From assembly GCA_030148805.1 (NCBI GenBank), contig JASBSS010000001.1:62001-126000 (forward strand): a stretch of DNA of 64,000 bases. The letters run 5' to 3'. How positions within the stretch are numbered: the first letter of the stretch is position 1; each line of letters starts with the position of its first letter. A model generated the notes under the pieces. The model did no database searches, was not told the origin of the DNA, and saw nothing but the letters and a program-made list of their open reading frames with translations. Shown in pieces: positions 1 through 64,000 of the stretch. Both the position numbers and the translations under genes were made by a program. The stretch is from Thiogranum sp. Its GTDB lineage: Bacteria > Pseudomonadota > Gammaproteobacteria > DSM-19610.

Positions 1-54
1 AGCGTCCTGCGCGCCAGCGACGCGGGACTGGAGTTGCTGAGCCTGCCGGCCTGA
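1..54 (+). CDS. C-terminal end of an unidentified protein (partial)
   Basis: Seventeen codons are open in frame 1 from the window edge and end in TGA at 52-54. The encoded tail is SVLRASDAGLELLSLPA. Codon use is GC-rich at third positions, as in the neighbouring genes. The following gene is convergent and starts its stop codon at 56, so this looks like the true end of a plus-strand gene. Too little is visible to assign a function. Confidence 0.4.
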   Translation, partial: SVLRASDAGLELLSLPA

Positions 55-55
55 C

Positions 56-787
56 TCAGTCGGCCGCCGCCGGCATCACGGCATAGGATTGCGGCACCTC
101 GAACAACGCGTCGTCAACCACCAGGTCGCGTTTGAACCCGGTCAGCTCGCGCCGCTCTCCGGCCTGGTTCCAGTCGGCCAACAGCATGCCCTGACGCAGC
201 GGGAAATCGGTGGCGTAAAGATAACGCGACAGGAAACAAGGTGTCTGCATCTCCACCGGCGTGCGCGCCAGCGTGCGCCCCTGTTGCACCGCCAGCGCAC
301 GGCTGAACTCCTGCAACGCCAGGCGCACCGGTTCGAGAAAACCGGGCGCCACCAGCGCCGTGCGGCACACCTCACCACCGGCCGACAGTTCCACCTGCAA
401 CGGCTCCTGGCCGCCAATCGACGGTGCCCCCTGGGCGCTGCGCTTGTCGACCGTGAAGCTCAGGGTCCGCGGCTTTTGCGGCAACGCGCCGCCACCGTCG
501 ATCTCGAGGACGGTGCGGTTGTCCCGCGCCACGGAGTAGATTTTACGCGTCTGGCGGTCGAACAGCAGAAAATCGCCGCTGTCCACCCCATCGTCGGAAC
601 GCATGAACCGGGGGGTCACGAGATAGCGCACGGGATAGGGCGCTATCCCCGGCTCCTGCTCCTGAAACCAGACCACGGTCGCGGTGGTCTGCGCGTGGGC
701 ACCGGCAAGGATGCCCAGGAGCATCAGCGCGGTGACCCAGCGCGCGGCCATTTTGCTACCGCTGCGCAACCCCATCAGGATCTGCAT
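56..787 (-). CDS. Exported hypothetical protein
   Basis: A protein of 243 residues that I do not recognise. The start at 787 is chosen because GGAGGT lies nine bases upstream; it overlaps the end of the DUF455 gene by 13 bases. Alternatives are ATG 775, which overlaps that stop as TGATG, and ATG 751. Around residues 13-32 there is a basic segment, a hydrophobic stretch (ALMLLGILAGAHA) and an AHA-Q junction that looks like a signal peptidase I site. The mature part is soluble and beta-rich in appearance, with a tract FLLFDRQTRKIYSV that resembles a folded domain and one Cys pair near the centre and C-terminus. It is probably periplasmic and co-expressed with the ferritin-like protein upstream. 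Confidence 0.7.
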   Translation of the reverse strand: MQILMGLRSGSKMAARWVTALMLLGILAGAHAQTTATVVWFQEQEPGIAPYPVRYLVTPRFMRSDDGVDSGDFLLFDRQTRKIYSVARDNRTVLEIDGGGALPQKPRTLSFTVDKRSAQGAPSIGGQEPLQVELSAGGEVCRTALVAPGFLEPVRLALQEFSRALAVQQGRTLARTPVEMQTPCFLSRYLYATDFPLRQGMLLADWNQAGERRELTGFKRDLVVDDALFEVPQSYAVMPAAAD

Positions 788-1605
788 GCCGCCAATACCT
801 CCAGTTGTCGCATTTCCTCGTCGTTGAAACCCGCCTGCAGACGGGCGGCGTAATGAAACGGCCGCCGCACCTGTCCGGCCATGTACGCCTGCAACAGTTC
901 GACAAACGTGGTGTCGGGGTCGAGGCCGCGCTGCGCGCACAAATAGCGAAACCAGCGGCTGCCGATTCGCACATGACCGATCTCGTCACGCAGTATCACC
1001 TCGAGCGCCGCCACCGCGCAAGCGTCGCCGGTTTTGCGCAGCTTCTCGACAATCGCGGGTGTCACGTCCAGGCCGCGCGCCTCCAGCACCCGCGGCACCA
1101 GCGCCATGCGCACCAGCGGGTCGTGCGCGGTCTTGCAGGCCATCTCCCACAACCCGTCGTGCGCGTCGAAATCACCGTAGGCGTAACCGAGCCGTTGCAG
1201 GCAATCGCACAGCAGAGCGAAATGCAGCGCCTCCTCGCGCGCCACCCGCGCCCAGTCGCGGTAGAAGTCCGGCGGCAGCCCGCGGAACCGGTAAACCGCG
1301 TCCCAGGCGAGATTGATGGCGTTGAACTCTATGTGGGCGAGCGCGTGCAACAGCGTCGCCCTTCCCTGCGCACTGCCCAGCTTCCTTTTGGGGAGCCCGC
1401 GCGGCGCCACCAGCCGGGGACGCGCCGGCCGGCCCGGCCGGGTGACGGCCACCACCGGCGACGCGTCGGCCACCGGCCGCAGGCGCCCGTGCTGCACGGC
1501 GGTGAATACCGCCTCGCTGAGCCGGCATTTCTCCCCCGGGTCCTCGCAGCGCAGACAGCGCAACGCCTGGGCGAACAGGTCCTCACTCATCGGCGTGCGG
1601 TCCAT
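775..1605 (-). CDS. DUF455-family ferritin-like protein
   Basis: This protein of 276 residues matches the DUF455 group of ferritin-like four-helix proteins. Carboxylate and His residues typical of a diiron site are visible as AHIEFNAINLAWD, REEALHF and RDEIGHV, spaced along the helical half of the protein. The activity of the family is not established; a metal-dependent oxidoreductase role is inference. The start at 1605 (MDRTPMSED) is preferred over an upstream in-frame start at 1647, which would lie inside the AT-rich promoter region. ATG 1590 is also possible. The gene overlaps the exported hypothetical protein downstream, so the two are likely one transcript. Confidence 0.75.
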   Translation of the reverse strand: MDRTPMSEDLFAQALRCLRCEDPGEKCRLSEAVFTAVQHGRLRPVADASPVVAVTRPGRPARPRLVAPRGLPKRKLGSAQGRATLLHALAHIEFNAINLAWDAVYRFRGLPPDFYRDWARVAREEALHFALLCDCLQRLGYAYGDFDAHDGLWEMACKTAHDPLVRMALVPRVLEARGLDVTPAIVEKLRKTGDACAVAALEVILRDEIGHVRIGSRWFRYLCAQRGLDPDTTFVELLQAYMAGQVRRPFHYAARLQAGFNDEEMRQLEVLAACRS

Positions 1606-1745
1606 TTTGGGGTAAACTTCATATACAACATTTAAAATATATAGCAATAATATGTTTTTTAATGATTAAATCTGATGGCGTTCTTTCTTTGACAGGCCTT
1701 GCCGCTTTGGGCATGCTGACGCCAGGCCTCGAGAGGGATAGAACC
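1606..1745. promoter_or_regulatory. Divergent AT-rich promoter region
   Basis: The gap between the DUF455 gene and the small plus-strand gene holds a strongly AT-rich stretch at about 1618-1670, unlike the GC-rich surroundings. It contains several TATAAT-like hexamers on both strands (for example around 1635-1655). This is where divergent promoters would be expected. No specific operator could be identified. Confidence 0.4.
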
Positions 1746-2084
1746 ATGACGATACCGCACCATGCCCTCGAAGTTTACGAACCCTACGACTACCGCGGTG
1801 ACAACCCACTCAGCGTGGCCGGTGTCGCCGTCGTGGCCGGTCCGATGCGCGACAATTATTACCTGGTGCAGCTCGACCAGCCATTGCTCGTCGACGACAC
1901 CCCGGTGACCCAGTTGCTGGTACAGCCACGCTACAACGGCGACAAGATCGATCGCGCGGTCTCCAGTACCTGCACGGTGAACATCGCCCGGGTGGTCGGC
2001 GATACCGATCTGGTGAATCTGGAGCGGGTGAGTTTTGACCAGTTCATCCGCTGGGGCGTGGGCAAAATCAGCCCGCCCGCCTGA
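1746..2084 (+). CDS. Small hypothetical protein
   Basis: A protein of 112 residues with no recognised domain. ATG 1746 is chosen because AGAGGG lies nine bases upstream; an upstream in-frame ATG at 1662 sits inside the AT-rich promoter and would add an unlikely N-terminus. The sequence has no signal peptide and no Cys pairs except one CTVN. Residues 55-90 (TQLLVQPRYNGDKIDRAVSS) look like a beta-rich soluble fold. It ends two bases before the convergent SIMPL gene stop. Confidence 0.55.
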   Translation: MTIPHHALEVYEPYDYRGDNPLSVAGVAVVAGPMRDNYYLVQLDQPLLVDDTPVTQLLVQPRYNGDKIDRAVSSTCTVNIARVVGDTDLVNLERVSFDQFIRWGVGKISPPA

Positions 2085-2086
2085 GC

Positions 2087-2782
2087 TCAATCGCGCAGCA
2101 GCTGAATCCTGCCGCTGACCTGCACGCTGATTCGGCTGGTGCCCTGATCGAAGCCGGGGCTGGTGATGGCGGCCGCTCCCACCGCCCCCATGGCCTCGGC
2201 GCGCAAGCCGATGGGCTGCTGCAGCGGACCGCTGTGAACGGTGGCGTCCATAAGCCGGTAAGCCTGGGCATCCAGGGACTTGCGGATCAGCTGCGCACGC
2301 TCGCCAAAAGCCGCCAACGCCTGTTCAATCAACGCCGCCTCGACCTGACGACGTTGCTCGGCGGAAACCGAGAACTGCAACGACTGGATCTGGAGGCGTT
2401 CCTGCAACACGCCCAGCGCCCGGCTAAGTGCCTCCACGTCCGCGGATTCGAGGCGCAACTCCTGGCGCCCGCGCCAGCGCGCGATGCGGCTGTCTTCATA
2501 GACCGGGAAGGTCTGATAGCCACCGCTGTGGGCACGGATCGCGTCGTGTTGCTTGAGCTGGGCCAAGGCCCAGCCCATGGTGGCGTTGATCTGCTGGGCC
2601 AGTTGCGCCGGGTCGCGCTGTTCCACGGTGACGCTCAACACCGCCTCGGCGCGGTCGTTGGCCACCTCGCGGCTGACCTCGACCTGGAAGCTGACCTGGT
2701 CCTCGGGCGGCTTTTCCTCCGCCAGCCCCAGCGTGGAAACGGCCATCAGAACGAACCAGAGACCGATCGATCGGCTGCGCAT
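2087..2782 (-). CDS. SIMPL (DUF541) domain periplasmic protein
   Basis: A protein of 231 residues with the SIMPL/DUF541 pattern: an early segment VSREVANDRAEAVLSVTVEQ, a central helix, and a C-terminal strand RISVQVSGRIQLLRD. The start at 2782 is supported by GGGAG eight bases upstream. A signal peptide (MRSRSIGLWFVLMAVSTLGLA) predicts export. Family members are periplasmic or outer-membrane proteins linked to stress tolerance, with no defined catalytic activity. It lies immediately downstream of metZ on the same strand (14-base gap) and could be read through from it. Confidence 0.8.
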   Translation of the reverse strand: MRSRSIGLWFVLMAVSTLGLAEEKPPEDQVSFQVEVSREVANDRAEAVLSVTVEQRDPAQLAQQINATMGWALAQLKQHDAIRAHSGGYQTFPVYEDSRIARWRGRQELRLESADVEALSRALGVLQERLQIQSLQFSVSAEQRRQVEAALIEQALAAFGERAQLIRKSLDAQAYRLMDATVHSGPLQQPIGLRAEAMGAVGAAAITSPGFDQGTSRISVQVSGRIQLLRD

Positions 2783-2796
2783 GTCGTTGTCTCCCG

Positions 2797-3981
2797 CTAT
2801 GAATCCAAACCGCGCGCCAGATCGGCGCACAAATCCTCGAACGTCTCCAGACCGACCGCCACCCTGACCAGGCCGTCGGCTATCCCGGCCTCCTGGCGCT
2901 GTTGCGGGCTCAGACGCCCGTGGGTGGTGGTCGCCGGGTGGGTGATGGTGGTCTTGGTATCGCCCAGGTTGGCGGTGATCGAGCAGATCCGCGTCGCGTC
3001 GATCAGCCGCCAGGCGGCGGCCTGACCGCCTTCGACCTCGAACGAGACGATGCCACCAAAACCACTCTGCTGTCTAGCCGCCAGCGCGTGCTGCGGGTGG
3101 GAGTCGAGCCCCGGATAAAACACCCGCGTCACCCCGGGCTGCTGTTGCAGCCATTGCGCCAGGCGGCCCGCCGACTGGCAATGCGCCTGCATGCGCAGGG
3201 AAAGCGTCTCCAGCCCCTTGAGAAACACCCAGGCGTTGAACGGACTCATGCTGGGGCCGCAGGTGCGCAGAAAACCATACACGGCGTTACCGACCAGCGC
3301 CTCGCTGCCGACCACCGCGCCGCCCACGCAACGCCCCTGCCCGTCGAGGTACTTGGTGGCCGAGTGGATCACGATATCGGCGCCCAGCTCCAGCGGCCGC
3401 TGTAACGCTGGCGTGCAGAAACAGTTGTCCACCGCCAGCAGGCAATCGTGCGCGTGCGCCAACGCCGCCAGCGCGGCGATATCGGCGATTTCCGTCAGTG
3501 GATTGGACGGTGTCTCCAGAAACAGCAGTCGGGTGCGCGGCGTTATCGCCGCCTCCCAGGCCGCCAGGTCCGCCTGCGCCACAAAGGTGGTGTCGACCCC
3601 GAACTTGCGCAGATAGTTGTCGAACAACAAGGTGGTGCTGCCGAAGATGCTGCGCGAGGAGACGATGTGATCGCCGCTGGCGAGCAGGCCCGCGCAGGTG
3701 GCGTAGATCGCCGCCATGCCCGAGGCGGTGGCCACGCAGCGCTCGCCGTTCTCCAGCGCGGCCAGGCGTTGTTCGAAGGTGCGCACGGTCGGGTTGGTGA
3801 AACGCGAATAGATGTTGCCGGGCTGTTCGCCGGAAAAGCGCGCGGCCGCCGCCGCCGCGCTTTCAAAGACATAGCTGGAAGTGGGAAAGATCGGCTCGGC
3901 GTGCTCCAACTCTTCGGTGCGCCGCTGGCCGGCACGCACGGCCAGGGTATCGAAGCCCGGGGAAGATTCGGTTTCGGACAT
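2797..3981 (-). CDS. metZ: O-succinylhomoserine sulfhydrylase
   Basis: A 394-residue Cys/Met-metabolism PLP enzyme. It would condense O-succinylhomoserine with sulfide to homocysteine. Visible signatures are FETPSNPLTEIADI, the substrate and PLP site VDNCFCTPALQRPLELGADI, and the PLP lysine in HSATKYLDGQGR. The C-terminal NLGDTKTTITHPATTTH is typical of the MetZ branch rather than cystathionine gamma-synthase. ATG 3981 has GGAG ten bases upstream. The purF-metZ order is the usual one in pseudomonad-like gammaproteobacteria. A SAM-II riboswitch and an intrinsic terminator in the leader indicate feedback control by S-adenosylmethionine. Confidence 0.93.
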   Translation of the reverse strand: MSETESSPGFDTLAVRAGQRRTEELEHAEPIFPTSSYVFESAAAAAARFSGEQPGNIYSRFTNPTVRTFEQRLAALENGERCVATASGMAAIYATCAGLLASGDHIVSSRSIFGSTTLLFDNYLRKFGVDTTFVAQADLAAWEAAITPRTRLLFLETPSNPLTEIADIAALAALAHAHDCLLAVDNCFCTPALQRPLELGADIVIHSATKYLDGQGRCVGGAVVGSEALVGNAVYGFLRTCGPSMSPFNAWVFLKGLETLSLRMQAHCQSAGRLAQWLQQQPGVTRVFYPGLDSHPQHALAARQQSGFGGIVSFEVEGGQAAAWRLIDATRICSITANLGDTKTTITHPATTTHGRLSPQQRQEAGIADGLVRVAVGLETFEDLCADLARGLDS

Positions 3982-4022
3982 AGGTAGTGTGCTCCGCAAT
4001 GACTGACTGACACGCGGGCACG

Positions 4023-4056
4023 AAAAAACCCGCTCCCGACCGACAGCGAAAGCAGG
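4023..4056 (-). terminator. Intrinsic terminator in the metZ leader
   Basis: On the minus strand CCTGCTTTC pairs with GGGAGCGGG (nine pairs including G-T) around a loop of about ten bases, followed at once by six T. It lies between the SAM-II aptamer and metZ, about eight bases after the aptamer core. It could be the expression platform of the riboswitch or the terminator of purF; its position upstream of metZ fits attenuation. Confidence 0.75.
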
Positions 4057-4059
4057 TGC

Positions 4060-4118
4060 CATCGCTTTAGCCGCATTTATTAGGCGCCCGCAAGCTGAAA
4101 CTCAAATCGGCGCTCAGT
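4060..4118 (-). promoter_or_regulatory. SAM-II (SAM-alpha) riboswitch
   Basis: The minus strand shows the SAM-II layout. A five-pair P1 helix is formed by GCGCC (4113-4109) and GGCGC (4088-4084). Its 20-base loop begins GATTTGAG and contains GCTTGC. After P1 comes the conserved single-stranded tail ATAAATG, two bases, then GCTAAA. This matches the crystallised SAM-II aptamer almost position for position (GATTTA in the loop; ATAAATG-NN-GCTAAA after P1). The class binds S-adenosylmethionine and represses methionine synthesis genes. It lies directly upstream of metZ, the expected target. SAM-II is known mainly from alphaproteobacteria, so the host background is of interest. Confidence 0.9.
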
Positions 4119-4148
4119 CGACAGGCTAGGCAATATCCCTGGGCGCTG

Positions 4149-5660
4149 TCAAGCGTTGTTGTGCATCTCGATCACCTCGTCATCCAGGATACGGCGTTCT
4201 TCCTTGGCGATGTCGTTGCGTAGATTTTCAAGGTGATTGAGATAGTTGGCGGTCACCCCGCCGGTCACGTACTCGCCGGTGAAGACCGAACAGTCGAAGG
4301 CGCGAATCTCCCGGTTGCCCCGTCCGACAGCGGCGACCAGGTCCTCGAGGTCCTGGAAGACCAACCAGTCGGCGCCAATCGCCGCGGCGATCTGCTCGAC
4401 GCTGCGCCCGTGGGCGATCAATTCGTCCTTGGTGGGCATGTCGATGCCATAGACGTTGGGATAGCGCACCGGCGGCGCGGCGGAGGCGAAGAACACGCTT
4501 TTGGCACCGGCATCGCGCGCCATCTGGATGATCTGCTGCGAGGTGGTGCCGCGGACGATGGAGTCGTCCACCAGCATGACGTTCTTGTCCTTGAATTCCA
4601 GCTCGATGGCGTTGAGCTTCTGGCGCACCGATTTCTTGCGCTGCTGCTGCCCGGGCATGATGAAGGTGCGGCCGATGTAGCGGTTCTTGATGAAGCCTTC
4701 GCGGTATTTCACGCCGAGATTGTTCGCCAGTTCCAGGGCCGCCGTGCGGCTGGTGTCCGGAATCGGAATGACGACATCGATCTTGTGATCGGGGCGCTCG
4801 CGGCGAATTTTCTCCGCCAGGACCTCGCCCATGCGCAGCCGCGCCTTGTAGACCGAGATATTGTCGATAATCGAATCCGGGCGGGCCAGATAGACGTGCT
4901 CGAAAATGCACGGCGCGTAGCTGGGGTTGTCCGCGCACTGGCGCTTGGCCATGCCGCCGCTCATGCTCAACAGCACCGCCTCGCCGGGGCGCACGTCGTC
5001 GATCAGCTCGAAGCCCAGGGTATCCAGTGCCACACTCTCGGAGGCGATCATGTACTCCACCCCCTGGGCCGTTTCGCGCTTGCCATAGACCAGGGGACGC
5101 ACACCGTAGGGATCGCGGAAGGCGACAATGCCGAAACCGGTGATCATCGCCACCGCGGCATAGGCGCCGCTGCAGCGCCGGTGCACGCCGGCGACGGCGG
5201 CAAACACATCGTCCTGGTCGATCACCAGCTTGCCGCGCCGTTGCAGCTCGTGGGCGAACACGTTGAGCAGCACCTCGGAATCGGACTCGGTGTTGATGTG
5301 GCGCAGATCCTCGCGATAGAGGTTTTGTTTCAGCTCCTCGGCGTTGACCAGATTGCCGTTGTGCGCCAAAGAGATACCATAAGGCGAATTGACGTAGAAC
5401 GGCTGGGCTTCGGCCGAGCTTTCGCAACCGGCGGTGGGATAGCGCACGTGGCCGATGCCCATGGTGCCGCGCAGGCGCAACATATGGCGGGTGTGGAAAA
5501 CGTCGCGCACCAGGCCGTTGTCCTTGCGCAGACACAGCTGATCGCCCTCGCAGGTCATGATGCCGGCGGCATCCTGGCCGCGGTGCTGCAAAACCGTCAG
5601 GGCGTCGTAGATCGACTGATTAACGGCGCTGAAAGAAACGATTCCGACAATTCCACACAC
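4149..5660 (-). CDS. purF: Amidophosphoribosyltransferase
   Basis: A full-length 503-residue PurF, catalysing the first committed step of purine synthesis: PRPP plus glutamine to phosphoribosylamine. It begins MCGIVGIV, so Cys2 is the N-terminal nucleophile of the glutaminase domain; HRGQDAAGI and RYPTAG follow. The PRPP-binding loop of the phosphoribosyltransferase domain is [18 protein letters not shown] at about residues 364-381. There is no propeptide. It lies 29 bases downstream of cvpA, the standard cvpA-purF arrangement. Confidence 0.97.
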
Positions 5661-5689
5661 TGGCCCTAACCCCGAAATTCACTCATTGC

Positions 5690-6187
5690 TCAGACACCCT
5701 GGAACTGGATATTCCTGGCGATATCCTCAGGCAGAAAGCTCTTGATCCACAGAGCCAGCTCCTGAAAGTGCCCCAATAGCAGCGATTGCTGCCACCAGGG
5801 ATCCTGCGGTAGCGCGGTCAAACCCGCCAACAACACCATCACGGCGATAATCACAACCCCGCGGGCGACGCCGAACACCACCCCTAGCGCCCGGTCGGTG
5901 GCCGTCAGACCGGTCTTAGCGACCAGCTGCCCGGCCAGATAGCTGATCAGTCCGCCGACCAGCACGGTGACGATGAACAATAATCCGAAGCCGACGATGT
6001 CGCGCACCGAAGGCGTCTCGATCCATCGCCCCAGCCAGTCCCCAAGGTCGTGGAAGAACACCAGGGCGACCCACAACGCGGCCACCCAGCTGGCCAGCGA
6101 CAAGGCCTCCCGGACAAAGCCGCGCCACAGGCTCAACAGCGCCGAAACGAGAATGATCGCCAGCAGAATGTAATCGATCCAGATCAA
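5690..6187 (-). CDS. cvpA: CvpA family inner-membrane protein
   Basis: A protein of 165 residues with four predicted transmembrane segments, beginning MIWIDYILLAIILVSALLSL and containing FVREALSLASWVAALWVA, the family signature. CvpA was named for colicin V production and is associated with envelope and bile-salt tolerance; its molecular role is uncertain. It sits directly upstream of purF, as in Escherichia coli. Confidence 0.93.
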   Translation of the reverse strand: MIWIDYILLAIILVSALLSLWRGFVREALSLASWVAALWVALVFFHDLGDWLGRWIETPSVRDIVGFGLLFIVTVLVGGLISYLAGQLVAKTGLTATDRALGVVFGVARGVVIIAVMVLLAGLTALPQDPWWQQSLLLGHFQELALWIKSFLPEDIARNIQFQGV

Positions 6188-6278
6188 GCGACCGACCTGA
6201 ACCGCGGATCCAGACAGTGCCGCTCACCAGAATTCATACGCGATATTTTACGCCAAGAGCCCGGGCAACGACAGTCGC

Positions 6279-6950
6279 TCACGGATAGGAAAGCACACGA
6301 CCCTTGAGGTCAAACTGGCTGGCCAATTTCTGCTGATCCTGCTCGGCTTCGCCGCGCTCCAGATAGGGTCCGACGCGCACCCGGTAGTGGGTCTTGCCGG
6401 CGACCGTCACTTTTTCCACCTGGGTGACGAATTTCGCCTGGCGCAAGCGCTCGCGCAGTCGCAGCGCATTCTGCTCGCTGGAAAAACTGCCGACCTGAAC
6501 CACCCAGCTACCCAGCGCGCCCGCAGGCTTCGCGTCGGCGGCGTCGGTCGCCGGCGCCGGCTGCTGCGTGCCGGCCGGCGACCCGGCCGCCGTGGCCGGG
6601 GTTGCGGGCGCCGGCGCGACGACCGGCGCATCGGCTGGCGCCGGCGGCGATGCCTGTTGCGGCAGCGGCAGGGGGATGTCTGCGCTGTCCTCAGCCGGCT
6701 CCTCCGCGTCCTGGAGCCGATCCGACGGAGACGTCTGCACGACCGAATCACTCGGCGTGGCCGGGATCTCGCCGCTCTGGGGAATGTCCTCCAGCGGCTG
6801 GTTCAGCCCCTGATCCTGCGGCACCGGCAACGGCTCCATTTCCGGTACCAGATCGTGCTCCGGATTCTCCAACAGCATGGGAATGAAAATCACCGCCAGC
6901 GCCACCAGCACCACGGCGCCGACCAGGCGCTGTTTCAAAACCAAGTCCAT
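6279..6950 (-). CDS. SPOR-domain membrane protein (DedD-like)
   Basis: A protein of 223 residues with a short cytoplasmic N-terminus, one transmembrane segment (LVGAVVLVALAVIFIPMLL), a long Pro/Ala/Asp-rich periplasmic linker and a C-terminal SPOR domain (SWVVQVGSFSSEQNALRLRE to the end). SPOR domains bind denuded septal peptidoglycan, so it is probably a cell-division accessory protein like DedD. It stands between folC and cvpA, the usual dedD location. The low-complexity linker is rich in PAP and PATP runs. Confidence 0.9.
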   Translation of the reverse strand: MDLVLKQRLVGAVVLVALAVIFIPMLLENPEHDLVPEMEPLPVPQDQGLNQPLEDIPQSGEIPATPSDSVVQTSPSDRLQDAEEPAEDSADIPLPLPQQASPPAPADAPVVAPAPATPATAAGSPAGTQQPAPATDAADAKPAGALGSWVVQVGSFSSEQNALRLRERLRQAKFVTQVEKVTVAGKTHYRVRVGPYLERGEAEQDQQKLASQFDLKGRVLSYP

Positions 6951-6965
6951 TGTGTCTCCCCCGAA

Positions 6966-8234
6966 TCAGTCGAATTCCAGCTCAGACCACTGGGCAACCG
7001 TGTGAAACGACCCGCAAACCAGGATCCGGTCGCCTGCGCGCGTCGCCGCGCGCACGGCGCGCCGCGTCTGCGCCATGTCAACACCGACGGCCGCCGCCGG
7101 CTGCCCGGTGACGGCGCGGATGGTCGCCGCCAAGGCCTCCGGCGGGCTCGCTCGCGGCGCGGCCAACCCGGTGACATACCACTGCTGCACCTCCGCTTGC
7201 AAGGCGCGGACAAACGCCGCCGCGTCCTTGTCCCTGAGCATGCCAATCACCGCGTGGCAGCGACCCGGCAGCGGCAGCCCGCGCAAGGCCGCGGCCAATG
7301 CCTCGGCGGCCTGCGCATTATGAGATACATCCAGCACCTGTTCCACCTCCCCCGCGATGCGCTGGATGCGGCCCGGCAGATGCACCGCGCGCAGTCCGCG
7401 CTCCAGCGCCGCGCGCTCCAGCGGCAGCCCGATCGCCGCCAGCAGGCTGAGCACGCCCGCGGCATTGGCCAATTGGTGAGCGCCGGCGAGCGCCGGCAGC
7501 GGCAGCCCGGCCAACGCCGGTCCGTTGCCACGCCAGGTCCAGCTCGAAGCTTCGACCGAGTAGGAGAAATCGCGCCCGGCCAACAACAGCTTGGCACCGT
7601 GTCGGGCGGCGGCCTGTACGAGGCCTGCCGGCGGATCGGGTTCGGCACAGATCGCCGGACGCCCGCGGCGCATGATACCGGCCTTTTCCCGCGCGATGCT
7701 GTCACGGTCGGTGCCCAGCCATTCGGTGTGGTCGAGACCGATGCTGGTGATCAGGGCGGCGTCGGCGTCGACGACGTTGACCGCGTCGAGCCGTCCGCCG
7801 AGCCCGACCTCCAACAACGCCACGTCGAGCGGGCGGGCGCCCATGATATCCAACGCCGCCAGCGTACCGAACTCGAAATACGTCAGGGAGGTCTCCGCGC
7901 GCGCCGCGTCGACGCGGGCGAAGGCCGCGCACAGCGAGGCGTCGTCGATCATCTCGCCGCCGAGGCGGATTCTTTCGTTGTAACGCAACAAGTGGGGCGA
8001 ACTGTAGGCGCCCACACGATAACCGGCGCCGAGCAATAGGGCTTCCAGCAGGGCCAGCGAAGAGCCTTTGCCGTTGGTCCCGGCGACACTGATCACCACC
8101 GGAGCCGGGCGCAGACAGCCCAGTCGTGCCGCTACCCGGGCCACGCGCTCGAGACCGAGATCGATCGTCCGGGGATGGAGTGCTTCCTGCCAGTCGAGCC
8201 AGTCCTGCAGGCGAGTGAAACGTGCCGCGCTCAT
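6966..8234 (-). CDS. folC: Bifunctional folylpolyglutamate / dihydrofolate synthase
   Basis: A 422-residue Mur-ligase-fold enzyme that adds glutamate to dihydropteroate and to folates. The ATP-binding P-loop is VAGTNGKGSSLALLEALL; further family motifs are SSPHLLRYNERIRL, DVALLEVGLGGRLDA and DVSHNAQA. ATG 8234 is chosen: it has GGCGGA about ten bases upstream and gives a typical N-terminus, while a TTG six codons earlier (8252) is less likely. It is followed after 15 bases by the SPOR gene and preceded by accD, the conserved order. Confidence 0.95.
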   Translation of the reverse strand: MSAARFTRLQDWLDWQEALHPRTIDLGLERVARVAARLGCLRPAPVVISVAGTNGKGSSLALLEALLLGAGYRVGAYSSPHLLRYNERIRLGGEMIDDASLCAAFARVDAARAETSLTYFEFGTLAALDIMGARPLDVALLEVGLGGRLDAVNVVDADAALITSIGLDHTEWLGTDRDSIAREKAGIMRRGRPAICAEPDPPAGLVQAAARHGAKLLLAGRDFSYSVEASSWTWRGNGPALAGLPLPALAGAHQLANAAGVLSLLAAIGLPLERAALERGLRAVHLPGRIQRIAGEVEQVLDVSHNAQAAEALAAALRGLPLPGRCHAVIGMLRDKDAAAFVRALQAEVQQWYVTGLAAPRASPPEALAATIRAVTGQPAAAVGVDMAQTRRAVRAATRAGDRILVCGSFHTVAQWSELEFD

Positions 8235-8265
8235 TCGCGCCGATTCCGCCAACCCGGCCCCGCTG

Positions 8266-9129
8266 TCAGGCCGGCGCGGTAGGCTGCGTCAACATCGAAA
8301 GCAGCGAGGCGATGCGCGCGCGCATCTCGCGCCGGTCGACGATCTGGTCGATGGCGCCGTGTTGGAGCAGAAATTCGCTGCGCTGGAAGCCCTCGGGCAG
8401 GGTTTCACGCACGGTCTGTTCGATCACCCGCGGTCCGGCAAAACCGATCAGCGCCTTTGGCTCGGCCAGATTGATGTCGCCGAGCATGGCCAGACTGGCC
8501 GAGACCCCGCCCATGGTGGGGTCTGTGAGCACCGAGATAAAAGGCAGTCCCTCAGCCGACAACCGGGTCAGCGCGGCGCTGGTCTTGGACATCTGCATCA
8601 GCGAGTACAGGGCTTCCTGCATGCGCGCGCCGCCACTGGCGGAGAAGCACACCAAGGGCACCTGCCGCTCCAGACTGGCGTTGACGGCGCGCACAAAGCG
8701 CTCGCCGACCACCGAACCCATGGATCCGCCCATGTAGCGGAACTCGAACGCCGCGGCCACCAGCGCCATGCCCTCGAGTTCGCCGCGCATCACGATCAGG
8801 GCGTCGCTTTCGCCGCAGGCCTTCTGGGCCTGCTTGATCCGCTCGCTGTACTTCCTGCTGTCGCGGAACTTGAGCGGATCGGCCGGTTGCAACTCGGCGC
8901 CGATCTCCTCGCGTGGCTGCGGATCGAGAAACAAATCGAGCCGGCGCCGCGCACCGATGCGCATATGGTGTTCGCATTTCGGACACACATCCAGATTGCG
9001 CTCCAGCTCGGTCCGGTACAGTACCGCGTCGCACGCCGGACACTTGGTCCAAAGTCCTTCAGGCACCGTTCGCTTGTCCTTACTCTCGGTTCTGATGCGC
9101 GAAGGCATCAGCTTTTCAAACCAACTCAT
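8266..9129 (-). CDS. accD: Acetyl-CoA carboxylase carboxyltransferase subunit beta
   Basis: A 287-residue AccD, half of the carboxyltransferase that transfers CO2 from biotin to acetyl-CoA in fatty-acid synthesis. The N-terminal zinc ribbon is visible as [20 protein letters not shown] followed by PKCEHH. The crotonase-like core contains [19 protein letters not shown] and [16 protein letters not shown]. Full length, with the start [12 protein letters not shown] as in other gammaproteobacteria. It is flanked by trpA and folC. Confidence 0.97.
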
Positions 9130-9144
9130 GACAATCCTACCTGT

Positions 9145-9968
9145 TCAATTGGCCGCCGCCTGCGCGCCGTCGGCATCCATCGCCGCGCGCATCTGCGCGA
9201 TCACCTCGGGGGCTTCGGCGACGATGCGCTGGGGCTGGTCGGCGAGCGCCGCAATGCGCTTGACCAGCGCGCTGCCGACGATCACCGCATCGGCGAAAGC
9301 GGCGATCCGGGCGGCGGTCTGCGCGTCGCGAATGCCGAAACCCACCCCCACAGGCAGGCCGGTATGGGCGCGTATCCGGCTGACCTGATCGCGCACCGCG
9401 CCGACATCCAGCCGGTTGGCGCCCGTGACCCCCTTGAAGGAGACGTAATAAAGGAAACCACCGCCGCTGGCGGACATCCGTTCGATGCGCCCCGCATCGC
9501 TGGTGGGCGCGGCCAGAAAGATGGTGTCGATTTCGCGGCTTTTGAGCGCGGCGACCAGATCGGCGCCCTCTTCCGGCGGCAGGTCGACGGTCAGGACCCC
9601 ATCCACGCCGGCGGCCTGGGCGGCGCCGGCGAAGTCGTCATAGCCCATGACCTCGATCGGATTGAGATATCCCATCAGCACCACCGGGGTGTGGGCATTG
9701 CCGCGGCGGAACTCGCGCACCATCTCGAGCACGTCGGCCAGCCCCGTGTGGTGGCGCAGCGCCCGTTCACAGGCGGCCTGAATAGTCGGACCGTCGGCCA
9801 TGGGATCGGAAAACGGCACCCCCAGTTCGAGCACATCGGCGCCGGCTTCGACCAAAGCGTGCAACAGCGCCACGGTGATCTCCGGCTGCGGGTCGCCGGC
9901 GGTCACATAGGGAATCAGGCCCGTACGCCGACGCTGGCGCAGGGCATCGAAACAGGCAGCGAGACGAC

Positions 9969-9972
<4 letters not shown>
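9145..9972 (-). CDS. trpA: Tryptophan synthase alpha chain
   Basis: A 275-residue TIM-barrel enzyme that cleaves indole-3-glycerol phosphate to indole and glyceraldehyde 3-phosphate. The catalytic Glu is in [20 protein letters not shown], and the second catalytic Asp lies in [12 protein letters not shown]. The phosphate-binding region [15 protein letters not shown] and [12 protein letters not shown] is intact. ATG 9972 overlaps the trpB stop by four bases (ATGA), so translation is coupled to trpB, fitting the alpha2-beta2 complex. Confidence 0.97.
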
Positions 9973-11172
<1,200 letters not shown>

Positions 11173-11201
<29 letters not shown>

Positions 11202-11811
11202 GTTTCACACCTCGCATGAATGCTTGTATCTTTTCGGCAGACTTTATGCCCTTGGCCGCCTCGACGCCACTGCTGACGTCGACGGCGTAAGGCCTGACCT
11301 GTTCCACCGCCGCCTGCACGTTGTCTATGGACAACCCGCCGGCCAGGATCAGCGGCGCGCCGCAGGCCGTGGGCAACAGACTCCAGTCGAAGCCCAAGCC
11401 CCCGCCACCGCGGGTAGCGGGCTGCCAGGCGTCGAACAAAAACCCCGCCGCATCGGGGTAATTGGCCAGCTGGGCACGCGCGTCCACACCGGGGCGCATG
11501 GCGATCGCTTTCAGATACGGCCGGCCAAAGCCCTGACAGGCCTCGGCGTTCTCATCGCCATGAAATTGCAGCCCGCTGAGCGGCACCTGGTCCAGTACCG
11601 CCGTGATCTGGGCGCGCTCGGCATCGACGAACAAGCCGACCGCGCTGACAAACGGCGGCAAGGCATGGCAGATTTCCCGCGCCCGTTGCACTGACACATA
11701 ACGGGGGCTGGGCGGGTAGAACACCAGGCCGATGGCGTCGGCGCCGGCCCGGGCCGCCGCCAGTGCATCCTCGATACGGGTTATCCCGCAGATTTTCACC
11801 CGGGTTCGCAT
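11173..11811 (-). CDS. trpF: Phosphoribosylanthranilate isomerase
   Basis: A 212-residue TIM-barrel isomerase of the tryptophan pathway. The catalytic Cys is in [12 protein letters not shown] near the N-terminus and the catalytic Asp in [15 protein letters not shown]. The phosphate-binding [11 protein letters not shown] and [11 protein letters not shown] are present. ATG 11811 is the natural start. The remaining trp genes (trpE, D, C) are not in this window. Confidence 0.96.
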
Positions 11812-11894
11812 AGCGCCCTGACCGCGCGACCGCCAAAACGCGTATCCTAGCAGAAATCGGCCCCGGTTCGGGAATCGACCGCCCCGGCCGCGGT

Positions 11895-12674
11895 TCAGGC
11901 GAATACCGGCAACACACCTTGGCTGGCGATGCCGAATTGCGTTGGATACTTGACGCCGACCAGATAAAGCCCCGCGGCCGGGGCGGTAACCCCGCCGCGA
12001 GTGCGATCGCGGTGCGCCAGTACCTGCGCGACCCACTGCGCGGGGCGCTCGCCGCAACCGACACTGATGAGCACACCGGCGATGTTGCGCACCATGTGAT
12101 GCAAAAAGGTGTTCGCCTCGACATCGAGGTAGATCAGATCGCCGTGGCGCGCGACCTGCAATCGGTGGATGGTGCGGATGGGACTTTTCGCCTGACAGGC
12201 CACGGCGCGAAACGAACTGAAATCGTGTTCGCCCAACAGGTGGGTGGCCGCCTGCTGCATGCGCTCGGCCGCCAACGGCCGGCGTTCCCAGGTGGCGCGC
12301 GTGCGCATCAGCGCACTGGGCACCTCGCGGTTGAGAATCACATAACGATAGCTGCGCGCCTGGGCGGAGAACCTGGCGTGAAACGCCGGATCGACCCGCT
12401 GCACGTGCAGGATGCGAATGTCGCGCGGCAGATTCGCGTTGCCGCCGAGCAGCCAGGCGCGTTCGGCGCGCACCGCGTCGGTGTCGAAATGAACGATCTG
12501 CCAGGTGGCGTGCACCCCGGCGTCGGTGCGTCCCGCGCAGCCCACGCTTACGGCCTGGTCGGCGACCCGCGACAACGCCCGCTCCACGCAGGCCTGGACG
12601 GACGGCGCGTTGTCCTGACGCTGCCAGCCGCGATAGGCCGCGCCGTCGTATTCAATCGCACAGGCGATGCGCAT
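11895..12674 (-). CDS. truA: tRNA pseudouridine(38-40) synthase
   Basis: A 259-residue TruA that modifies positions 38-40 of the anticodon arm. The catalytic Asp is in the motif GCAGRTDAGVHATWQ. N-terminus MRIACAIEYDGAAYRGWQRQ and the segment FLHHMVRNIAGVLI are typical. In pseudomonads truA adjoins fimV; here about 10 kb of respiratory genes separates them. Confidence 0.96.
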   Translation of the reverse strand: MRIACAIEYDGAAYRGWQRQDNAPSVQACVERALSRVADQAVSVGCAGRTDAGVHATWQIVHFDTDAVRAERAWLLGGNANLPRDIRILHVQRVDPAFHARFSAQARSYRYVILNREVPSALMRTRATWERRPLAAERMQQAATHLLGEHDFSSFRAVACQAKSPIRTIHRLQVARHGDLIYLDVEANTFLHHMVRNIAGVLISVGCGERPAQWVAQVLAHRDRTRGGVTAPAAGLYLVGVKYPTQFGIASQGVLPVFA

Positions 12675-12692
12675 TGGCTGTTCTATGGGTTT

Positions 12693-13367
12693 CTATTTGT
12701 TGTGAATATAGAGTTTGTCATCGAAGCTCGCCACCCAGCCCGGCCGGATGGCCACCAGGGCGGTCATGATCATACCGTTGACCACGGCTTCGGAAAAAAA
12801 CACCAAGGGCAGAAAAGGCAGATACTGATAGCTCAACCAGTCACCGCTGGCGCTGTCGGCGAGCCACAGGAGCGCGGCGCCGAGCACGCTGGCGCCAAGT
12901 ATGGACAAACCCGCCGCCAAGAACGCGTTGACGTAGATATAGATGAAAAAATTATGCGGCAAGCGCCTTTGCGCCACCCGCAACAGGCTTTCGGTGATCA
13001 ATATGGGCACCCCGCCCATCACCAGCGCGTTCATCCCCAGACTCAGCCAGTCGCCCTGCTGGTTGAGGATCGACGCCGCCGTGACCAGCAGCACGCCAAA
13101 CACCGCGAACGCCCAGCCGAACATCAGGGTCAGCGCAGTGACCCCCAGCAGGTGAAAATTCAGCGCCGGTAACACCCCGGCACGGGTGTTCCACAGCACC
13201 AGCAGCACCACGCAGGCGGCTGAAAAAACGTGGATGAACCCCGCGCAACGCAGCCGTGGGAATGGCGCCCGCCACAGGGCGGCCAGAACCAGGATCACCA
13301 GGCCAAGATCCGCCATCCAGAACAGCGCGGAGGGAATGATGTGGGCGGGAAAATCCAAACGCGGCAC
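12693..13367 (-). CDS. CbiM-like energy-coupling-factor membrane protein
   Basis: About 224 residues with six or so predicted transmembrane segments, similar to the CbiM/energy-coupling factor permease group (FHLLGVTALTLMFGWAFAVF, FFSEAVVNGMIMTAL). Typical CbiM proteins take part in cobalt or nickel uptake, but no ATPase or T component is adjacent, so the substrate is unknown. The start is uncertain: GTG 13367 or TTG 13358 would give the expected short N-terminus before DFPAHIIPSALFW; the open frame extends to 13439. The gene lies between truA and the divergent respiratory operon. Confidence 0.7.
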   Translation of the reverse strand: MPRLDFPAHIIPSALFWMADLGLVILVLAALWRAPFPRLRCAGFIHVFSAACVVLLVLWNTRAGVLPALNFHLLGVTALTLMFGWAFAVFGVLLVTAASILNQQGDWLSLGMNALVMGGVPILITESLLRVAQRRLPHNFFIYIYVNAFLAAGLSILGASVLGAALLWLADSASGDWLSYQYLPFLPLVFFSEAVVNGMIMTALVAIRPGWVASFDDKLYIHNK

Positions 13368-13457
13368 CGATGTCAGGACCTGGAGTCGGTGATTATAACC
13401 CGTCAACCCGCGAGGCGAGACAAACCCCCGCAAACCCAATGAGTTTAAGGAGAACGC

Positions 13458-13541
13458 ATGGGCGCAAGACAGCGCCGAGCAGCGTCAAGTCCACGCCCGG
13501 ATTTGATCAAAATCAAGTTCCCGCCGATCCGATCGGCCTAG
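13458..13541 (+). CDS. Possible 27-residue leader peptide
   Basis: ATG 13458 follows the strong ribosome-binding sequence AAGGAG by five bases and opens a 27-codon frame ending in TAG at 13539-13541. The peptide is basic (MGARQRRAASSPRPDL, then IKIKFPPIRSA) and unrecognised. Its 3' half contains the FNR box, and its stop codon forms part of the predicted -10 element of the downstream promoter. It may be a genuine small leader gene or a chance frame. Confidence 0.25.
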   Translation: MGARQRRAASSPRPDLIKIKFPPIRSA

Positions 13542-13544
13542 ACT
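13503..13544 (+). promoter_or_regulatory. FNR/ANR-dependent class-II promoter
   Basis: TTGAT-CAAA-ATCAA at 13503-13516 is a perfect match to the FNR/ANR half-site pair. Its centre (13509.5) predicts, for a class-II promoter at -41.5, a start near 13551 and a -10 hexamer at 13539-13544; exactly there the sequence reads TAGACT. The geometry is therefore complete. It lies 41 bases upstream of the first cytochrome gene and implies oxygen-limited induction of the whole respiratory operon. Confidence 0.85.
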
Positions 13545-13584
13545 CGTTTTACCGCTGGACCGGTGATCAAGTGGAAACGGGGCG

Positions 13585-14277
13585 TTGGATCACCCCAGGA
13601 CAATTCCCGCAAGCGAGCGTCTTGTCCGACTGCGTGGGAAGAAAAAGCTGGTGCGAAAAACAGAGTATTCGGCCATCGGTCTATTGGCAGTTTTTCTGGG
13701 CGGAGTGGTTGCCTGGGGAGGCTTCAACACGGTACTGGAGGCGACCAACACGCAAGCCTTCTGTATCAGCTGCCATGAGATGAAGGAATATGTATTCCAG
13801 GAATATCGGCAATCGCTCCACTACCGCAACCGCAGCGGCGTGCGCGCCAGCTGTCCGGACTGTCACGTTCCCAAGGACTGGTGGCACATGCTGGTGCGCA
13901 AGGTCGGCGCCACTAACGAGCTGTACCACAAGCTGGCCGGTTCGATCGACAGCCGGCGGAAATTCACCGCCAGGCGCCTTGAACTGGCGCAGAAGGTCTG
14001 GCGGGACATGAAATCGACGGACTCGCGCGAATGCCGTAACTGCCATGCCTACGAGGCCATGCAAGCGCGCCTGCAGGGCGACAGCGGCAGGCAACAGCAC
14101 GCCCGCGCCAAGCGCGAAGCCGAAACCTGTATCGATTGTCACAAAGGCATCGCCCATCACCTGCCCGAGATATTCGTGGAACAGGAACACGAGCGCTACC
14201 AACGCGAAGGCATCCCCTGCATCCGTTGCCATACCGGCATCGCCCACCCGGCCGAGGACCAGCGGTGGACGCCATGA
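13585..14277 (+). CDS. NapC/NirT-type cytochrome c with five haem motifs
   Basis: About 230 residues. A single N-terminal transmembrane anchor (residues 28-46) is followed by a periplasmic cytochrome domain with CxxCH motifs at 60-64, 90-94, 150-154, 182-186 and 212-216. The first four match Escherichia coli NapC closely (FCISCHEM, RASCPDCHVP, ECRNCH, CIDCHKGIAH). NapC-type proteins oxidise membrane quinol and pass electrons to periplasmic reductases. The fifth motif, in CIRCHTGIAHPAED, repeats the flank of the fourth (CIDCHKGIAHHLPE), suggesting local duplication. The TTG at 13585 is chosen because it gives a NapC-like N-terminus; GTG 13651 (residue 23, in KKLVRKTEY) is an alternative. First gene behind the FNR promoter. 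Confidence 0.88.
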   Translation: MDHPRTIPASERLVRLRGKKKLVRKTEYSAIGLLAVFLGGVVAWGGFNTVLEATNTQAFCISCHEMKEYVFQEYRQSLHYRNRSGVRASCPDCHVPKDWWHMLVRKVGATNELYHKLAGSIDSRRKFTARRLELAQKVWRDMKSTDSRECRNCHAYEAMQARLQGDSGRQQHARAKREAETCIDCHKGIAHHLPEIFVEQEHERYQREGIPCIRCHTGIAHPAEDQRWTP

Positions 14278-14387
14278 CCGCCCGCACGGTAACGCCCGCC
14301 GGCGGCGCGCCCCAGACATGGGTTGCCCGCCACCAGACGACTGCCCGGGCAGCCAATGGCCAGGGTCGATTCCCAGAGGAGGCGAAA

Positions 14388-15044
14388 ATGAGCACCAAGG
14401 CAAGAACAAAGCTAGCGGGTCCGGTCGCGCTGGCGCTGCTGGCCGTGGCGGCGCGCGCCGCGGCAGACGATGGCGCGCTGATAAAAAAAGGCGAGCAACT
14501 CTATGATCAGAACTGCTCTGTCTGTCATCAGGCCGACGCCATCGGCAAACCGGGATTCGCGCCGTCGTTGTCCAATCCCGAGCTGTTGAGCGTCGCCTCC
14601 GACAAGTTTCTGATGTCCACGATACGCGACGGCCGCGCCGGTACCGGCATGCCACCGTTTTCTCACCTGGGACGGGAGAACGTGCGCGCCATTGTGGCCT
14701 ACTTGCGCTCGCACCCGCACCCCCCCAACCGATCCGCCGCGATCGACGCCCAGCCCCAGTCCCACGGCGATCCGCGCCTGGGAAAACAGTGGTTCAACGA
14801 CATCTGCGCGACCTGCCACGGCGTCAACGGCGACGGCTACGCCGCCGGCGGCACCGGCACCGCCATCGGCACCTCGGGTTTCCTGAGCAAAGCCTCGGAC
14901 GGATTTATCCGGACCACGATCAAGCACGGGCGTTCCAACACCCGGATGCTGGGCTTTCAAGGCGCCGACGGGCTGGCCAATCTTTCTGACCAGGAAATCG
15001 ACGACATCATCGCCTACCTGCGCACGCTGCCCCGGCAGCCCTAG
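14388..15044 (+). CDS. Tandem-domain dihaem cytochrome c
   Basis: A protein of 218 residues with a signal peptide (LAGPVALALLAVAARAAA) and two class-I cytochrome c domains. Haem motifs are CSVCH (43-47) and CATCH (140-144); likely axial methionines lie in GTGMPPFS and NTRMLGF. It is periplasmic and would carry electrons between the NapC-like protein and the molybdoenzyme. It is unrelated in architecture to the NapB dihaem subunit normally paired with NapA, and may replace it. ATG 14388 has AGAGGAGG immediately upstream. The molybdoenzyme starts 12 bases after it. Confidence 0.88.
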   Translation: MSTKARTKLAGPVALALLAVAARAAADDGALIKKGEQLYDQNCSVCHQADAIGKPGFAPSLSNPELLSVASDKFLMSTIRDGRAGTGMPPFSHLGRENVRAIVAYLRSHPHPPNRSAAIDAQPQSHGDPRLGKQWFNDICATCHGVNGDGYAAGGTGTAIGTSGFLSKASDGFIRTTIKHGRSNTRMLGFQGADGLANLSDQEIDDIIAYLRTLPRQP

Positions 15045-15056
15045 GGAGACACGCAC

Positions 15057-17762
15057 ATGAAACGTTTCAAAATGAGCCGCCGCGACTTTCTCAAGAGCAG
15101 CGCCTTTATCTCCGGCGCCGGAACCCTGATGGCGGCCAACAACCCAGAACTCGAAGCCGCGCCCAGCGAAGCGCCGGCGGCCAATCGCACCACGGCCCTC
15201 GCTCAGTGCCCGTATTGCGGCGTGGGCTGTGGCACCGTCATACAGGTCGAGGACGGCAAGATCGTCTCCATGCGGCCCGACAAGGACCATCCCACCAACT
15301 ACGGCCTGCAATGCATCAAGGGGTTGACCGCCGCCGAGCCCATCTATGTCGATCGCATGCAAGGCGACCCCTATGTGCGCAAAGACGTGTGGGAGGAATG
15401 GAGCAAACCCGGGCACGGCGATATGGGGTTTGTCAGCAAGACCAAAGGCGCGTTCGACGACGAACACTTTGTGCGCGTGCCCTATGAGGAAGCCTCGGCC
15501 ATGGTGGCACACAAGATCGCGCATCTGGCAAAGAAACATGGCGGCAACTCGATCGCCTTGTACGGGTCCGGTCAATTGACCATGGAGGGCCAGTATCTGG
15601 AAAACCTGTTCATGAAAGGGGTGCTCGGCTCCAACACCATCGAGGCCAACGCACGCATGTGCATGACCTCGGCGGTGACCGGCTATTTCAAGACCCTGGG
15701 CTCGGACACGCCGCCACTGGCCTATGAGGATATCGAGTTGTGCGACATGATCATGCACTTCGGGCACAACGCGCGCGAATCGCATCCCATCATATTCTGG
15801 CGCGCGGCGGACTATAAAAAGAAAAGCGATATCCCCACCGTGGTGGTGGACCCGCGCTACACCGGAACCGCCAAAGGCTATGCCGAAATCAACCCGGAGA
15901 ACTCGATCCACGTGCCGGTGCTCAACGGAGACATCAGTTTCCTCAATGCCATCGCCCATGTCTTGCTCAAAGAGCACGACGATGTGATCGACTGGGAATT
16001 CCTGCGCGCCCACAGCGTCGGCTGGAAAGACTACGTGGATGGGGTCCTCGCCGACTACAGCCCCGAACAGGTGCAGGACCGGATGGGCAACGAGGAGGTG
16101 ACGCCGGAACTGATCCGCAAGGTGGCGGCGATGTTCGCCACGGCAACCCGCAAGCGACTGGCGCGCTCCGGCGGCAAGCAAAGCGGCGAGAAAGTCGGTG
16201 TGCCCGGGGGCGAGGGTTACGGCGGCGTCATCATCATGTGGGGTATCGGCTACAATCAGCACATCCATGGCCAGCACAATGTCATCTCCATCATCAACCT
16301 GTTGACCTTGACCGGGAACCTGGCCAAACCCGGTTGCGGCCCCTTTTCGATGACCGGCCAGCCCAATGCGATGGGCGAACGTTTCACCGGCGGGCTCACC
16401 GGCCGGCTGCCGTTCAACGAGCCGCTGAGCAACGCCGCCCATCGCAAGCACATCGCCCTGGCCTGGGGCGTTCCGGAGAAGAATCTGGTCAATGCCATGA
16501 ACTCCAGCAATCCGGGCATGGCCGTGGGCATGATGGAGCGGGCGCTCAAAGACGAAGTCAAGGCCATGTTCTTTGTCTATGCCACCCATATCGACCTGCC
16601 CGACCAGCAAAATCTGGTGCGACCGGCAATCAGCAAAACCTTCAATGTCGTCCAGGAGATCTACCGCCACGCCCCCAACAATCTCTACGCCGACGTGATT
16701 TTCCCGGCCGCCACCTGGGGAGAAGTCGACGGCGTCTATATCAGCTCGGAACGGCGCATCAACATCGTGCAGAAAGCGGCGTCACCGCCGCCGGGCTGCC
16801 GGCCGGATATGGACATGGTGATCGACAAGGCGAAGGAGATCGGCACCTTACTCGGTATGGATATGGAAAAGGCCTTGCCCTACGAGCGCAAGGCCGACGG
16901 ATTCTATGACGCCGAGGAGATCTTCCGCGACGTGATCAAGGCTTCCAAGGGAACCGACACCGATCTCAGTGGGATTCTCGAAGTGGAGAAAATCGACAAA
17001 CTCTCGCCCTACCAGCAGTTGATCCGGTTGCGCGGGATCCAGTGGCCGGCGCCGACCTACGCCATCGCCAAAGAGGGCGGCACCAAGCGCCGCTATATGC
17101 TTCAGGAGGGGGACTGGCCCAACCGTCCCTATGGCTATTTCCGCACCAAGGACGGCAAGGTGCATTTCAAGCTCTGCCAGCAGGATTACCGCGACCGCAA
17201 AGCCATTACCGCCAGACTCATGGAGTTCGGCGCGAAACCGGGCGTCTACACCATCGACAACCTGGCGCTGATCGAACAGGCGCGCGACAGGGGGCTGACC
17301 CCCGATCTGCCGGATGACGAGTATCGCGGCAAACCCTGGTCACAGGTGCCGGCGGACAAGTACCCCTACTGGTTGGGGCTGGGCGTGGTCTACGAGCACT
17401 TCCACACCGCCAAATCCAGCCGCAGCCCCACCACCCGGCGGCTGGTGCCCGAGATGTACGTGGAAATGCACCCGCGCGACGCCGCCGACCTGGCGATCAA
17501 GGACGGTGACAAGGTGCGGCTGGTAACCCGGCGCGGGCACTTCGAGGCACGGGCCCAGGTAGGCACCAACAGCCTGGTGAAACCGGCGCGCAACAGCGTG
17601 CCACGGGGTTATTTGTTCAGCCCGTGGAATCTGTCGGTCGCCGACAGCGCCGATCCGCGCAAGAACAAATGGCTGGTCAACGCGACCTCCAGCCGGGTAT
17701 GGGACCTGGTGTCCGGACAGGTGGACTTCAAAAAACTCGCCTGTCGAGTCGAGAAGGTCTGA
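15057..17762 (+). CDS. NapA-like periplasmic molybdopterin oxidoreductase
   Basis: A 901-residue enzyme of the DMSO-reductase superfamily, Nap/Nas branch. A Tat signal (MSRRDFLKS) predicts folded export. An N-terminal [4Fe-4S] site is formed by Cys51, 54, 58 (CPYCGVGC) and Cys86 (GLQCIKG). Cys202 in NARMCMTSAVTGY is at the position of the Mo ligand of NapA. The C-terminal VDFKKLACRVEKV and the cofactor-binding YEHFHT to TRRLVPEM stretch resemble NapA. It is about 70 residues longer than Escherichia coli NapA and contains extra segments (for example 100-140). Nitrate is the conservative guess for the substrate, but NapB and NapD are missing; selenate, tellurate or another oxyanion is possible. 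It is the catalytic centre of the FNR-controlled cluster. Confidence 0.85.
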   Translation: MKRFKMSRRDFLKSSAFISGAGTLMAANNPELEAAPSEAPAANRTTALAQCPYCGVGCGTVIQVEDGKIVSMRPDKDHPTNYGLQCIKGLTAAEPIYVDRMQGDPYVRKDVWEEWSKPGHGDMGFVSKTKGAFDDEHFVRVPYEEASAMVAHKIAHLAKKHGGNSIALYGSGQLTMEGQYLENLFMKGVLGSNTIEANARMCMTSAVTGYFKTLGSDTPPLAYEDIELCDMIMHFGHNARESHPIIFWRAADYKKKSDIPTVVVDPRYTGTAKGYAEINPENSIHVPVLNGDISFLNAIAHVLLKEHDDVIDWEFLRAHSVGWKDYVDGVLADYSPEQVQDRMGNEEVTPELIRKVAAMFATATRKRLARSGGKQSGEKVGVPGGEGYGGVIIMWGIGYNQHIHGQHNVISIINLLTLTGNLAKPGCGPFSMTGQPNAMGERFTGGLTGRLPFNEPLSNAAHRKHIALAWGVPEKNLVNAMNSSNPGMAVGMMERALKDEVKAMFFVYATHIDLPDQQNLVRPAISKTFNVVQEIYRHAPNNLYADVIFPAATWGEVDGVYISSERRINIVQKAASPPPGCRPDMDMVIDKAKEIGTLLGMDMEKALPYERKADGFYDAEEIFRDVIKASKGTDTDLSGILEVEKIDKLSPYQQLIRLRGIQWPAPTYAIAKEGGTKRRYMLQEGDWPNRPYGYFRTKDGKVHFKLCQQDYRDRKAITARLMEFGAKPGVYTIDNLALIEQARDRGLTPDLPDDEYRGKPWSQVPADKYPYWLGLGVVYEHFHTAKSSRSPTTRRLVPEMYVEMHPRDAADLAIKDGDKVRLVTRRGHFEARAQVGTNSLVKPARNSVPRGYLFSPWNLSVADSADPRKNKWLVNATSSRVWDLVSGQVDFKKLACRVEKV

Positions 17763-17777
17763 GCGGACGGCGGCAGC

Positions 17778-18368
17778 GTGCGGCGCCGAGCATTTCTTGA
17801 AAGCCTGGCGGTGGCCGCCGCCGCGACGCTGGCCCCGCCCCGTGCCCTGCCCTTGGCGCGGCAACGCGTGCAGCGTTACCTGCGCCCACCCGGCGCGCTG
17901 GCCGAAGCCGAGTTCGCCGCCGCCTGCATCCGTTGCGGCCAGTGCGGTGAGATCTGTCCCAATCGGTGCATCCGCTACTTCGGCCTGGAAAACGGCTTCG
18001 CCGCGCGTGACACCCCCTATATCGTCCCCCGCGAGAAGGGCTGTATTCTGTGCATGAAATGCACTCAGGCCTGTCCCAGCGGGGCGCTACGGCCGTTGGC
18101 GCACACCGCCGAGGCGATACTGGCCAACGTGCGCATGGGCCGCGCCGTGGTCGATCGGCGCCTGTGCCTGTCCTGGCAGGGCAAGAGTTGTGGCGTGTGT
18201 TACCGCGCCTGTCCGCTGCAGGACGTGGCCATCCGCGTGGGCATGATGGAACAGCCCCACGTCAACGACCATTGCGTGGGCTGCGGCTTATGCGAGCGAT
18301 CCTGCATTCAGATGCCCCAGGCGATCCGCGTCATTCCCGAGTCTTCCGGAGCAGGCTGGCCTCGATGA
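17778..18368 (+). CDS. NapG-like Tat-exported ferredoxin (copy 1)
   Basis: A protein of 196 residues starting with a Tat-type sequence (MRRRAFLESLAVAAAATLAP) and four cysteine clusters: CIRCGQCGEIC, CILCMKCTQAC, a variant CLSWQGKSCGVCYRAC, and CVGCGLCERSC. This is the NapG/MauM pattern of four [4Fe-4S] clusters. NapG works with membrane NapH to move electrons from quinol to the periplasm. GTG 17778 follows a GGCGG sequence, 15 bases after the molybdoenzyme stop. It overlaps the NapH-like gene by four bases (ATGA). Confidence 0.85.
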   Translation: MRRRAFLESLAVAAAATLAPPRALPLARQRVQRYLRPPGALAEAEFAAACIRCGQCGEICPNRCIRYFGLENGFAARDTPYIVPREKGCILCMKCTQACPSGALRPLAHTAEAILANVRMGRAVVDRRLCLSWQGKSCGVCYRACPLQDVAIRVGMMEQPHVNDHCVGCGLCERSCIQMPQAIRVIPESSGAGWPR

Positions 18369-19384
18369 CGATGAACACCCGCATCCCTGCGCCGCGCTGG
18401 CGCCATCTGAACCTCCTGCGCTGGGTCACGCTGACGACGGTCTTCGCCACCTTGTTGCTGCTACCGGCCCTGCACCTCTACCAGACCTATGTCGCCGCGC
18501 ACGCCTATGACCTGCTGTCGCCGGGCGAACAGCGCTTTTATACTTTCATGGAAACATTGACTTCGCCTTTCACCAGCGATCCGGCACGCGATCTCGACGC
18601 GCTCAAGGGAACCACCTGGTCGGCCAATATCTTCGGCCTCAAACTCAGCGATCCGCTGGCGGCGCTGAGCCAGGTGGCCGCCGGGCAGACGCTCTATCTG
18701 CCCTTTCTCCTCAGTGCCCTGATCCCGCTTGTGCTGACGCTGATACTGGGCCGGTTTTTCTGCGGCTGGATCTGTCCGGCGACTTTGCTCTATGAACTCA
18801 ACAGCAACTTCGGTCTCTGGCTGCGACGCTTCGGGATCCACAGCGGCAATCGTCGCTTCGACCGGCGGCTCAAATACGCCGTGCTGGCCGCCGGTCTGCT
18901 GTTGTCGGCCGCCGCCGGCGCGGTATTGACCGCCGGCATCTACCCGCCGGCGATTCTCGGTCGCGAAGCCTATTACGCCATCGCCCAGGGCGGCCTGGGC
19001 GCGGGCAGCGTATTTTTTGCTGCCACCCTGTTGTTCGATCTACTGGTGGCCCGACGCGGCTTCTGTCGTTATCTCTGTCCCGGGGGCGCCCTGTACGCCC
19101 TGTTGGGGCGTTTTCGTCTCGTACGCGTCCGCCGGGTGGTGGAGAACTGCAACGACTGCGCCAAGTGCAACGCGGTCTGCGAGTTCGGCTTGGACCCCTT
19201 GCACGACCGTTTCGGTCAGGACTGTACCAACTGCACGGCGTGTATCGCCGTGTGCCCGACCGATGCCATGACCTTCACCCTGCGGCTTGCCGATGTACCG
19301 CCCCAGGGCCCCGGTCATCTTGGACATCGCTATCGCAAAGCGCGTCCCGGCGGTGCTGCGTCGCGGTCACAGGAGGCAGCCTGA
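18365..19384 (+). CDS. NapH-like membrane polyferredoxin
   Basis: A protein of 339 residues with four or five transmembrane segments. The NapH-type motifs GRFFCGWICPATLLYEL and CRYLCPGGALYALLGRF lie at membrane boundaries, followed by two cytoplasmic ferredoxin clusters (CNDCAKCNAVC and CTNCTACIAVCP). NapH is a menaquinol- or ubiquinol-interacting partner of NapG. ATG 18365 overlaps the preceding stop by four bases and its own stop overlaps the next start by one (TGATG), so it is translationally coupled on both sides. Confidence 0.87.
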   Translation: MTMNTRIPAPRWRHLNLLRWVTLTTVFATLLLLPALHLYQTYVAAHAYDLLSPGEQRFYTFMETLTSPFTSDPARDLDALKGTTWSANIFGLKLSDPLAALSQVAAGQTLYLPFLLSALIPLVLTLILGRFFCGWICPATLLYELNSNFGLWLRRFGIHSGNRRFDRRLKYAVLAAGLLLSAAAGAVLTAGIYPPAILGREAYYAIAQGGLGAGSVFFAATLLFDLLVARRGFCRYLCPGGALYALLGRFRLVRVRRVVENCNDCAKCNAVCEFGLDPLHDRFGQDCTNCTACIAVCPTDAMTFTLRLADVPPQGPGHLGHRYRKARPGGAASRSQEAA

Positions 19385-19992
19385 TGCTACGGCGCCGCTT
19401 CCTCGCACGCCTGGCGACAACGAGCGTCGCCGCGGCCGCGGCGGCACTGCCCTACGGGTTCAGCCACCTGATGACACCGCCACTCGAGGCCGCGCCGCGC
19501 GGTCGCTTGCGCCCGCCGGGGGCATTGGCCGACCAACGGGCCTTTGCCGCCGCCTGTATCGGTTGTGGCCTGTGCGGCGAAGTCTGCCCGGTGCGCTGCA
19601 TTCGCTTTTACCGCCGCGACGGCGGCCGCCTGGCGAATACGCCCTATATAGAGCCCGAGGAGAAGGCCTGTAGCTTATGCGAAAAATGTATGCCGGTATG
19701 TCCGACCGGGGCATTGAGGGTCACCCCGCGGGAGGACATCGACATGGGCATCGCCCAGATCGATCGCAGCGCCTGTTACCCGTGGGTGGACCGCGGAATA
19801 TGCGGCGCCTGTGTCAGCGTCTGTCCGCTCGGCGCCAGTGCCATCGACTTCGCGCTGTGGAACCAGTACCGCCCTGTGATCCACAGCGGGTGCGTGGGTT
19901 GCGGCCAGTGTGTCGAGGTCTGCCCGCACCCGAGCCGGCCGATCCGCGTGGTCGCCCGCGCGCGCACCCCAGCCGGGGCAACAGGGTCGTGA
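19384..19992 (+). CDS. NapG-like Tat-exported ferredoxin (copy 2)
   Basis: A protein of 202 residues with a Tat signal (MLRRRFLARLATTSVAAAAA) and four Cys clusters: CIGCGLCGEVC, CSLCEKCMPVC, CYPWVDRGICGACVSVC and CVGCGQCVEVC. It is a paralogue of the 17778-18368 gene with the same layout, including the LRPPGALA segment before the first cluster and PYIxPxEK before the second. Two NapG-type proteins flanking one NapH in one operon is unusual. ATG 19384 overlaps the NapH-like stop by one base; it ends overlapping the next gene by four (GTGA). Confidence 0.85.
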   Translation: MLRRRFLARLATTSVAAAAAALPYGFSHLMTPPLEAAPRGRLRPPGALADQRAFAAACIGCGLCGEVCPVRCIRFYRRDGGRLANTPYIEPEEKACSLCEKCMPVCPTGALRVTPREDIDMGIAQIDRSACYPWVDRGICGACVSVCPLGASAIDFALWNQYRPVIHSGCVGCGQCVEVCPHPSRPIRVVARARTPAGATGS

Positions 19993-20561
19993 CCAGGCTG
20001 CTTGCCAGCGCGTTGCTGTGGCTGTGGGTGCTGCCGGCGGCGGCCCACCACGTGCTGGGGCGCCCGTCGTACAACCTGAACGAAGACTCCAACACCCCGC
20101 CGAGCATGCAGTTGGAAACCCAGATTGGTGATTACTTCGTCAACTACATGGTTTACCCGGCGTTCCCGCGGCCGGGCGAGAGCGGCCGCATCAATCTGTA
20201 TGTCTACCGCCGTGACGGCGGCGCGCCCTACCGCGGCCGCGTCGCCTTCGAGGTTCGCGACGACAGCTGGTTCAGCACCCGCGAGGAGCGCATCGGCGAA
20301 CAGACCGCCGACGACAACGTCTTCCGTCAGGGCTTCGTCTTTTCCCAAGCGGGTGATTACATCATCACCGCGAAATTCGAAGACCGCGGACAACCTTACC
20401 GGATCGATTTTCCCTTGCGGGTCGGCGCTCCCTCGCCAGTCCGTCCACTGAGTCTCGCCGCCGGCGTGCTGCTGAGCGTGCTGGCGGCCGTCAGCCTGGT
20501 GCAGCGCCGGCGCCTCATGCGCGCCAGGCTGCGCGCGGCACGCGAGGAACGCGCGGCGTGA
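19989..20561 (+). CDS. FixH-like exported, membrane-anchored protein
   Basis: A protein of 190 residues, GTG start overlapping the previous stop. A signal peptide (ALLWLWVLPAAAHH) is followed by a periplasmic beta-rich domain and a C-terminal transmembrane helix (LSLAAGVLLSVLAAVSLV) with a basic cytoplasmic tail. The layout and the tract FSQAGDYIITAKFED resemble FixH/YtkA-type Ig-like domains, which accompany FixG-type polyferredoxins in copper and cytochrome oxidase assembly. The mature protein begins HH, a possible metal site. In this operon it precedes a second polyferredoxin, mirroring fixGH, but its function is inferred only by analogy. Confidence 0.6.
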   Translation: MTRLLASALLWLWVLPAAAHHVLGRPSYNLNEDSNTPPSMQLETQIGDYFVNYMVYPAFPRPGESGRINLYVYRRDGGAPYRGRVAFEVRDDSWFSTREERIGEQTADDNVFRQGFVFSQAGDYIITAKFEDRGQPYRIDFPLRVGAPSPVRPLSLAAGVLLSVLAAVSLVQRRRLMRARLRAAREERAA

Positions 20562-22090
20562 ACATGACCCATCCCGGTCTGCCTTGGGGCTGGGCCCTCG
20601 CGGTCTGGCTGTTCATGCTGGCGCTGACTCTGCACGCCCTGCGCGCGCCCGGGGTCACAGCCGCGCGCCACTGGCGTTACCCGCTTTCCCGACTGCCGCT
20701 GGCTGGCGTCGCGATCCGTTACCTCCTCGCCCGCCCCTGGCCGTTGGAGGCGCTGAAGATCATCAGTGTGGCGCTGTTTTTGCTGGTCATCGTCGCGGGA
20801 CTGGCCGGGACCCCGATCCCCGAGCGCAATCTGGCCACCGCGCTGACCTGGAATCTGTGGTGGACAGGTCTGATCGTCAGCGTGTTTTTTCTCGGCTCAA
20901 GTTGGTGCGCCGTCTGTCCCTGGGACACCCTCGCCGACTGGTTGGTCAAGCGGCGGCTATGGCGGCGGGCCCCCCGGGAGCGCAGCCTCAACCTGCGCGT
21001 GCCCGCAAAGCTGCGCAACCTCTTCCCGGCGCTGTTACTGTTCATCGCCCTGAGCTGGCTGGAACTGGGCGTCGGCGTCACCGCCAGCCCCTATGCCACG
21101 GCCTCCATCGCGCTGCTGATGCTGGTGTTGGCCAGCGTGTCGCTGGCGCTGTTCGAACGCAAGGCGTTTTGCCGTTATTTCTGTCCGGTCGGGCGCACCG
21201 TGGGCTTTTACGCGCAGCTCGCCCCGGTGGAACTGCGCCCGCTGGACGCCGCCGTGTGCGGCGCCTGCACCACGCTCGAGTGCTACCACGGCAACGCCGA
21301 GGTCGAACCCTGTCCGACGCATCTGGTCATGGGACGAATCACCCAGAATACCTATTGCACCTCCTGCGGCCATTGCGTCAGATCCTGTCCGCACAAAAAC
21401 GTCACCTGGCGCCTGCGACCGACGGCCGCGGAGGCCAGTCAGGACGCCCGCCCCCATGGGGACGAGGCCTGGTTCATGCTGACACTGCTGGCGCTGACCC
21501 TGTTCCACGGCCTGACGATGCTGCCCTTGTGGGAACGCTGGATGCGGGCGCTGGCGGACCTGATCGGCGACTCCGGGCGCCTGCTATGGAGCTTTTCTCT
21601 CGGCCTGACGCTCGCCCTCGCCCTGCCCCTGCTCGCCTATGCGCTGGCGGTGTGGCTGACACAGCGCGTTACGCGCACGGAGCTGCCTTTCGCGCGTCTG
21701 TTCACGCGCCTGGCTTTTGTCGCCCTTCCCCTGGCCTTCGCCTATCACCTGGCCCATAACCTCGGCCACCTGATACGCGAAAACGACAATCTTGTCGCGC
21801 TGTTGGCCAACCCCCTGGGCCAGGGCGCGCTGCCGCTCAGCCTGGCGGAGAAACACGCCCGGCACCTGCATCTGCTGCTTCCCGAGGGACTTCTGTCCGC
21901 GCTGCAAGCCGGGCTGATGATGCTGGGCTTCTATCTGGCTGTCTGCGTGATCCGGCGCCGCGGCGGGGGTTTGCCGGGCGGCCATGCCCGCGGCCCCGGT
22001 CTGCGGCTGCTGCCGATGCTGGCGTTTGCGCTGGCGGTGCAGGCCGGCGGTCTGTGGTTGCTGACGCAACCGATGAATGTACGGATGTGA
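20558..22090 (+). CDS. Multi-pass membrane polyferredoxin (NosR/NapH/FixG-like)
   Basis: A protein of 510 residues. Transmembrane helices at both ends enclose a central iron-sulfur region: SSWCAVCPWDTLADW, FCRYFCPVGRTVGFY, a variant cluster CGACTTLECYHG-NAEVEPCP, and a standard CTSCGHCVRSCPHKN. The C-terminal half (residues 300-500) is mainly membrane-spanning and has His residues (FAYHLAHNLGHL) that could ligate haem or quinone. NosR and FixG proteins combine similar modules, but the long C-terminal membrane domain is not standard for NapH. GTG 20558 overlaps the FixH-like stop and has GAGGAA eight bases upstream; ATG 20564 is an alternative. Confidence 0.75.
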   Translation: MNMTHPGLPWGWALAVWLFMLALTLHALRAPGVTAARHWRYPLSRLPLAGVAIRYLLARPWPLEALKIISVALFLLVIVAGLAGTPIPERNLATALTWNLWWTGLIVSVFFLGSSWCAVCPWDTLADWLVKRRLWRRAPRERSLNLRVPAKLRNLFPALLLFIALSWLELGVGVTASPYATASIALLMLVLASVSLALFERKAFCRYFCPVGRTVGFYAQLAPVELRPLDAAVCGACTTLECYHGNAEVEPCPTHLVMGRITQNTYCTSCGHCVRSCPHKNVTWRLRPTAAEASQDARPHGDEAWFMLTLLALTLFHGLTMLPLWERWMRALADLIGDSGRLLWSFSLGLTLALALPLLAYALAVWLTQRVTRTELPFARLFTRLAFVALPLAFAYHLAHNLGHLIRENDNLVALLANPLGQGALPLSLAEKHARHLHLLLPEGLLSALQAGLMMLGFYLAVCVIRRRGGGLPGGHARGPGLRLLPMLAFALAVQAGGLWLLTQPMNVRM

Positions 22091-22668
22091 ACGACATGGA
22101 CCGGCGCGCCTTTTTTCGTCTTAACGCGGAGAAAGTCGGCCGCACGCTGGTGGGCGAACTCGACGCGCGGGTGCAGGCGCGCCGTCAGCACTGGCTGCGT
22201 CCGCCCTATGCGATCGCCGAAGTCGAGTTTCTGCTCACCTGCACCCGCTGCGGCGCCTGCATCGAGGCCTGTGCGCACCGGGTGGTGTTCGCCCTGGCGG
22301 CCCGCGTCGGCCCCCAGTTCGCGGGCACGCCGGCGCTCGATCTGCGCAATCGCGGCTGTCATCTGTGCGCGGACTGGCCCTGCGTGGCGGCTTGTGAACC
22401 CGGGGCACTGCGACTGCCCGAGGTCGATCCGCAAACCGTTGACCGGCCGGCACCCCGATTGGCTTGCGCCAGCATCGACCCCGCGCATTGCCTGGCCTAT
22501 CGGGGGCCCGAATGCGGCGCCTGCGCCGCAAGCTGTCCGAGCAGCGGTGCGCTGAACTGGCACCGGCACCGACCCGTCATCGACCCCGAGCGCTGTAGCG
22601 GCTGTGGTCTTTGCCGCGAGACCTGTATCGTCGACCCGAAGGCCATCCGGATCACCGCCCTCGATTAA
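22087..22668 (+). CDS. NapF-like ferredoxin
   Basis: About 193 residues, no export signal. It resembles Escherichia coli NapF: an N-terminal arginine-rich stretch (DRRAFFRLNAEKVGR), LRPPYAIAEVEFLLTCTRCG, then clusters CTRCGACIEAC, CHLCADWPCVAAC, CLAYRGPECGACAASC and CSGCGLCRETC. NapF is cytoplasmic and is thought to help load iron-sulfur clusters into NapA before export. The GTG at 22087 overlaps the previous stop; ATG 22096 is the alternative start. Last gene of the operon. Confidence 0.85.
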   Translation: MNDMDRRAFFRLNAEKVGRTLVGELDARVQARRQHWLRPPYAIAEVEFLLTCTRCGACIEACAHRVVFALAARVGPQFAGTPALDLRNRGCHLCADWPCVAACEPGALRLPEVDPQTVDRPAPRLACASIDPAHCLAYRGPECGACAASCPSSGALNWHRHRPVIDPERCSGCGLCRETCIVDPKAIRITALD

Positions 22669-22725
22669 GACGCCGGCGCCCGCGCGGCCGCCGCACGGCG
22701 ATCGGGGGCAGGCGCGCTGGCGGGC

Positions 22726-22752
22726 AAAAAAAATCCCCGCGACGCGGGGATT
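22726..22752 (-). terminator. Intrinsic terminator of fimV
   Basis: On the minus strand AATCCCCGC and GCGGGGATT form a perfect nine-pair hairpin with a three-base loop, followed by eight T. It lies about 20 bases after the fimV stop at 22774. On the plus strand the T-tract is absent, so the respiratory operon probably ends another way. Confidence 0.9.
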
Positions 22753-22773
22753 CTTCATTCCGGGGCCCGACCG

Positions 22774-25251
22774 TCAGGAGGTGATCAGCGCCTTGATCCC
22801 GCGGGCCTCCTCTTTTTGCTCCTCGCTGCCCTCTTCCATCACTTCATCGAGGATGCTGCGGGCACCGTCGGGATCGCCCATGTCGATATAGGCGCGCGCC
22901 AGATCGAGCTTGGTGGAAACCTCATCCAGGTCGGTCAGTTCGCCGTCGCCCTGGGGCTCGTCGTCCGCCGCGCCGGCGGCCATTTCCGCGGAAAAATCGT
23001 CCAGATCGAATTCCAGCGGCGCATTGTCCTCCGGCACCTGGGGGTCCGCCGCATCCGCGTCCATCGAAGCCTCGGGGAAAACGTCTTCGTCGGCGGGAGC
23101 CCCGTCAGCGCTGTCGGCCGCGAATTCGCCCAGGTCCAGATCGAAATCCAGGCCGTTGTCCTCGGCCTCGTCCGCGATTTCCGGGACGTCCAGATCCGGG
23201 TCAGCGTCGGCCATGGGCTCGCTGGCGGCCGTAGCCGGCGGTGAATCCTGGTGATAGATGGGATTGTCGGGACTCAGCTCACGACCCATTTCGGCGATTT
23301 TTCCCCAGGTGGCATTGTCGCCGCCCCCGAGGCGAACCAGCATCTGCTGCGCGTGATCGTCAAAGGCCGCGGTGTTGTGTCCGGCCATGTAGACCTCCAG
23401 CAGCTTCAGATTCAGATCTTCGCGCTCGGGGTCTTTTTCCAGCGCGTCCTTGATCAGGTCCTCGGCCTGCTGATACCGCCCGTAGGCCAGATAGACGTCG
23501 GCCTCGGCCAGCGGATCGGCCTCGCCGTCGTTGCGGATCGAGCCCATGTCGCTGACGGCAAACTCCGAAAGCAACGAGGAATGCGCCGGCTTGCTGTCTT
23601 CCGAGATCGGCTCGGAAGCCACGATCTCGCTGTCGGTCGCGGTGTCGGCCTGGGAAGCCTGCAGGATGCTTTCCTGGAATTCCGTCTCCACGCCCCGCTT
23701 GCGGCGCAGACCGAGGAAACCCAGCAACAGCACTACCAGGGCGCCGGCGCCGAGCCACAAGGGATTGGCCAGCAACCGGTCGACAAAACCGGCCTGGGGC
23801 GCGGCGACCGGTGCCGCGGCGCTCGGTGCCTCGGCGTCCGTCGCGCTCGGCTCGGGGCTCGCAGCGGTGGCCTCGGCTGGCGGGCTTTGCGGCGCCGCCA
23901 GCGGCGCATCTTCGCCCAGGGACGGTTCCGCCTCAGCGCCAGGCGCCGCCTCGTTCGCGGCCGACGCGGTGTTATTGGCCGACGGGGTACCGGCGGACTC
24001 AGCCGGAGCGGTCGCGACAGCCGGGCTCTCAAGCGGCGCCGCCGCCACTGGCGCCACCGGCGGGTGCTCGCTGGCGGTGGCCGCCGCTGCGTCGGCCGCT
24101 GCGTCGGTCGGTGGCTCCACCGCCACCGCGGCCGCGCCGCCAGCCTGTGCCTGCAAGCGCGCCAGTTCGTTGTCCTTGAGCTGGATCAGGCGCTGCATGT
24201 TGGCGATCTGTTCCTCCAGCATACTCAAACGGCTGGACATCTCCTCGCTCTTGCGCCGCTGTTCCTCGAGCGCCTCGTTGGCCATCAGCAGTTCCTGCTG
24301 GACGCTTTCCAGGCCCTTGGCGCCCTGCGCCTCGGCCGGCACGTCGCTGGCTTCCGGCGCCACCAGCTGCAGGCTGGGTTCGGTCGGCGCGGCTGCGGGT
24401 GCCGTCGCAGCGGTTGCCGTCGCAGCGGTTGCCGTCGCCGGCGCGACACCCTGAGCGGTCGCGCCTACCGACGTGGCCACGTGGCTGGCGGACCGCCAGG
24501 CGGCGTACTGGGCGCGGGTTTCGCGCCGCGCCTGCGCCCGGCTGATCGAGGTCAGTTCGTCGCGCGTGGGGACGCGCAACACGTAGCCGGCCTTGAGGTT
24601 GTTGATGTTGTTGCCAATGAACGCTTCCGGATTGGCGCGCAACAGACCCAGCATGGTCTGCTCGACGCTCACGCCGCTGTCGGGTCGCACCGCCTCGGCG
24701 ATGCTCCAGAGCGTGTCATTGCGCTGCGTGGGACCGTACTCGCCAGGCTTGACCGAAACCGGGGGCATCTGGGCCGTATGGGTGACGCGGCGCGCCGGCG
24801 CGCTCGGCGCCGCGGCCTGCACCGGTGCCCGGGTCACCGGCGCGGGCGCGGGCATGGTCACCGGCGGGTCGACCAGCACCGTGTACTCGCGCACCATGCG
24901 ACCCTTGCTCCAGGAGATTTCGAGGAGGAAATCCAGGAACGGCTCGCGCACCACCTCGCGACTGGTGATCAGGATCACCGGCGTGCCCTGGGGGTTGCGG
25001 GTGACATGGAAGCGTAGTTTGTTGAGGAACAACGGCCGATCGATGCCGGCACTGGCGAACGCCTGGGGAGAGGCGACCGCGATCTTGAGTTCGTCGAGCT
25101 CGGAGCTGGTCGCGGAAAGCAATTCGACTTCTGCGTTAAGCGGCTGATTCAACGCCGATTTAAGTTCTATTTCTCCCAATCCCAGTGCCGCCACGTTGGT
25201 GCTGGCAAAAGCGCCCAGCATTGCCATGGCAAAGGCCGTTTTCCTGAACAT
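22774..25251 (-). CDS. fimV: FimV-family peptidoglycan-binding pole/pilus protein
   Basis: An 825-residue inner-membrane protein. A signal peptide (AMLGAFASTNVAALG) precedes the FimV N-terminal domain (GEIELKSALNQPLNAEVELL), then a LysM-type domain (residues 175-225, NDTLWSIAEAVRPDSG), a coiled coil (about 310-370), a Pro/Ala/Glu-rich region, one transmembrane helix (LWLGAGALVVLLLGFLGL) and an acidic cytoplasmic tail with the FimV C-terminal TPR-like motif ARAYIDMGDPDGARSILDEV. FimV organises the cell pole, type IV pili and twitching in Pseudomonas. It lies downstream of asd, as usual. Confidence 0.92.
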   Translation of the reverse strand: MFRKTAFAMAMLGAFASTNVAALGLGEIELKSALNQPLNAEVELLSATSSELDELKIAVASPQAFASAGIDRPLFLNKLRFHVTRNPQGTPVILITSREVVREPFLDFLLEISWSKGRMVREYTVLVDPPVTMPAPAPVTRAPVQAAAPSAPARRVTHTAQMPPVSVKPGEYGPTQRNDTLWSIAEAVRPDSGVSVEQTMLGLLRANPEAFIGNNINNLKAGYVLRVPTRDELTSISRAQARRETRAQYAAWRSASHVATSVGATAQGVAPATATAATATAATAPAAAPTEPSLQLVAPEASDVPAEAQGAKGLESVQQELLMANEALEEQRRKSEEMSSRLSMLEEQIANMQRLIQLKDNELARLQAQAGGAAAVAVEPPTDAAADAAAATASEHPPVAPVAAAPLESPAVATAPAESAGTPSANNTASAANEAAPGAEAEPSLGEDAPLAAPQSPPAEATAASPEPSATDAEAPSAAAPVAAPQAGFVDRLLANPLWLGAGALVVLLLGFLGLRRKRGVETEFQESILQASQADTATDSEIVASEPISEDSKPAHSSLLSEFAVSDMGSIRNDGEADPLAEADVYLAYGRYQQAEDLIKDALEKDPEREDLNLKLLEVYMAGHNTAAFDDHAQQMLVRLGGGDNATWGKIAEMGRELSPDNPIYHQDSPPATAASEPMADADPDLDVPEIADEAEDNGLDFDLDLGEFAADSADGAPADEDVFPEASMDADAADPQVPEDNAPLEFDLDDFSAEMAAGAADDEPQGDGELTDLDEVSTKLDLARAYIDMGDPDGARSILDEVMEEGSEEQKEEARGIKALITS

Positions 25252-25367
25252 AAAAAAGGTCCTCTTTTCCCTGTGTTCGCACCGAGCTTGGCGAACCCGG
25301 TCACGCTCCGGACCGGTATTTTTGCTGCGACCGGCAACCCTGGAAAACCGGCCTCCATGAGCTGGGC

Positions 25368-26390
25368 TCAGAGGTAGTTTTTTACCAGTATTTCAGCGAT
25401 CTGAATACTGTTTAGGGCCGCCCCTTTGCGCACATTATCGGCGACCACCCATAAATCTAAACCTCTCGGGTGGGAGATATCTTCCCGAATGCGACCTACG
25501 TACACCGGATCGTTGCCGGCGCCCTCGGAAACGGCGGTGGGATACCCGCCGTCGGCGCGTTCGTCCACCACCGTCACCCCGGGGGCGGCGGCCAGCAGCT
25601 CACGGCATTTCTCGGCGCTGAGTTTGTCGCGGGTCTCGATGTGCACGGCCTCCGAATGGCCAAAGAACACGGGCACCCGCACCGCCGTCGGATTGACCTG
25701 GATACGCTCGTCGCCCATGATCTTGCGCGTCTCCCAGACCATTTTCATTTCCTCCTTGGTGTAGCCGTTGTCCTGGAACACATCGATGTGCGGCAACACG
25801 TTGAAGGCGATCTGGCGGGGGTAGACCGAGCATTCGATGCTTTTGGCATTCAACAAGTTGGCCGTTTGGCTGGCGAGCTCCTCGATGGCCTCCTTGCCAG
25901 TGCCCGAAACCGCCTGGTAGGTACAGACATTGATCCGCTCGATGCCGACGGCGTCGTGGATCGGCTTGAGCGCCACCAGCATCTGGATGGTGGAACAATT
26001 GGGGTTGGCGATGATGCCGTGGTCCTTGTAGTCGGCGATCTTATGCGCGTTGACCTCGGGCACCACCAGCGGGATGTCCTCGTCGTAGCGGAACTGGGAG
26101 GTGTTGTCCACCACCACGCAACCGGCCGCGGCCGCCTTGGGCGCGTACTCGGCCGAAATCGTGGCGCCGGCCGAGAACAGACCGATCTGCGCCTGGGAGA
26201 AGTCGAACTCGGCCAGATTCTGCACCACCAGTTGTTGCTTGCCGAAGCTCACCCGCTTGCCGACCGAGCGCTCGCTCGCCAGGGCATAGACCTTACCCAC
26301 GGGAAAGTTGCGTTCGGCGAGAATCTCCAGCATCACTTCCCCGACCGCGCCGGTGGCACCGACCACGGCCACATCAAAGGTACGACTCAT
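25368..26390 (-). CDS. asd: Aspartate-semialdehyde dehydrogenase
   Basis: A 340-residue enzyme reducing aspartyl phosphate to the semialdehyde, common to lysine, threonine and methionine synthesis. The NADP-binding GATGAVGEVMLEIL is at the N-terminus; the catalytic Cys is in ANPNCSTIQMLVAL; the active-site His lies near RVPVFFGHSEAVHIE. Full length, between leuB and fimV as in pseudomonads. Confidence 0.96.
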   Translation of the reverse strand: MSRTFDVAVVGATGAVGEVMLEILAERNFPVGKVYALASERSVGKRVSFGKQQLVVQNLAEFDFSQAQIGLFSAGATISAEYAPKAAAAGCVVVDNTSQFRYDEDIPLVVPEVNAHKIADYKDHGIIANPNCSTIQMLVALKPIHDAVGIERINVCTYQAVSGTGKEAIEELASQTANLLNAKSIECSVYPRQIAFNVLPHIDVFQDNGYTKEEMKMVWETRKIMGDERIQVNPTAVRVPVFFGHSEAVHIETRDKLSAEKCRELLAAAPGVTVVDERADGGYPTAVSEGAGNDPVYVGRIREDISHPRGLDLWVVADNVRKGAALNSIQIAEILVKNYL

Positions 26391-26430
26391 ACTCAGCTCC
26401 TGAAAGAATTCTTTATCTTTTGTGTGGGCG

Positions 26431-27507
26431 TCAAGCGCCCAGGGCGGCGACCACCGCGTCGCCCATTTCGACCGTGCTCACCGCGGTCTCGCCCGGCGCG
26501 GCGATGTCGCGGGTGCGCAGTCCCCGATCGAGCACCCGCCCGACGGCTGCCTCCACCGCGTCGGCGGCCGCGGCCTGGCCGAGACTGTAACGCAGCATCA
26601 TCGCCACCGACAGAAGGGTGGCCAGCGGATTGGCCACGCCCTGACCGGCGATATCCGGCGCCGAACCGTGGATCGGTTCGTACATCCCCTTACCCGTGGC
26701 GTCCAGCGAGGCCGAGGGTAGCATACCGATCGAGCCGGTGAGCATGGCGGCGGCGTCGGAAAGGATGTCGCCGAACATGTTGGTAGTGACCATCACGTCG
26801 AATTGCTTCGGCGCCCGCACCAGCTGCATGGCGGCATTGTCGACGTACATGTGGCTCAGCGCCACGTCCGGATAGTCCTTGGCCACGCGGATCATGGTCT
26901 GGCGCCACAGCTCGGTCACCTCGAGCACATTGGCCTTGTCCACCGAGCAGACCCTGCGCCCGCGCAGGCGGGCGATCTCGAAAGCCGAACGACCGATGCG
27001 TTCGATTTCCGACTCGCGATAGACCAGCGTGTTGTAGCCTTCCTTTTCGCCGTTGTCGAGTTCGCGCACGCCCCGCGGTTGGCCGAAATAAATGCCGCCG
27101 GTGAGTTCGCGCACGATCATGATATCCAGTCCGGCCACCACCTCGGGTTTCAGCGTCGAGGCGCCCGCCAATTGGGGGTAGAGGATCGCCGGGCGCAGAT
27201 TGGAGAACAATTCCAGGCCGGCGCGCAGACCGAGCAACCCCTGTTCCGGACGCAGCGGCCGCTCCAGACTCTCATACTGGGGACCACCGACGGCGCCCAG
27301 CAAAATGGCGTCGGCCTCCCGCGCCTGGGCCAGCGTCTGTTCGGGCAGGGGATGCCCCTTGGCGTCATAGGCCGCGCCGCCGACCAGCCCCTCCTCCAGG
27401 GTGATATCCAGACCCCTGTCGCGCAGGGCGTGCAACAGCTTGCGCGCCTCGGCCACGATTTCCGGGCCAATGCCGTCACCGGGCAATATCAGTATTTTCT
27501 TTGTCAT
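26431..27507 (-). CDS. leuB: 3-Isopropylmalate dehydrogenase
   Basis: A 358-residue NAD-dependent decarboxylating dehydrogenase of leucine synthesis. Characteristic motifs are [26 protein letters not shown] (IPMDH loop), the metal-binding [11 protein letters not shown] and [18 protein letters not shown], and the NAD-site [17 protein letters not shown]. It lies downstream of leuD on the same strand. Confidence 0.96.
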
Positions 27508-27571
27508 TCAGCACACCGTTGGTAGAAGTTTGAACAGACGATCGCGCGCCAGCGGCGGCTCGACCCGCCGG

Positions 27572-28210
27572 CTAGGCAAACAGCCAGGGCGCCTCCTGGC
27601 GGCGTCTGCGTTCGTACTCGCCGATGGCCTCGGCCCGTTGCAGCGTCAGCCCGATGTCGTCGAGACCGTTGAGCAGACAGTATTTACGGAACTCATCGAC
27701 CTCGAAGGCGATGCTCTCACCGTCCGGCGTGCGCAACTGCTGCGCCTGCAGATCCACCTGCAGACGATAGCCCTCCTGCGCGGCCACCGCCGCGAACAAC
27801 CGGTCGAGCACGGCGCCGTCGACGACCACCGGCAACACACCATTCTTGAAACAGTTGTTGAAGAAGATGTCGGCGAAGCTCGGCGCGATGACGACGCGAA
27901 AACCCGCGTCCTCGAGCGCCCACACGGCGTGCTCGCGCGACGAACCGCAACCGAAGTTCTCCCGCGCCAACAGGATCTGCGCGCCCGCGTAGCGCGGCTG
28001 GTTCAGGACGAAATCGGGATTCAGCGGCCGCTGACTGTGATCCTGGCCGGGCTCGCCGGGCGTCAGGTAACGCCAGTCGTCGAACAGGTTGGGGCCGAAG
28101 CCGCTGCGCTTCACCGATTTCAGATACTGTTTCGGAATGATGGCGTCGGTGTCGACATTGGCGCGATCCAGCGGCGCCACCAGGGCGTCGAGGCGGGTGA
28201 ATTTTTCCAT
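27572..28210 (-). CDS. leuD: 3-Isopropylmalate dehydratase small subunit
   Basis: A 212-residue swivel-domain subunit that isomerises isopropylmalate together with LeuC. Motifs are [13 protein letters not shown] and the conserved [16 protein letters not shown], with [10 protein letters not shown]. The start at 28210 overlaps the leuC stop by one base (TGATG), so the subunits are translationally coupled. Confidence 0.97.
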
Positions 28211-29634
28211 CAGCGGGTCTCCGTCTCCAGTGCGCGCACATCGACAAAATGTCCGTGGACCGCGGCGGCCGCCGCCATCGCCGGGCTGACCAGGTGGGTG
28301 CGCCCGCCGGCGCCCTGGCGCCCCTCGAAATTGCGATTGGAGGTCGAGGCGCAGCGCTCCCCCGCCTCCAGCCGGTCGGCGTTCATCGCCAGGCACATGG
28401 AGCAGCCCGGCTCGCGCCACTGAAAACCGGCGGCCATGAAAATCTCGTGCAGGCCCTCGGCCTCGGCCTGTTGTTTCACCAGGCCGGAACCGGGCACCAC
28501 CAGCGCCAGTTTGACGTTGTCGGCCACGCGCCGACCGGCGGCCACCGCCGCCGCGGCGCGCAGATCCTCGATGCGCGAATTGGTGCACGAGCCGATGAAC
28601 ACCTTGTCGAGCGCGATATCCTGCACCGCCGTCCCCGGCTCCAGCGCCATGTAAGCCAGCGCCTTGCGCATGCCCTCGCGCTTGACCGGGTCGGAGACCT
28701 GCTGCGGGTCGGGCACCCTGGCGTCCACCGCCACCACCATCTCCGGCGAGGTGCCCCAGGTGACCTGGGGCGCGATGGCCTCGGCCGGCAGCGTCACCAC
28801 GCGGTCGAAGTGCGCGTCCGGATCGCTCACCAGCTCGCGCCAGGCGGCCACGGCCCGCGGCCACAGCTCGCCGCGCGGCGCGAAGGGGCGATTGGCGATA
28901 TAGTCGATGGTGGTCTGGTCGACGGCGACCATGCCGGCGCGGGCGCCGGCTTCGATCGCCATGTTGCACACCGTCATCCGCCCCTCCATGGACAGGGCGG
29001 CGATGGCGCTGCCGGCGAACTCGATGGCGTAACCGGTACCGCCGGCGGTGCCGATCTCGCCGATGATCGCCAACACCACATCCTTGGCGGTGACGCCCGG
29101 CCCGAGTTGTCCTTCCACCCGCACCTGCATGTTCTTCGATTTCTTCTGGATCAGGCACTGGGTGGCCAGCACGTGCTCAACCTCCGAGGTGCCGATACCG
29201 AAGGCCAGCGCGCCGAAGGCACCATGGGTGGAGGTGTGCGAATCGCCGCACACCACCGTCATCCCCGGCAGGGTGGCGCCCTGCTCCGGACCGATGACAT
29301 GCACGATGCCCTGACGCGGGTCGTTCATGGTGAACTCCCGGATACCGAATTCCTTGCAGTTCTGGTCCAGGGTCTCCACCTGCAGCCGCGACACCGGATC
29401 GACGATGTCGCTCACGCCCTGTCCGCGCGGCGTGGTCGGCACATTGTGGTCCGGCACCGCCAGCACCGAGTCGGTCCGCCAGGGTTTGCGGCCCGCCAGG
29501 CGCAGGCCCTCGAAGGCCTGCGGCGAGGTCACTTCGTGCACCAGGTGGCGGTCTATGTACAGCAGCGTGGTGCCGTCGGCGTCCTCGTGCACCCGATGCG
29601 CCTGCCAAAGTTTGTCGTAGAGCGTCGCCCCCAT
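28210..29634 (-). CDS. leuC: 3-Isopropylmalate dehydratase large subunit
   Basis: A 474-residue aconitase-family subunit with a [4Fe-4S] cluster. Cluster cysteines are in [13 protein letters not shown] and [13 protein letters not shown]. Substrate motifs [18 protein letters not shown] and [12 protein letters not shown] are present. First gene of the leuCDB cluster, divergent from a LysR regulator with a palindrome in the shared promoter region. Confidence 0.97.
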
Positions 29635-29703
29635 TGCCGGTCCTCTGATGATGTTGACGGCAGTCTAGGAGTCTCGGTCGAATTACGCAAATTCATATTT
29701 TTC

Positions 29704-29721
29704 ATGTATTCTATAATACAT
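29704..29721. promoter_or_regulatory. Palindromic operator between leuC and the LysR gene
   Basis: ATGTATT-CTAT-AATACAT is a perfect seven-base inverted repeat with a four-base spacer and fits the T-N11-A pattern of LysR-type sites. It lies 25 bases upstream of the LysR start and about 70 bases upstream of leuC. It may also include -10 sequence (TATAAT at 29712-29717). Confidence 0.65.
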
Positions 29722-29746
29722 AGGAATAGATCAAGAGGATCCCTGA

Positions 29747-30628
29747 ATGGAGACCGCCAGCCTCCGGGCCTTTGTCGCCGTCGCCGACAACGGCTCGTTT
29801 TCGCTCGCTGCCGCGCGTCTGTTCTTGAGTCAACCCGCGGTCAGCAAGCGGGTCGCGGCGCTGGAAGGCGAACTGGGAACGCGGCTGTTCGACCGCATCG
29901 GCCGCACCGTCACCCTCACCGAGGCAGGCCAGACGCTGCTGCCGCGCGCGCGCCACATCCTGCTGGAGCTGGAAGACAGTATCCGCAGCCTGTCCTCGCT
30001 CAGCGGCGAGGTCCAGGGCACCCTGCGCTTCGCCACCAGCCATCACATCGGCCTGCATCGCCTGCCCCCGGTATTGAAACAATACGTTCGCCGCTACCCG
30101 CAGGTGCGGCTGGACATCCGCTTCATGGATTCCGAACAGGCCTGCCACGCGGTGGAGATCGGCGAGCTGGAACTGGCGGTGGTGACCCTGCCTCCCGACC
30201 CCGCGGACACGCTCGGCACCGAATGCATCTGGCGCGATCCGCTGGCCGTGGTCGCCGCCTGCGACCATCCGTTGTGCGCCATGAAACGGCCGCAGCTGAG
30301 CGATCTCGGCGCCTACCCGGCGATCCTTCCGGCGAGCAACACCTTCACCCGTCAGATCGCCGAGGCCGCCTTCGCCCGGCTGGCACTGAAACTGGAGGTG
30401 GCCTTGTCGATCAACTATCTGGAAACGATCAAAATGCTGGTGTCGGTCGGTATCGGCTGGGCGTTGTTGCCGCAGACCATGCTGGACCGTCAGATCCGCG
30501 CGCTGCCGGTGAAGCCACTGGCGCTGCAGCGGCAACTGGGCAGCGTGATCCACCGCGATCGTACCCTGTCCAACGCCGCGCGCGCCCTGAAGCAAATGCT
30601 CACGCCGGCGGGCGAAACGCCTCCGTAA
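29747..30628 (+). CDS. LysR-family transcriptional regulator
   Basis: A 293-residue LTTR with an N-terminal winged helix-turn-helix (SFSLAAARLFLSQPAVSKRVAALEGELGTRLFDR) and a periplasmic-binding-like effector domain. It is divergent from leuCDB across a palindromic operator, so it most likely controls leucine biosynthesis and itself. The effector could be an isopropylmalate intermediate, by analogy with other leu-linked LysR regulators; that is inference. Confidence 0.9.
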   Translation: METASLRAFVAVADNGSFSLAAARLFLSQPAVSKRVAALEGELGTRLFDRIGRTVTLTEAGQTLLPRARHILLELEDSIRSLSSLSGEVQGTLRFATSHHIGLHRLPPVLKQYVRRYPQVRLDIRFMDSEQACHAVEIGELELAVVTLPPDPADTLGTECIWRDPLAVVAACDHPLCAMKRPQLSDLGAYPAILPASNTFTRQIAEAAFARLALKLEVALSINYLETIKMLVSVGIGWALLPQTMLDRQIRALPVKPLALQRQLGSVIHRDRTLSNAARALKQMLTPAGETPP

Positions 30629-30774
30629 CCAAGCCGCTTCAGGCGCCAGGCAGGGACGCATTCAACCCTAATAAACAGGCGTTTGAAACCGCAAGCCAGG
30701 ACGTGCCGCAGGCCGGCGACGGCGTGCTAGAATGAGACGCAACGAAAGTTGGAGCGCTACTTAGAGGTGGAGCC

Positions 30775-31152
30775 ATGTCAGAAGTGCAATTCAAATCGCA
30801 GTTGACAGACGAACTCAAGGTCTCGCCGCAGGCCGTGGAACAGCTGATCGCGTTGACGGAAAACGAACCCGACGTCAAAGGCGTGCGCATTTTCGTCTCC
30901 GGCGGCGGCTGCGGCGGCATGTCCTATGGCATGACCTTCGTCGAGGAACCGCTGCCGAGCGATTGCGTGTTGGAGAAAGACGGCATGAAAATATATATCG
31001 ACGCCGTGGCGCTGGGCTTTCTCGAGGGCGTGGAAATCGACTACAAGACGCAGGGCGTGAACCGCAGTTTCGTGTTCAAGAATGTCTTCGCCAACACCGG
31101 CGGCGCCGGCACCTGCGGCGCCTGCGGCGCGGCCGGGGGTGGTTGCGCCTGA
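30775..31152 (+). CDS. HesB/IscA-type iron-sulfur carrier with altered C-terminus
   Basis: A 125-residue A-type carrier protein. The core VRIFVSGGGCGGMSYGMTF contains the first conserved Cys, and the DAVALGFLEGVEIDYK to SFVFKN stretch is typical. Normal family members end in CGCG; here the end reads GTCGACGAAGGGCA, giving a CxxC spacing plus a further Cys. It may still donate clusters to apo-proteins. AGGTGGAG precedes ATG 30775. The downstream ATP-grasp gene overlaps its last ten bases. Confidence 0.85.
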   Translation: MSEVQFKSQLTDELKVSPQAVEQLIALTENEPDVKGVRIFVSGGGCGGMSYGMTFVEEPLPSDCVLEKDGMKIYIDAVALGFLEGVEIDYKTQGVNRSFVFKNVFANTGGAGTCGACGAAGGGCA

Positions 31153-32396
31153 GCCCGGCGCGTCTGCTGCTGGTCGCCCAACCCAGCAGCTACCGAATCG
31201 CTCCGTACCTGCGCGCGGCCCGGCAGCTGGGCGTCCAGGTCCTGTTGGGCTCGCGCGGCGAGCATTCGCTCACCGCCGAGGTTCATCGTGGACTTCACCT
31301 CGACCTCGATGATACCGAGCGCGCGGTTGGGCAAATTCTACAAGTCGCCGCCCACACGCCTTTTGCCGGCATCCTCGGCAGCGACGACAGCACCGTGGAA
31401 ATCGCCGCCCACGCGGCGCGGGCGCTCGGCCTACCGCACAACCCCCCCGCCGCTGCGCGCCTGTCGCGGCGCAAGGATCTCGCCCGGGCGCATCTTCTGC
31501 AGGCCGGTTGCCCGGTGCCGCGACATCGGCTGATTTCCCTACGTCGGCCGTTACTCGAACAGACCGCCGGGCTCGACTGGCCCTGTGTCCTGAAACCCTT
31601 GAACCTGGCGGCCAGCCGCGGGGTCATCCGGGTCGACACGCCGCCGGCGTTTGTCGCCGCCTGTGAACGCATAGGGCGCATTCTTGCCGACACCCCCGAT
31701 GAATTCGAGCGGACCCATCTGTTGGCGGAGGCCTATATCGACGGCTTGGAGGTGGCCTACGAAGGCTATCTGCACGCCGGGCAGCTGACAACCCTGGCCT
31801 TGTTCGACAAGCCGGACCCGCTGGTGGGACCGTTCTTCGAGGAAACCATCTATGTCACCCCGTCTACGCTCGACGCTTCGACGCAGACGCTGGTCGAGAA
31901 GCGCGTCGCCGAAGCCTGCCACGCCTACGGACTGACCACCGGCCCGGTACACGCCGAACTGCGCCTGGACGCCGACGAGGCCTGGATTCTGGAGGTGGCC
32001 GCGCGCACCATCGGCGGCGACTGCGCGCGCACCCTGGACAGCGGCGAGGAACTGGCGCTGGAAACGCTGACGTTGGCGCTGGCACTCGGCCGGGAAGCGA
32101 CGCTACCCCGAGCGCAGGGTGCGCGCGGAGTGATGATGCTGCCGATTCCCCGGGGCGGGGTGTTGCGTCGGGTGGAGGGGCTCAACGCCGCCCGGCGGGT
32201 CCCCGGCATCGAAAAGGTGGACATCATCGTGCGCGAAGGACAGGAACTGGTGCCGTTGCCGGAAGGCAATCAATACCCGGGCTACCTTTTCGCGCGCGCG
32301 CCAACCCCGCAAGCCGTGGTGGACGCCTTACGCGCGGCGCACGCGGCGTTGAATTTCGTCGTGGCGCCGGTCTTTCGCTTGCAAGCGCAGCACTAG
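31143..32396 (+). CDS. ATP-grasp superfamily ligase of unknown substrate
   Basis: About 417 residues with an ATP-grasp fold: PCVLKPLNLAASRGVIRV in the nucleotide-binding lobe, LAEAYIDGLEVAYEGYLHAG, and the Mg-binding AELRLDADEAWILEVAARTIGGDC. The layout is like carbamoyl-phosphate-synthase-type or carboxylate-amine ligases such as those making dipeptides. The TTG at 31143 is the most upstream sensible start and overlaps the HesB-family gene; the N-terminal ARLLLVAQPSSYRIAPYLRA is a Rossmann-like segment. Substrate unknown. Confidence 0.75.
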   Translation: MRLSPARLLLVAQPSSYRIAPYLRAARQLGVQVLLGSRGEHSLTAEVHRGLHLDLDDTERAVGQILQVAAHTPFAGILGSDDSTVEIAAHAARALGLPHNPPAAARLSRRKDLARAHLLQAGCPVPRHRLISLRRPLLEQTAGLDWPCVLKPLNLAASRGVIRVDTPPAFVAACERIGRILADTPDEFERTHLLAEAYIDGLEVAYEGYLHAGQLTTLALFDKPDPLVGPFFEETIYVTPSTLDASTQTLVEKRVAEACHAYGLTTGPVHAELRLDADEAWILEVAARTIGGDCARTLDSGEELALETLTLALALGREATLPRAQGARGVMMLPIPRGGVLRRVEGLNAARRVPGIEKVDIIVREGQELVPLPEGNQYPGYLFARAPTPQAVVDALRAAHAALNFVVAPVFRLQAQH

Positions 32397-32421
32397 TCGC
32401 GCCACCGATCGCGGGGTCGGG

Positions 32422-32709
32422 TTACTTCTTGCCACCGGCCGCGGGGCGAAACTCGGCCGGGGCCTGACCGTAATCCCCCTCGCCGAAGAAAAACCCGCGC
32501 ATGTGTTTCTCGATCAGCTCCATGCTCTGTGGATCGGCGGTGGTCAGACCGTTTTCGTTGATGATCATGGTCACCTGGTCGAGCCACTTGCGCCAACCCT
32601 CCTTGGAGACATTGGCAAAGATCCGCTCGCCCAGCTCACCCGGATGCGGCGGCCGTTCCAGGCCCTCGGCCTCCCGTTTCAACACCACGCACTGTACTGT
32701 TCTGCTCAT
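32422..32709 (-). CDS. yggX: Probable Fe(2+)-trafficking protein
   Basis: A 95-residue YggX-family protein: MSRTVQCVVLKREAEGLERP, GELGERIFANVSKEGW and QVTMIINENGL. The conserved Cys7 is present. YggX protects iron-sulfur enzymes from oxidants. The C-terminus is rich in Gly, Pro and Lys. It lies downstream of the radical SAM gene (20-base gap), consistent with an iron-sulfur theme shared with the HesB-family gene nearby. Confidence 0.94.
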   Translation of the reverse strand: MSRTVQCVVLKREAEGLERPPHPGELGERIFANVSKEGWRKWLDQVTMIINENGLTTADPQSMELIEKHMRGFFFGEGDYGQAPAEFRPAAGGKK

Positions 32710-32729
32710 CCGTCGATTCCGTCTAGACC

Positions 32730-33797
32730 TCAGTTCGCGTCGTGCTGCCGTTCGTACTTTTTCAGCAGCACGCCCTCCTCGCCGCAACAACTGGCGGCGC
32801 ATTTCTTGACCGCGTGCAGGGATTCGCTGTCGGCGTTGAGATAGAAATCCACCGGGCGGTTTTCCTGCGCGCAATCGCAACCCTTGTCATTATACACGTA
32901 TACCCGCCGCAAACCGGCACGCAGTGCGGCGTCGCGGGCGGCGAACAAGCTCGCCTCCGGCGTCGGCGGCAGGTCGCTCAACCGGTAGGCGGGGAAAAAG
33001 CGCGTGATGTGCCAGGGGCTGTCTGCGCCAAGATTGTCCCGCACCCAGGCGGCGATGGCATAGTGCTCCTCGGGATCGTCGTTCTTGCCGGGGATGATAT
33101 TGGTGCGGGTCTCGACATGCACGCCCAGTTCATGCGCCCGGCGGATGGCGTGCAACACCTGCTCGACCCGGGCCGGGCGACAGATGTCGCGATAGAAGTC
33201 GTCGCGCAAACTTTTGATGTCCGAGCACAACACATCGATGTGCGGCGCGGCCAGCTCCAAGGCCTCGTCGGTGACGTAACTATTGGATACATACACCGTA
33301 TACAGGCCCGCCCGGCGCGCCAACTGGGCGACGTCGACCACGTACTCCAACCAAACCGCCGGCTCGGAATAGGTGAAAGCGATTCCCTGCACACCGGCGC
33401 GCAAGGCGCCCTCGACCAGCGTCTGCGGTGCCACCCAGGCCTCGCGTGACTCGCCGCGCGCCAGATCGTCCAGCGCGCTCACACCCCAGGAGATGTCCAG
33501 ATTATGGCAGCCTCCGCAACGGAAACTGCAACCATAGCTGCCTACCGACATGACCTGGGTACCCGGGCGGAAATGGCGCACCGGCTTGGACTCGATGGTA
33601 TCGATGTCGATCGCCGACAGAATGCCGTAGGACAGGTTGTACAAGGTGCCGTTGCGATTCACGTGCGCCTGACAGAAACCGCGCTGGCCATGACCGATCT
33701 TGCAACGCCACAGACACAGGTGGCAACGGGTGGTGCCGTTGGCGAGTTTTTCCTGCAGGCGGGTTTCCACCAGTTGATAGCTCTGAGGCGCGGTCAC
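32730..33797 (-). CDS. amrS: AmmeMemoRadiSam-type radical SAM protein (AmrS-like)
   Basis: A 355-residue enzyme. The SAM cluster motif CSFRCGGCHNLDIS (CX3CX2C) sits near residue 90-97, after an N-terminal Cys set CHLCLWRCKIGHGQRGFC. The family is named from its frequent company with AMMECR1 and MEMO homologues, neither of which is adjacent here. The C-terminal part has extra cysteines (NDKGCDCAQEN, then KKCAASCCGEEG) that could hold an auxiliary cluster. Reaction unknown. Confidence 0.88.
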   Translation of the reverse strand: MTAPQSYQLVETRLQEKLANGTTRCHLCLWRCKIGHGQRGFCQAHVNRNGTLYNLSYGILSAIDIDTIESKPVRHFRPGTQVMSVGSYGCSFRCGGCHNLDISWGVSALDDLARGESREAWVAPQTLVEGALRAGVQGIAFTYSEPAVWLEYVVDVAQLARRAGLYTVYVSNSYVTDEALELAAPHIDVLCSDIKSLRDDFYRDICRPARVEQVLHAIRRAHELGVHVETRTNIIPGKNDDPEEHYAIAAWVRDNLGADSPWHITRFFPAYRLSDLPPTPEASLFAARDAALRAGLRRVYVYNDKGCDCAQENRPVDFYLNADSESLHAVKKCAASCCGEEGVLLKKYERQHDAN

Positions 33798-33881
33798 GAG
33801 ACGTCCGGAGTTGCGGCAAAGATGTTCACTGCCCTCAGTATAGCGTTGTTGAGCGCATTTTTTTCCCCGTCAGCGACAAGG

Positions 33882-34655
33882 TTACTGCTGCTCCCCCACC
33901 CGCATGGCACGGTGCACGGCGTTGGCCACCGCGATCAATTGCGCCGCCGGCTGTTCGCCGACCACCGCATAACCCATGGACTTGTCAATCCAGTAAAACA
34001 GGTGCAATCGCTCCTGTTCGCGGTAACGGAAATTGGCCACGCCTGGAAAATCGCTGAGCCTACGGATGTAGAGCGTCAGGCGCCCCCCTTGTTCGTCCTC
34101 GTACATGAACTGCGCCGCCATGCGGTTGGTCGACGGCAGCAGCCGCCCGCCGATGAGTTTGAATCCCTGTGCGCCCAGATCCGGCGCGCGCAACTCGGTA
34201 TGCATACGCTGCGACACCCAGCGGTCGAGCGAGTCGCGCTCGCCGGCGGGAATCTCCACCGGATAGTGACTATCGGTGGCGTACACCTGATGAGCGAAAG
34301 CCGCCGGCTGCACCAGGTCGGCCAGCTCCGGCGACGGCGCCGCACCACTGCGCGCCTTCAGCTGCCAGCCCAGCACCCCGGAGAGCAGCGCCACCAGCGC
34401 CACCCCGGCGGCGCGCGCCAGCCACGGCGGCAACCGCCGGCGACGGCCCGGGGGCAAGGCCACCGGTTCGCTCAACAGCGCATCGTAGCGGGCGTGCAAG
34501 CGCTCACCGAGCCGCCGATAGGCCTGTAGACGCGCCGCCAGCTGCGGGTCGGCCGCCAGCCGCGCCTCGACCGCCAGGCGCCCGCGGGCGTCCAGTTCAT
34601 TGTCGAGATAGGCGTGGAGCTGCTGATCGGTCACCCTGTCGGCGCGGGTTTTCAT
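33882..34655 (-). CDS. Transmembrane anti-sigma factor
   Basis: A 257-residue protein with a cytoplasmic N-terminal anti-sigma domain (VTDQQLHAYLDNELDARGRLAVEARLA), one transmembrane helix (AAGVALVALLSGVLGWQL) and a periplasmic C-terminal domain (about 150 residues). There is no zinc-binding HxxxCxxC, so it is of the zinc-free type. Its start overlaps the sigma factor stop by four bases, the usual arrangement for a cognate pair. Confidence 0.87.
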   Translation of the reverse strand: MKTRADRVTDQQLHAYLDNELDARGRLAVEARLAADPQLAARLQAYRRLGERLHARYDALLSEPVALPPGRRRRLPPWLARAAGVALVALLSGVLGWQLKARSGAAPSPELADLVQPAAFAHQVYATDSHYPVEIPAGERDSLDRWVSQRMHTELRAPDLGAQGFKLIGGRLLPSTNRMAAQFMYEDEQGGRLTLYIRRLSDFPGVANFRYREQERLHLFYWIDKSMGYAVVGEQPAAQLIAVANAVHRAMRVGEQQ

Positions 34656-35170
34656 TTGACTCTCCTCAGTCCCGGCGCGCCCTCCTGGGCCCCGTTGAGA
34701 CAAGCGCGCAAGCGTTCGCGCCCGCGGTGCAGCCGCGACATGACGGTACCGGTCTTGATACCCAGGACCTTGGCGGTCTGCCGGTAGGACAGACCCTCCA
34801 GACTGACCAGCAGCACCACCGCGCGCTGCTCCTGTGGAAGCTGCTGCAAAGCCAGGGCGATCTCGTCCAGCCCGGCCTGCTGCTCCGCTCTGGCGCTGGC
34901 GCGCGGCTCGAGCACGCCATCGTGCTGCAGTGACAGGGTGTCCGGCCGGCGCCCGTCCCGGCGCAACGCGTTGACATGCAGGTTGTGCATGATGGTGAAC
35001 AGCCAGGCGCGCATATCGGTGCCACAACGCCACAGGCTCAGGCGATCGAGCGCCCGGGTGAGCGTGTCCTGCAACAGATCCTCGGCGCGTTCGCGGTCAT
35101 GGATCAGGGCGTAGGCGTAACGCCGCAGACGCGGAATGTATTCGACCAGTTGTTCGACTTGACGACTCAT
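34652..35170 (-). CDS. ECF sigma factor
   Basis: A 172-residue sigma-70 family protein of the extracytoplasmic function type. Region 2 contains YAYALIHDRERAEDLLQDTLTRAL and WLFTIMHNLHVNALRR; region 4 is QLPQEQRAVVLLVSLEGLSYRQTAKVLGIKTGTVMSRLHRGRERLR. It is followed by its transmembrane anti-sigma factor. The regulated genes are not known. Confidence 0.92.
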   Translation of the reverse strand: MSRQVEQLVEYIPRLRRYAYALIHDRERAEDLLQDTLTRALDRLSLWRCGTDMRAWLFTIMHNLHVNALRRDGRRPDTLSLQHDGVLEPRASARAEQQAGLDEIALALQQLPQEQRAVVLLVSLEGLSYRQTAKVLGIKTGTVMSRLHRGRERLRACLNGAQEGAPGLRRVK

Positions 35171-35295
35171 CACCCGTGATTTTCCGTTACGGCCCGGCAG
35201 CCATCGCAGCTTAACCCGGCCCCAGTTGGGTAAACAACGCAAGGGGCTAAATATTCCCTATCGCCGGCCGGGTCGTTGCCCATCCCCGTTGCTTC

Positions 35296-35301
35296 TATAC
35301 T
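35296..35301 (+). promoter_or_regulatory. Probable -10 element of the CYTH gene
   Basis: TATACT at 35296-35301 is a strong -10 hexamer. It predicts transcription from about 35308, which is the A of the start codon. The spacing leaves no room for a ribosome-binding site, so this mRNA may be leaderless. A -35 match is weak. Confidence 0.45.
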
Positions 35302-35307
35302 GAGGCC

Positions 35308-35793
35308 ATGGGAACGGAAATCGAGCGCAAATTCCTGGTAACCGACGAACGCTGGCGCGAAGGCGCCGAGGCCGCCGAATACCGCCAGGGTTATCTGGCC
35401 AGCGCGGCGCACTGCACGGTGCGCGTCAGAGTCGCCGGCGAGGAGGCGTGGCTGACCATCAAAGGCGCGCCGCAGGGGATCAGTCGTCAGGAGTTCGAAT
35501 ATCCCCTGCCGCGCGCCGAGGCCGAGCAACTGCTGCGGCTGTGCCCCGACGGGATCGTCAGCAAGACGCGGCATCGGCTGATGCACGCCGGTCACTGCTG
35601 GGAAGTGGACGAATTTCACGGCGACAATGCCGGCCTGGTGATCGCCGAAATCGAGCTGCCGCACGCCGACGAGGCGTTCGAAAAACCACCCTGGCTGGGG
35701 GAAGAGGTGTCGGCCGACGGGCGTTACGCCAATGCGGCGCTGAGCCGGCATCCTTACCGGCTGTGGCGGAAAACGAACGTTGAATCCGGCTAA
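35308..35793 (+). CDS. CYTH-domain triphosphatase
   Basis: A 161-residue protein with the CYTH signature EIERKFLV at the N-terminus and the acidic and basic strand motifs TVRVRVAGEEAWLTIKG, RQEFEYPLP, SKTRHRL, WEVDEFHGDNAGLVIAEIEL. The family hydrolyses inorganic triphosphate or thiamine triphosphate with divalent metals. Full length for a stand-alone CYTH (ygiF-like but without a CHAD domain). Confidence 0.9.
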   Translation: MGTEIERKFLVTDERWREGAEAAEYRQGYLASAAHCTVRVRVAGEEAWLTIKGAPQGISRQEFEYPLPRAEAEQLLRLCPDGIVSKTRHRLMHAGHCWEVDEFHGDNAGLVIAEIELPHADEAFEKPPWLGEEVSADGRYANAALSRHPYRLWRKTNVESG

Positions 35794-35803
35794 GCTGCTC
35801 GCT

Positions 35804-36331
35804 TCAGGCGGTTCGCAGACCTTTGCGATGGGCGCGAAAATAGCCTAGCGCGCGCCGCACCGAATCGAAGGCCACCTCCTCCAGGGGCACGGCGTCGACG
35901 GGCAGCCAGCGCACGGCGGCGACATCGTCGGCGGCCCGCAGATGCGGCCGTCGCGGCAACTCGATCCAGTAGATCAGATCGAGGGTCTTGTAGTCGATAC
36001 CGGCATACGGGTAGGTGTTGGGGAAGGAGCACAGATAGTGCGGCTCGACGCCCCGCAGACCCAGCTCCTCGTCCAGCTCGCGCAGCAACGACTGCTCGGC
36101 GCTCTCGTCATTGTCGACGAACCCGCCCGGCAGGTCCAGCTTCCCCGCCTGCGGCGCGCCGGCGCGAACGGCCAGCAGGACGTCGTCGGCCTGGACGATA
36201 ATCGCCGCCACCGCCGCCGCGGTATTCTGGTACCAGAGAAACTCACAGCTCGCGCAACGCCAGGATTTGTCCGAGACAGGCTGGAGGCTCGGTTCGCCGC
36301 AGTGGGGGCAAAAGCGGATCGATCGCGTCAT
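35804..36331 (-). CDS. Nudix hydrolase with zinc ribbon
   Basis: A 175-residue protein. An N-terminal zinc ribbon (FCPHCGEPSLQ and WRCASCEFLWYQN) precedes a Nudix domain with the box GGFVDNDESAEQSLLRELDE followed by ELG. Zinc-ribbon Nudix proteins include NudC-type NADH pyrophosphatases and related enzymes, but this is shorter than NudC. Substrate not predictable. Confidence 0.88.
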   Translation of the reverse strand: MTRSIRFCPHCGEPSLQPVSDKSWRCASCEFLWYQNTAAAVAAIIVQADDVLLAVRAGAPQAGKLDLPGGFVDNDESAEQSLLRELDEELGLRGVEPHYLCSFPNTYPYAGIDYKTLDLIYWIELPRRPHLRAADDVAAVRWLPVDAVPLEEVAFDSVRRALGYFRAHRKGLRTA

Positions 36332-36398
36332 CTGGCGGGTTCCTTGGCGGGTGAGAGCACCCTACCTTGGCACACGACGCGAGGGCCCGGCAACCCCA

Positions 36399-37235
36399 TC
36401 AGTCGCCCGAAGCGCTGCGCGCCACCCGGGCGCGTTGCTGTTCGCGGTGCAGCACCCACCCGGCCAGCAGCACCGCAATGCCGACCAGGGCGATGAGCAG
36501 CGTCGCCAGCGCGTTGATTTTGGGCGTCACTCCCAGACGCACCGATGAGAACACTTGCATCGGCAACGTCGTCGAGGCGGGACCGGAAACAAAGCTGGCG
36601 ATCACCAGATCGTCGAGCGACAAGGTGAACGCCAGCAGCCAGCCGGCGATCAGGGCCGGCGCGATAAGCGGCAACGTGACCCACAGGAACGTGCGCAGGC
36701 GGTCGGCACCCAGATCCATCGCGGCCTCTTCCAGCGACCGGTCGAAGTCCCGCAGCCGGGAGGAGATCACCACCGCCACATAGGCGCTGCAGAAGGTCAC
36801 GTGCGCGATCCAGATGGTCAGCATGCCGCGCGTCTCCGGCCAGCCGATCCACCGACTCAGGCTCACGAACAACAGCAGCAGCGACAGACCGATGATCACG
36901 TCGGGCATCACCAATGGCGCGGTGATCAGCCCGGAAAACAGCGTGCGACCGCGGAACCGGCCCCAGCGCGCCATGACGATACCGGCGAGGGTCCCCAGCA
37001 AGGTGGCGGCCGTGGCGCTGAAAAAGGCGATTTGCAGACTGCGCCAGGCGGCGTTCATCATCTGCTGATCCTCCACCAGCGCGCGGTACCAGCGGGTGGA
37101 AAATCCCCCCCAGACGGTCACCAGCCGGGACTCGTTGAAGGAATAGACCACCAGGATCACCATCGGCGCATAGAGAAAGATCAACCCCGACCAGAGCATC
37201 AGCCTGGGTAGCGCCGCCCCGCCACGCCCGCTCAT
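36399..37235 (-). CDS. potI: Polyamine ABC transporter permease (PotI/PotC)
   Basis: A 278-residue inner-membrane permease with six predicted transmembrane segments. The EAA-loop motif is EEAAMDLGADRLRTFLWVTLPL. It begins MSGRGGAALPRLMLWSGLIFL and shows VVYSFNESRLVTVWGGFS, like PotI. The start overlaps the stop of the upstream permease by four bases. Forms a putrescine importer with PotF, PotG and PotH. Confidence 0.92.
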   Translation of the reverse strand: MSGRGGAALPRLMLWSGLIFLYAPMVILVVYSFNESRLVTVWGGFSTRWYRALVEDQQMMNAAWRSLQIAFFSATAATLLGTLAGIVMARWGRFRGRTLFSGLITAPLVMPDVIIGLSLLLLFVSLSRWIGWPETRGMLTIWIAHVTFCSAYVAVVISSRLRDFDRSLEEAAMDLGADRLRTFLWVTLPLIAPALIAGWLLAFTLSLDDLVIASFVSGPASTTLPMQVFSSVRLGVTPKINALATLLIALVGIAVLLAGWVLHREQQRARVARSASGD

Positions 37236-38155
37236 CGGGCCTCCAGTTCGCGCGCCTGATAGCGATGCAACAGCATGATGGGAACCATCAGCAGCAACAG
37301 CATGACGATGGCCACCGCCGAGGCCACCGGCCAGTCGCGGTTGTTGAAGAACTCCTGCCACAGCACTTTGCCGATCATCAGATTACCGGCGCCGCCGAGC
37401 AGCTCGGGAATCACGAACTCGCCCACCGCCGGGATGAAGACCAGCATGCAACCGGCGAGGATGCCGCTGCGCGAAAGTGGCAGGATGACACGCACAAACA
37501 CCTGATGGGATTTGGCGCCGAGATCCGTCGCCGCCTCCAGCAGGCGGTCGTCCAGTTTCACCAGGTTGGCATACAGTGGCAGCAGCATGAACGGCAGATA
37601 GGCGTAGACGATGCCGATGTAGAGCGCCGCCTCGCTGTGGAGAATCCGTAATGGCGCGTCGATCAGACCCAGGGCGAGCAGCGCTTCGTTCAGCAGTCCC
37701 TCGTTTTTCAGGATTCCGATCCAGGCGTAGATCCGGATCAGAAACGACGTCCAGGACGGCAGGATGATCAGCATGAGAAAGACCAGACGCCGGCCGGGTG
37801 GCATGCGCGCGATCACCCAGGCCATCGGGTAGGCGATGAGCAGGCACAGCAAGGTGGCGTTCAGCGCGATTCGCAGCGAATTGAGATAAGCCGAAACATA
37901 CAGCTCGTCGCTCAACAGAAACCCGTAGTTGGCCAGATTGAGGGTGAGCGACAATTTCTCCCCGCTCCAGCGCAGCAGGTCGGTGAAAGGCGGCATCGCG
38001 ATTTGCGCCTCGGCGAGCGAGATCTTCAGCACGATGAGAAAGGGCGCCGCGAAAAACAGGAGCAGCCAAAGGTAGGGCGGGCCGACGACCAGCCAGCGCA
38101 GGCGCGCGCGCGCTACCTGGGCGAAGCCTCGCTCGCGCCCAGGCGCGCGCTTCAT
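37232..38155 (-). CDS. potH: Polyamine ABC transporter permease (PotH/PotB)
   Basis: A 307-residue permease with an N-terminal transmembrane helix (PPYLWLLLFFAAPFLIVLKIS) and the EAA motif LLEAATDLGAKSHQVFVRVILP. GEFVIPELLGGAGNLMIG is conserved in PotH/PotB. The start overlaps the potG stop and the stop overlaps the potI start, each by four bases. Confidence 0.92.
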   Translation of the reverse strand: MKRAPGRERGFAQVARARLRWLVVGPPYLWLLLFFAAPFLIVLKISLAEAQIAMPPFTDLLRWSGEKLSLTLNLANYGFLLSDELYVSAYLNSLRIALNATLLCLLIAYPMAWVIARMPPGRRLVFLMLIILPSWTSFLIRIYAWIGILKNEGLLNEALLALGLIDAPLRILHSEAALYIGIVYAYLPFMLLPLYANLVKLDDRLLEAATDLGAKSHQVFVRVILPLSRSGILAGCMLVFIPAVGEFVIPELLGGAGNLMIGKVLWQEFFNNRDWPVASAVAIVMLLLLMVPIMLLHRYQARELEAR

Positions 38156-39306
38156 GCCGGCAGCACCACGACGGCGTCCGCCTCCCAGGCCATCCACGCC
38201 TGTTCGCCGGCGACAAAGCGCGGGCCGCTCTGGCGTTGGGCATTGAGCAGCACCCCGCGTACCGTCTGTCCCGACGGAGTGCGCAGGTAATAAGCCGAAT
38301 GACTGCCAAAATAGGCGATTCTTTCGATGACGCCGCTGAGCTTGTTGTGTGCCTGGGCCGGCGGCGAGTGGCTCAGGGACATTTTCTCCGGTCGCACGGC
38401 GAGCGTCACCTGAGCGGCGTCCGGGACGAGCGCGGCGTAGCCGACGCGGATGGGATAGGGCAGGGACCGGGAGGTGATCAGCAGGTGGTCGGGGAACTGC
38501 TCGCTGACGCGACCTTCGAAAAGGTTCACCGAGCCGATGAATTCGGCGCTGTAGCGACAGGAGGGCTTTTCGTAAACCTCGGCCGGCGCGCCGACCTGGC
38601 GGATACGGCCGCGCTCCATGATCGCGATGCGACCGGCCATGGTCATGGCTTCGTCCTGATCGTGGGTCACCATCAGGCAGGTGACGCCAAGGCGGCGAAG
38701 GATGTCGACCACTTCGATCTGCATCTGCGCGCGCAGTTTCCGGTCCAGCGCGCCCATGGGTTCGTCGAGCAGCAACAGTTTGGGGCGCTTGATCAGGGAA
38801 CGGGCGAGCGCCACCCGCTGCTGCTGCCCACCCGAGAGCTGATCGGGCTTGCGCCGCGCGTACTCGCCCATGCGCACCAGGGTCAGCATCTCGACGACAC
38901 GCTCGGCGATTTCAGCCCGTCGCAATCCTTCCTGTTTCAGGCCGAAGGCGATGTTCTTCTCCACGCTCATGTGGGGAAACAGCGCATAGGACTGGAACAT
39001 CATATTGACCGGGCGGCGGTGGGGCGGCAAAGCGTCCAGCGGTTCGCCGTCGAGGATCACATGCCCCTCGCTGGGTGTTTCAAATCCCGCCAGAACCCGT
39101 AGCAGGGTCGACTTGCCGCAACCGGAGGCGCCCAGCAAGGCGAAGATCTCACCTTTGCCGACCTCGAGGTCGACCTGCTCGAGCGCGCGGCAATCGGCGA
39201 AGTCCTTGCTCACGCCGACCACCCGCAGATACGACCCGGCGGGCGTAGCGGCGGCGGCGGCGACCTCAGCCCCGTCGCGCGCGCCGGGCGGCGTGTTTGC
39301 TGTCAT
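38152..39306 (-). CDS. potG: Polyamine ABC transporter ATP-binding protein
   Basis: A 384-residue ATPase. Walker A is GASGCGKST, the Q-loop is FQSYALFPHMSVEKNIAF, the signature LSGGQQQRVALARSL, and Walker B LLLLDEPMGALD. A C-terminal TOBE-like regulatory domain of about 100 residues follows (FEGRVSE, VTLAVRPEKMSLS). It energises the potHI channel. Confidence 0.94.
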   Translation of the reverse strand: MTANTPPGARDGAEVAAAAATPAGSYLRVVGVSKDFADCRALEQVDLEVGKGEIFALLGASGCGKSTLLRVLAGFETPSEGHVILDGEPLDALPPHRRPVNMMFQSYALFPHMSVEKNIAFGLKQEGLRRAEIAERVVEMLTLVRMGEYARRKPDQLSGGQQQRVALARSLIKRPKLLLLDEPMGALDRKLRAQMQIEVVDILRRLGVTCLMVTHDQDEAMTMAGRIAIMERGRIRQVGAPAEVYEKPSCRYSAEFIGSVNLFEGRVSEQFPDHLLITSRSLPYPIRVGYAALVPDAAQVTLAVRPEKMSLSHSPPAQAHNKLSGVIERIAYFGSHSAYYLRTPSGQTVRGVLLNAQRQSGPRFVAGEQAWMAWEADAVVVLPA

Positions 39307-39377
39307 CGAAATTCCGTCCCCTGAACTTGCGCCCGCCCCGGCCGGCGCCCGGCGCCGGCCACACGCCGCGCTCGGAC

Positions 39378-40484
39378 CTACTGCCCGGTTTTCACCCGCG
39401 TCCAGGTGCGGGTATAGACGCGGTCGACCTGCGCCGGCAGGACTTTGAGCGTGTACAGCCGGGCGGCCGCCGCCTTGGTCGGATAGACCCCGGGGTCGGC
39501 GAGGATATCCTTGTCCACCAGGGCGGTCGAGGCACGGTTGGCGTTGGCGTACCAGACATAATTGGTGATATCGGCGATCACCTGCGGCCGCATCAGATAA
39601 TCCATGAAACGCAGCGCATTCTGCGGATGCGGCGCGTCCTTGGGGATCGCCAGCATGTCGAACCACATCGCCGCGCCTTCCTTGGGAATGACGTAGGCGA
39701 CCTCGACGCCGTTGCTGGCCTCGGCCGCCCGATCGGCCGCTTGCAGAATATCCCCCGACCAGCCCAGCGCGACACAGATATCGCCGTTGGCCAGGTCGTT
39801 GATGTACTGGGAGGAATGGAAATAGGTGATCGAGGGCCGCAGTTTCAGCAGCAACTCCTGGGCCTTGCCCTGGATCAGCGCGCTGTCGAAGGTGTTGGGG
39901 TCCTCGCCAAGATAATTGAGTACCGCGGGAATCACCTCGGCCGGCGCGTCGAGAAACGCCACGCCGCAGCTTTTGAGTTTTTTCAGATTGCGCGGATCGA
40001 ATAGCAAGGCCCAGCTGTCAACCGGCGCGTCGGCGCCTAGCACCTCCCGAACCTTGCCGACGTTGTAGCCGATACCGGTGGTCCCCCAGAGATAGGGGAT
40101 CGCGTGCGCGTTGTCGGCATCCAGCGCGGCGACCCGCTGCATCAGGGCCGGATCGAGGTTGTGGTAGTTCTCGAGCCGGCTCTTGTCCAGCGGCATGAAC
40201 ACACCGGCCTGGATCTGGCGGGCCAGAAAGGACAGCGACGGCACCACCAGGTCGAAGCCCGTATTGCCGGCGAGCAATTTCGCCTCCAGCACCTCGTTGC
40301 TGTCGAACACGTCATAGCGCACCCGGATGCCGGTCTCCTTCTCGAAATTGGCGAGGGTGTCCTCGGCGATGTAATCCGACCAGTTGTAGATGTTGAGCAC
40401 CTTCTCTTCTTGCGCCGCCACGGCAGTGACACCCAGGCACAACCCCAGGACCAGGCCGCTGATACTCCAGTTAAAGATTTGCAT
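39378..40484 (-). CDS. potF: Periplasmic putrescine-binding protein
   Basis: A 368-residue solute-binding protein. A signal peptide ends GVTAVAAQEE; the mature protein begins VLNIYNWSDYIAEDTLANFE, the classic PotF/PotD opening. Residues SWALLFDPRNLKKLKSCGVA and ICVALGWSGDILQA line the ligand-binding site in this family. It could bind putrescine, spermidine or both. First gene of potFGHI, downstream of the aminotransferase gene. Confidence 0.93.
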   Translation of the reverse strand: MQIFNWSISGLVLGLCLGVTAVAAQEEKVLNIYNWSDYIAEDTLANFEKETGIRVRYDVFDSNEVLEAKLLAGNTGFDLVVPSLSFLARQIQAGVFMPLDKSRLENYHNLDPALMQRVAALDADNAHAIPYLWGTTGIGYNVGKVREVLGADAPVDSWALLFDPRNLKKLKSCGVAFLDAPAEVIPAVLNYLGEDPNTFDSALIQGKAQELLLKLRPSITYFHSSQYINDLANGDICVALGWSGDILQAADRAAEASNGVEVAYVIPKEGAAMWFDMLAIPKDAPHPQNALRFMDYLMRPQVIADITNYVWYANANRASTALVDKDILADPGVYPTKAAAARLYTLKVLPAQVDRVYTRTWTRVKTGQ

Positions 40485-40618
40485 GGCAGAAACTCCATAG
40501 GTACCGGTGACCCGGCGATCGACGTATTCCAAGTTGTAATGCAAACCGCGCCGCCAAAGCAAGCGCCCAGGCAGGTCCTGCAGGGCAAAATCGGCTGCGC
40601 GCCCTTTCCACCCGGCTG

Positions 40619-41995
40619 TCAGTCCCCGCGCCCAAGGGCGTGCCAGGTCCGATCCAGCGCGGTCAGCGTTTTTTCGATCAGCTCCTCGATCTGCGCGTGG
40701 CTGATGACCAGCGGCGGGGACAGCAACATGCTGTCTTGCGTCGCTCGCAGGATCAGCCCACTGTCAAGCGCGAAGTCCCGGCACATGGCGCCGACCTTGC
40801 CGCGCTCGGGGAAAAAATCGCGCGCCGGCTTGTTCGGCACCAGTTCGATGGCACCGAGCAGGCCCGCGATACGGGCTTCGCCGACCAGCGGGTGCTCGGC
40901 CAGTTGCAGCCAGCGCTCGCGCAGATACGGGCCGGTGTCGCGCGCCACTCGCTCGACGATCCTTTCCCGCTGCAGAATGCGCACATTCTCCAACGCTACG
41001 GCGGCGCACACCGGATGCCCAGAGTAGGTGTAACCGTGCGCCAGCTCGCCGCCCTGCTCTTTCAACACCTCGGCGACCTGGCGGCTGAACATGACCGCGC
41101 CGATCGGCAAATAACCGGAACTGAGACCCTTGGCGACCGGCATGATGTCGGGCTCGACGGCAAAATAGTCGCTGCCAAACCATTCGCCCGTGCGCCCGAA
41201 CCCACAGATCACTTCGTCGATGACCAACAGTATATTGTAGTGACGACAGATACGCTGGATCTCCGGCCAGTAGCTCGCCGGTGGGATGATCACGCCGCCG
41301 GCGCCCTGAATCGGCTCGGCGATGAAGGCGGCGACTGTTTTCGGGCCCAGCTCGAGGATCTTGGTCTCCAGCTCGCGCGCTCGCTGCAGCCCGAAAACCT
41401 CGGGGTCCAGGTCGCCGCCGTCCTGGAACCAGTAGGGCTGGTTGATGTGATGAATTCCGGCGATCGGCAGTCCACCCTGCTTGTGCATCGCCGCCATGCC
41501 GCCGAGACTGGCGCCGGCCAGGGTGGAGCCGTGGTAACCGTTGATCCTGCCGATGATATTGAACTTCTCCGGCCGTCCCTGCACCGACCAGAAATGCCGC
41601 ACCATGCGGACCACGGTGTCGTTGGCCTCGGACCCCGACCCGGTAAAAAACGCGTGGCTGATGTTCGGCGGCGCCAACGAGGTGATCAGCTCCGCCAGCT
41701 CGATGGCCGGTTGCGAGGTGCACTGGAAGAAGCTGTTGTAATAAGGCAGTTCCCGCATCTGCCGCGACGCGGCTTCGATCAGTTCCTGGCGGCCGTAGCC
41801 GAGGTTGACGCACCACAGACCGGCGAAGGCATCGAGCAGTTGGTTGCCCTCGGCGTCCCAGACATAGACCCCTTCGGCGCGCCGGATGATACGGGTGCCC
41901 TTTTTTGCCAGCAGACCGTTGTCGCAAAACGGATGCAGGTGGTGATCGGCATCCATGCGCTGCAGCGCGGCGATATCGAGATCATTGGCGGACAT
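40619..41995 (-). CDS. Putrescine-pyruvate aminotransferase (SpuC-like)
   Basis: A 458-residue class-III PLP aminotransferase. The PLP lysine is in VAKGLSSGYLPIGAVMF; FFTGSGSEANDTVVRMVRHFW and LVIDEVICGFGRTGEWFGSD are family motifs. It is closest in look to the SpuC/putrescine:pyruvate type, which converts putrescine to 4-aminobutyraldehyde and pyruvate to alanine. It follows the puuA gene on the same strand and precedes potF. Confidence 0.87.
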   Translation of the reverse strand: MSANDLDIAALQRMDADHHLHPFCDNGLLAKKGTRIIRRAEGVYVWDAEGNQLLDAFAGLWCVNLGYGRQELIEAASRQMRELPYYNSFFQCTSQPAIELAELITSLAPPNISHAFFTGSGSEANDTVVRMVRHFWSVQGRPEKFNIIGRINGYHGSTLAGASLGGMAAMHKQGGLPIAGIHHINQPYWFQDGGDLDPEVFGLQRARELETKILELGPKTVAAFIAEPIQGAGGVIIPPASYWPEIQRICRHYNILLVIDEVICGFGRTGEWFGSDYFAVEPDIMPVAKGLSSGYLPIGAVMFSRQVAEVLKEQGGELAHGYTYSGHPVCAAVALENVRILQRERIVERVARDTGPYLRERWLQLAEHPLVGEARIAGLLGAIELVPNKPARDFFPERGKVGAMCRDFALDSGLILRATQDSMLLSPPLVISHAQIEELIEKTLTALDRTWHALGRGD

Positions 41996-42014
41996 GGGCT
42001 ACCCGGCGGCTGGC

Positions 42015-43373
42015 TCAGACATTGAGCAACAGGAATTCGCGTTCCCAGGAACTGATCACGCGAAAGAAGATTTCGTACTCGGCGCGTTTGACGGCCACGT
42101 AGGCCTGCACGAAACGCTCGCCCAGCAGCCGGTGCAGGGGCTCGCTTTCGCCCAGCAACTTCAGCGACGCCTCCATGGAACGCGGTAACTGGTAGGGGTG
42201 ATCGTAGGCACTGGTACCCAGGGGCTCGGTCGGTCGCAGTTTCTCCTGGATCCCCAGGTAACCGGCCGCCAGGGTAAGCGCCATCATCAGATAAGGGTTG
42301 GCGTCGGACCCGGCAAAGCGGCTCTCCACGCGCGTGGCGTCGGCCTCGGAAAAGGGTATGCGCAGACCGGCGGTGCGATTGTCGTAGCCCCAGTGCACAT
42401 TGATAGGCGCCGATTCGTCGCGCGCTATGCGCCGGTAACTGTTCACGTTGGGGGCGAAAAACGCCATCGCCGCCGGCACATATTTCTGCAATCCGGCGAT
42501 GTAGTGCATCAGCAGCTCGCTCGGTTTGCCGTCGTCGCCGGCAAACACATTGCTCCCGGTTTCCAGGTCCACCAGCGACTGGTGCAGGTGCATGGCGCTG
42601 CCGGGCTCGTTCTCCATCGGCTTGGCCATGAAAGTGGCGTAGACATTGTGCCGCAGCGCGGTTTCGCGCATGGTGCGCTTGAACAGAAACACCTGGTCGG
42701 CGCGCGACATGGCGTCGGCGTGAAGGAAGTTCACCTCCATCTGCGCGGCGCCCGACTCATGGATCAGGGTGTCGACGTCAAGACCCATGGCCTCGCTGTA
42801 GTCGTACATATCGTCGAACAACGGGTCGAACTCGTTGACCGCGTCGATGGAATAGGACTGGCGCGCCGTTTCCGGCCGGCCGCTGCGCCCCGCCGGGGGC
42901 GCCAGGGGGAAATCCGGATCGGTGTTCTTCTGCACCAGAAAGAACTCCAGCTCCGGCGCCACCACCGGGCGCAGGCCCATGTCCTGATACAGCGCCAGCA
43001 CCTTGCGCAACACCGAACGCGGCGCCAGGGGATGCAACTCGCTGGCATCGGCGCCGGTATAGCAGTCGTGGATGATCTGCGCGCTCGGATCGCTCGACCA
43101 GGGCACGACGCATACGGTATCGGTGTCCGGCAACAGCACCATGTCGCGCTCGGTGGGGCTGACGATCGCGTCGTAGGTCTCGGGCCAGTCGCCATTGACC
43201 GTCTGGATGAACACCCCTTCGGGCAGGCGGGCGCCGCCCTCGGAAAAATAACGCTCCGCCGGAACGATCTTGCCGCGGGCGTTGCCGGTCATGTCCGGCA
43301 CCAGGCACTCGACCTCGGTGATGCGTCTTTCGTGGAACCAGGCCTGCAGTTTGACTTTGTCTTCAGCTTTCAT
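42015..43373 (-). CDS. puuA: Gamma-glutamylpolyamine synthetase (copy 1)
   Basis: A 452-residue glutamine-synthetase-fold ligase. Motifs are VAPELEFFLV, MEVNFLHADAMSRADQVFLF, AKPMENEPGSAMHLHQSLVD and INVHWGYDNRTAGLRIPFS. These resemble PuuA/SpuI rather than housekeeping GlnA (no adenylylation site NLYDLP). It would ligate glutamate to putrescine, the first step of the gamma-glutamyl route. It lies two bases from the puuD stop. Confidence 0.88.
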   Translation of the reverse strand: MKAEDKVKLQAWFHERRITEVECLVPDMTGNARGKIVPAERYFSEGGARLPEGVFIQTVNGDWPETYDAIVSPTERDMVLLPDTDTVCVVPWSSDPSAQIIHDCYTGADASELHPLAPRSVLRKVLALYQDMGLRPVVAPELEFFLVQKNTDPDFPLAPPAGRSGRPETARQSYSIDAVNEFDPLFDDMYDYSEAMGLDVDTLIHESGAAQMEVNFLHADAMSRADQVFLFKRTMRETALRHNVYATFMAKPMENEPGSAMHLHQSLVDLETGSNVFAGDDGKPSELLMHYIAGLQKYVPAAMAFFAPNVNSYRRIARDESAPINVHWGYDNRTAGLRIPFSEADATRVESRFAGSDANPYLMMALTLAAGYLGIQEKLRPTEPLGTSAYDHPYQLPRSMEASLKLLGESEPLHRLLGERFVQAYVAVKRAEYEIFFRVISSWEREFLLLNV

Positions 43374-43376
43374 GGA

Positions 43377-44144
43377 TCACGTCATCGCGTCGGCGCGCTC
43401 CCGCGCCCGCTCCCGGCAGGCATCCCCGAAACGGCGGAAGATCGCCGTGTAAAACGGATTGTCCAGCATCCGCCATTCTGGGTGCCATTGTACGGCAAGT
43501 GCGAATTGCTCCACACCGCTTACCCGCACCGCCTCGATCAGGCCATCCGGCGCCCGCGCCTCGACCTGCAAGCGCTCTGCCAGGCGATCGATGCCCTGCC
43601 CGTGCAGCGAGTTGACCGAGTGCTGGTCGTTCCCGGCGAGCGCGGCGAGCTGCCCGCGCGCCTCGAGCCGCACCGGATGACTGGGGCCGTATTGTGCTTC
43701 CACCGACGGGCCGTCCGGCTCGCGGTGGTCGTCCAGCCCAGCCACCGCGTGGACCTCGGGATGCAGGGTACCACCCAGCGCCACGTTCAACTCCTGCATG
43801 CCGCGGCATATTCCCAACAGCGGCACGCCCGCCTGCAGGGCCAAGGGGATCAAGGCCAGGGTGGTGTCGTCGCGCTGCGGATCCAGCGGCGCGACCGCCG
43901 TGGCGGCATCGGTCGCGTAACGGCGAGGCTCGATGTTGGAATAGGCACCGGTCAGCAGCAGTCCGTCCAACAGCGACACCAGACGCTCCAACGGCAGTCG
44001 CCGGCCGAACGCGGGGATGATCAGTGGCAGGGCGTCAAGGGTATCGAGCACCGCGCCGAGGTATTTCTCACCGGCGCAGTGATAATGGTGGGGTTCGCTA
44101 AACGTCCTGTCGGCGGGCAGGCCGATGACGGGAACGACAGGCAT
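43377..44144 (-). CDS. puuD: Gamma-glutamyl-GABA hydrolase
   Basis: A 255-residue class-I glutamine amidotransferase-like hydrolase. The nucleophile Cys113 is in LLGICRGMQELNVALGG, and the His-Glu pair in AVQWHPEW. Substrate-binding features of PuuD (YLGAVLD, LLLTGAYSN) are seen. It would release GABA from gamma-glutamyl-GABA. ATG 44144 gives the standard N-terminus (MPVVPVIGLPADR). Confidence 0.9.
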   Translation of the reverse strand: MPVVPVIGLPADRTFSEPHHYHCAGEKYLGAVLDTLDALPLIIPAFGRRLPLERLVSLLDGLLLTGAYSNIEPRRYATDAATAVAPLDPQRDDTTLALIPLALQAGVPLLGICRGMQELNVALGGTLHPEVHAVAGLDDHREPDGPSVEAQYGPSHPVRLEARGQLAALAGNDQHSVNSLHGQGIDRLAERLQVEARAPDGLIEAVRVSGVEQFALAVQWHPEWRMLDNPFYTAIFRRFGDACRERARERADAMT

Positions 44145-44423
44145 AAAAGACGCGTGTCCAGACTCCGGAGAAGGAAAGCCGACACTAGCACCCGTGTCTA
44201 TTTTTTTCAACGAGAGCCAAATTATCCCCTCGCCCTTTTTCTCCGCCGAGGATTAGAAAGGTTCGCTTATCCCCTGAAATGCGTATTGTAATCTTTTACC
44301 CGTCCCGCCGTTTCCCACCCTCGCCTGGCGCCCGGGTGCCGAGGGCGAAGTGTTGAGAATCTTGAACATCGTCAGGATCGAATCTGCTACCATCTGCGCA
44401 TCGAAACCACCCGAGCCCACGCC
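44145..44423. promoter_or_regulatory. Divergent intergenic region between puuD and the second puuA
   Basis: About 279 bases separate the two divergent transcription units. A possible -35 TTGAAC at 44362-44367 with a poor -10 (TGCTAC after 17 bases) faces the second puuA. No clear repeat of the PuuR-like sequences found at 51353-51402 was seen. Confidence 0.3.
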
Positions 44424-45800
44424 ATGACCGCGAGCGCCCTGCCCGAGCGTGACGCCGAGACCCTGCGCCGCCTGCCCGGACTGGAGTCCGTCGATCTGCT
44501 GATCCCGGACGCCAACGGGCTGCTGCGCGGCAAGCGCATCGATCCGCAGACGCTGGAGAAAGCCTATGCGACGGGGGTCTGTCTGCCAGCGTCGATTTTC
44601 GCCGCGGATATCACCGGCGACACGGCCGAGAGCACCGGCCTGGGTTTCGCCATCGGCGACTGCGACCTGCTGTGCCGGCCGGTGCCCGGCACCCTGCAGC
44701 CGGTGCCCTGGAGCCCGCAGCCGAGCGCGCAGTTGTTGCTGGAGATGTTTCACGAAGACGGCCGGCCTTTCGTCGCCAATCCCCGTCAGCTGCTGCGCGA
44801 GGTGATCGCAAAGCTTCAGGCCATGGACATCAGGGTGGTGGTCGCGGTCGAACTCGAGTTCTATCTGCTGGACCACAAGCTCGACGCCAAAGGCTACCCC
44901 CAGGCGCCGGTCAACGCCCATACCGGCGAGCGCGACCAGACCACCCAGGTCTACCTGATCGACGATCTGGACAGCTACCGGCACTTTATCGACGAGGTGC
45001 GCGAGGCCACCCGCCAACAGCGGATACCCGCCGACACCGCGGTGGCGGAGTACGCGCCCGGCCAGTTCGAGATCAATCTGTCGCACCGCGACGATCCGCT
45101 GGCGGCCTGCGACGACGCCATCTTGTTGAAACGCACGATCAAGGCGGTCGCCGCGCGCCACGGCATGCAGGCCACCTTCATGGCCAAGCCCTATGCCCAG
45201 CTCGCCGGCAACGGGCTGCATCTGCACGTCAGTCTCTACGACCCGCGGGGACGCAACCTGATGGCCGCCGACGAGCCCGGGCGCCCAGCCTCGCCGACGC
45301 TGTGTCACGCCATCGGCGGTTTGCAGCGCACCTTGCACGAGGCCATGCTGCTGTTCGCCCCGCACGCCAACTCCTACCGGCGCTTCCAGAGCGAGAGTTT
45401 CGTGCCGCTCAACGGCAGCTGGGGCTACAACAACCGCACCGTCGCGTTGCGCATTCCCGCGGGCGACGCCCAAGACCGGCGCATCGAGCACCGCGTCTCC
45501 GGCGCCGACGCCAACCCCTATCTGGTGACCGCGGCGATATTGGCCGGCATCCATCACGGGCTGAGCACCGAGATTCCCTGCGACGCCCCAGTCAGCGGCA
45601 ACGCCTATGCCCAGACCCAGGCGGAGATTCCACGCTCCTGGGAGGCCGCGCAACAGGCTTTCGCCCGCAGCCGCTGGATCGGGGAAGCCTTCGGCGGAGA
45701 TTTCCAACGCATCTTCGCGGCGCTGAAGGCCGAGGAGCTGCGGCTTTTCGAACGGCAGATCACGCCGCTGGAATACCAGTGGTACCTGCGCAGCGTCTGA
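44424..45800 (+). CDS. puuA: Gamma-glutamylpolyamine synthetase (copy 2)
   Basis: A 458-residue glutamine-synthetase-fold protein, paralogous to the 42015-43373 gene but clearly distinct. Motifs are VAVELEFYLLDHK, EYAPGQFEINLSHRDDPL, AKPYAQLAGNGLHLHVSLYD and LNGSWGYNNRTVALRIPAG. The two copies may prefer different polyamines (putrescine, cadaverine, diaminopropane, spermidine); that is inference. It is followed after two bases by the puuB-like gene. Confidence 0.88.
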   Translation: MTASALPERDAETLRRLPGLESVDLLIPDANGLLRGKRIDPQTLEKAYATGVCLPASIFAADITGDTAESTGLGFAIGDCDLLCRPVPGTLQPVPWSPQPSAQLLLEMFHEDGRPFVANPRQLLREVIAKLQAMDIRVVVAVELEFYLLDHKLDAKGYPQAPVNAHTGERDQTTQVYLIDDLDSYRHFIDEVREATRQQRIPADTAVAEYAPGQFEINLSHRDDPLAACDDAILLKRTIKAVAARHGMQATFMAKPYAQLAGNGLHLHVSLYDPRGRNLMAADEPGRPASPTLCHAIGGLQRTLHEAMLLFAPHANSYRRFQSESFVPLNGSWGYNNRTVALRIPAGDAQDRRIEHRVSGADANPYLVTAAILAGIHHGLSTEIPCDAPVSGNAYAQTQAEIPRSWEAAQQAFARSRWIGEAFGGDFQRIFAALKAEELRLFERQITPLEYQWYLRSV

Positions 45801-45802
45801 GC

Positions 45803-47092
45803 GTGGACCGGCCGCCGGACCCGCACGTCGACTCCTGGTATGCCGCCAGCGTCGCGCCGGTGCCCACCCACGCGCCGCTGCGCGGCGAACTCAAAGTCGA
45901 CGTCTGTGTGCTGGGCGCGGGTATCACCGGACTGAGCAGCGCCATCGCGCTCGCCGAACAGGGCCTGCGCGTCGCGGTGCTCGAAGCGCAGTGCGTGGGC
46001 TGGGGAGCCTCCGGCCGTTCCGGCGGACAGATGATTTTCGGTTTTGCCGCCGACCAGACGAAACTCGAACGCCTGGTAGGGCCAACGGCGGCGAAAATCC
46101 TCTGGGACTGCAGCCTCGCCGGCCTCGACCTGGTGCGTCAGCGCGCGCAGCGCTACGCCATCGACTGCGAACTGGTGCACGGCCACATACACGCCGCGCT
46201 CAAGCCGCGCCAGGCACGGGAACTGCAACACTGGCAGCGGCATCTGGAAGACGTGTACGGGTATTCCAGCCTGCGATTCCTGGAGCGCGCGCAGATGCAG
46301 GCGGCGGTTGCCAGCGAGCGTTACATCGCCGGCCTGCACGACAGTAACAGCGGGCACCTGCATCCGCTGAAATACACCTTGGGTCTGGCGCGCGCCGCGG
46401 CTTCTCTCGGCGTGCGGATTTTCGAGCACTCGCCGATCGTCGAGGTGCGCGCGGGCGCGCCGGTAGGCGCGCGTACCGAACAAGGGCTGGTGCTGGCCGA
46501 CTCGCTGGTGCTGGCGGGCAACGCCCATCTCTCGCGCCTGCTGCCCGGCATCGAGCGAAAGATCATGCCGGTCGGCACCTATATCGGTGCCACCGAAGTG
46601 CTCGGCGCCGAACGCTGCCGGGCGCTGCTGCGCGACAACGCCGCGGTCGCCGACATCAATTTCGTCCTGGATTACTTCCGCTGCAGCGCCGACCACCGGC
46701 TGCTTTTCGGCGGCCGGGTCTCTTATTCAACACTACCGCCGCCACGCCTGACCGAAGCCATGCGCCGGCGCATGCTGCGGGTGTTTCCGCAGTTGCAGGA
46801 CGTGCGCATGCAGTATGCCTGGGGCGGACTGGTGGCCATCACCATGAATCGCGCGCCGCACTTTGGCCGTATCGGCGGCAACATTTATTATGCGCAAGGA
46901 TTTTCCGGCCACGGTATCGCCGCCGGCGGACTGGCCGGCCAATTGATCGCCGAGGCCGTACGGGGCGACGCCGAACGCTTCGACGTCTTCAGCCGACTGC
47001 CGCACGCCGACTTCCCCGGCGGCCGCCTGCTGCGCACGCCGGCGCTGATGCTGGCCATGACCTGGTATCGCCTGCGCGATCTGCTGCCATGA
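45803..47092 (+). CDS. puuB: Gamma-glutamylputrescine oxidoreductase
   Basis: A 429-residue flavin amine oxidase of the DAO family. The FAD motif VDVCVLGAGITGLSSAIALA is at residues 33-53, followed by GWGASGRSGGQMIFG. The C-terminus contains YYAQGFSGHGIAAGGLAGQL. It oxidises gamma-glutamylputrescine to the aldehyde that PuuC then oxidises. GTG 45803 is the start, just after the puuA stop; translation is probably coupled. Confidence 0.9.
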   Translation: MDRPPDPHVDSWYAASVAPVPTHAPLRGELKVDVCVLGAGITGLSSAIALAEQGLRVAVLEAQCVGWGASGRSGGQMIFGFAADQTKLERLVGPTAAKILWDCSLAGLDLVRQRAQRYAIDCELVHGHIHAALKPRQARELQHWQRHLEDVYGYSSLRFLERAQMQAAVASERYIAGLHDSNSGHLHPLKYTLGLARAAASLGVRIFEHSPIVEVRAGAPVGARTEQGLVLADSLVLAGNAHLSRLLPGIERKIMPVGTYIGATEVLGAERCRALLRDNAAVADINFVLDYFRCSADHRLLFGGRVSYSTLPPPRLTEAMRRRMLRVFPQLQDVRMQYAWGGLVAITMNRAPHFGRIGGNIYYAQGFSGHGIAAGGLAGQLIAEAVRGDAERFDVFSRLPHADFPGGRLLRTPALMLAMTWYRLRDLLP

Positions 47093-47108
47093 CGCCAACG
47101 CCGGGCGT

Positions 47109-47537
47109 TCAGGCGCTCTCCAACGCCGCCAGCGCATACAACCGCGCCTCGGTCACGCTCAGCACCCAGCCCTCCAGCCGCACCACTTCAGCTTGTCGAT
47201 ACTCCGTGCGCACACGCTGGCGCAGCGCGACGACCTGCGCGGCCATGTCGTCGGCGCCGCCGACCGGCGCCGCGGCGTTCACCGCCTCGTTGATATAAGC
47301 GTTCAGCGTGTCGCCATCCCTTTCCTCAGGGTGGGCCATACGGTAGGCGTTGCCCAGCCGCTGCAGCGCGGCCCGATTGCGGCTATCGAGCAGCCACTCG
47401 CTCCAGGAAGACTTCGCGGCCGTCGCATCAGGCGCATCGGTACAACCGCCCAAATAGACCGCGCCACCGACCGCCCCGGCCGCGGCGGCGAGCAGAAAGG
47501 TGCGGCGGCTGATATGACGGGTCCTGGTCTCACTCAT
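47109..47537 (-). CDS. Tat-exported small subunit of a GMC dehydrogenase
   Basis: A 142-residue protein with a twin-arginine signal (SRRTFLLAAAAGAVGG) followed by LGGC, a possible lipobox. It resembles the small subunit 3 of membrane gluconate- or sorbitol-type dehydrogenases and shares an operon with the GMC enzyme (one-base overlap). Such subunits chaperone and anchor the flavoprotein. ATG 47537 has GGAG eight bases upstream. Confidence 0.72.
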   Translation of the reverse strand: MSETRTRHISRRTFLLAAAAGAVGGAVYLGGCTDAPDATAAKSSWSEWLLDSRNRAALQRLGNAYRMAHPEERDGDTLNAYINEAVNAAAPVGGADDMAAQVVALRQRVRTEYRQAEVVRLEGWVLSVTEARLYALAALESA

Positions 47538-49069
47538 CACATACGCTCCTTCAGATGATCGGCCAGCCGCAGCGCCAACGCCACCAGGGTCAGGGTCGGG
47601 TTGGACGCCCCTGAGGTGGGGAACACCGAACTGCCGGCCACATAGAGATTGTCCATGCCGTGAACCCGGCAGTCGCGGTCGACCACGCCGCGGGTGGGGT
47701 CATCGTTCATGCGCGTCGTCCCCATGTGGTGACTGCCGCCGTTGACCTGTGCCGGCCACAGGCCGTCGTCCTCGACATGCAGCACCATCCGCCCCATGCC
47801 CAGGGCACCGAATTCCAACGCCAGCGATTGCATGTGGGTCACCAGACTGCGCCGGTCCTGTTCGCTGAGCCGCCAGTCGAGGCGGATCCTGGGCAGGCCG
47901 AGCGCGTCGCGTTGCTGCGACAGGCTGACGCGGCTGTCCGGGTTGGGCGTCTGTTCGCAGGCGCAGCCGATGCCCAGCCACAGGCCGAGGTAATCCGGAT
48001 CCTCGGGTTTCACCGGTCCTTCGCCGTCGGCCAGAAGGCGTCGCGCCGCGAGCAGCATATCGGTGTGGGTCTGCGCGCGCGCGGGATCGGCGGGTGGATT
48101 GTCCATGTGCAGCTGGTATTCGCCCGCTACGCCGGTCATGAAGGTCGCGTTGAGCAGGCGCCGTTCGCGCAAAAAACCATAGTCGGGGTTGAACGCCACT
48201 TGAACCGAACGCCCCTGGGCCGGCACCCGTTCGCGAAAGATACGCGGTATGCGGGCGAGATCGGCGGCGACGATTTCGCCGAAACCGACCAGGTGCGGGT
48301 GTTCCATGAAATAACGGCCGACCAGATCGTGTTGATTGCCCAGCCCGGCGCCGCCATTGGCCAGCAGCAACGTACGCGCGTTTTCCAGGCCGCCGGTGGC
48401 GACGACGATATAGCTGGCCGAAAGGGTGTGACGCAACCCGCTCAGAGTTCGGATCAATAGGCGCTCGGCGCGGCGGGCGTCATGATTGGCACGGATGTCG
48501 ACGACATTGGCGTTCAACAGCACCTGGACGTTGTCGGCGCGTTTCAGCTCCGGCCCGTAACGGGTTCCGAAGTGGGTCGGCCGGCTGAACTGCACGAACT
48601 GCAGACGCATCCGTCCGGTGGCGGGGCTCGGCATGTCGCCGATTTCGCGCCGCCAGTAGTCGCTGTCGTTGTAGTAGCCCGGCGCCACCTCCACGATTTC
48701 GCTGGCGGGCGGATAATAGGGGCGCAGTTCGTCGATGGTGAACGGCCAGCCACTGTGTGGCACCCAGTCGCGCGCCTCAAAATCGATCGGATCCAGGGGC
48801 CGGCAATAACCGCCCCAATGATTCGAGCTGCCGCCGAGAAAGCGCAGCCGCGAACCGACCAGTGGATAAGGAATGCCGACGCTTTCGCCCTCGTACAACG
48901 CCTGCGCGGCGGAGTCGGGCTCCAGTCCGCCGGCCTCCACCAGCGCGACTTTCACGTCGCTGCCGGCGAAGGCGCGCGCCAGGGTGATACCCGCCGGACC
49001 GCCCCCGATAATGGCCAGGTCGGCGTTGAGAGAGGTGTTGTCGGACAGCGATCGAGCGTCGATATACAT
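47537..49069 (-). CDS. GMC-family flavin oxidoreductase
   Basis: A 510-residue FAD enzyme. The Rossmann motif LAIIGGGPAGITLARAFAG opens the domain, GGSSNHWGGYCRPLDP is the GMC/choline-dehydrogenase region, and GGSHHMGTTRMNDDP with YVAGSSVFPTSGASNPTLT are near the C-terminus. It lacks its own signal peptide and could be exported with the Tat partner. The substrate is unknown; alcohols or sugars are typical. It sits inside a polyamine degradation cluster, which is unexpected. Start at 49069 is preferred over 49108 because GGGA lies just upstream. Confidence 0.83.
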   Translation of the reverse strand: MYIDARSLSDNTSLNADLAIIGGGPAGITLARAFAGSDVKVALVEAGGLEPDSAAQALYEGESVGIPYPLVGSRLRFLGGSSNHWGGYCRPLDPIDFEARDWVPHSGWPFTIDELRPYYPPASEIVEVAPGYYNDSDYWRREIGDMPSPATGRMRLQFVQFSRPTHFGTRYGPELKRADNVQVLLNANVVDIRANHDARRAERLLIRTLSGLRHTLSASYIVVATGGLENARTLLLANGGAGLGNQHDLVGRYFMEHPHLVGFGEIVAADLARIPRIFRERVPAQGRSVQVAFNPDYGFLRERRLLNATFMTGVAGEYQLHMDNPPADPARAQTHTDMLLAARRLLADGEGPVKPEDPDYLGLWLGIGCACEQTPNPDSRVSLSQQRDALGLPRIRLDWRLSEQDRRSLVTHMQSLALEFGALGMGRMVLHVEDDGLWPAQVNGGSHHMGTTRMNDDPTRGVVDRDCRVHGMDNLYVAGSSVFPTSGASNPTLTLVALALRLADHLKERM

Positions 49070-49222
49070 GCGTATCCCGCGTGGTGAATAGGACAATGGG
49101 CGGCGCACAGCCGGCCGGCATCATAGCGTTTTCCGCGTTGGGCCCGCCACCGGTATTGCGCGCTCGACAAGGACCACTGCCGCGTCACTTGGTTCCCCCG
49201 CCCCCCGGGGCCGTTGCCTCGC

Positions 49223-50725
49223 TCAAGGATCGAGGTTGATCCAGGTGGCTTTAATTTCGGTGTACTTTTCCAGGGCGTGAATGGATTTGTCACGACCGTT
49301 GCCGGATTGCTTGAAGCCGCCGAACGGGGCGGTCATGTCGCCGCCGTCGTAGTAGTTGACCCAGACGCTGCCGGCGCGCAGTTTGCGCGCCATTTTGTGC
49401 GCCCGGGTGATGTCCGAGGTCCACACCGCCGCGGCCAGCCCATAGGGCGAGTCGTTCGCCAGTGCCAAGGCTTCCTCGTCCTGTTCGAACTCGATGCACG
49501 CCAGGACCGGACCGAAGATTTCTTCCTGCGCGATGGTCATCTGCGGCGAGACGCCCTCGAATACGGTCGGCTCGAGATAATAGCCGCCGCTGTCGCGCCG
49601 GCATTGGCTGCCTCCGGAGCGCAGCCGCGCGCCCTCCTCGCGCCCCCGCTCGATATAGGCGCTGACGCGCTCGAACTGGGCGCGATCGACGATGGCCCCC
49701 ATGCGCGTGGCCGGGTCGAGCGGATCGCCCGGCTGCATGCGCCGCCCCGCGGCCACCACGCGTTCGAGAAACTCCTCGCGAATGTCACGGTGTACCAGCA
49801 GGCGCGAGGCCGCCGTGCACACCTCACCCTGGTTATAGAACACGCCGCTGGCCGCGGCTTCGGCGGCGGTCTCGAGATTGGGTGCATCGGGAAACACGAT
49901 ATTCGGGCTTTTGCCACCGCATTCCATGAACGCGCGCTTCATATTGCTGGTGCCGGCGATGCCCATCAGGTGTTTGCCCACGGCGGTGGAACCGGTGAAC
50001 ACCAGACCGTCGACATCCAGGTGCGCCGCCAGCGGTTCGCCCGCCTCCTCGCCGTAACCGGGCAAAACGTTCAACACCCCCTCGGGGAGACCCGCCTCGA
50101 GCGCCAGTTCGGCCAGGCGCAACGCCGTGAGTGGCGACTTTTCCGACGGTTTGAGAATCACGCTGTTTCCGGTGGCCAGTGCCGGCGCCAGTTTCCAGGC
50201 CGCCATCAGCAGGGGAAAATTCCAGGGAACGATCGCTGCCACCACTCCCAGGGGTTCGCGCGTGATCAGGCCGAGCTCATTGGGTCCGGTCGGGGCGATC
50301 TCGGCATACCACTTGTCGATCACCTCGCCGTTCCAGGCGAAACAGCGCACCGTGGCCGCCAGATCCACGTTCAGACTGTCATGGATCGGCTTGCCCATGT
50401 CGAGCGTTTCCAACAGCGCCAGTTCCTCGGCATGGGCCTCGATCGACTGCGCCAGGCGTATCAGTACCCGTTTGCGCGCAACCGGCGGCATCTCGGACCA
50501 GACGCCGCGGTCAAAGGCACGCCGCGCCGCGCGCACGGCCAGTTCCACGTCCTGGTGGTCGCAACGCGCCACTTGCGCCAGCCGGCGCCCGTCCACCGGG
50601 CTGAGACACTCGAAGCGCCGGGCGCTGCAGGCGTCCACATAACGCCCGTCGATGAACGCCTGGTGGCGCGGTTGCAGTCGTTGCGCCTGGGCGCGCCAAT
50701 AATCGAGAGACCGCGTTGCTGTCAT
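49223..50725 (-). CDS. puuC: Gamma-glutamyl-aminobutyraldehyde dehydrogenase (PuuC-like)
   Basis: A 500-residue NAD(P)-dependent aldehyde dehydrogenase. The general base is in AFMECGGKSPNIVF and the catalytic Cys in NQGEVCTAASRLL. PWNFPLLMAAWKLAPALATG and [13 protein letters not shown] are family motifs. Sequence resembles PuuC/AldB-type enzymes. It would oxidise the aldehyde from PuuB to gamma-glutamyl-GABA. It is downstream of the puuR-like regulator. Confidence 0.88.
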   Translation of the reverse strand: MTATRSLDYWRAQAQRLQPRHQAFIDGRYVDACSARRFECLSPVDGRRLAQVARCDHQDVELAVRAARRAFDRGVWSEMPPVARKRVLIRLAQSIEAHAEELALLETLDMGKPIHDSLNVDLAATVRCFAWNGEVIDKWYAEIAPTGPNELGLITREPLGVVAAIVPWNFPLLMAAWKLAPALATGNSVILKPSEKSPLTALRLAELALEAGLPEGVLNVLPGYGEEAGEPLAAHLDVDGLVFTGSTAVGKHLMGIAGTSNMKRAFMECGGKSPNIVFPDAPNLETAAEAAASGVFYNQGEVCTAASRLLVHRDIREEFLERVVAAGRRMQPGDPLDPATRMGAIVDRAQFERVSAYIERGREEGARLRSGGSQCRRDSGGYYLEPTVFEGVSPQMTIAQEEIFGPVLACIEFEQDEEALALANDSPYGLAAAVWTSDITRAHKMARKLRAGSVWVNYYDGGDMTAPFGGFKQSGNGRDKSIHALEKYTEIKATWINLDP

Positions 50726-50761
50726 CACTGCTACTCCCTGGGGTCGGGGGTTAAGCCAAGG

Positions 50762-51316
50762 CTAGAAGGTGGGTGGCGTGCTGGCACTGACAAGGATCAG
50801 CTCGTCCTCGCCGATGTTGCGAAAACGATGCGCACGGCTGCTTTCGAAATAATAGCCCTCACCGGGCCCGAGCACCGCAACCCGCTCACCCACGGTCAAC
50901 TCCAGGGTCCCCTGGATCACGACACCGCCTTCCTCGCCTTCGTGTTGCAGCATTTCCTTGCCGGTGTCGCTGCCGGGGGCCATCACCTCTCGCAGCAGAC
51001 ATAATTGCCGGTCGGGACGGCCGGCGCCAATCAAAAAATATTCAATTCCCTGGCCGCCGAGGTCCGGCTGCTGCTGCGGCGTGAACACGAACTGTTCCTC
51101 GCTGTCGGGGGCCAGATCCAGGGTGAAAAAGTCCCCCAGACCGATGGGGATGCCGTCGAGCACTTTCTTCAGTGAGCCCACCGAGGGACTGACCCGGTTC
51201 TGTTCGATCAAGGAAATGGTGCTGTTGGTCACGCCCACCCGCTTGGCCAGTTCGCGCTGGGAAAAGCCTTTCATCTTCCGAATCGCGCGCAATCTCGCAC
51301 CCACGTCTAGAGTCAT
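50762..51316 (-). CDS. puuR: PuuR-like XRE-cupin transcriptional regulator
   Basis: A 184-residue protein with an N-terminal helix-turn-helix (RLRAIRKMKGFSQRELAKRV followed by VTNSTISLIEQ) and a C-terminal cupin (HEGEEGGVVIQGTLELTVGE, GPGEGYYFESSRAHRFRN). This is the architecture of Escherichia coli PuuR, which represses the puu genes and is relieved by putrescine. ATG 51316 is used. AT-rich inverted sequences resembling the PuuR site lie in the divergent promoter region. Confidence 0.9.
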   Translation of the reverse strand: MTLDVGARLRAIRKMKGFSQRELAKRVGVTNSTISLIEQNRVSPSVGSLKKVLDGIPIGLGDFFTLDLAPDSEEQFVFTPQQQPDLGGQGIEYFLIGAGRPDRQLCLLREVMAPGSDTGKEMLQHEGEEGGVVIQGTLELTVGERVAVLGPGEGYYFESSRAHRFRNIGEDELILVSASTPPTF

Positions 51317-51352
51317 GGCGTACCGTCCGCTTTTTGCCGGGATGCCCTCATA

Positions 51353-51402
51353 TGTCAATTATATTAAAATTTTTCCCCGGAATTGTTAATTTTATTGAAC
51401 AA
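51353..51402. promoter_or_regulatory. Putative PuuR operator pair
   Basis: TGTCAATTATATTAA at 51353-51367 and, in the opposite sense, AATTTTATTGAACA at 51388-51401 are related inverted sequences. The second resembles the Escherichia coli PuuR target AAAATATAATGAACA. Both lie between puuR and the omega-aminotransferase gene, so autoregulation and control of the divergent operon are likely. The surroundings are very AT-rich compared with the genes. Confidence 0.6.
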
Positions 51403-51407
51403 ACATA

Positions 51408-51438
51408 GAATAGCTTGAACCGACTGCTCAAGCTATTC
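51408..51438 (+). promoter_or_regulatory. Perfect 11-bp inverted repeat in the aminotransferase leader
   Basis: GAATAGCTTGA (51408-51418) and TCAAGCTATTC (51428-51438) are exact inverted copies with a nine-base loop. The repeat ends eight bases before ATG 51447, over the place where a ribosome-binding site should be; no good one is visible. It is either an operator for a dimeric regulator or an mRNA hairpin affecting translation start. Confidence 0.6.
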
Positions 51439-51446
51439 CATAGGCC

Positions 51447-52784
51447 ATGACGCGCGAAACTTCCGCCAATCCCCTCCCCACCAGCCTCGAGGCCTTCTGG
51501 ATGCCGTTCAGCGCCAACCGGCAGTTCAAGGCCGCGCCACGCCTGCTGCAGGCCGCCAGTGGCATGTTCTACACCGCGGTGGACGGCCGCCAGGTACTCG
51601 ACGGGACGGCCGGACTCTGGTGCTGCAACGCCGGGCACGGCCGGGCGGAGATTGCGCGCGCGGTGAGCGCACAGATCGCCCAGCTCGACTACGCCCCTTC
51701 CTTTCAACTGGGCCATCCGCTTGCCTTCACCCTGGCCGAACGCCTGGCCCAGCTCAGCCCGCCCGGCCTCGACCATGTGTTTTTCACCAACTCCGGCTCC
51801 GAGGCCGTCGACACCGCCTTGAAGATCGCGCTGGCCTACCATCGCGCCCGCGGCGAAGGCGGCCGCACGCGCCTGATCGGACGCGAAAAGGCCTATCACG
51901 GCGTGGGCTTCGGGGGCATTTCGGTCGGCGGGCTGGGCAACAACCGCAAGGCCTTCGGCAACCTGCTCGCCGGGGTCGATCATCTGCGCCACACGCTGGA
52001 TCTGGAGCGCAACGCCTTCAGCAAAGGGCTGCCGGTACAGGGCGCGGAACTGGCGGACGATCTGGAGCGTCTGTGCCAGTTGCACGATCCGTCCACCATC
52101 GCCGCGGTGATCGTCGAACCGGTGGCCGGGTCCGCCGGCGTGATCCTGCCGCCGAGAGGCTATCTGCAGCGCCTGCGCGAGATCTGCGACCGCCACGGGA
52201 TCCTGCTGATCTTCGACGAAGTGATCACCGGCTTCGGCCGCCTGGGCGAGGCCTTCGCCGCCCAGCGCTTCGGGGTGCGTCCGGATCTGATCACCGCGGC
52301 CAAGGGTCTGAGCAATGGCGCCATACCGATGGGCGCGGTATTGGTCGACCGACACGTCCACGAAGCGTTCATGCAGGGGCCGGAGAACCTGATCGAATTT
52401 TTCCACGGCTATACTTATTCCGGCCATCCGGTGGCCTGCGCGGCCGCGCTGGCGGCGCTGGAGATCTACGCGGGGGAAGGCCTGTTCGAGCGGACGCGCG
52501 AGCTGGAGGGTGACTGGGAGGCGGCGGCACACGCGCTGGCCGATCTGCCGCACGTGGTGGACGTGCGCAATTTCGGTCTGGTCGCCGCTATCGACCTGGC
52601 ACCGCGCGAACAACAACCCGGGGCGCGCGGCTACGAGGTCTTCACGGACTGTTTCCACCAGCGTGATCTGCTGATACGGGTGACCGGCGACACCATCGCC
52701 CTGTCGCCGCCGCTGATCGTCGAGACCGGACAGATCGATCGGATGTTCGAGACGCTGCGCGCCGCCATCGGCCGAATCACCTGA
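51447..52784 (+). CDS. Omega-amino-acid:pyruvate aminotransferase
   Basis: A 445-residue class-III PLP aminotransferase. Motifs are [38 protein letters not shown] and, with the PLP lysine, [33 protein letters not shown] also occurs. It matches the beta-alanine:pyruvate group, producing malonate semialdehyde and alanine. It is distinct from the SpuC-like enzyme at 40619-41995. Followed by alanine dehydrogenase and MmsA. Confidence 0.88.
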
Positions 52785-52804
52785 ACCACTGCAACGAGGT
52801 AACC

Positions 52805-53932
52805 ATGCTGATCGGAGTTCCCAAGGAGATCAAGAATCACGAATACCGCGTCGGCCTGACACCGGCCGGCGCGCGCGAGCTGATCGCGCACGGTCATCAG
52901 GTTCTGGTCGAGCGCGGCGCAGGTGCCGGCATCGGTCTGGACGACGCGAGCTATCTTGCCGCCGGCGCCGCCATCGCCGCCGACGCCGCCGAGGTTTTCG
53001 CCGCCGCCGAGTTGATCGTCAAGGTGAAGGAACCCCAGCCGCAGGAATGCCGCCGCCTGCGCCGCGGTCAGACGTTGTTCACCTATCTGCACCTGGCGCC
53101 GGACCCGCAACAGGCGCAACTGCTGCTCGCCAGCGGCGCCACCTGCATCGCCTACGAGACCGTCACCGACGATCACGGCGGCCTGCCGTTGCTGACACCT
53201 ATGAGCGAAGTGGCCGGACGCATGGCGGTGCAGGAAGGCGCGCACTGCCTGCAGAAAGCCCAGGGGGGTTCCGGCGTGCTGCTCGGTGGGGTGCCCGGCG
53301 TGATCCCCGGTCACGTCAGCGTCATCGGCGGCGGCGTGGTCGGCCTGAACGCCGCGCGCATCGCCATGGGCATGGGCGCCGAGGTGACCATCCTCGACCG
53401 CTCCCTGGCACGGCTGAAACAGATCGACGACCTCTACGGCGAACGGCTCAACACCCTCTATTCCAGCGCCGACGCCATCGAACAGCAATTGAAACTCGCC
53501 GACCTGGTGATCGGCGCGGTTCTGGTGCCCGGCGCGGCCGCACCGCGACTGGTGACCCGCCCGATGCTGCAACTGATGAAACCCGGTTCGGTGCTGGTCG
53601 ACGTCGCCATCGACCAGGGCGGCTGCTTCGAGACCAGCCGCCCCACCACCCACGAGGCGCCCACCTACAGCGTCGATGGCATCATCCACTACTGTGTCGC
53701 CAACATGCCCGGCGGGGTGGCCCGCACCGCGACCTTCGCCCTGACCAACGCCACCCTGCCCTTCGCCCTGGCGCTGGCCGACAAAGGCAGCGCGCGCGCC
53801 CTGCGCGAGGATCCGCACCTGTTGAACGGCCTCAATATCCACGCCGGACAAATCACGCATGCCGCGGTCGCCAGCGCGCTGGAACATGCTTATGTACCGG
53901 CGCGCGACGCCTTGCAGGCCGACGCCGCCTGA
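52805..53932 (+). CDS. ald: Alanine dehydrogenase
   Basis: A 375-residue NAD-dependent enzyme, L-alanine to pyruvate plus ammonium. The signature is [20 protein letters not shown], with the NAD-binding [20 protein letters not shown] and [13 protein letters not shown]. In this operon it would regenerate the pyruvate consumed by the aminotransferase. Full length, GAGGTAACC before ATG. Its stop overlaps the mmsA start by one base. Confidence 0.95.
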
Positions 53933-55461
53933 TGGCCGTGGACACGCAGGGCGAAACGCCGGCGGCGGAACCGCCGCTCATCGGCCATTTCATCGACGGA
54001 GACACCTATCGCGACCCCGGCGCACGCCTCGCCGAGGTCTTCGACCCCGCCACCGGCGAGGCCTGCGCCCGGGTAGCGCTCGCCGACCTGACCACCACGG
54101 AGGCGGCCATCGCCGCGGCCGCGGCGGCGTGGCCAGCCTGGGCAGCGGTGACGCCCCTGAACCGGGCCCGGGTGCTGTTTCGCTTCAAGGCGCTGTGCGA
54201 ACAGCACGCCGAGGACCTGAGCGCGCTGATCACCCGCGAACACGGCAAGACGCTCGCCGATGCCGCCGGCGAACTGGCGCGCGGTCTGGAGGTGGTCGAG
54301 TTCGCCTGCGGCATTCCCCACTTGCTGAAAGGCGAGTTTTCCCGCGACGTGGGTCGCGCGGTCGACGCCTGGTCGGAAACCGCGCCGCTCGGGGTGGTCG
54401 CCGGGATCACGCCCTTCAATTTCCCCGCCATGGTGCCCTTGTGGATGTTTCCCATCGCGCTGGCCTGTGGCAACACCTTTATTCTCAAGCCCAGCGAACG
54501 CGATCCCTCGGCGGCGCTGCGAATGGCGCAACTGTTGACTCAGGCGGGGCTACCCGACGGAGTGTTCAATGTCGTCAACGGCGACAAGGAGACCGTCGAG
54601 GTGCTGTTGCGCGACCCCCGGGTGGAGGCGGTATCGTTCGTCGGCTCGACGCCGGTGGCGCAATCGGTCTACCGCACCGGCTGCGCCCATGGCAAGCGGG
54701 TACAGGCGCTCGGGGGCGCGAAAAACCATATGGTCGTCCTACCCGACGCCGATCTGGAGCAGGCGGTCGGCGCGCTCATGGGAGCGGCCTACGGGTCGGC
54801 GGGGGAGCGCTGCATGGCCATATCGGTGGCCGTCTGCGTCGGCGAGAATACCGCCGATCGATTGGTGGACGCGCTGGCGCCGCGGGTACGCGCGCTGAAA
54901 ATCGGCGACGGGCGTCAACCCGGAACCGAAATGGGGCCGCTGATCTCACGCGAACACCTGCAACGGGTGAGTGCCTATGTCGCCAGCGGCGTGGCCGAGG
55001 GCGCCGAGCTGGTGGTCGACGGGCGCGAGGCGAACGTCGCGGGCGGCGGCTTTTTCCTCGGCGGTTGCCTGTTCGACCACGTCCAGCCGCGGATGAAGAT
55101 CTATCGCGAGGAAATTTTCGGACCGGTATTGGCCGTGGTCCGGGTCGCCGACCTCGACAGCGCCTGCCGCCTGATCAACGGCCACGAATACGGGAACGGA
55201 ACCGCGATCTTCACCCGCGACGGCGCCGCCGCGCGTCGTTTCACGCGCGCCATCGAAGTGGGGATGGTCGGTATCAACGTACCGATTCCGGTCCCTATGG
55301 CGTTCCACAGTTTCGGCGGTTGGAAACGCTCGTTGTTCGGGCCGCTGCACATACACGGCCCCGATGGCGTGCGCTTCTACACCCGGCTGAAAACCATTAC
55401 CGCCCGCTGGCCGGACGGCCAAGGCGCTGGCACCGAATTCACCTTGCCCGTGATGCGCTGA
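53932..55461 (+). CDS. mmsA: CoA-acylating methylmalonate-semialdehyde dehydrogenase
   Basis: A 509-residue aldehyde dehydrogenase. The catalytic Cys is in [17 protein letters not shown] and [21 protein letters not shown] is an MmsA hallmark. MmsA converts malonate or methylmalonate semialdehyde with CoA to acetyl- or propionyl-CoA and CO2. Here it should complete a beta-alanine pathway. Start at ATG 53932 overlaps the ald stop by one base (TGATG). Confidence 0.93.
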
Positions 55462-55766
55462 CACTACCTCGGGTTTTCCACAGAAGCTGTGGATAAGTAT
55501 GTGTACAACGCCACGTCAGTGAGCGGAAAAGCCGAAAAGCGCAGTGTTTGAATCAGATTGGCGGATTTTTGCGCAATCCATAAAAATTATTTTTTATCAA
55601 TTAGTTATAACTGTTTTTTGGACTGGGTATGAAGTGAAGGGGCTTTCGTCCAGACCCTTTATTACCGCTCTGTTACCGGTGTGAATAAAGCCGCCGGCGG
55701 CTATCCAAGCGCGCCCCCAATGTCAATCCCCCGGGTACGGTTTTTTCCGCCCCTCACTGCCATTTT
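55462..55766. other. Convergent AT-rich intergenic region with DnaA-box-like motifs
   Basis: A 305-base gap between two convergent genes with no coding signal. It contains TTTTCCACA (55474-55482, plus), TTATCCACA (55488-55496, minus), a one-mismatch box TTGTACACA (55500-55508, minus) and TTATTCACA (55680-55688, minus). Three fit the DnaA box TTWTNCACA exactly. Between them lies an AT-rich tract (about 55576-55622). The first two form an inverted pair that could also be a hairpin. It might be a replication origin element, a DnaA-titration site, or a chance arrangement with a terminator. Confidence 0.4.
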
Positions 55767-56513
55767 TCAAGGCTCGGAACGCCAGTCGAGCCTGGCGACG
55801 GCCTGGCGGAATTTCTGGTCATAGGGCTTGGCCTCGACGGCGATGTTCCTGGCGACGAACGCGGTGGGAAGTCGCAGCGCAACCTCCACTTCCTGGCGTC
55901 GCCTGAAGTTCATTTTCACAAACGCACCGCCATCCGGCGAGACCTTCTCCAAGGGCAAACGCACCGGATCACCGTCGATCAGTCCGTTGACGGCGATCCA
56001 GATCGTTCCCACCACCTGGGCCTCGGGATCGCCGCCGTGGACCACGTTGAAGCGCAACCGATAGCCGCGCTCTCCGGCCGCTTCGCTCACCCGCATATCC
56101 TGAAGGCGCAATCTGTTGTCAGCGACCGGAGTGCCTACGGCCGCGACTGGCGGCTTGGGTGCGGGCGTGGGGGTGGGGGTGGGGGTGGGGGTGGGGGGAA
56201 CCGGTTCAGCCGGATCGCGGTTAGCGCTGGCGTCGGTCCGCGCCCCGCTCGCCTGTCTGACGCGAAGCTCCCGTTGCAGGCTGGCGACCTGCTGTTGCAA
56301 GGCATCCCGTTGCGCTTCCAGGGCGCTCACCCGAGCCTGCTCCCCAGCGGCCGCCGAGCTTGTACCACCGCCAGGCGCATGCAGTCGACCATAGCGATAC
56401 GCCAGCGCGGCCACCAGTACCAGGGCGATCACTGTCAGCAGCAATAGCAAGCCGCGCTTGGGCGGATTGGTGTGCACCACCACTCTCGGCACCTGCACTT
56501 TTTTACTTCCCAT
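55767..56513 (-). CDS. Coiled-coil, membrane-anchored hypothetical protein
   Basis: A 248-residue protein that resembles the DUF6776-type proteins of gammaproteobacteria, though I cannot confirm the family. A transmembrane helix (residues 20-38, LLLLLTVIALVLVAALAY), a short coiled coil (residues 58-85, SALEAQRDALQQQVASLQRE), a Thr-Pro repeat linker (PTPTPTPTPTPAP) and a C-terminal beta-rich periplasmic domain follow in order. The linker is encoded by a GGTGGG hexamer repeat at about 56167-56196. Function unknown. Confidence 0.7.
   Translation of the reverse strand: MGSKKVQVPRVVVHTNPPKRGLLLLLTVIALVLVAALAYRYGRLHAPGGGTSSAAAGEQARVSALEAQRDALQQQVASLQRELRVRQASGARTDASANRDPAEPVPPTPTPTPTPTPAPKPPVAAVGTPVADNRLRLQDMRVSEAAGERGYRLRFNVVHGGDPEAQVVGTIWIAVNGLIDGDPVRLPLEKVSPDGGAFVKMNFRRRQEVEVALRLPTAFVARNIAVEAKPYDQKFRQAVARLDWRSEP
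56167..56197 (-). repeat. Hexanucleotide (GGTGGG)n repeat inside a gene
   Basis: About five copies of a G-rich hexamer (read on the plus strand) encode the Thr-Pro linker of the 55767-56513 protein. The purity suggests recent slippage. Length changes of six bases would keep the frame, so it would vary linker length rather than switch the gene off. The G-runs could form a quadruplex. Confidence 0.7.
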
Positions 56514-56755
56514 GTCTCACCTGTCGGGAGGTCGACCGGCTAAACCCGGCGCGTGTGAGAAGGCATGATACTGGATCTGCCGCCGGGTCACACCCGAGAC
56601 GCCGGGGGTCTGGGTTGCACGTTGCCGGATCGAGGGTCGGGGCCGCGGAATAATCCGCGGCCTGGATTGTTTGCCAGTAAAAGTCGCGCCCTTCTCCCAC
56701 CGCGGACGGAGCGCGACGAACTTTCAACTGGCGGACAATTGTCGAAGGAGAACCC

Positions 56756-58213
56756 ATGCCGAGCCCCGCTGTACACGCTGCACTGCCACGTTACCTGAGT
56801 GGTTTTCTGCTCCTCACGGGAGTGTTGTTCGCCGGAGGATCTTTCGCCGAACCGACGCCGCCGGCGATCGGCCCGCTGCCGCCAGTGCCGGTCAATCCCG
56901 ACAACCAACCGACCGACGCGAGGATGCAACTCGGGCGAAAGATCTTTTTCGACAACCGCATCTCGGGGTCCGGCACCATCAACTGCGGCACCTGCCACAT
57001 TCCCAGCCAAGGCTGGACCGTACCCACACCGCTGTCTCCGGCACATCCCGGGCACGTGGAACGACGCAACTCGCCCACCCTGCTCAACGTCGGCTACAAC
57101 AAGGCTCTGATCTGGGACGGCCGGGCCCCGAATCTGGAAAAGCAGGCGCTCGGCTCGACCAAGAATCCGGTGCACAAGAACCAGGACATCGAACATCTGA
57201 TGGCGCTCTACAACCAGGATCCGCAGATGGTGCGGCTGTTCCAGGCCGCCTATGGCAAGGCGCCGAACGCGCAGGACTACGGCAAGGCATTGGCCGTCTT
57301 TCAGCGCCACTTCATCATCACCGGCGAGAGTCCCTTCGACCGCTATATGAAGGGCGATAAAACCGCCATGTCCGCGGCAGCGGTAAAGGGGATGGGATTG
57401 TTTACCGGCAAGGCCGGCTGCCTGGCGTGCCACAACGGACCCAACTTCACCGATTCGGGCTTCTACAACATCGGGCTCAAGCACAACAGCGCGCTCGACG
57501 ACGAGCGTCACCAGGCGATGCTGCGCTTTGACGCCAAGCGGATGAAAGTCGCCGACTGGGAGCATATCAAGACCGACCCCGGACGCTATCTGGTCACCCA
57601 CAACGACGACGATTGGGGCCGTTTCAAGACTCCGACCCTGCGCAATCTGCCCGATACCGCGCCCTACATGCACGACGGTCGCTATGCCACGCTGGAGGCG
57701 GTGATCGCTCACTATGATCGCGGCGGCGACGCCACGCGCAATCAGGACCCGCGCATTCGGCCGCTGGGACTGAACGGTGAAGAACAAGCCCAACTCAAGG
57801 CCTTCCTCGTGGCGCTGCGGGGACCCTTGCCCCAGATACGCATGCAGGACTGGGTGACTCCCGCGCCCGCCGCGGACGCGATCGACGGCAAGGCCCTGTT
57901 CGAGGGGAAGGCGACCTGCGTCAACTGTCATCAGGCGGACGGTCGTGGCGTGCCCGGCGTGTTCCCGCCCCTGGCTGGCAACCCCCACGTCACCGCCGGC
58001 GACGGCAGCTACGTGGCGCGCACCATTTTGCGCGGGCGGAGCGGAGAACTGACAATCGGTTCGGCGACCTTTGACGCCACCATGCCGGCCATTGGCACGC
58101 TCAACAATCTCAGCGATGCTGAAGTCGCGGCAGTCGCCAACTATGTTCGCAATGCCTGGGGAAACTCGGCAACGGAAAAAATCGATGCGCAGAAGGTGAA
58201 ACAGCTGCGTTGA
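56756..58213 (+). CDS. MauG/cytochrome-c-peroxidase-like trihaem protein
   Basis: A 485-residue exported protein (signal peptide LSGFLLLTGVLFAGGSFA). The two peroxidase-type haem domains carry CGTCH (residues 80-84) and CLACH (223-227), with the core KTPTLRNLPDTAPYMHDGRY. A third cytochrome domain at the C-terminus has CVNCH (about 389-393) and the Met segment ATMPAIGTLNNL. The extra domain is an electron entry module as seen in some trihaem peroxidases. It could reduce hydrogen peroxide or modify a partner protein. AAGGAG precedes ATG. Confidence 0.87.
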   Translation: MPSPAVHAALPRYLSGFLLLTGVLFAGGSFAEPTPPAIGPLPPVPVNPDNQPTDARMQLGRKIFFDNRISGSGTINCGTCHIPSQGWTVPTPLSPAHPGHVERRNSPTLLNVGYNKALIWDGRAPNLEKQALGSTKNPVHKNQDIEHLMALYNQDPQMVRLFQAAYGKAPNAQDYGKALAVFQRHFIITGESPFDRYMKGDKTAMSAAAVKGMGLFTGKAGCLACHNGPNFTDSGFYNIGLKHNSALDDERHQAMLRFDAKRMKVADWEHIKTDPGRYLVTHNDDDWGRFKTPTLRNLPDTAPYMHDGRYATLEAVIAHYDRGGDATRNQDPRIRPLGLNGEEQAQLKAFLVALRGPLPQIRMQDWVTPAPAADAIDGKALFEGKATCVNCHQADGRGVPGVFPPLAGNPHVTAGDGSYVARTILRGRSGELTIGSATFDATMPAIGTLNNLSDAEVAAVANYVRNAWGNSATEKIDAQKVKQLR

Positions 58214-58402
58214 CCCGTCTGGTGGCCATCCCGATCACCTTGGCGCTTCCTGGGGTCAGTGCCGGCCGCTGGCCGGCCGACAGGCCCGCGCAAACCGGGA
58301 AGGTCTGGATTAACATTCGCGGCTGGCTTGGGAGGTGCATCGAGGCGCGCATGGCGACGGCCTGCGGGTGGCCGCTGTGGAAGGGGTGACTTCCCGTCCG
58401 GG

Positions 58403-58891
58403 TTATTGCGCGAACTCCAATGATTCGGCCACCGCGTCGATCCCCGCTTGCGCGCACGCCTCGTCGACCTCCGGATCAGCACCGGCGACGGCGACACCAC
58501 CATAGAACTGGCCGCCCACATCGATCGGAACCCCGCCGACGATCAACAGAATGCCTGGCGCGAAACTCAGGTCCTGGCGCGCGGCCATTTGCGCGGTGGA
58601 GGTCTGCAGTGACGCCGCCGTGTAGGCCTTGCGTTGGCTGACCAGGATGGTGTGCGGACCGGAAAGCGGATTGCGCAGGAAGGCCAGCAGATTCCCGTCG
58701 CGCCCCACCACCGCGGCGGCGACCTTGTAGCCCCGCTTGTCGCAGGCATCCACCGCTGCGACCGCCATGTCGTTGGCGACCTGAGAGGCCAGGAATTTGC
58801 TGTTCAGCGTCAGCGGCGCCTCGGCCCGGGGCGCCTCGGCGAAGCTGAGCGCCAGCAGCAACATGGCCGCGGATGTCGTTTCTGTATTCAC
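58403..58891 (-). CDS. GlcG/HbpS-family protein
   Basis: A 162-residue protein with the GlcG/HbpS (DUF336) fold: AVAAVDACDKRGYKVAAAVV, GRDGNLLAFLRNPLSGPHT, QRKAYTAASLQTSTAQMA and GGVPIDVGGQFYGGVAVAGA. HbpS proteins sense haem or stress outside the cell; others act in glycolate metabolism. GTG 58891 is chosen as start (GGGGTG seven bases upstream), giving a short hydrophobic leader AAMLLLALSFAEAPRAEA that could be a signal sequence. Convergent with the trihaem cytochrome. Confidence 0.82.
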   Translation of the reverse strand: MNTETTSAAMLLLALSFAEAPRAEAPLTLNSKFLASQVANDMAVAAVDACDKRGYKVAAAVVGRDGNLLAFLRNPLSGPHTILVSQRKAYTAASLQTSTAQMAARQDLSFAPGILLIVGGVPIDVGGQFYGGVAVAGADPEVDEACAQAGIDAVAESLEFAQ

Positions 58892-59121
58892 TGGTAAGCA
58901 CCCCGCTGGTGAAGGTCTGTCACTGAAACAAGACGTGCATCCGCTTGGGGGTATTCCGCCGCTCGCAGATTTCCCAGCAGCGACAGGGCCTGGCGTTGGC
59001 ACCGGGCTGGGCTCACGACAAGGACTCCGCCCACGTCGCGACTTCGTGAATTCCTACATCCGCTCCAGCCGCTGTTACGTATCATGATTGTCCGCGGAGC
59101 GTGCACACGGACTACAAAATT

Positions 59122-60933
59122 ATGCAGTTCACTGATATTATTAATAAAATTTTGGCCATTCTGGCCCCTCAAGAGCGCCGTCAGCTGTATGCGCTGGTGC
59201 TCGTCATGGTGCTGATGGGCGCGCTGGAGGTGGCCGGAATCGGTTCCATCCTGCCCTTCATCGCCGCCATCGCCAATATCGACACGCTGCTCGAGCACCG
59301 CTACGCGCATCAGCTCTACACCTTTATGGGCTTTGACAATACCCGCCAGTTCGTGATTTTTCTCGGGGCGCTGGTGCTGACCCTGCTGATTGCGCGAAAC
59401 GTGTTTTTTGCCCTCGCGAACTGGCTGGTGTCGCGTTTCAGTTTTTCCTGGCGCCAGCATTTGTCCGAGCAATTGCTGCGCCGCTATCTGAACCAACCCT
59501 ACAGCTATTTTCTTTCGCACAACAGCGACGATCTGAAGCACAAAGTCAGCGTGGAGATGGAACGCCTGATCGGGCGGGTGATCATTCCCGGCATTCAGGC
59601 CTTCACCAGCGCGCTGATTACGCTCTCGATCGTGATCTTGTTGGTAGCCCTCGACCCGCTGGTCGCGCTGGTCGTGGCCGCGGCGATGGGTGGCAGCTAT
59701 CTGCTGCTCTACGGGCTGGTGTACAAGAAGCTCGGGCGCATCAGCAAGCGGGCCAACAGCGCGCGACGACTGCAATTCAAAATCGCCAGCGAGGCGCTCG
59801 AAGGCGTCAAGGAACTCAAGCTGTTCGGAAAAGAGGAAAGATTTCTCAGCGGCTATTCCGCCTGGTCACGCGAGAACGCCCGCCTGGAGACCTTCAACCG
59901 GACGCTGTCACAGATTCCCAAGCACGGCATCGAACTGCTCGCCGTCTCGGGCATCATGCTGTTTATCCTGTATCTGGTCGGCACGCGGCGCGAGCTGGCA
60001 CAATGGCTTCCGATCCTGGTGGTCTATGTGGTCGCCGGCTATCGCATGCTTCCCGCGCTGCAGAAAATCTTCTCCGGCGTCACCGCGATGCAATACGACC
60101 GGCCCACCCTGGACGCCTTGTACGCCGACTTCACCGCTTTGAGCGTGGAAGATTCCGCCCGCCGTCCTCGCGGCGACGCGCAGGAACCGAGCGCCTTTCG
60201 CCCCCTGGAGCGGATCGTCATGCGGGATCTGACTTACCGTTATCCGCAGGCGAGCGACGAGGCCATCCGCCGGCTGGATCTGTGCATCGAGAAAAACACG
60301 ACGGTGGGTCTGGTCGGACCGACCGGCTCGGGCAAGACCACGCTGATAGACATTATCCTGGGATTGCTGCAACCGCAGGACGGCCAGCTGCTGGTCAACG
60401 ATATTCCCATCGGCGCGCACAACGTCACCGCCTGGCAGCAACACGTCGGTTATGTCCCGCAGGAGATTTTCCTCTTCGACGATACGGTGACGCGCAACAT
60501 CGCCTTCGGCGTGCCCGACGAGGAGATCGATCAGGCGGCCCTGGAACGGGCGCTACGCACGGTGGATCTCTACGACTACGTGACGCAGGCCTTGCCCGAG
60601 GGGGCTCAGACCATGCTCGGCCAACGCGGTATTCGCCTGAGCGGCGGACAGAAGCAGCGCATCGGTATTGCCCGGGCCTTGTACCGCAATCCCGATATCC
60701 TGGTGCTGGACGAAGCGACCAGCGCACTCGACGGCATGACCGAAGGGGTGGTGATGGAAGCGATTCAGAAACTCTCGCACAAGCTCACCATCATCATGAT
60801 CGCCCACCGCCTGAACACGGTGAAGGACTGCGACGTGATCCACTACATCGACCGCGGCACGGTGGTCTCCTCGGGCAGCTATGAGGAACTGACCCGCTCG
60901 TGCATCCACTTCCGTAAGCTGGCCAACCGCTAG
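59122..60933 (+). CDS. ABC exporter, permease-ATPase fusion
   Basis: A 603-residue half-transporter of the MsbA/PglK type. Six transmembrane helices occupy roughly residues 20-320. In the ATPase domain are Walker A GPTGSGKTT, Q-loop YVPQEIFLFDDTV, signature LSGGQKQRIGIARAL and Walker B ILVLDEAT. The opening EVAGIGSILPFIAAIANID is typical of PglK-like flippases for lipid-linked glycans. ATG 59122 is preferred; GTG 59101 is possible. Substrate not determined. Confidence 0.87.
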   Translation: MQFTDIINKILAILAPQERRQLYALVLVMVLMGALEVAGIGSILPFIAAIANIDTLLEHRYAHQLYTFMGFDNTRQFVIFLGALVLTLLIARNVFFALANWLVSRFSFSWRQHLSEQLLRRYLNQPYSYFLSHNSDDLKHKVSVEMERLIGRVIIPGIQAFTSALITLSIVILLVALDPLVALVVAAAMGGSYLLLYGLVYKKLGRISKRANSARRLQFKIASEALEGVKELKLFGKEERFLSGYSAWSRENARLETFNRTLSQIPKHGIELLAVSGIMLFILYLVGTRRELAQWLPILVVYVVAGYRMLPALQKIFSGVTAMQYDRPTLDALYADFTALSVEDSARRPRGDAQEPSAFRPLERIVMRDLTYRYPQASDEAIRRLDLCIEKNTTVGLVGPTGSGKTTLIDIILGLLQPQDGQLLVNDIPIGAHNVTAWQQHVGYVPQEIFLFDDTVTRNIAFGVPDEEIDQAALERALRTVDLYDYVTQALPEGAQTMLGQRGIRLSGGQKQRIGIARALYRNPDILVLDEATSALDGMTEGVVMEAIQKLSHKLTIIMIAHRLNTVKDCDVIHYIDRGTVVSSGSYEELTRSCIHFRKLANR

Positions 60934-60946
60934 GATCCGCCCCGGC

Positions 60947-60978
60947 CTTCCCCGCCGGGCGCAAGCCCGGCGGGGAAG
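60947..60978. terminator. Bidirectional hairpin between ABC gene and fusA
   Basis: CTTCCCCGCCGGGC and GCCCGGCGGGGAAG are perfect inverted copies (14 pairs) around a GCAA tetraloop. It lies between two convergent genes. There is no T-tract on either side, so it is an unusual terminator or simply a strong RNA end hairpin. Confidence 0.55.
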
Positions 60979-60996
60979 CCGGCGACGATATCAGGC

Positions 60997-63078
60997 TTAG
61001 CTGGCGCGTCGCTCCAGCGCTTCCTTGATCACCGCGTCGGCGACATTCTTCGGACAAGGCATGTAGTGGAGGAACTCCATCGAGAACTGTCCGCGACCCG
61101 AGGTCATGGTGCGCAAGTCGCCGATGTAACCGAACATGTCGCTCAGCGGGCACTCGGCCTTGATGCGCACCCCGGTCGGACCGGATTCCTGGGACTTGAT
61201 CATGCCACGGCGCCGATTGATATCGCCGATCACATCACCCACGTTATCGTCCGGCGTGAACACGTCGACCTTCATGATCGGCTCCATCAGCTGCGGCACC
61301 GCCTTGGGCATGCTCTGGCGGTAGGCGGCCGCCGCGGCCAGCTCGTAGGCGATGGCCGATGAGTCCACCGGGTGATAACCGCCGTCGAGCAGCGTCACCT
61401 TGACGTCCAGGCAGGGGTAGCCCGCCAGCACGCCGACTTCCATGCTCTTTTTGAATCCCTTCTCGACCGCCGGCCAGAATTCGCGCGGCACGGTGCCGCC
61501 GGTGACCTTGGACTCGAACTGGAATCCGCTGCCGGTGTCGCCCGGTTCGATGGTGTAGTCGATCTTGGCGAACTGGCCGGAACCGCCGGTCTGTTTCTTG
61601 TGGGTGTAACTGTCTTCCACCGGCTGGGTGATGGTTTCGCGGTAGGCCACCTGCGGTTTGCCCACCGTCACCTCGACCCCGTGGGTGCGCTTGAGAATGT
61701 CGACCTTGATGTCCAGGTGCAGCTCGCCCATGCCCTTGAGGATGGTCTCGCCGCTGTCCTCGTCGGTCTCGACGCGGAAGGAAGGATCTTCCTGGATCAT
61801 CTTGCCGATCGCCACGCCGAGCTTCTCCGAAGCCGACTTGTCCTTGGGCGCCACGGCGATGGAGATCACCGGATCCGGGAAGACCATCGGCTCGAGCGTG
61901 GCGGGGTTGTTCGGGTCGCACAGGGTGTGACCGGTCTGCACGTTCTTCATGCCCAGCACGGCGACAATATCGCCCGCCTGCGCCTTGGTCAGTTCCTGGC
62001 GCGAATCGGCGTGCATCTCGACGATGCGTCCGATGCGTTCGGTCTTGCCGGTGAAGGTGTTCAACACCGTGGTGCCTTTCTCCAGCCGACCGGAGTAGAT
62101 GCGGATGAAGGTCAGGGCGCCGAAACGGTCGTCCATGATCTTGAACGCCAGCGCACGCAAGGGCTTGTCAGGATCGACCACGGCGACGTTACCGGTCTCG
62201 TTACCCTCCAGATCCACCTCCGGCTGGGGCGTGACTTCGGTCGGATCGGGCAGGTAGTCGACCACGGCGTCCAGCACCAGCTGGATGCCTTTGTTCTTGA
62301 AGGCCGAACCGCAATAGGTCGGAAAGAAGTCCAGGGCAATGGTGCCCTTGCGGATGCAGCGCTTGATATCCTCGATGGCGGGCTCCTCGCCCTCGAGGTA
62401 TTTCTCCATCAGCGCATCGTCCTGCTCGACCGCGGCTTCGATGAGCTTCTCGCGCCATTCCTCGACCAGCTCGGCCATCTCGGCTGGCGGATCCTGGATT
62501 TCATAGTTCTCCGGATTGCCGGAACTGTCCCACACCCAGGCCTTGCGCGTGAGCAGGTCGACCACGCCCTTGAAATCGTCCTCGATACCGATGGGCAACG
62601 TCATCACCAGCGGAGTGGCCGCCAGAACGTCCTTGATCTGCTGCACCACGCGATAGAAATCCGCGCCCATGCGATCGAGCTTGTTGACGAAGATGACGCG
62701 CGCGACTTCCGATTCGTTGGCGTAGCGCCAGTTGGTCTCCGACTGCGGCTCGACACCGCCGGAGCCGCAGAACACCCCCACGCCGCCGTCGAGCACTTTG
62801 AGCGAGCGATAGACCTCGATGGTGAAATCCACGTGGCCGGGCGTATCGATGATGTTCAGGCGATGGTCCTTCCACTGACAGGAGGTGGCGGCGGACTGGA
62901 TGGTGATGCCGCGCTCGCGCTCCTGATCCATGAAGTCCGTGGTGGCCTCGCCTTCATGAACCTCGCCGGTTTTATGGATTTTACCCGTGAGCTTCAGAAT
63001 ACGTTCGGTCGTGGTCGTCTTGCCGGCATCGACGTGGGCGAAAATCCCGATGTTTCGGTATTTGGATAAATCAGTCAT
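60997..63078 (-). CDS. fusA: Elongation factor G
   Basis: A 693-residue translational GTPase that drives translocation and ribosome recycling. G-motifs are [30 protein letters not shown] and NKLDRMG; domain IV contains [16 protein letters not shown] and [17 protein letters not shown]. It is not near rpsL, rpsG or tuf, so it may be the second EF-G (FusA2/EF-G II type), as the segment [20 protein letters not shown] suggests. Complete. Confidence 0.93.
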
Positions 63079-63248
63079 TACTCTACTCTGCGTCTATTAA
63101 TCAATAACTTACACGGCAATCTGAGCACGGCCTGGGTCACGCGTCCGGCGCCGCTGTGCATGGGGAACAACGGCGCGGAATTATATAGGAATGCAGCGGG
63201 GATGTGTAAGGGAATCGCATGAGCCCCAGGCAGGCGGTTCCTGTCGCG

Positions 63249-64000
63249 TCAATTCCATTGCCGGGGGAAGAGCGCGGGCACATCCGCCTCCGGCAACGGG
63301 CGACTCAGACAAAACCCCTGCGCCAGATCGCAATCATGCTGGCGCAGGAAAGCCAGCTGGCTTTCGGACTCGACCCCCTCGGCGACGATCTCCAGGCCGA
63401 GCTTGTGCGCCAACGAGATACTGGCCTCGACGATCACGGCATCGCCCGGATCGGTATCCAGGTCGGTGACGAAGGTCCGGTCGATTTTCAGGACGTTCAG
63501 CGGAAAGCGCTTCAAATAGCCCAGGGACGAATACCCCGTGCCGAAATCGTCGATCGCGGTGCGCACCCCCAGGGCATGCAGCTCGCACAGCAATTCAGTG
63601 GCGGCAACCGGGTCCTGCATCACTACGTTTTCGGTGATTTCCAGTTCGAGCCGCTGTGGCTGCATGGCTTCCTCGCGCAGCGCCCGGCGGATCTTGCCCA
63701 GAAAATCGTCATCGTTGAACTGCGCCGCGGACACGTTGACGGAAATCCGCTGGCTGCCAAAGCCGGCCGCGCACCAATGTCGGTGCTGTCGGCACGCTTC
63801 GCGCAACACCCACTCCCCCACGGGAATGATCATGCCGGAATTCTCCAGCAAGGGAATGAAATCGTTCGGTGGCACCATGCCCCGCTGGGGGTGGTGCCAG
63901 CGGATCAGTCCTTCGATACCGGCCACGCGCCCGCTACGCATATCGATCTGCGGCTGCCCGTAGAGGCGGAACTCCCCTTGTTCGATCGCCCGACCCAGAT
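63249..64000 (-). CDS. EAL-domain c-di-GMP phosphodiesterase (3' part, start outside window)
   Basis: The C-terminal 250 residues of a longer protein whose beginning lies beyond 64000. The EAL domain is nearly complete: LYGQPQIDMRSGRVAGIEGLIRW, SVNVSAAQF, LELEITENVVMQD, TAIDDFGTGYSSLGYLKRFP, LKIDRTFV, VAEGVES and LAQGFCLSRPLPE. The usual EAL triad reads EGL, but the metal-binding Glu and the DDFG and lysine residues are retained, so phosphodiesterase activity is expected. N-terminal sensor or GGDEF domains may be upstream. Confidence 0.9.
   Translation of the reverse strand, partial: LGRAIEQGEFRLYGQPQIDMRSGRVAGIEGLIRWHHPQRGMVPPNDFIPLLENSGMIIPVGEWVLREACRQHRHWCAAGFGSQRISVNVSAAQFNDDDFLGKIRRALREEAMQPQRLELEITENVVMQDPVAATELLCELHALGVRTAIDDFGTGYSSLGYLKRFPLNVLKIDRTFVTDLDTDPGDAVIVEASISLAHKLGLEIVAEGVESESQLAFLRQHDCDLAQGFCLSRPLPEADVPALFPRQWN

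Follow-up and report, generated by a model that had tools for sequence, protein, structure and literature searches.

In the window, which is the whole stretch of 64,000 nucleotides that was analysed, a leader was located on the minus strand between purF (end at 4149) and metZ (ATG at 3981). The metZ product was matched by the profiles NF006003 (700.7 bits, cut-off 522) and TIGR01325 (587 bits, cut-off 510). From 2797 to 12674, one strand carries metZ, purF, likely cvpA, a SPOR protein gene, folC, accD, trpA, trpB, trpF and truA; with names assigned from sequence, this metZ-purF-...-truA neighbourhood resembles an arrangement that is common among gammaproteobacteria. The features are listed below, with their basis in brackets.

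4149-5660, minus strand: purF, upstream neighbour (open reading frame and sequence, from which it was named)
4147-4152, minus strand: TTGACA, -35 element of the metZ promoter, which overlaps the stop codon of purF (sequence)
4123-4128, minus strand: -10 element TAGCCT, three of six matches, 18-base spacer from the -35 element (sequence)
About 4116-4059, minus strand: SAM-II aptamer (sequence)
4109-4113, minus strand: P1 5' strand, GCGCC (sequence; P1 covariation in 209 aptamers)
4104-4108, minus strand: GAUUU, loop L1 of the predicted SAM pocket (in 208 of 209 distinct aptamers)
4090-4098, minus strand: UCAGCUUGC, 5' strand of pseudoknot P2 (U4098, C4097) and conserved UUGC (4093-4090)
4084-4088, minus strand: P1 3' strand, GGCGC (sequence)
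4062-4071, minus strand: GCUAAAGCGA, predicted pocket word GCUAAA (4071-4066) and P2 3' strand (G4063, A4062)
4071-4063, minus strand: GCUAAAGCG, 5' strand of the predicted antiterminator, within GCUAAAGCGA
4046-4054, minus strand: UGCUUUCGC, 3' strand of the predicted antiterminator, inside the 5' arm of the terminator
4023-4057, minus strand: intrinsic terminator, stem-loop 4057-4028 and U-run 4028-4023 (fold and consensus scan)
3992-3995, minus strand: GGAG, likely metZ ribosome-binding site, 10 bases before the ATG (sequence)
2797-3981, minus strand: metZ, O-succinylhomoserine sulfhydrylase, 394 aa, predicted controlled gene (profile matches)

The covariance-model search proposed in the initial annotation was carried out and placed RF00521 (SAM-II) first among the matches of the region, with 22.8 bits (E 0.004, 351-base stretch), below the gathering score of 36 bits. 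At that threshold, which is a rule of the database and not a feature of the RNA, Rfam reported nothing within the window. Genome-wide, a score of 22.8 bits is not significant alone (E 0.0106; an apparent chance match scores 23.2). The weak region matches to M23, mir-1490, HOTAIRM1_3 and BcKCsr2 were taken as chance. A second SAM-II copy was detected in the same genome, before metK (RF00521, 29.5 bits); the metZ and metK copies share 92% mean column identity. With no match in the window at the Rfam threshold, a covariance model with five pairs (R1) was built instead from these two copies of one genome. It scored them at 88.9 and 88.0 bits in the home genome, the next match being at 14.2 bits. 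The third RF00521 match of the genome (C35; L002/L010), at 23.2 bits, was without the core arrangement and was unreported by R1.

The metK copy, the conservation across the home order (18/20 genomes) and the covariation place the window element beyond chance, and it was confirmed as a genuine SAM-II-type leader. The initial annotation, which named no strand, was supported in part: a terminator-bearing leader of this type does precede metZ in this gammaproteobacterium, as it had described. The element is real even though its Rfam score is poor, the comparative evidence being decisive; a poor covariance score, which had been offered as grounds for refutation, would have been a misleading guide.

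To describe the aptamer, 209 distinct sequences were parsed from fetched loci and used for all word and pair counts. GAUUU, UUGC and GCUAAA were found together in 207 of them and are all present in the window copy, where GAGUUUCAGC is located between GAUUU and UUGC; the role of these words in binding SAM is taken from the published SAM-II structure and would apply here by analogy. The outer pair of P1 was canonical in 155/209 aptamers versus 88.4 in shuffled sets, and the inner pairs showed compensatory changes, some of them contributed by the second copies of tandem pairs. In the window copy the sixth (outermost) pair, 4114/4083, is A-C, so the outermost pair is absent. For P2, pair X1-Y1, which adjoins the constant C-G, was canonical in 161/209 versus 135.1 shuffled (sd 4.4), the next position was marginal (p 0.04) and the third position showed no covariation across the 209 aptamers; two off-register controls were also somewhat raised versus shuffles, and the shuffle tests used for pairs, antiterminator and promoters ignore relatedness. 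The P2 of the window has two clear outer pairs, C4097-G4063 and U4098-A4062, followed by U-U. Data thus gave moderate support to an H-type pseudoknot P2 that is real but short in the gamma- and betaproteobacterial form. When the full window leader was folded alone by energy, another structure was preferred and its stability was no better than that of shuffles, a result expected for a pseudoknot, yet one that gives no support either.

The promoter of the window appears to be sigma70-like, with a weak -10 hexamer, and was not reported by a strict promoter scan. TTGAC is kept at the -35 place in metZ leaders across the genus, and the -10 place in leaders of relatives is occupied by TAACCT, TACTCT, TACCCT, TAAGCT or TAATCT. 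Promoter-like pairs were found 5' of the aptamer in 148/215 leaders versus 4.7 in shuffles, mostly ending 7-8 bases before P1; a promoter just 5' of the aptamer was already noted for SAM-II (PMC1273637). Transcription of the metZ leader is predicted to start a few bases 5' of P1.

The terminator of the window folds at -16.1 kcal/mol (z -3.2; 1/200 shuffles as good), and a consensus terminator scan found this one terminator versus 0.2 expected. A terminator-like hairpin with a U-run was present in 165 of 221 leaders. In these 165, GCUAAAGCG was matched to its best nine-base partner downstream; the pairing averaged 7.45/9 versus 5.79 shuffled and reached at least 7.5/9 in 107 leaders versus 7.4 expected, values that are somewhat optimistic, as the nine-base register was picked after inspection of the genus alignment. 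The complementary site overlaps the 5' arm of the terminator in 146/165. In the window, eight of nine positions of GCUAAAGCG and UGCUUUCGC pair, one of them as G-U, with one mismatch (7.5/9, counting G-U as half). An earlier antiterminator test, based on free duplex energies, gave a weaker single-locus signal (0.08 versus shuffles for the window copy). In another metZ leader of the genus (L268) the U-run is missing and the hairpin directly adjoins AGGAGAGGG, the ribosome-binding site, which suggests a switch from transcriptional to translational control.

GCUAAAGCG is shared by aptamer and antiterminator, UGCUUUCGC by antiterminator and terminator, and each can serve only one of its two structures at a time; these exclusive pairings give the arrangement of an OFF switch. 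The element is very probably a SAM-II riboswitch that shuts off metZ at high levels of S-adenosylmethionine (SAM), with SAM binding and the direction of control as its predicted parts. Transcription would begin just before P1 and the nascent RNA would form the H-type pseudoknot, with SAM presumably bound between the GAUUU loop and the UUGC/GCUAAA helix, as in the known class. In the bound state, GCUAAAGCG would be locked in the aptamer, the terminator 4057-4023 would form and termination at high SAM would yield a short transcript, about 90-95 bases long. In the absence of SAM, GCUAAAGCG (4071-4063) and UGCUUUCGC (4054-4046) would pair, the 5' arm of the terminator would be lost and metZ would be transcribed.

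The genes downstream of the leaders are metZ and related sulfhydrylases (the largest cluster), metX, metK, metF, metN, metH, metA and hom, with single cases of cysB, cysH and a sulfonate-binding protein; within the home genome they are metZ in the window and metK, both of methionine or SAM synthesis. MetJ was absent from the home genome and present in only 4/369 genomes of the class. In the same genome a SAH riboswitch (RF01057, 59.5 bits; L009 1728-1808, minus strand) sits between metK (1870-3036) and likely ahcY (290-1708), so that one gene cluster contains both a SAM-II leader and a SAH riboswitch. Another view takes the leader as a riboswitch of the same fold with another ligand or with lost SAM specificity (e.g. 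SAH), or as a SAM-V type aptamer. The class was recognised by sequence, which makes ligand specificity a prediction, and the short P2 resembles SAM-V (PMC6061858); nevertheless, all pocket words are retained in the window copy, the methionine and SAM synthesis targets fit SAM feedback, no SAM-V or SAM/SAH family appeared among the region matches up to E 10, and the genome has its separate SAH riboswitch before ahcY. A different ligand or a SAM-V type aptamer is very unlikely.

Tandem SAM-II copies were observed in L092, L075, L134, L112, L108, L052, L057, L137 and L272. The first copy of a pair is followed by a terminator; the second is without one and lies near a start codon. Tandem copies show compensatory P2 changes (CAAC/GUUG, UGAC/GUCA), and some of them stand before a MoxR-like ATPase or before proteins that match no family.

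To assess the distribution of the element, genomes of the GTDB class, which as used here takes in the former betaproteobacteria, were searched with R1. The element was detected in 188/369 genomes at E 0.01 or better and, from the same listing, in 165/369 at 1e-4 or better. RF00521 at its own cut-off recovered 30 of the same 369, and the RF00521 class matches listed run continuously from 26 to 48 bits; in Gammaproteobacteria the cut-off conceals most of the SAM-II class, 30 genomes passing it while about 165-188 carry the element. In the home order 18/20 genomes were positive, as were 11/11 of those with completeness of 90% or more and contamination no higher than 5%; one large family belonging to the class gave 48/60. 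The phylum sample gave 39/398 at 1e-4, some in other classes. Among the matches listed in a pattern scan were Thiogranum, Chromatiales, Halomonas, Legionellales, SAR86, Nitrosospira, Thauera, Zoogloea and Herminiimonas, and also alphaproteobacteria, e.g. Bosea and Microvirga. This form of SAM-II is common in gamma- and betaproteobacteria, where it has gone unrecognised or been recorded under different names. The window element belongs to a known class and is ordinary in kind; the notable point is how widely its form occurs while being overlooked.

SAM-II has long been reported chiefly from Alphaproteobacteria (PMC1273637, PMC4239095), with SAM_alpha in Rhizobiales and Rhodobacterales only according to Leyn et al. 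2014 (PMC4239095). Copies from Coxiella, Bordetella and Bacteroides were already listed by Corbino et al. 2005 (PMC1273637), and Barrick and Breaker 2007 suggested transfer for sporadic gammaproteobacterial copies (PMC2258182). The statement of the initial annotation that SAM-II is mostly alphaproteobacterial is true to the literature and to the Rfam cut-off, but not to the genomes. Of the two alternatives it offered, wider distribution was upheld by the counts in the class (188/369) and the order (18/20). Recent transfer of the riboswitch together with metZ from an alphaproteobacterium, for which the reported range and the proposal of Barrick and Breaker speak, was rejected as extremely unlikely because of the same counts and because the order purF-promoter-aptamer-terminator-metZ is kept throughout the genus. 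The distribution is wide and probably reflects vertical descent.

With SAM-II (RF00521, SAM_alpha; Corbino et al. 2005) the element shares P1, the pseudoknot arrangement, the pocket words, a promoter just 5', a terminator 3' and methionine genes. On the other hand, the P2 of the window is short (about two outer pairs) while that of the Rfam consensus is GC-rich, and the present form is sub-cut-off and gamma- and betaproteobacterial; RF00521 represents P2 by sequence alone, with a consensus rich in GC, which plausibly explains the low Rfam scores. The metZ SAM-II riboswitch of Sinorhizobium meliloti (RZ RNA), which gives an RNA of about 100 nt that is commoner at high SAM (PMC9373788), was compared with the window element on these features: it is similar in class, gene, predicted terminator mechanism and RNA length, and differs in belonging to another bacterial class.

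RF02424 (Bp2_287) is the Burkholderia sRNA Bp2_Cand287_SIPHT, reported near purF, metZ and metX, with RT-PCR of the locus (PMC3521395). It covers the same stretch of DNA and the same gene context as the window element, but on the opposite strand and labelled as sRNA. Taken at face value, this RT-PCR and the weak match in the window (plus strand only, 4045-4114, 14.1 bits versus a cut-off of 70) favour a constitutive attenuator or a trans-acting small RNA instead of a ligand switch. Read on that strand, however, the terminator comes first and the aptamer last, the RF02424 consensus reversed being aptamer then terminator; promoters, terminators and downstream genes all agree with the metZ strand, and the six RF02424 matches in 114 genomes of the class (L280-L285) are 6/6 antisense to SAM-II elements. 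A non-ligand role is hardly credible beside the SAM-II riboswitch, and RF02424 is probably the wrong strand of the SAM-II element. In the family of G107, a single RF02424 match (G782), at which there is no SAM-II element, looks spurious.

Leyn et al. 2014, who limited SAM-II to two alphaproteobacterial orders, proposed a new betaproteobacterial metXZ RNA element with pseudoknot and terminator, described without a ligand and unlinked to SAM-II, mostly before metX (metXW), with metZ as the following gene in Methylophilales, Nitrosospira and Thiobacillus (PMC4239095). Among the matches listed here, the SAM-II element lies ahead of metX in Zoogloea, Thauera, Rhodocyclaceae and Herminiimonas (L143, L150, L190, L180) and ahead of metZ in Nitrosospira, Novimethylophilus and Sideroxydans (L144, L151, L219), the genes being called by similarity of predicted proteins to scanned representatives. 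The metXZ element is likely a form of SAM-II, as genes, taxa, pseudoknot and terminator agree; its ligand would then be predicted and directly testable, and the main SAM feedback of many proteobacteria lacking MetJ would be explained. No paper linking SAM-II, the metXZ element and RF02424 was found in a literature search of incomplete coverage. With good confidence, SAM-II is regarded as one of the main SAM sensors of gamma- and betaproteobacteria, carried by about half of the sampled class and in tandem pairs in some lineages, with RF00521, the metXZ element and RF02424 (on the wrong strand) as one family.
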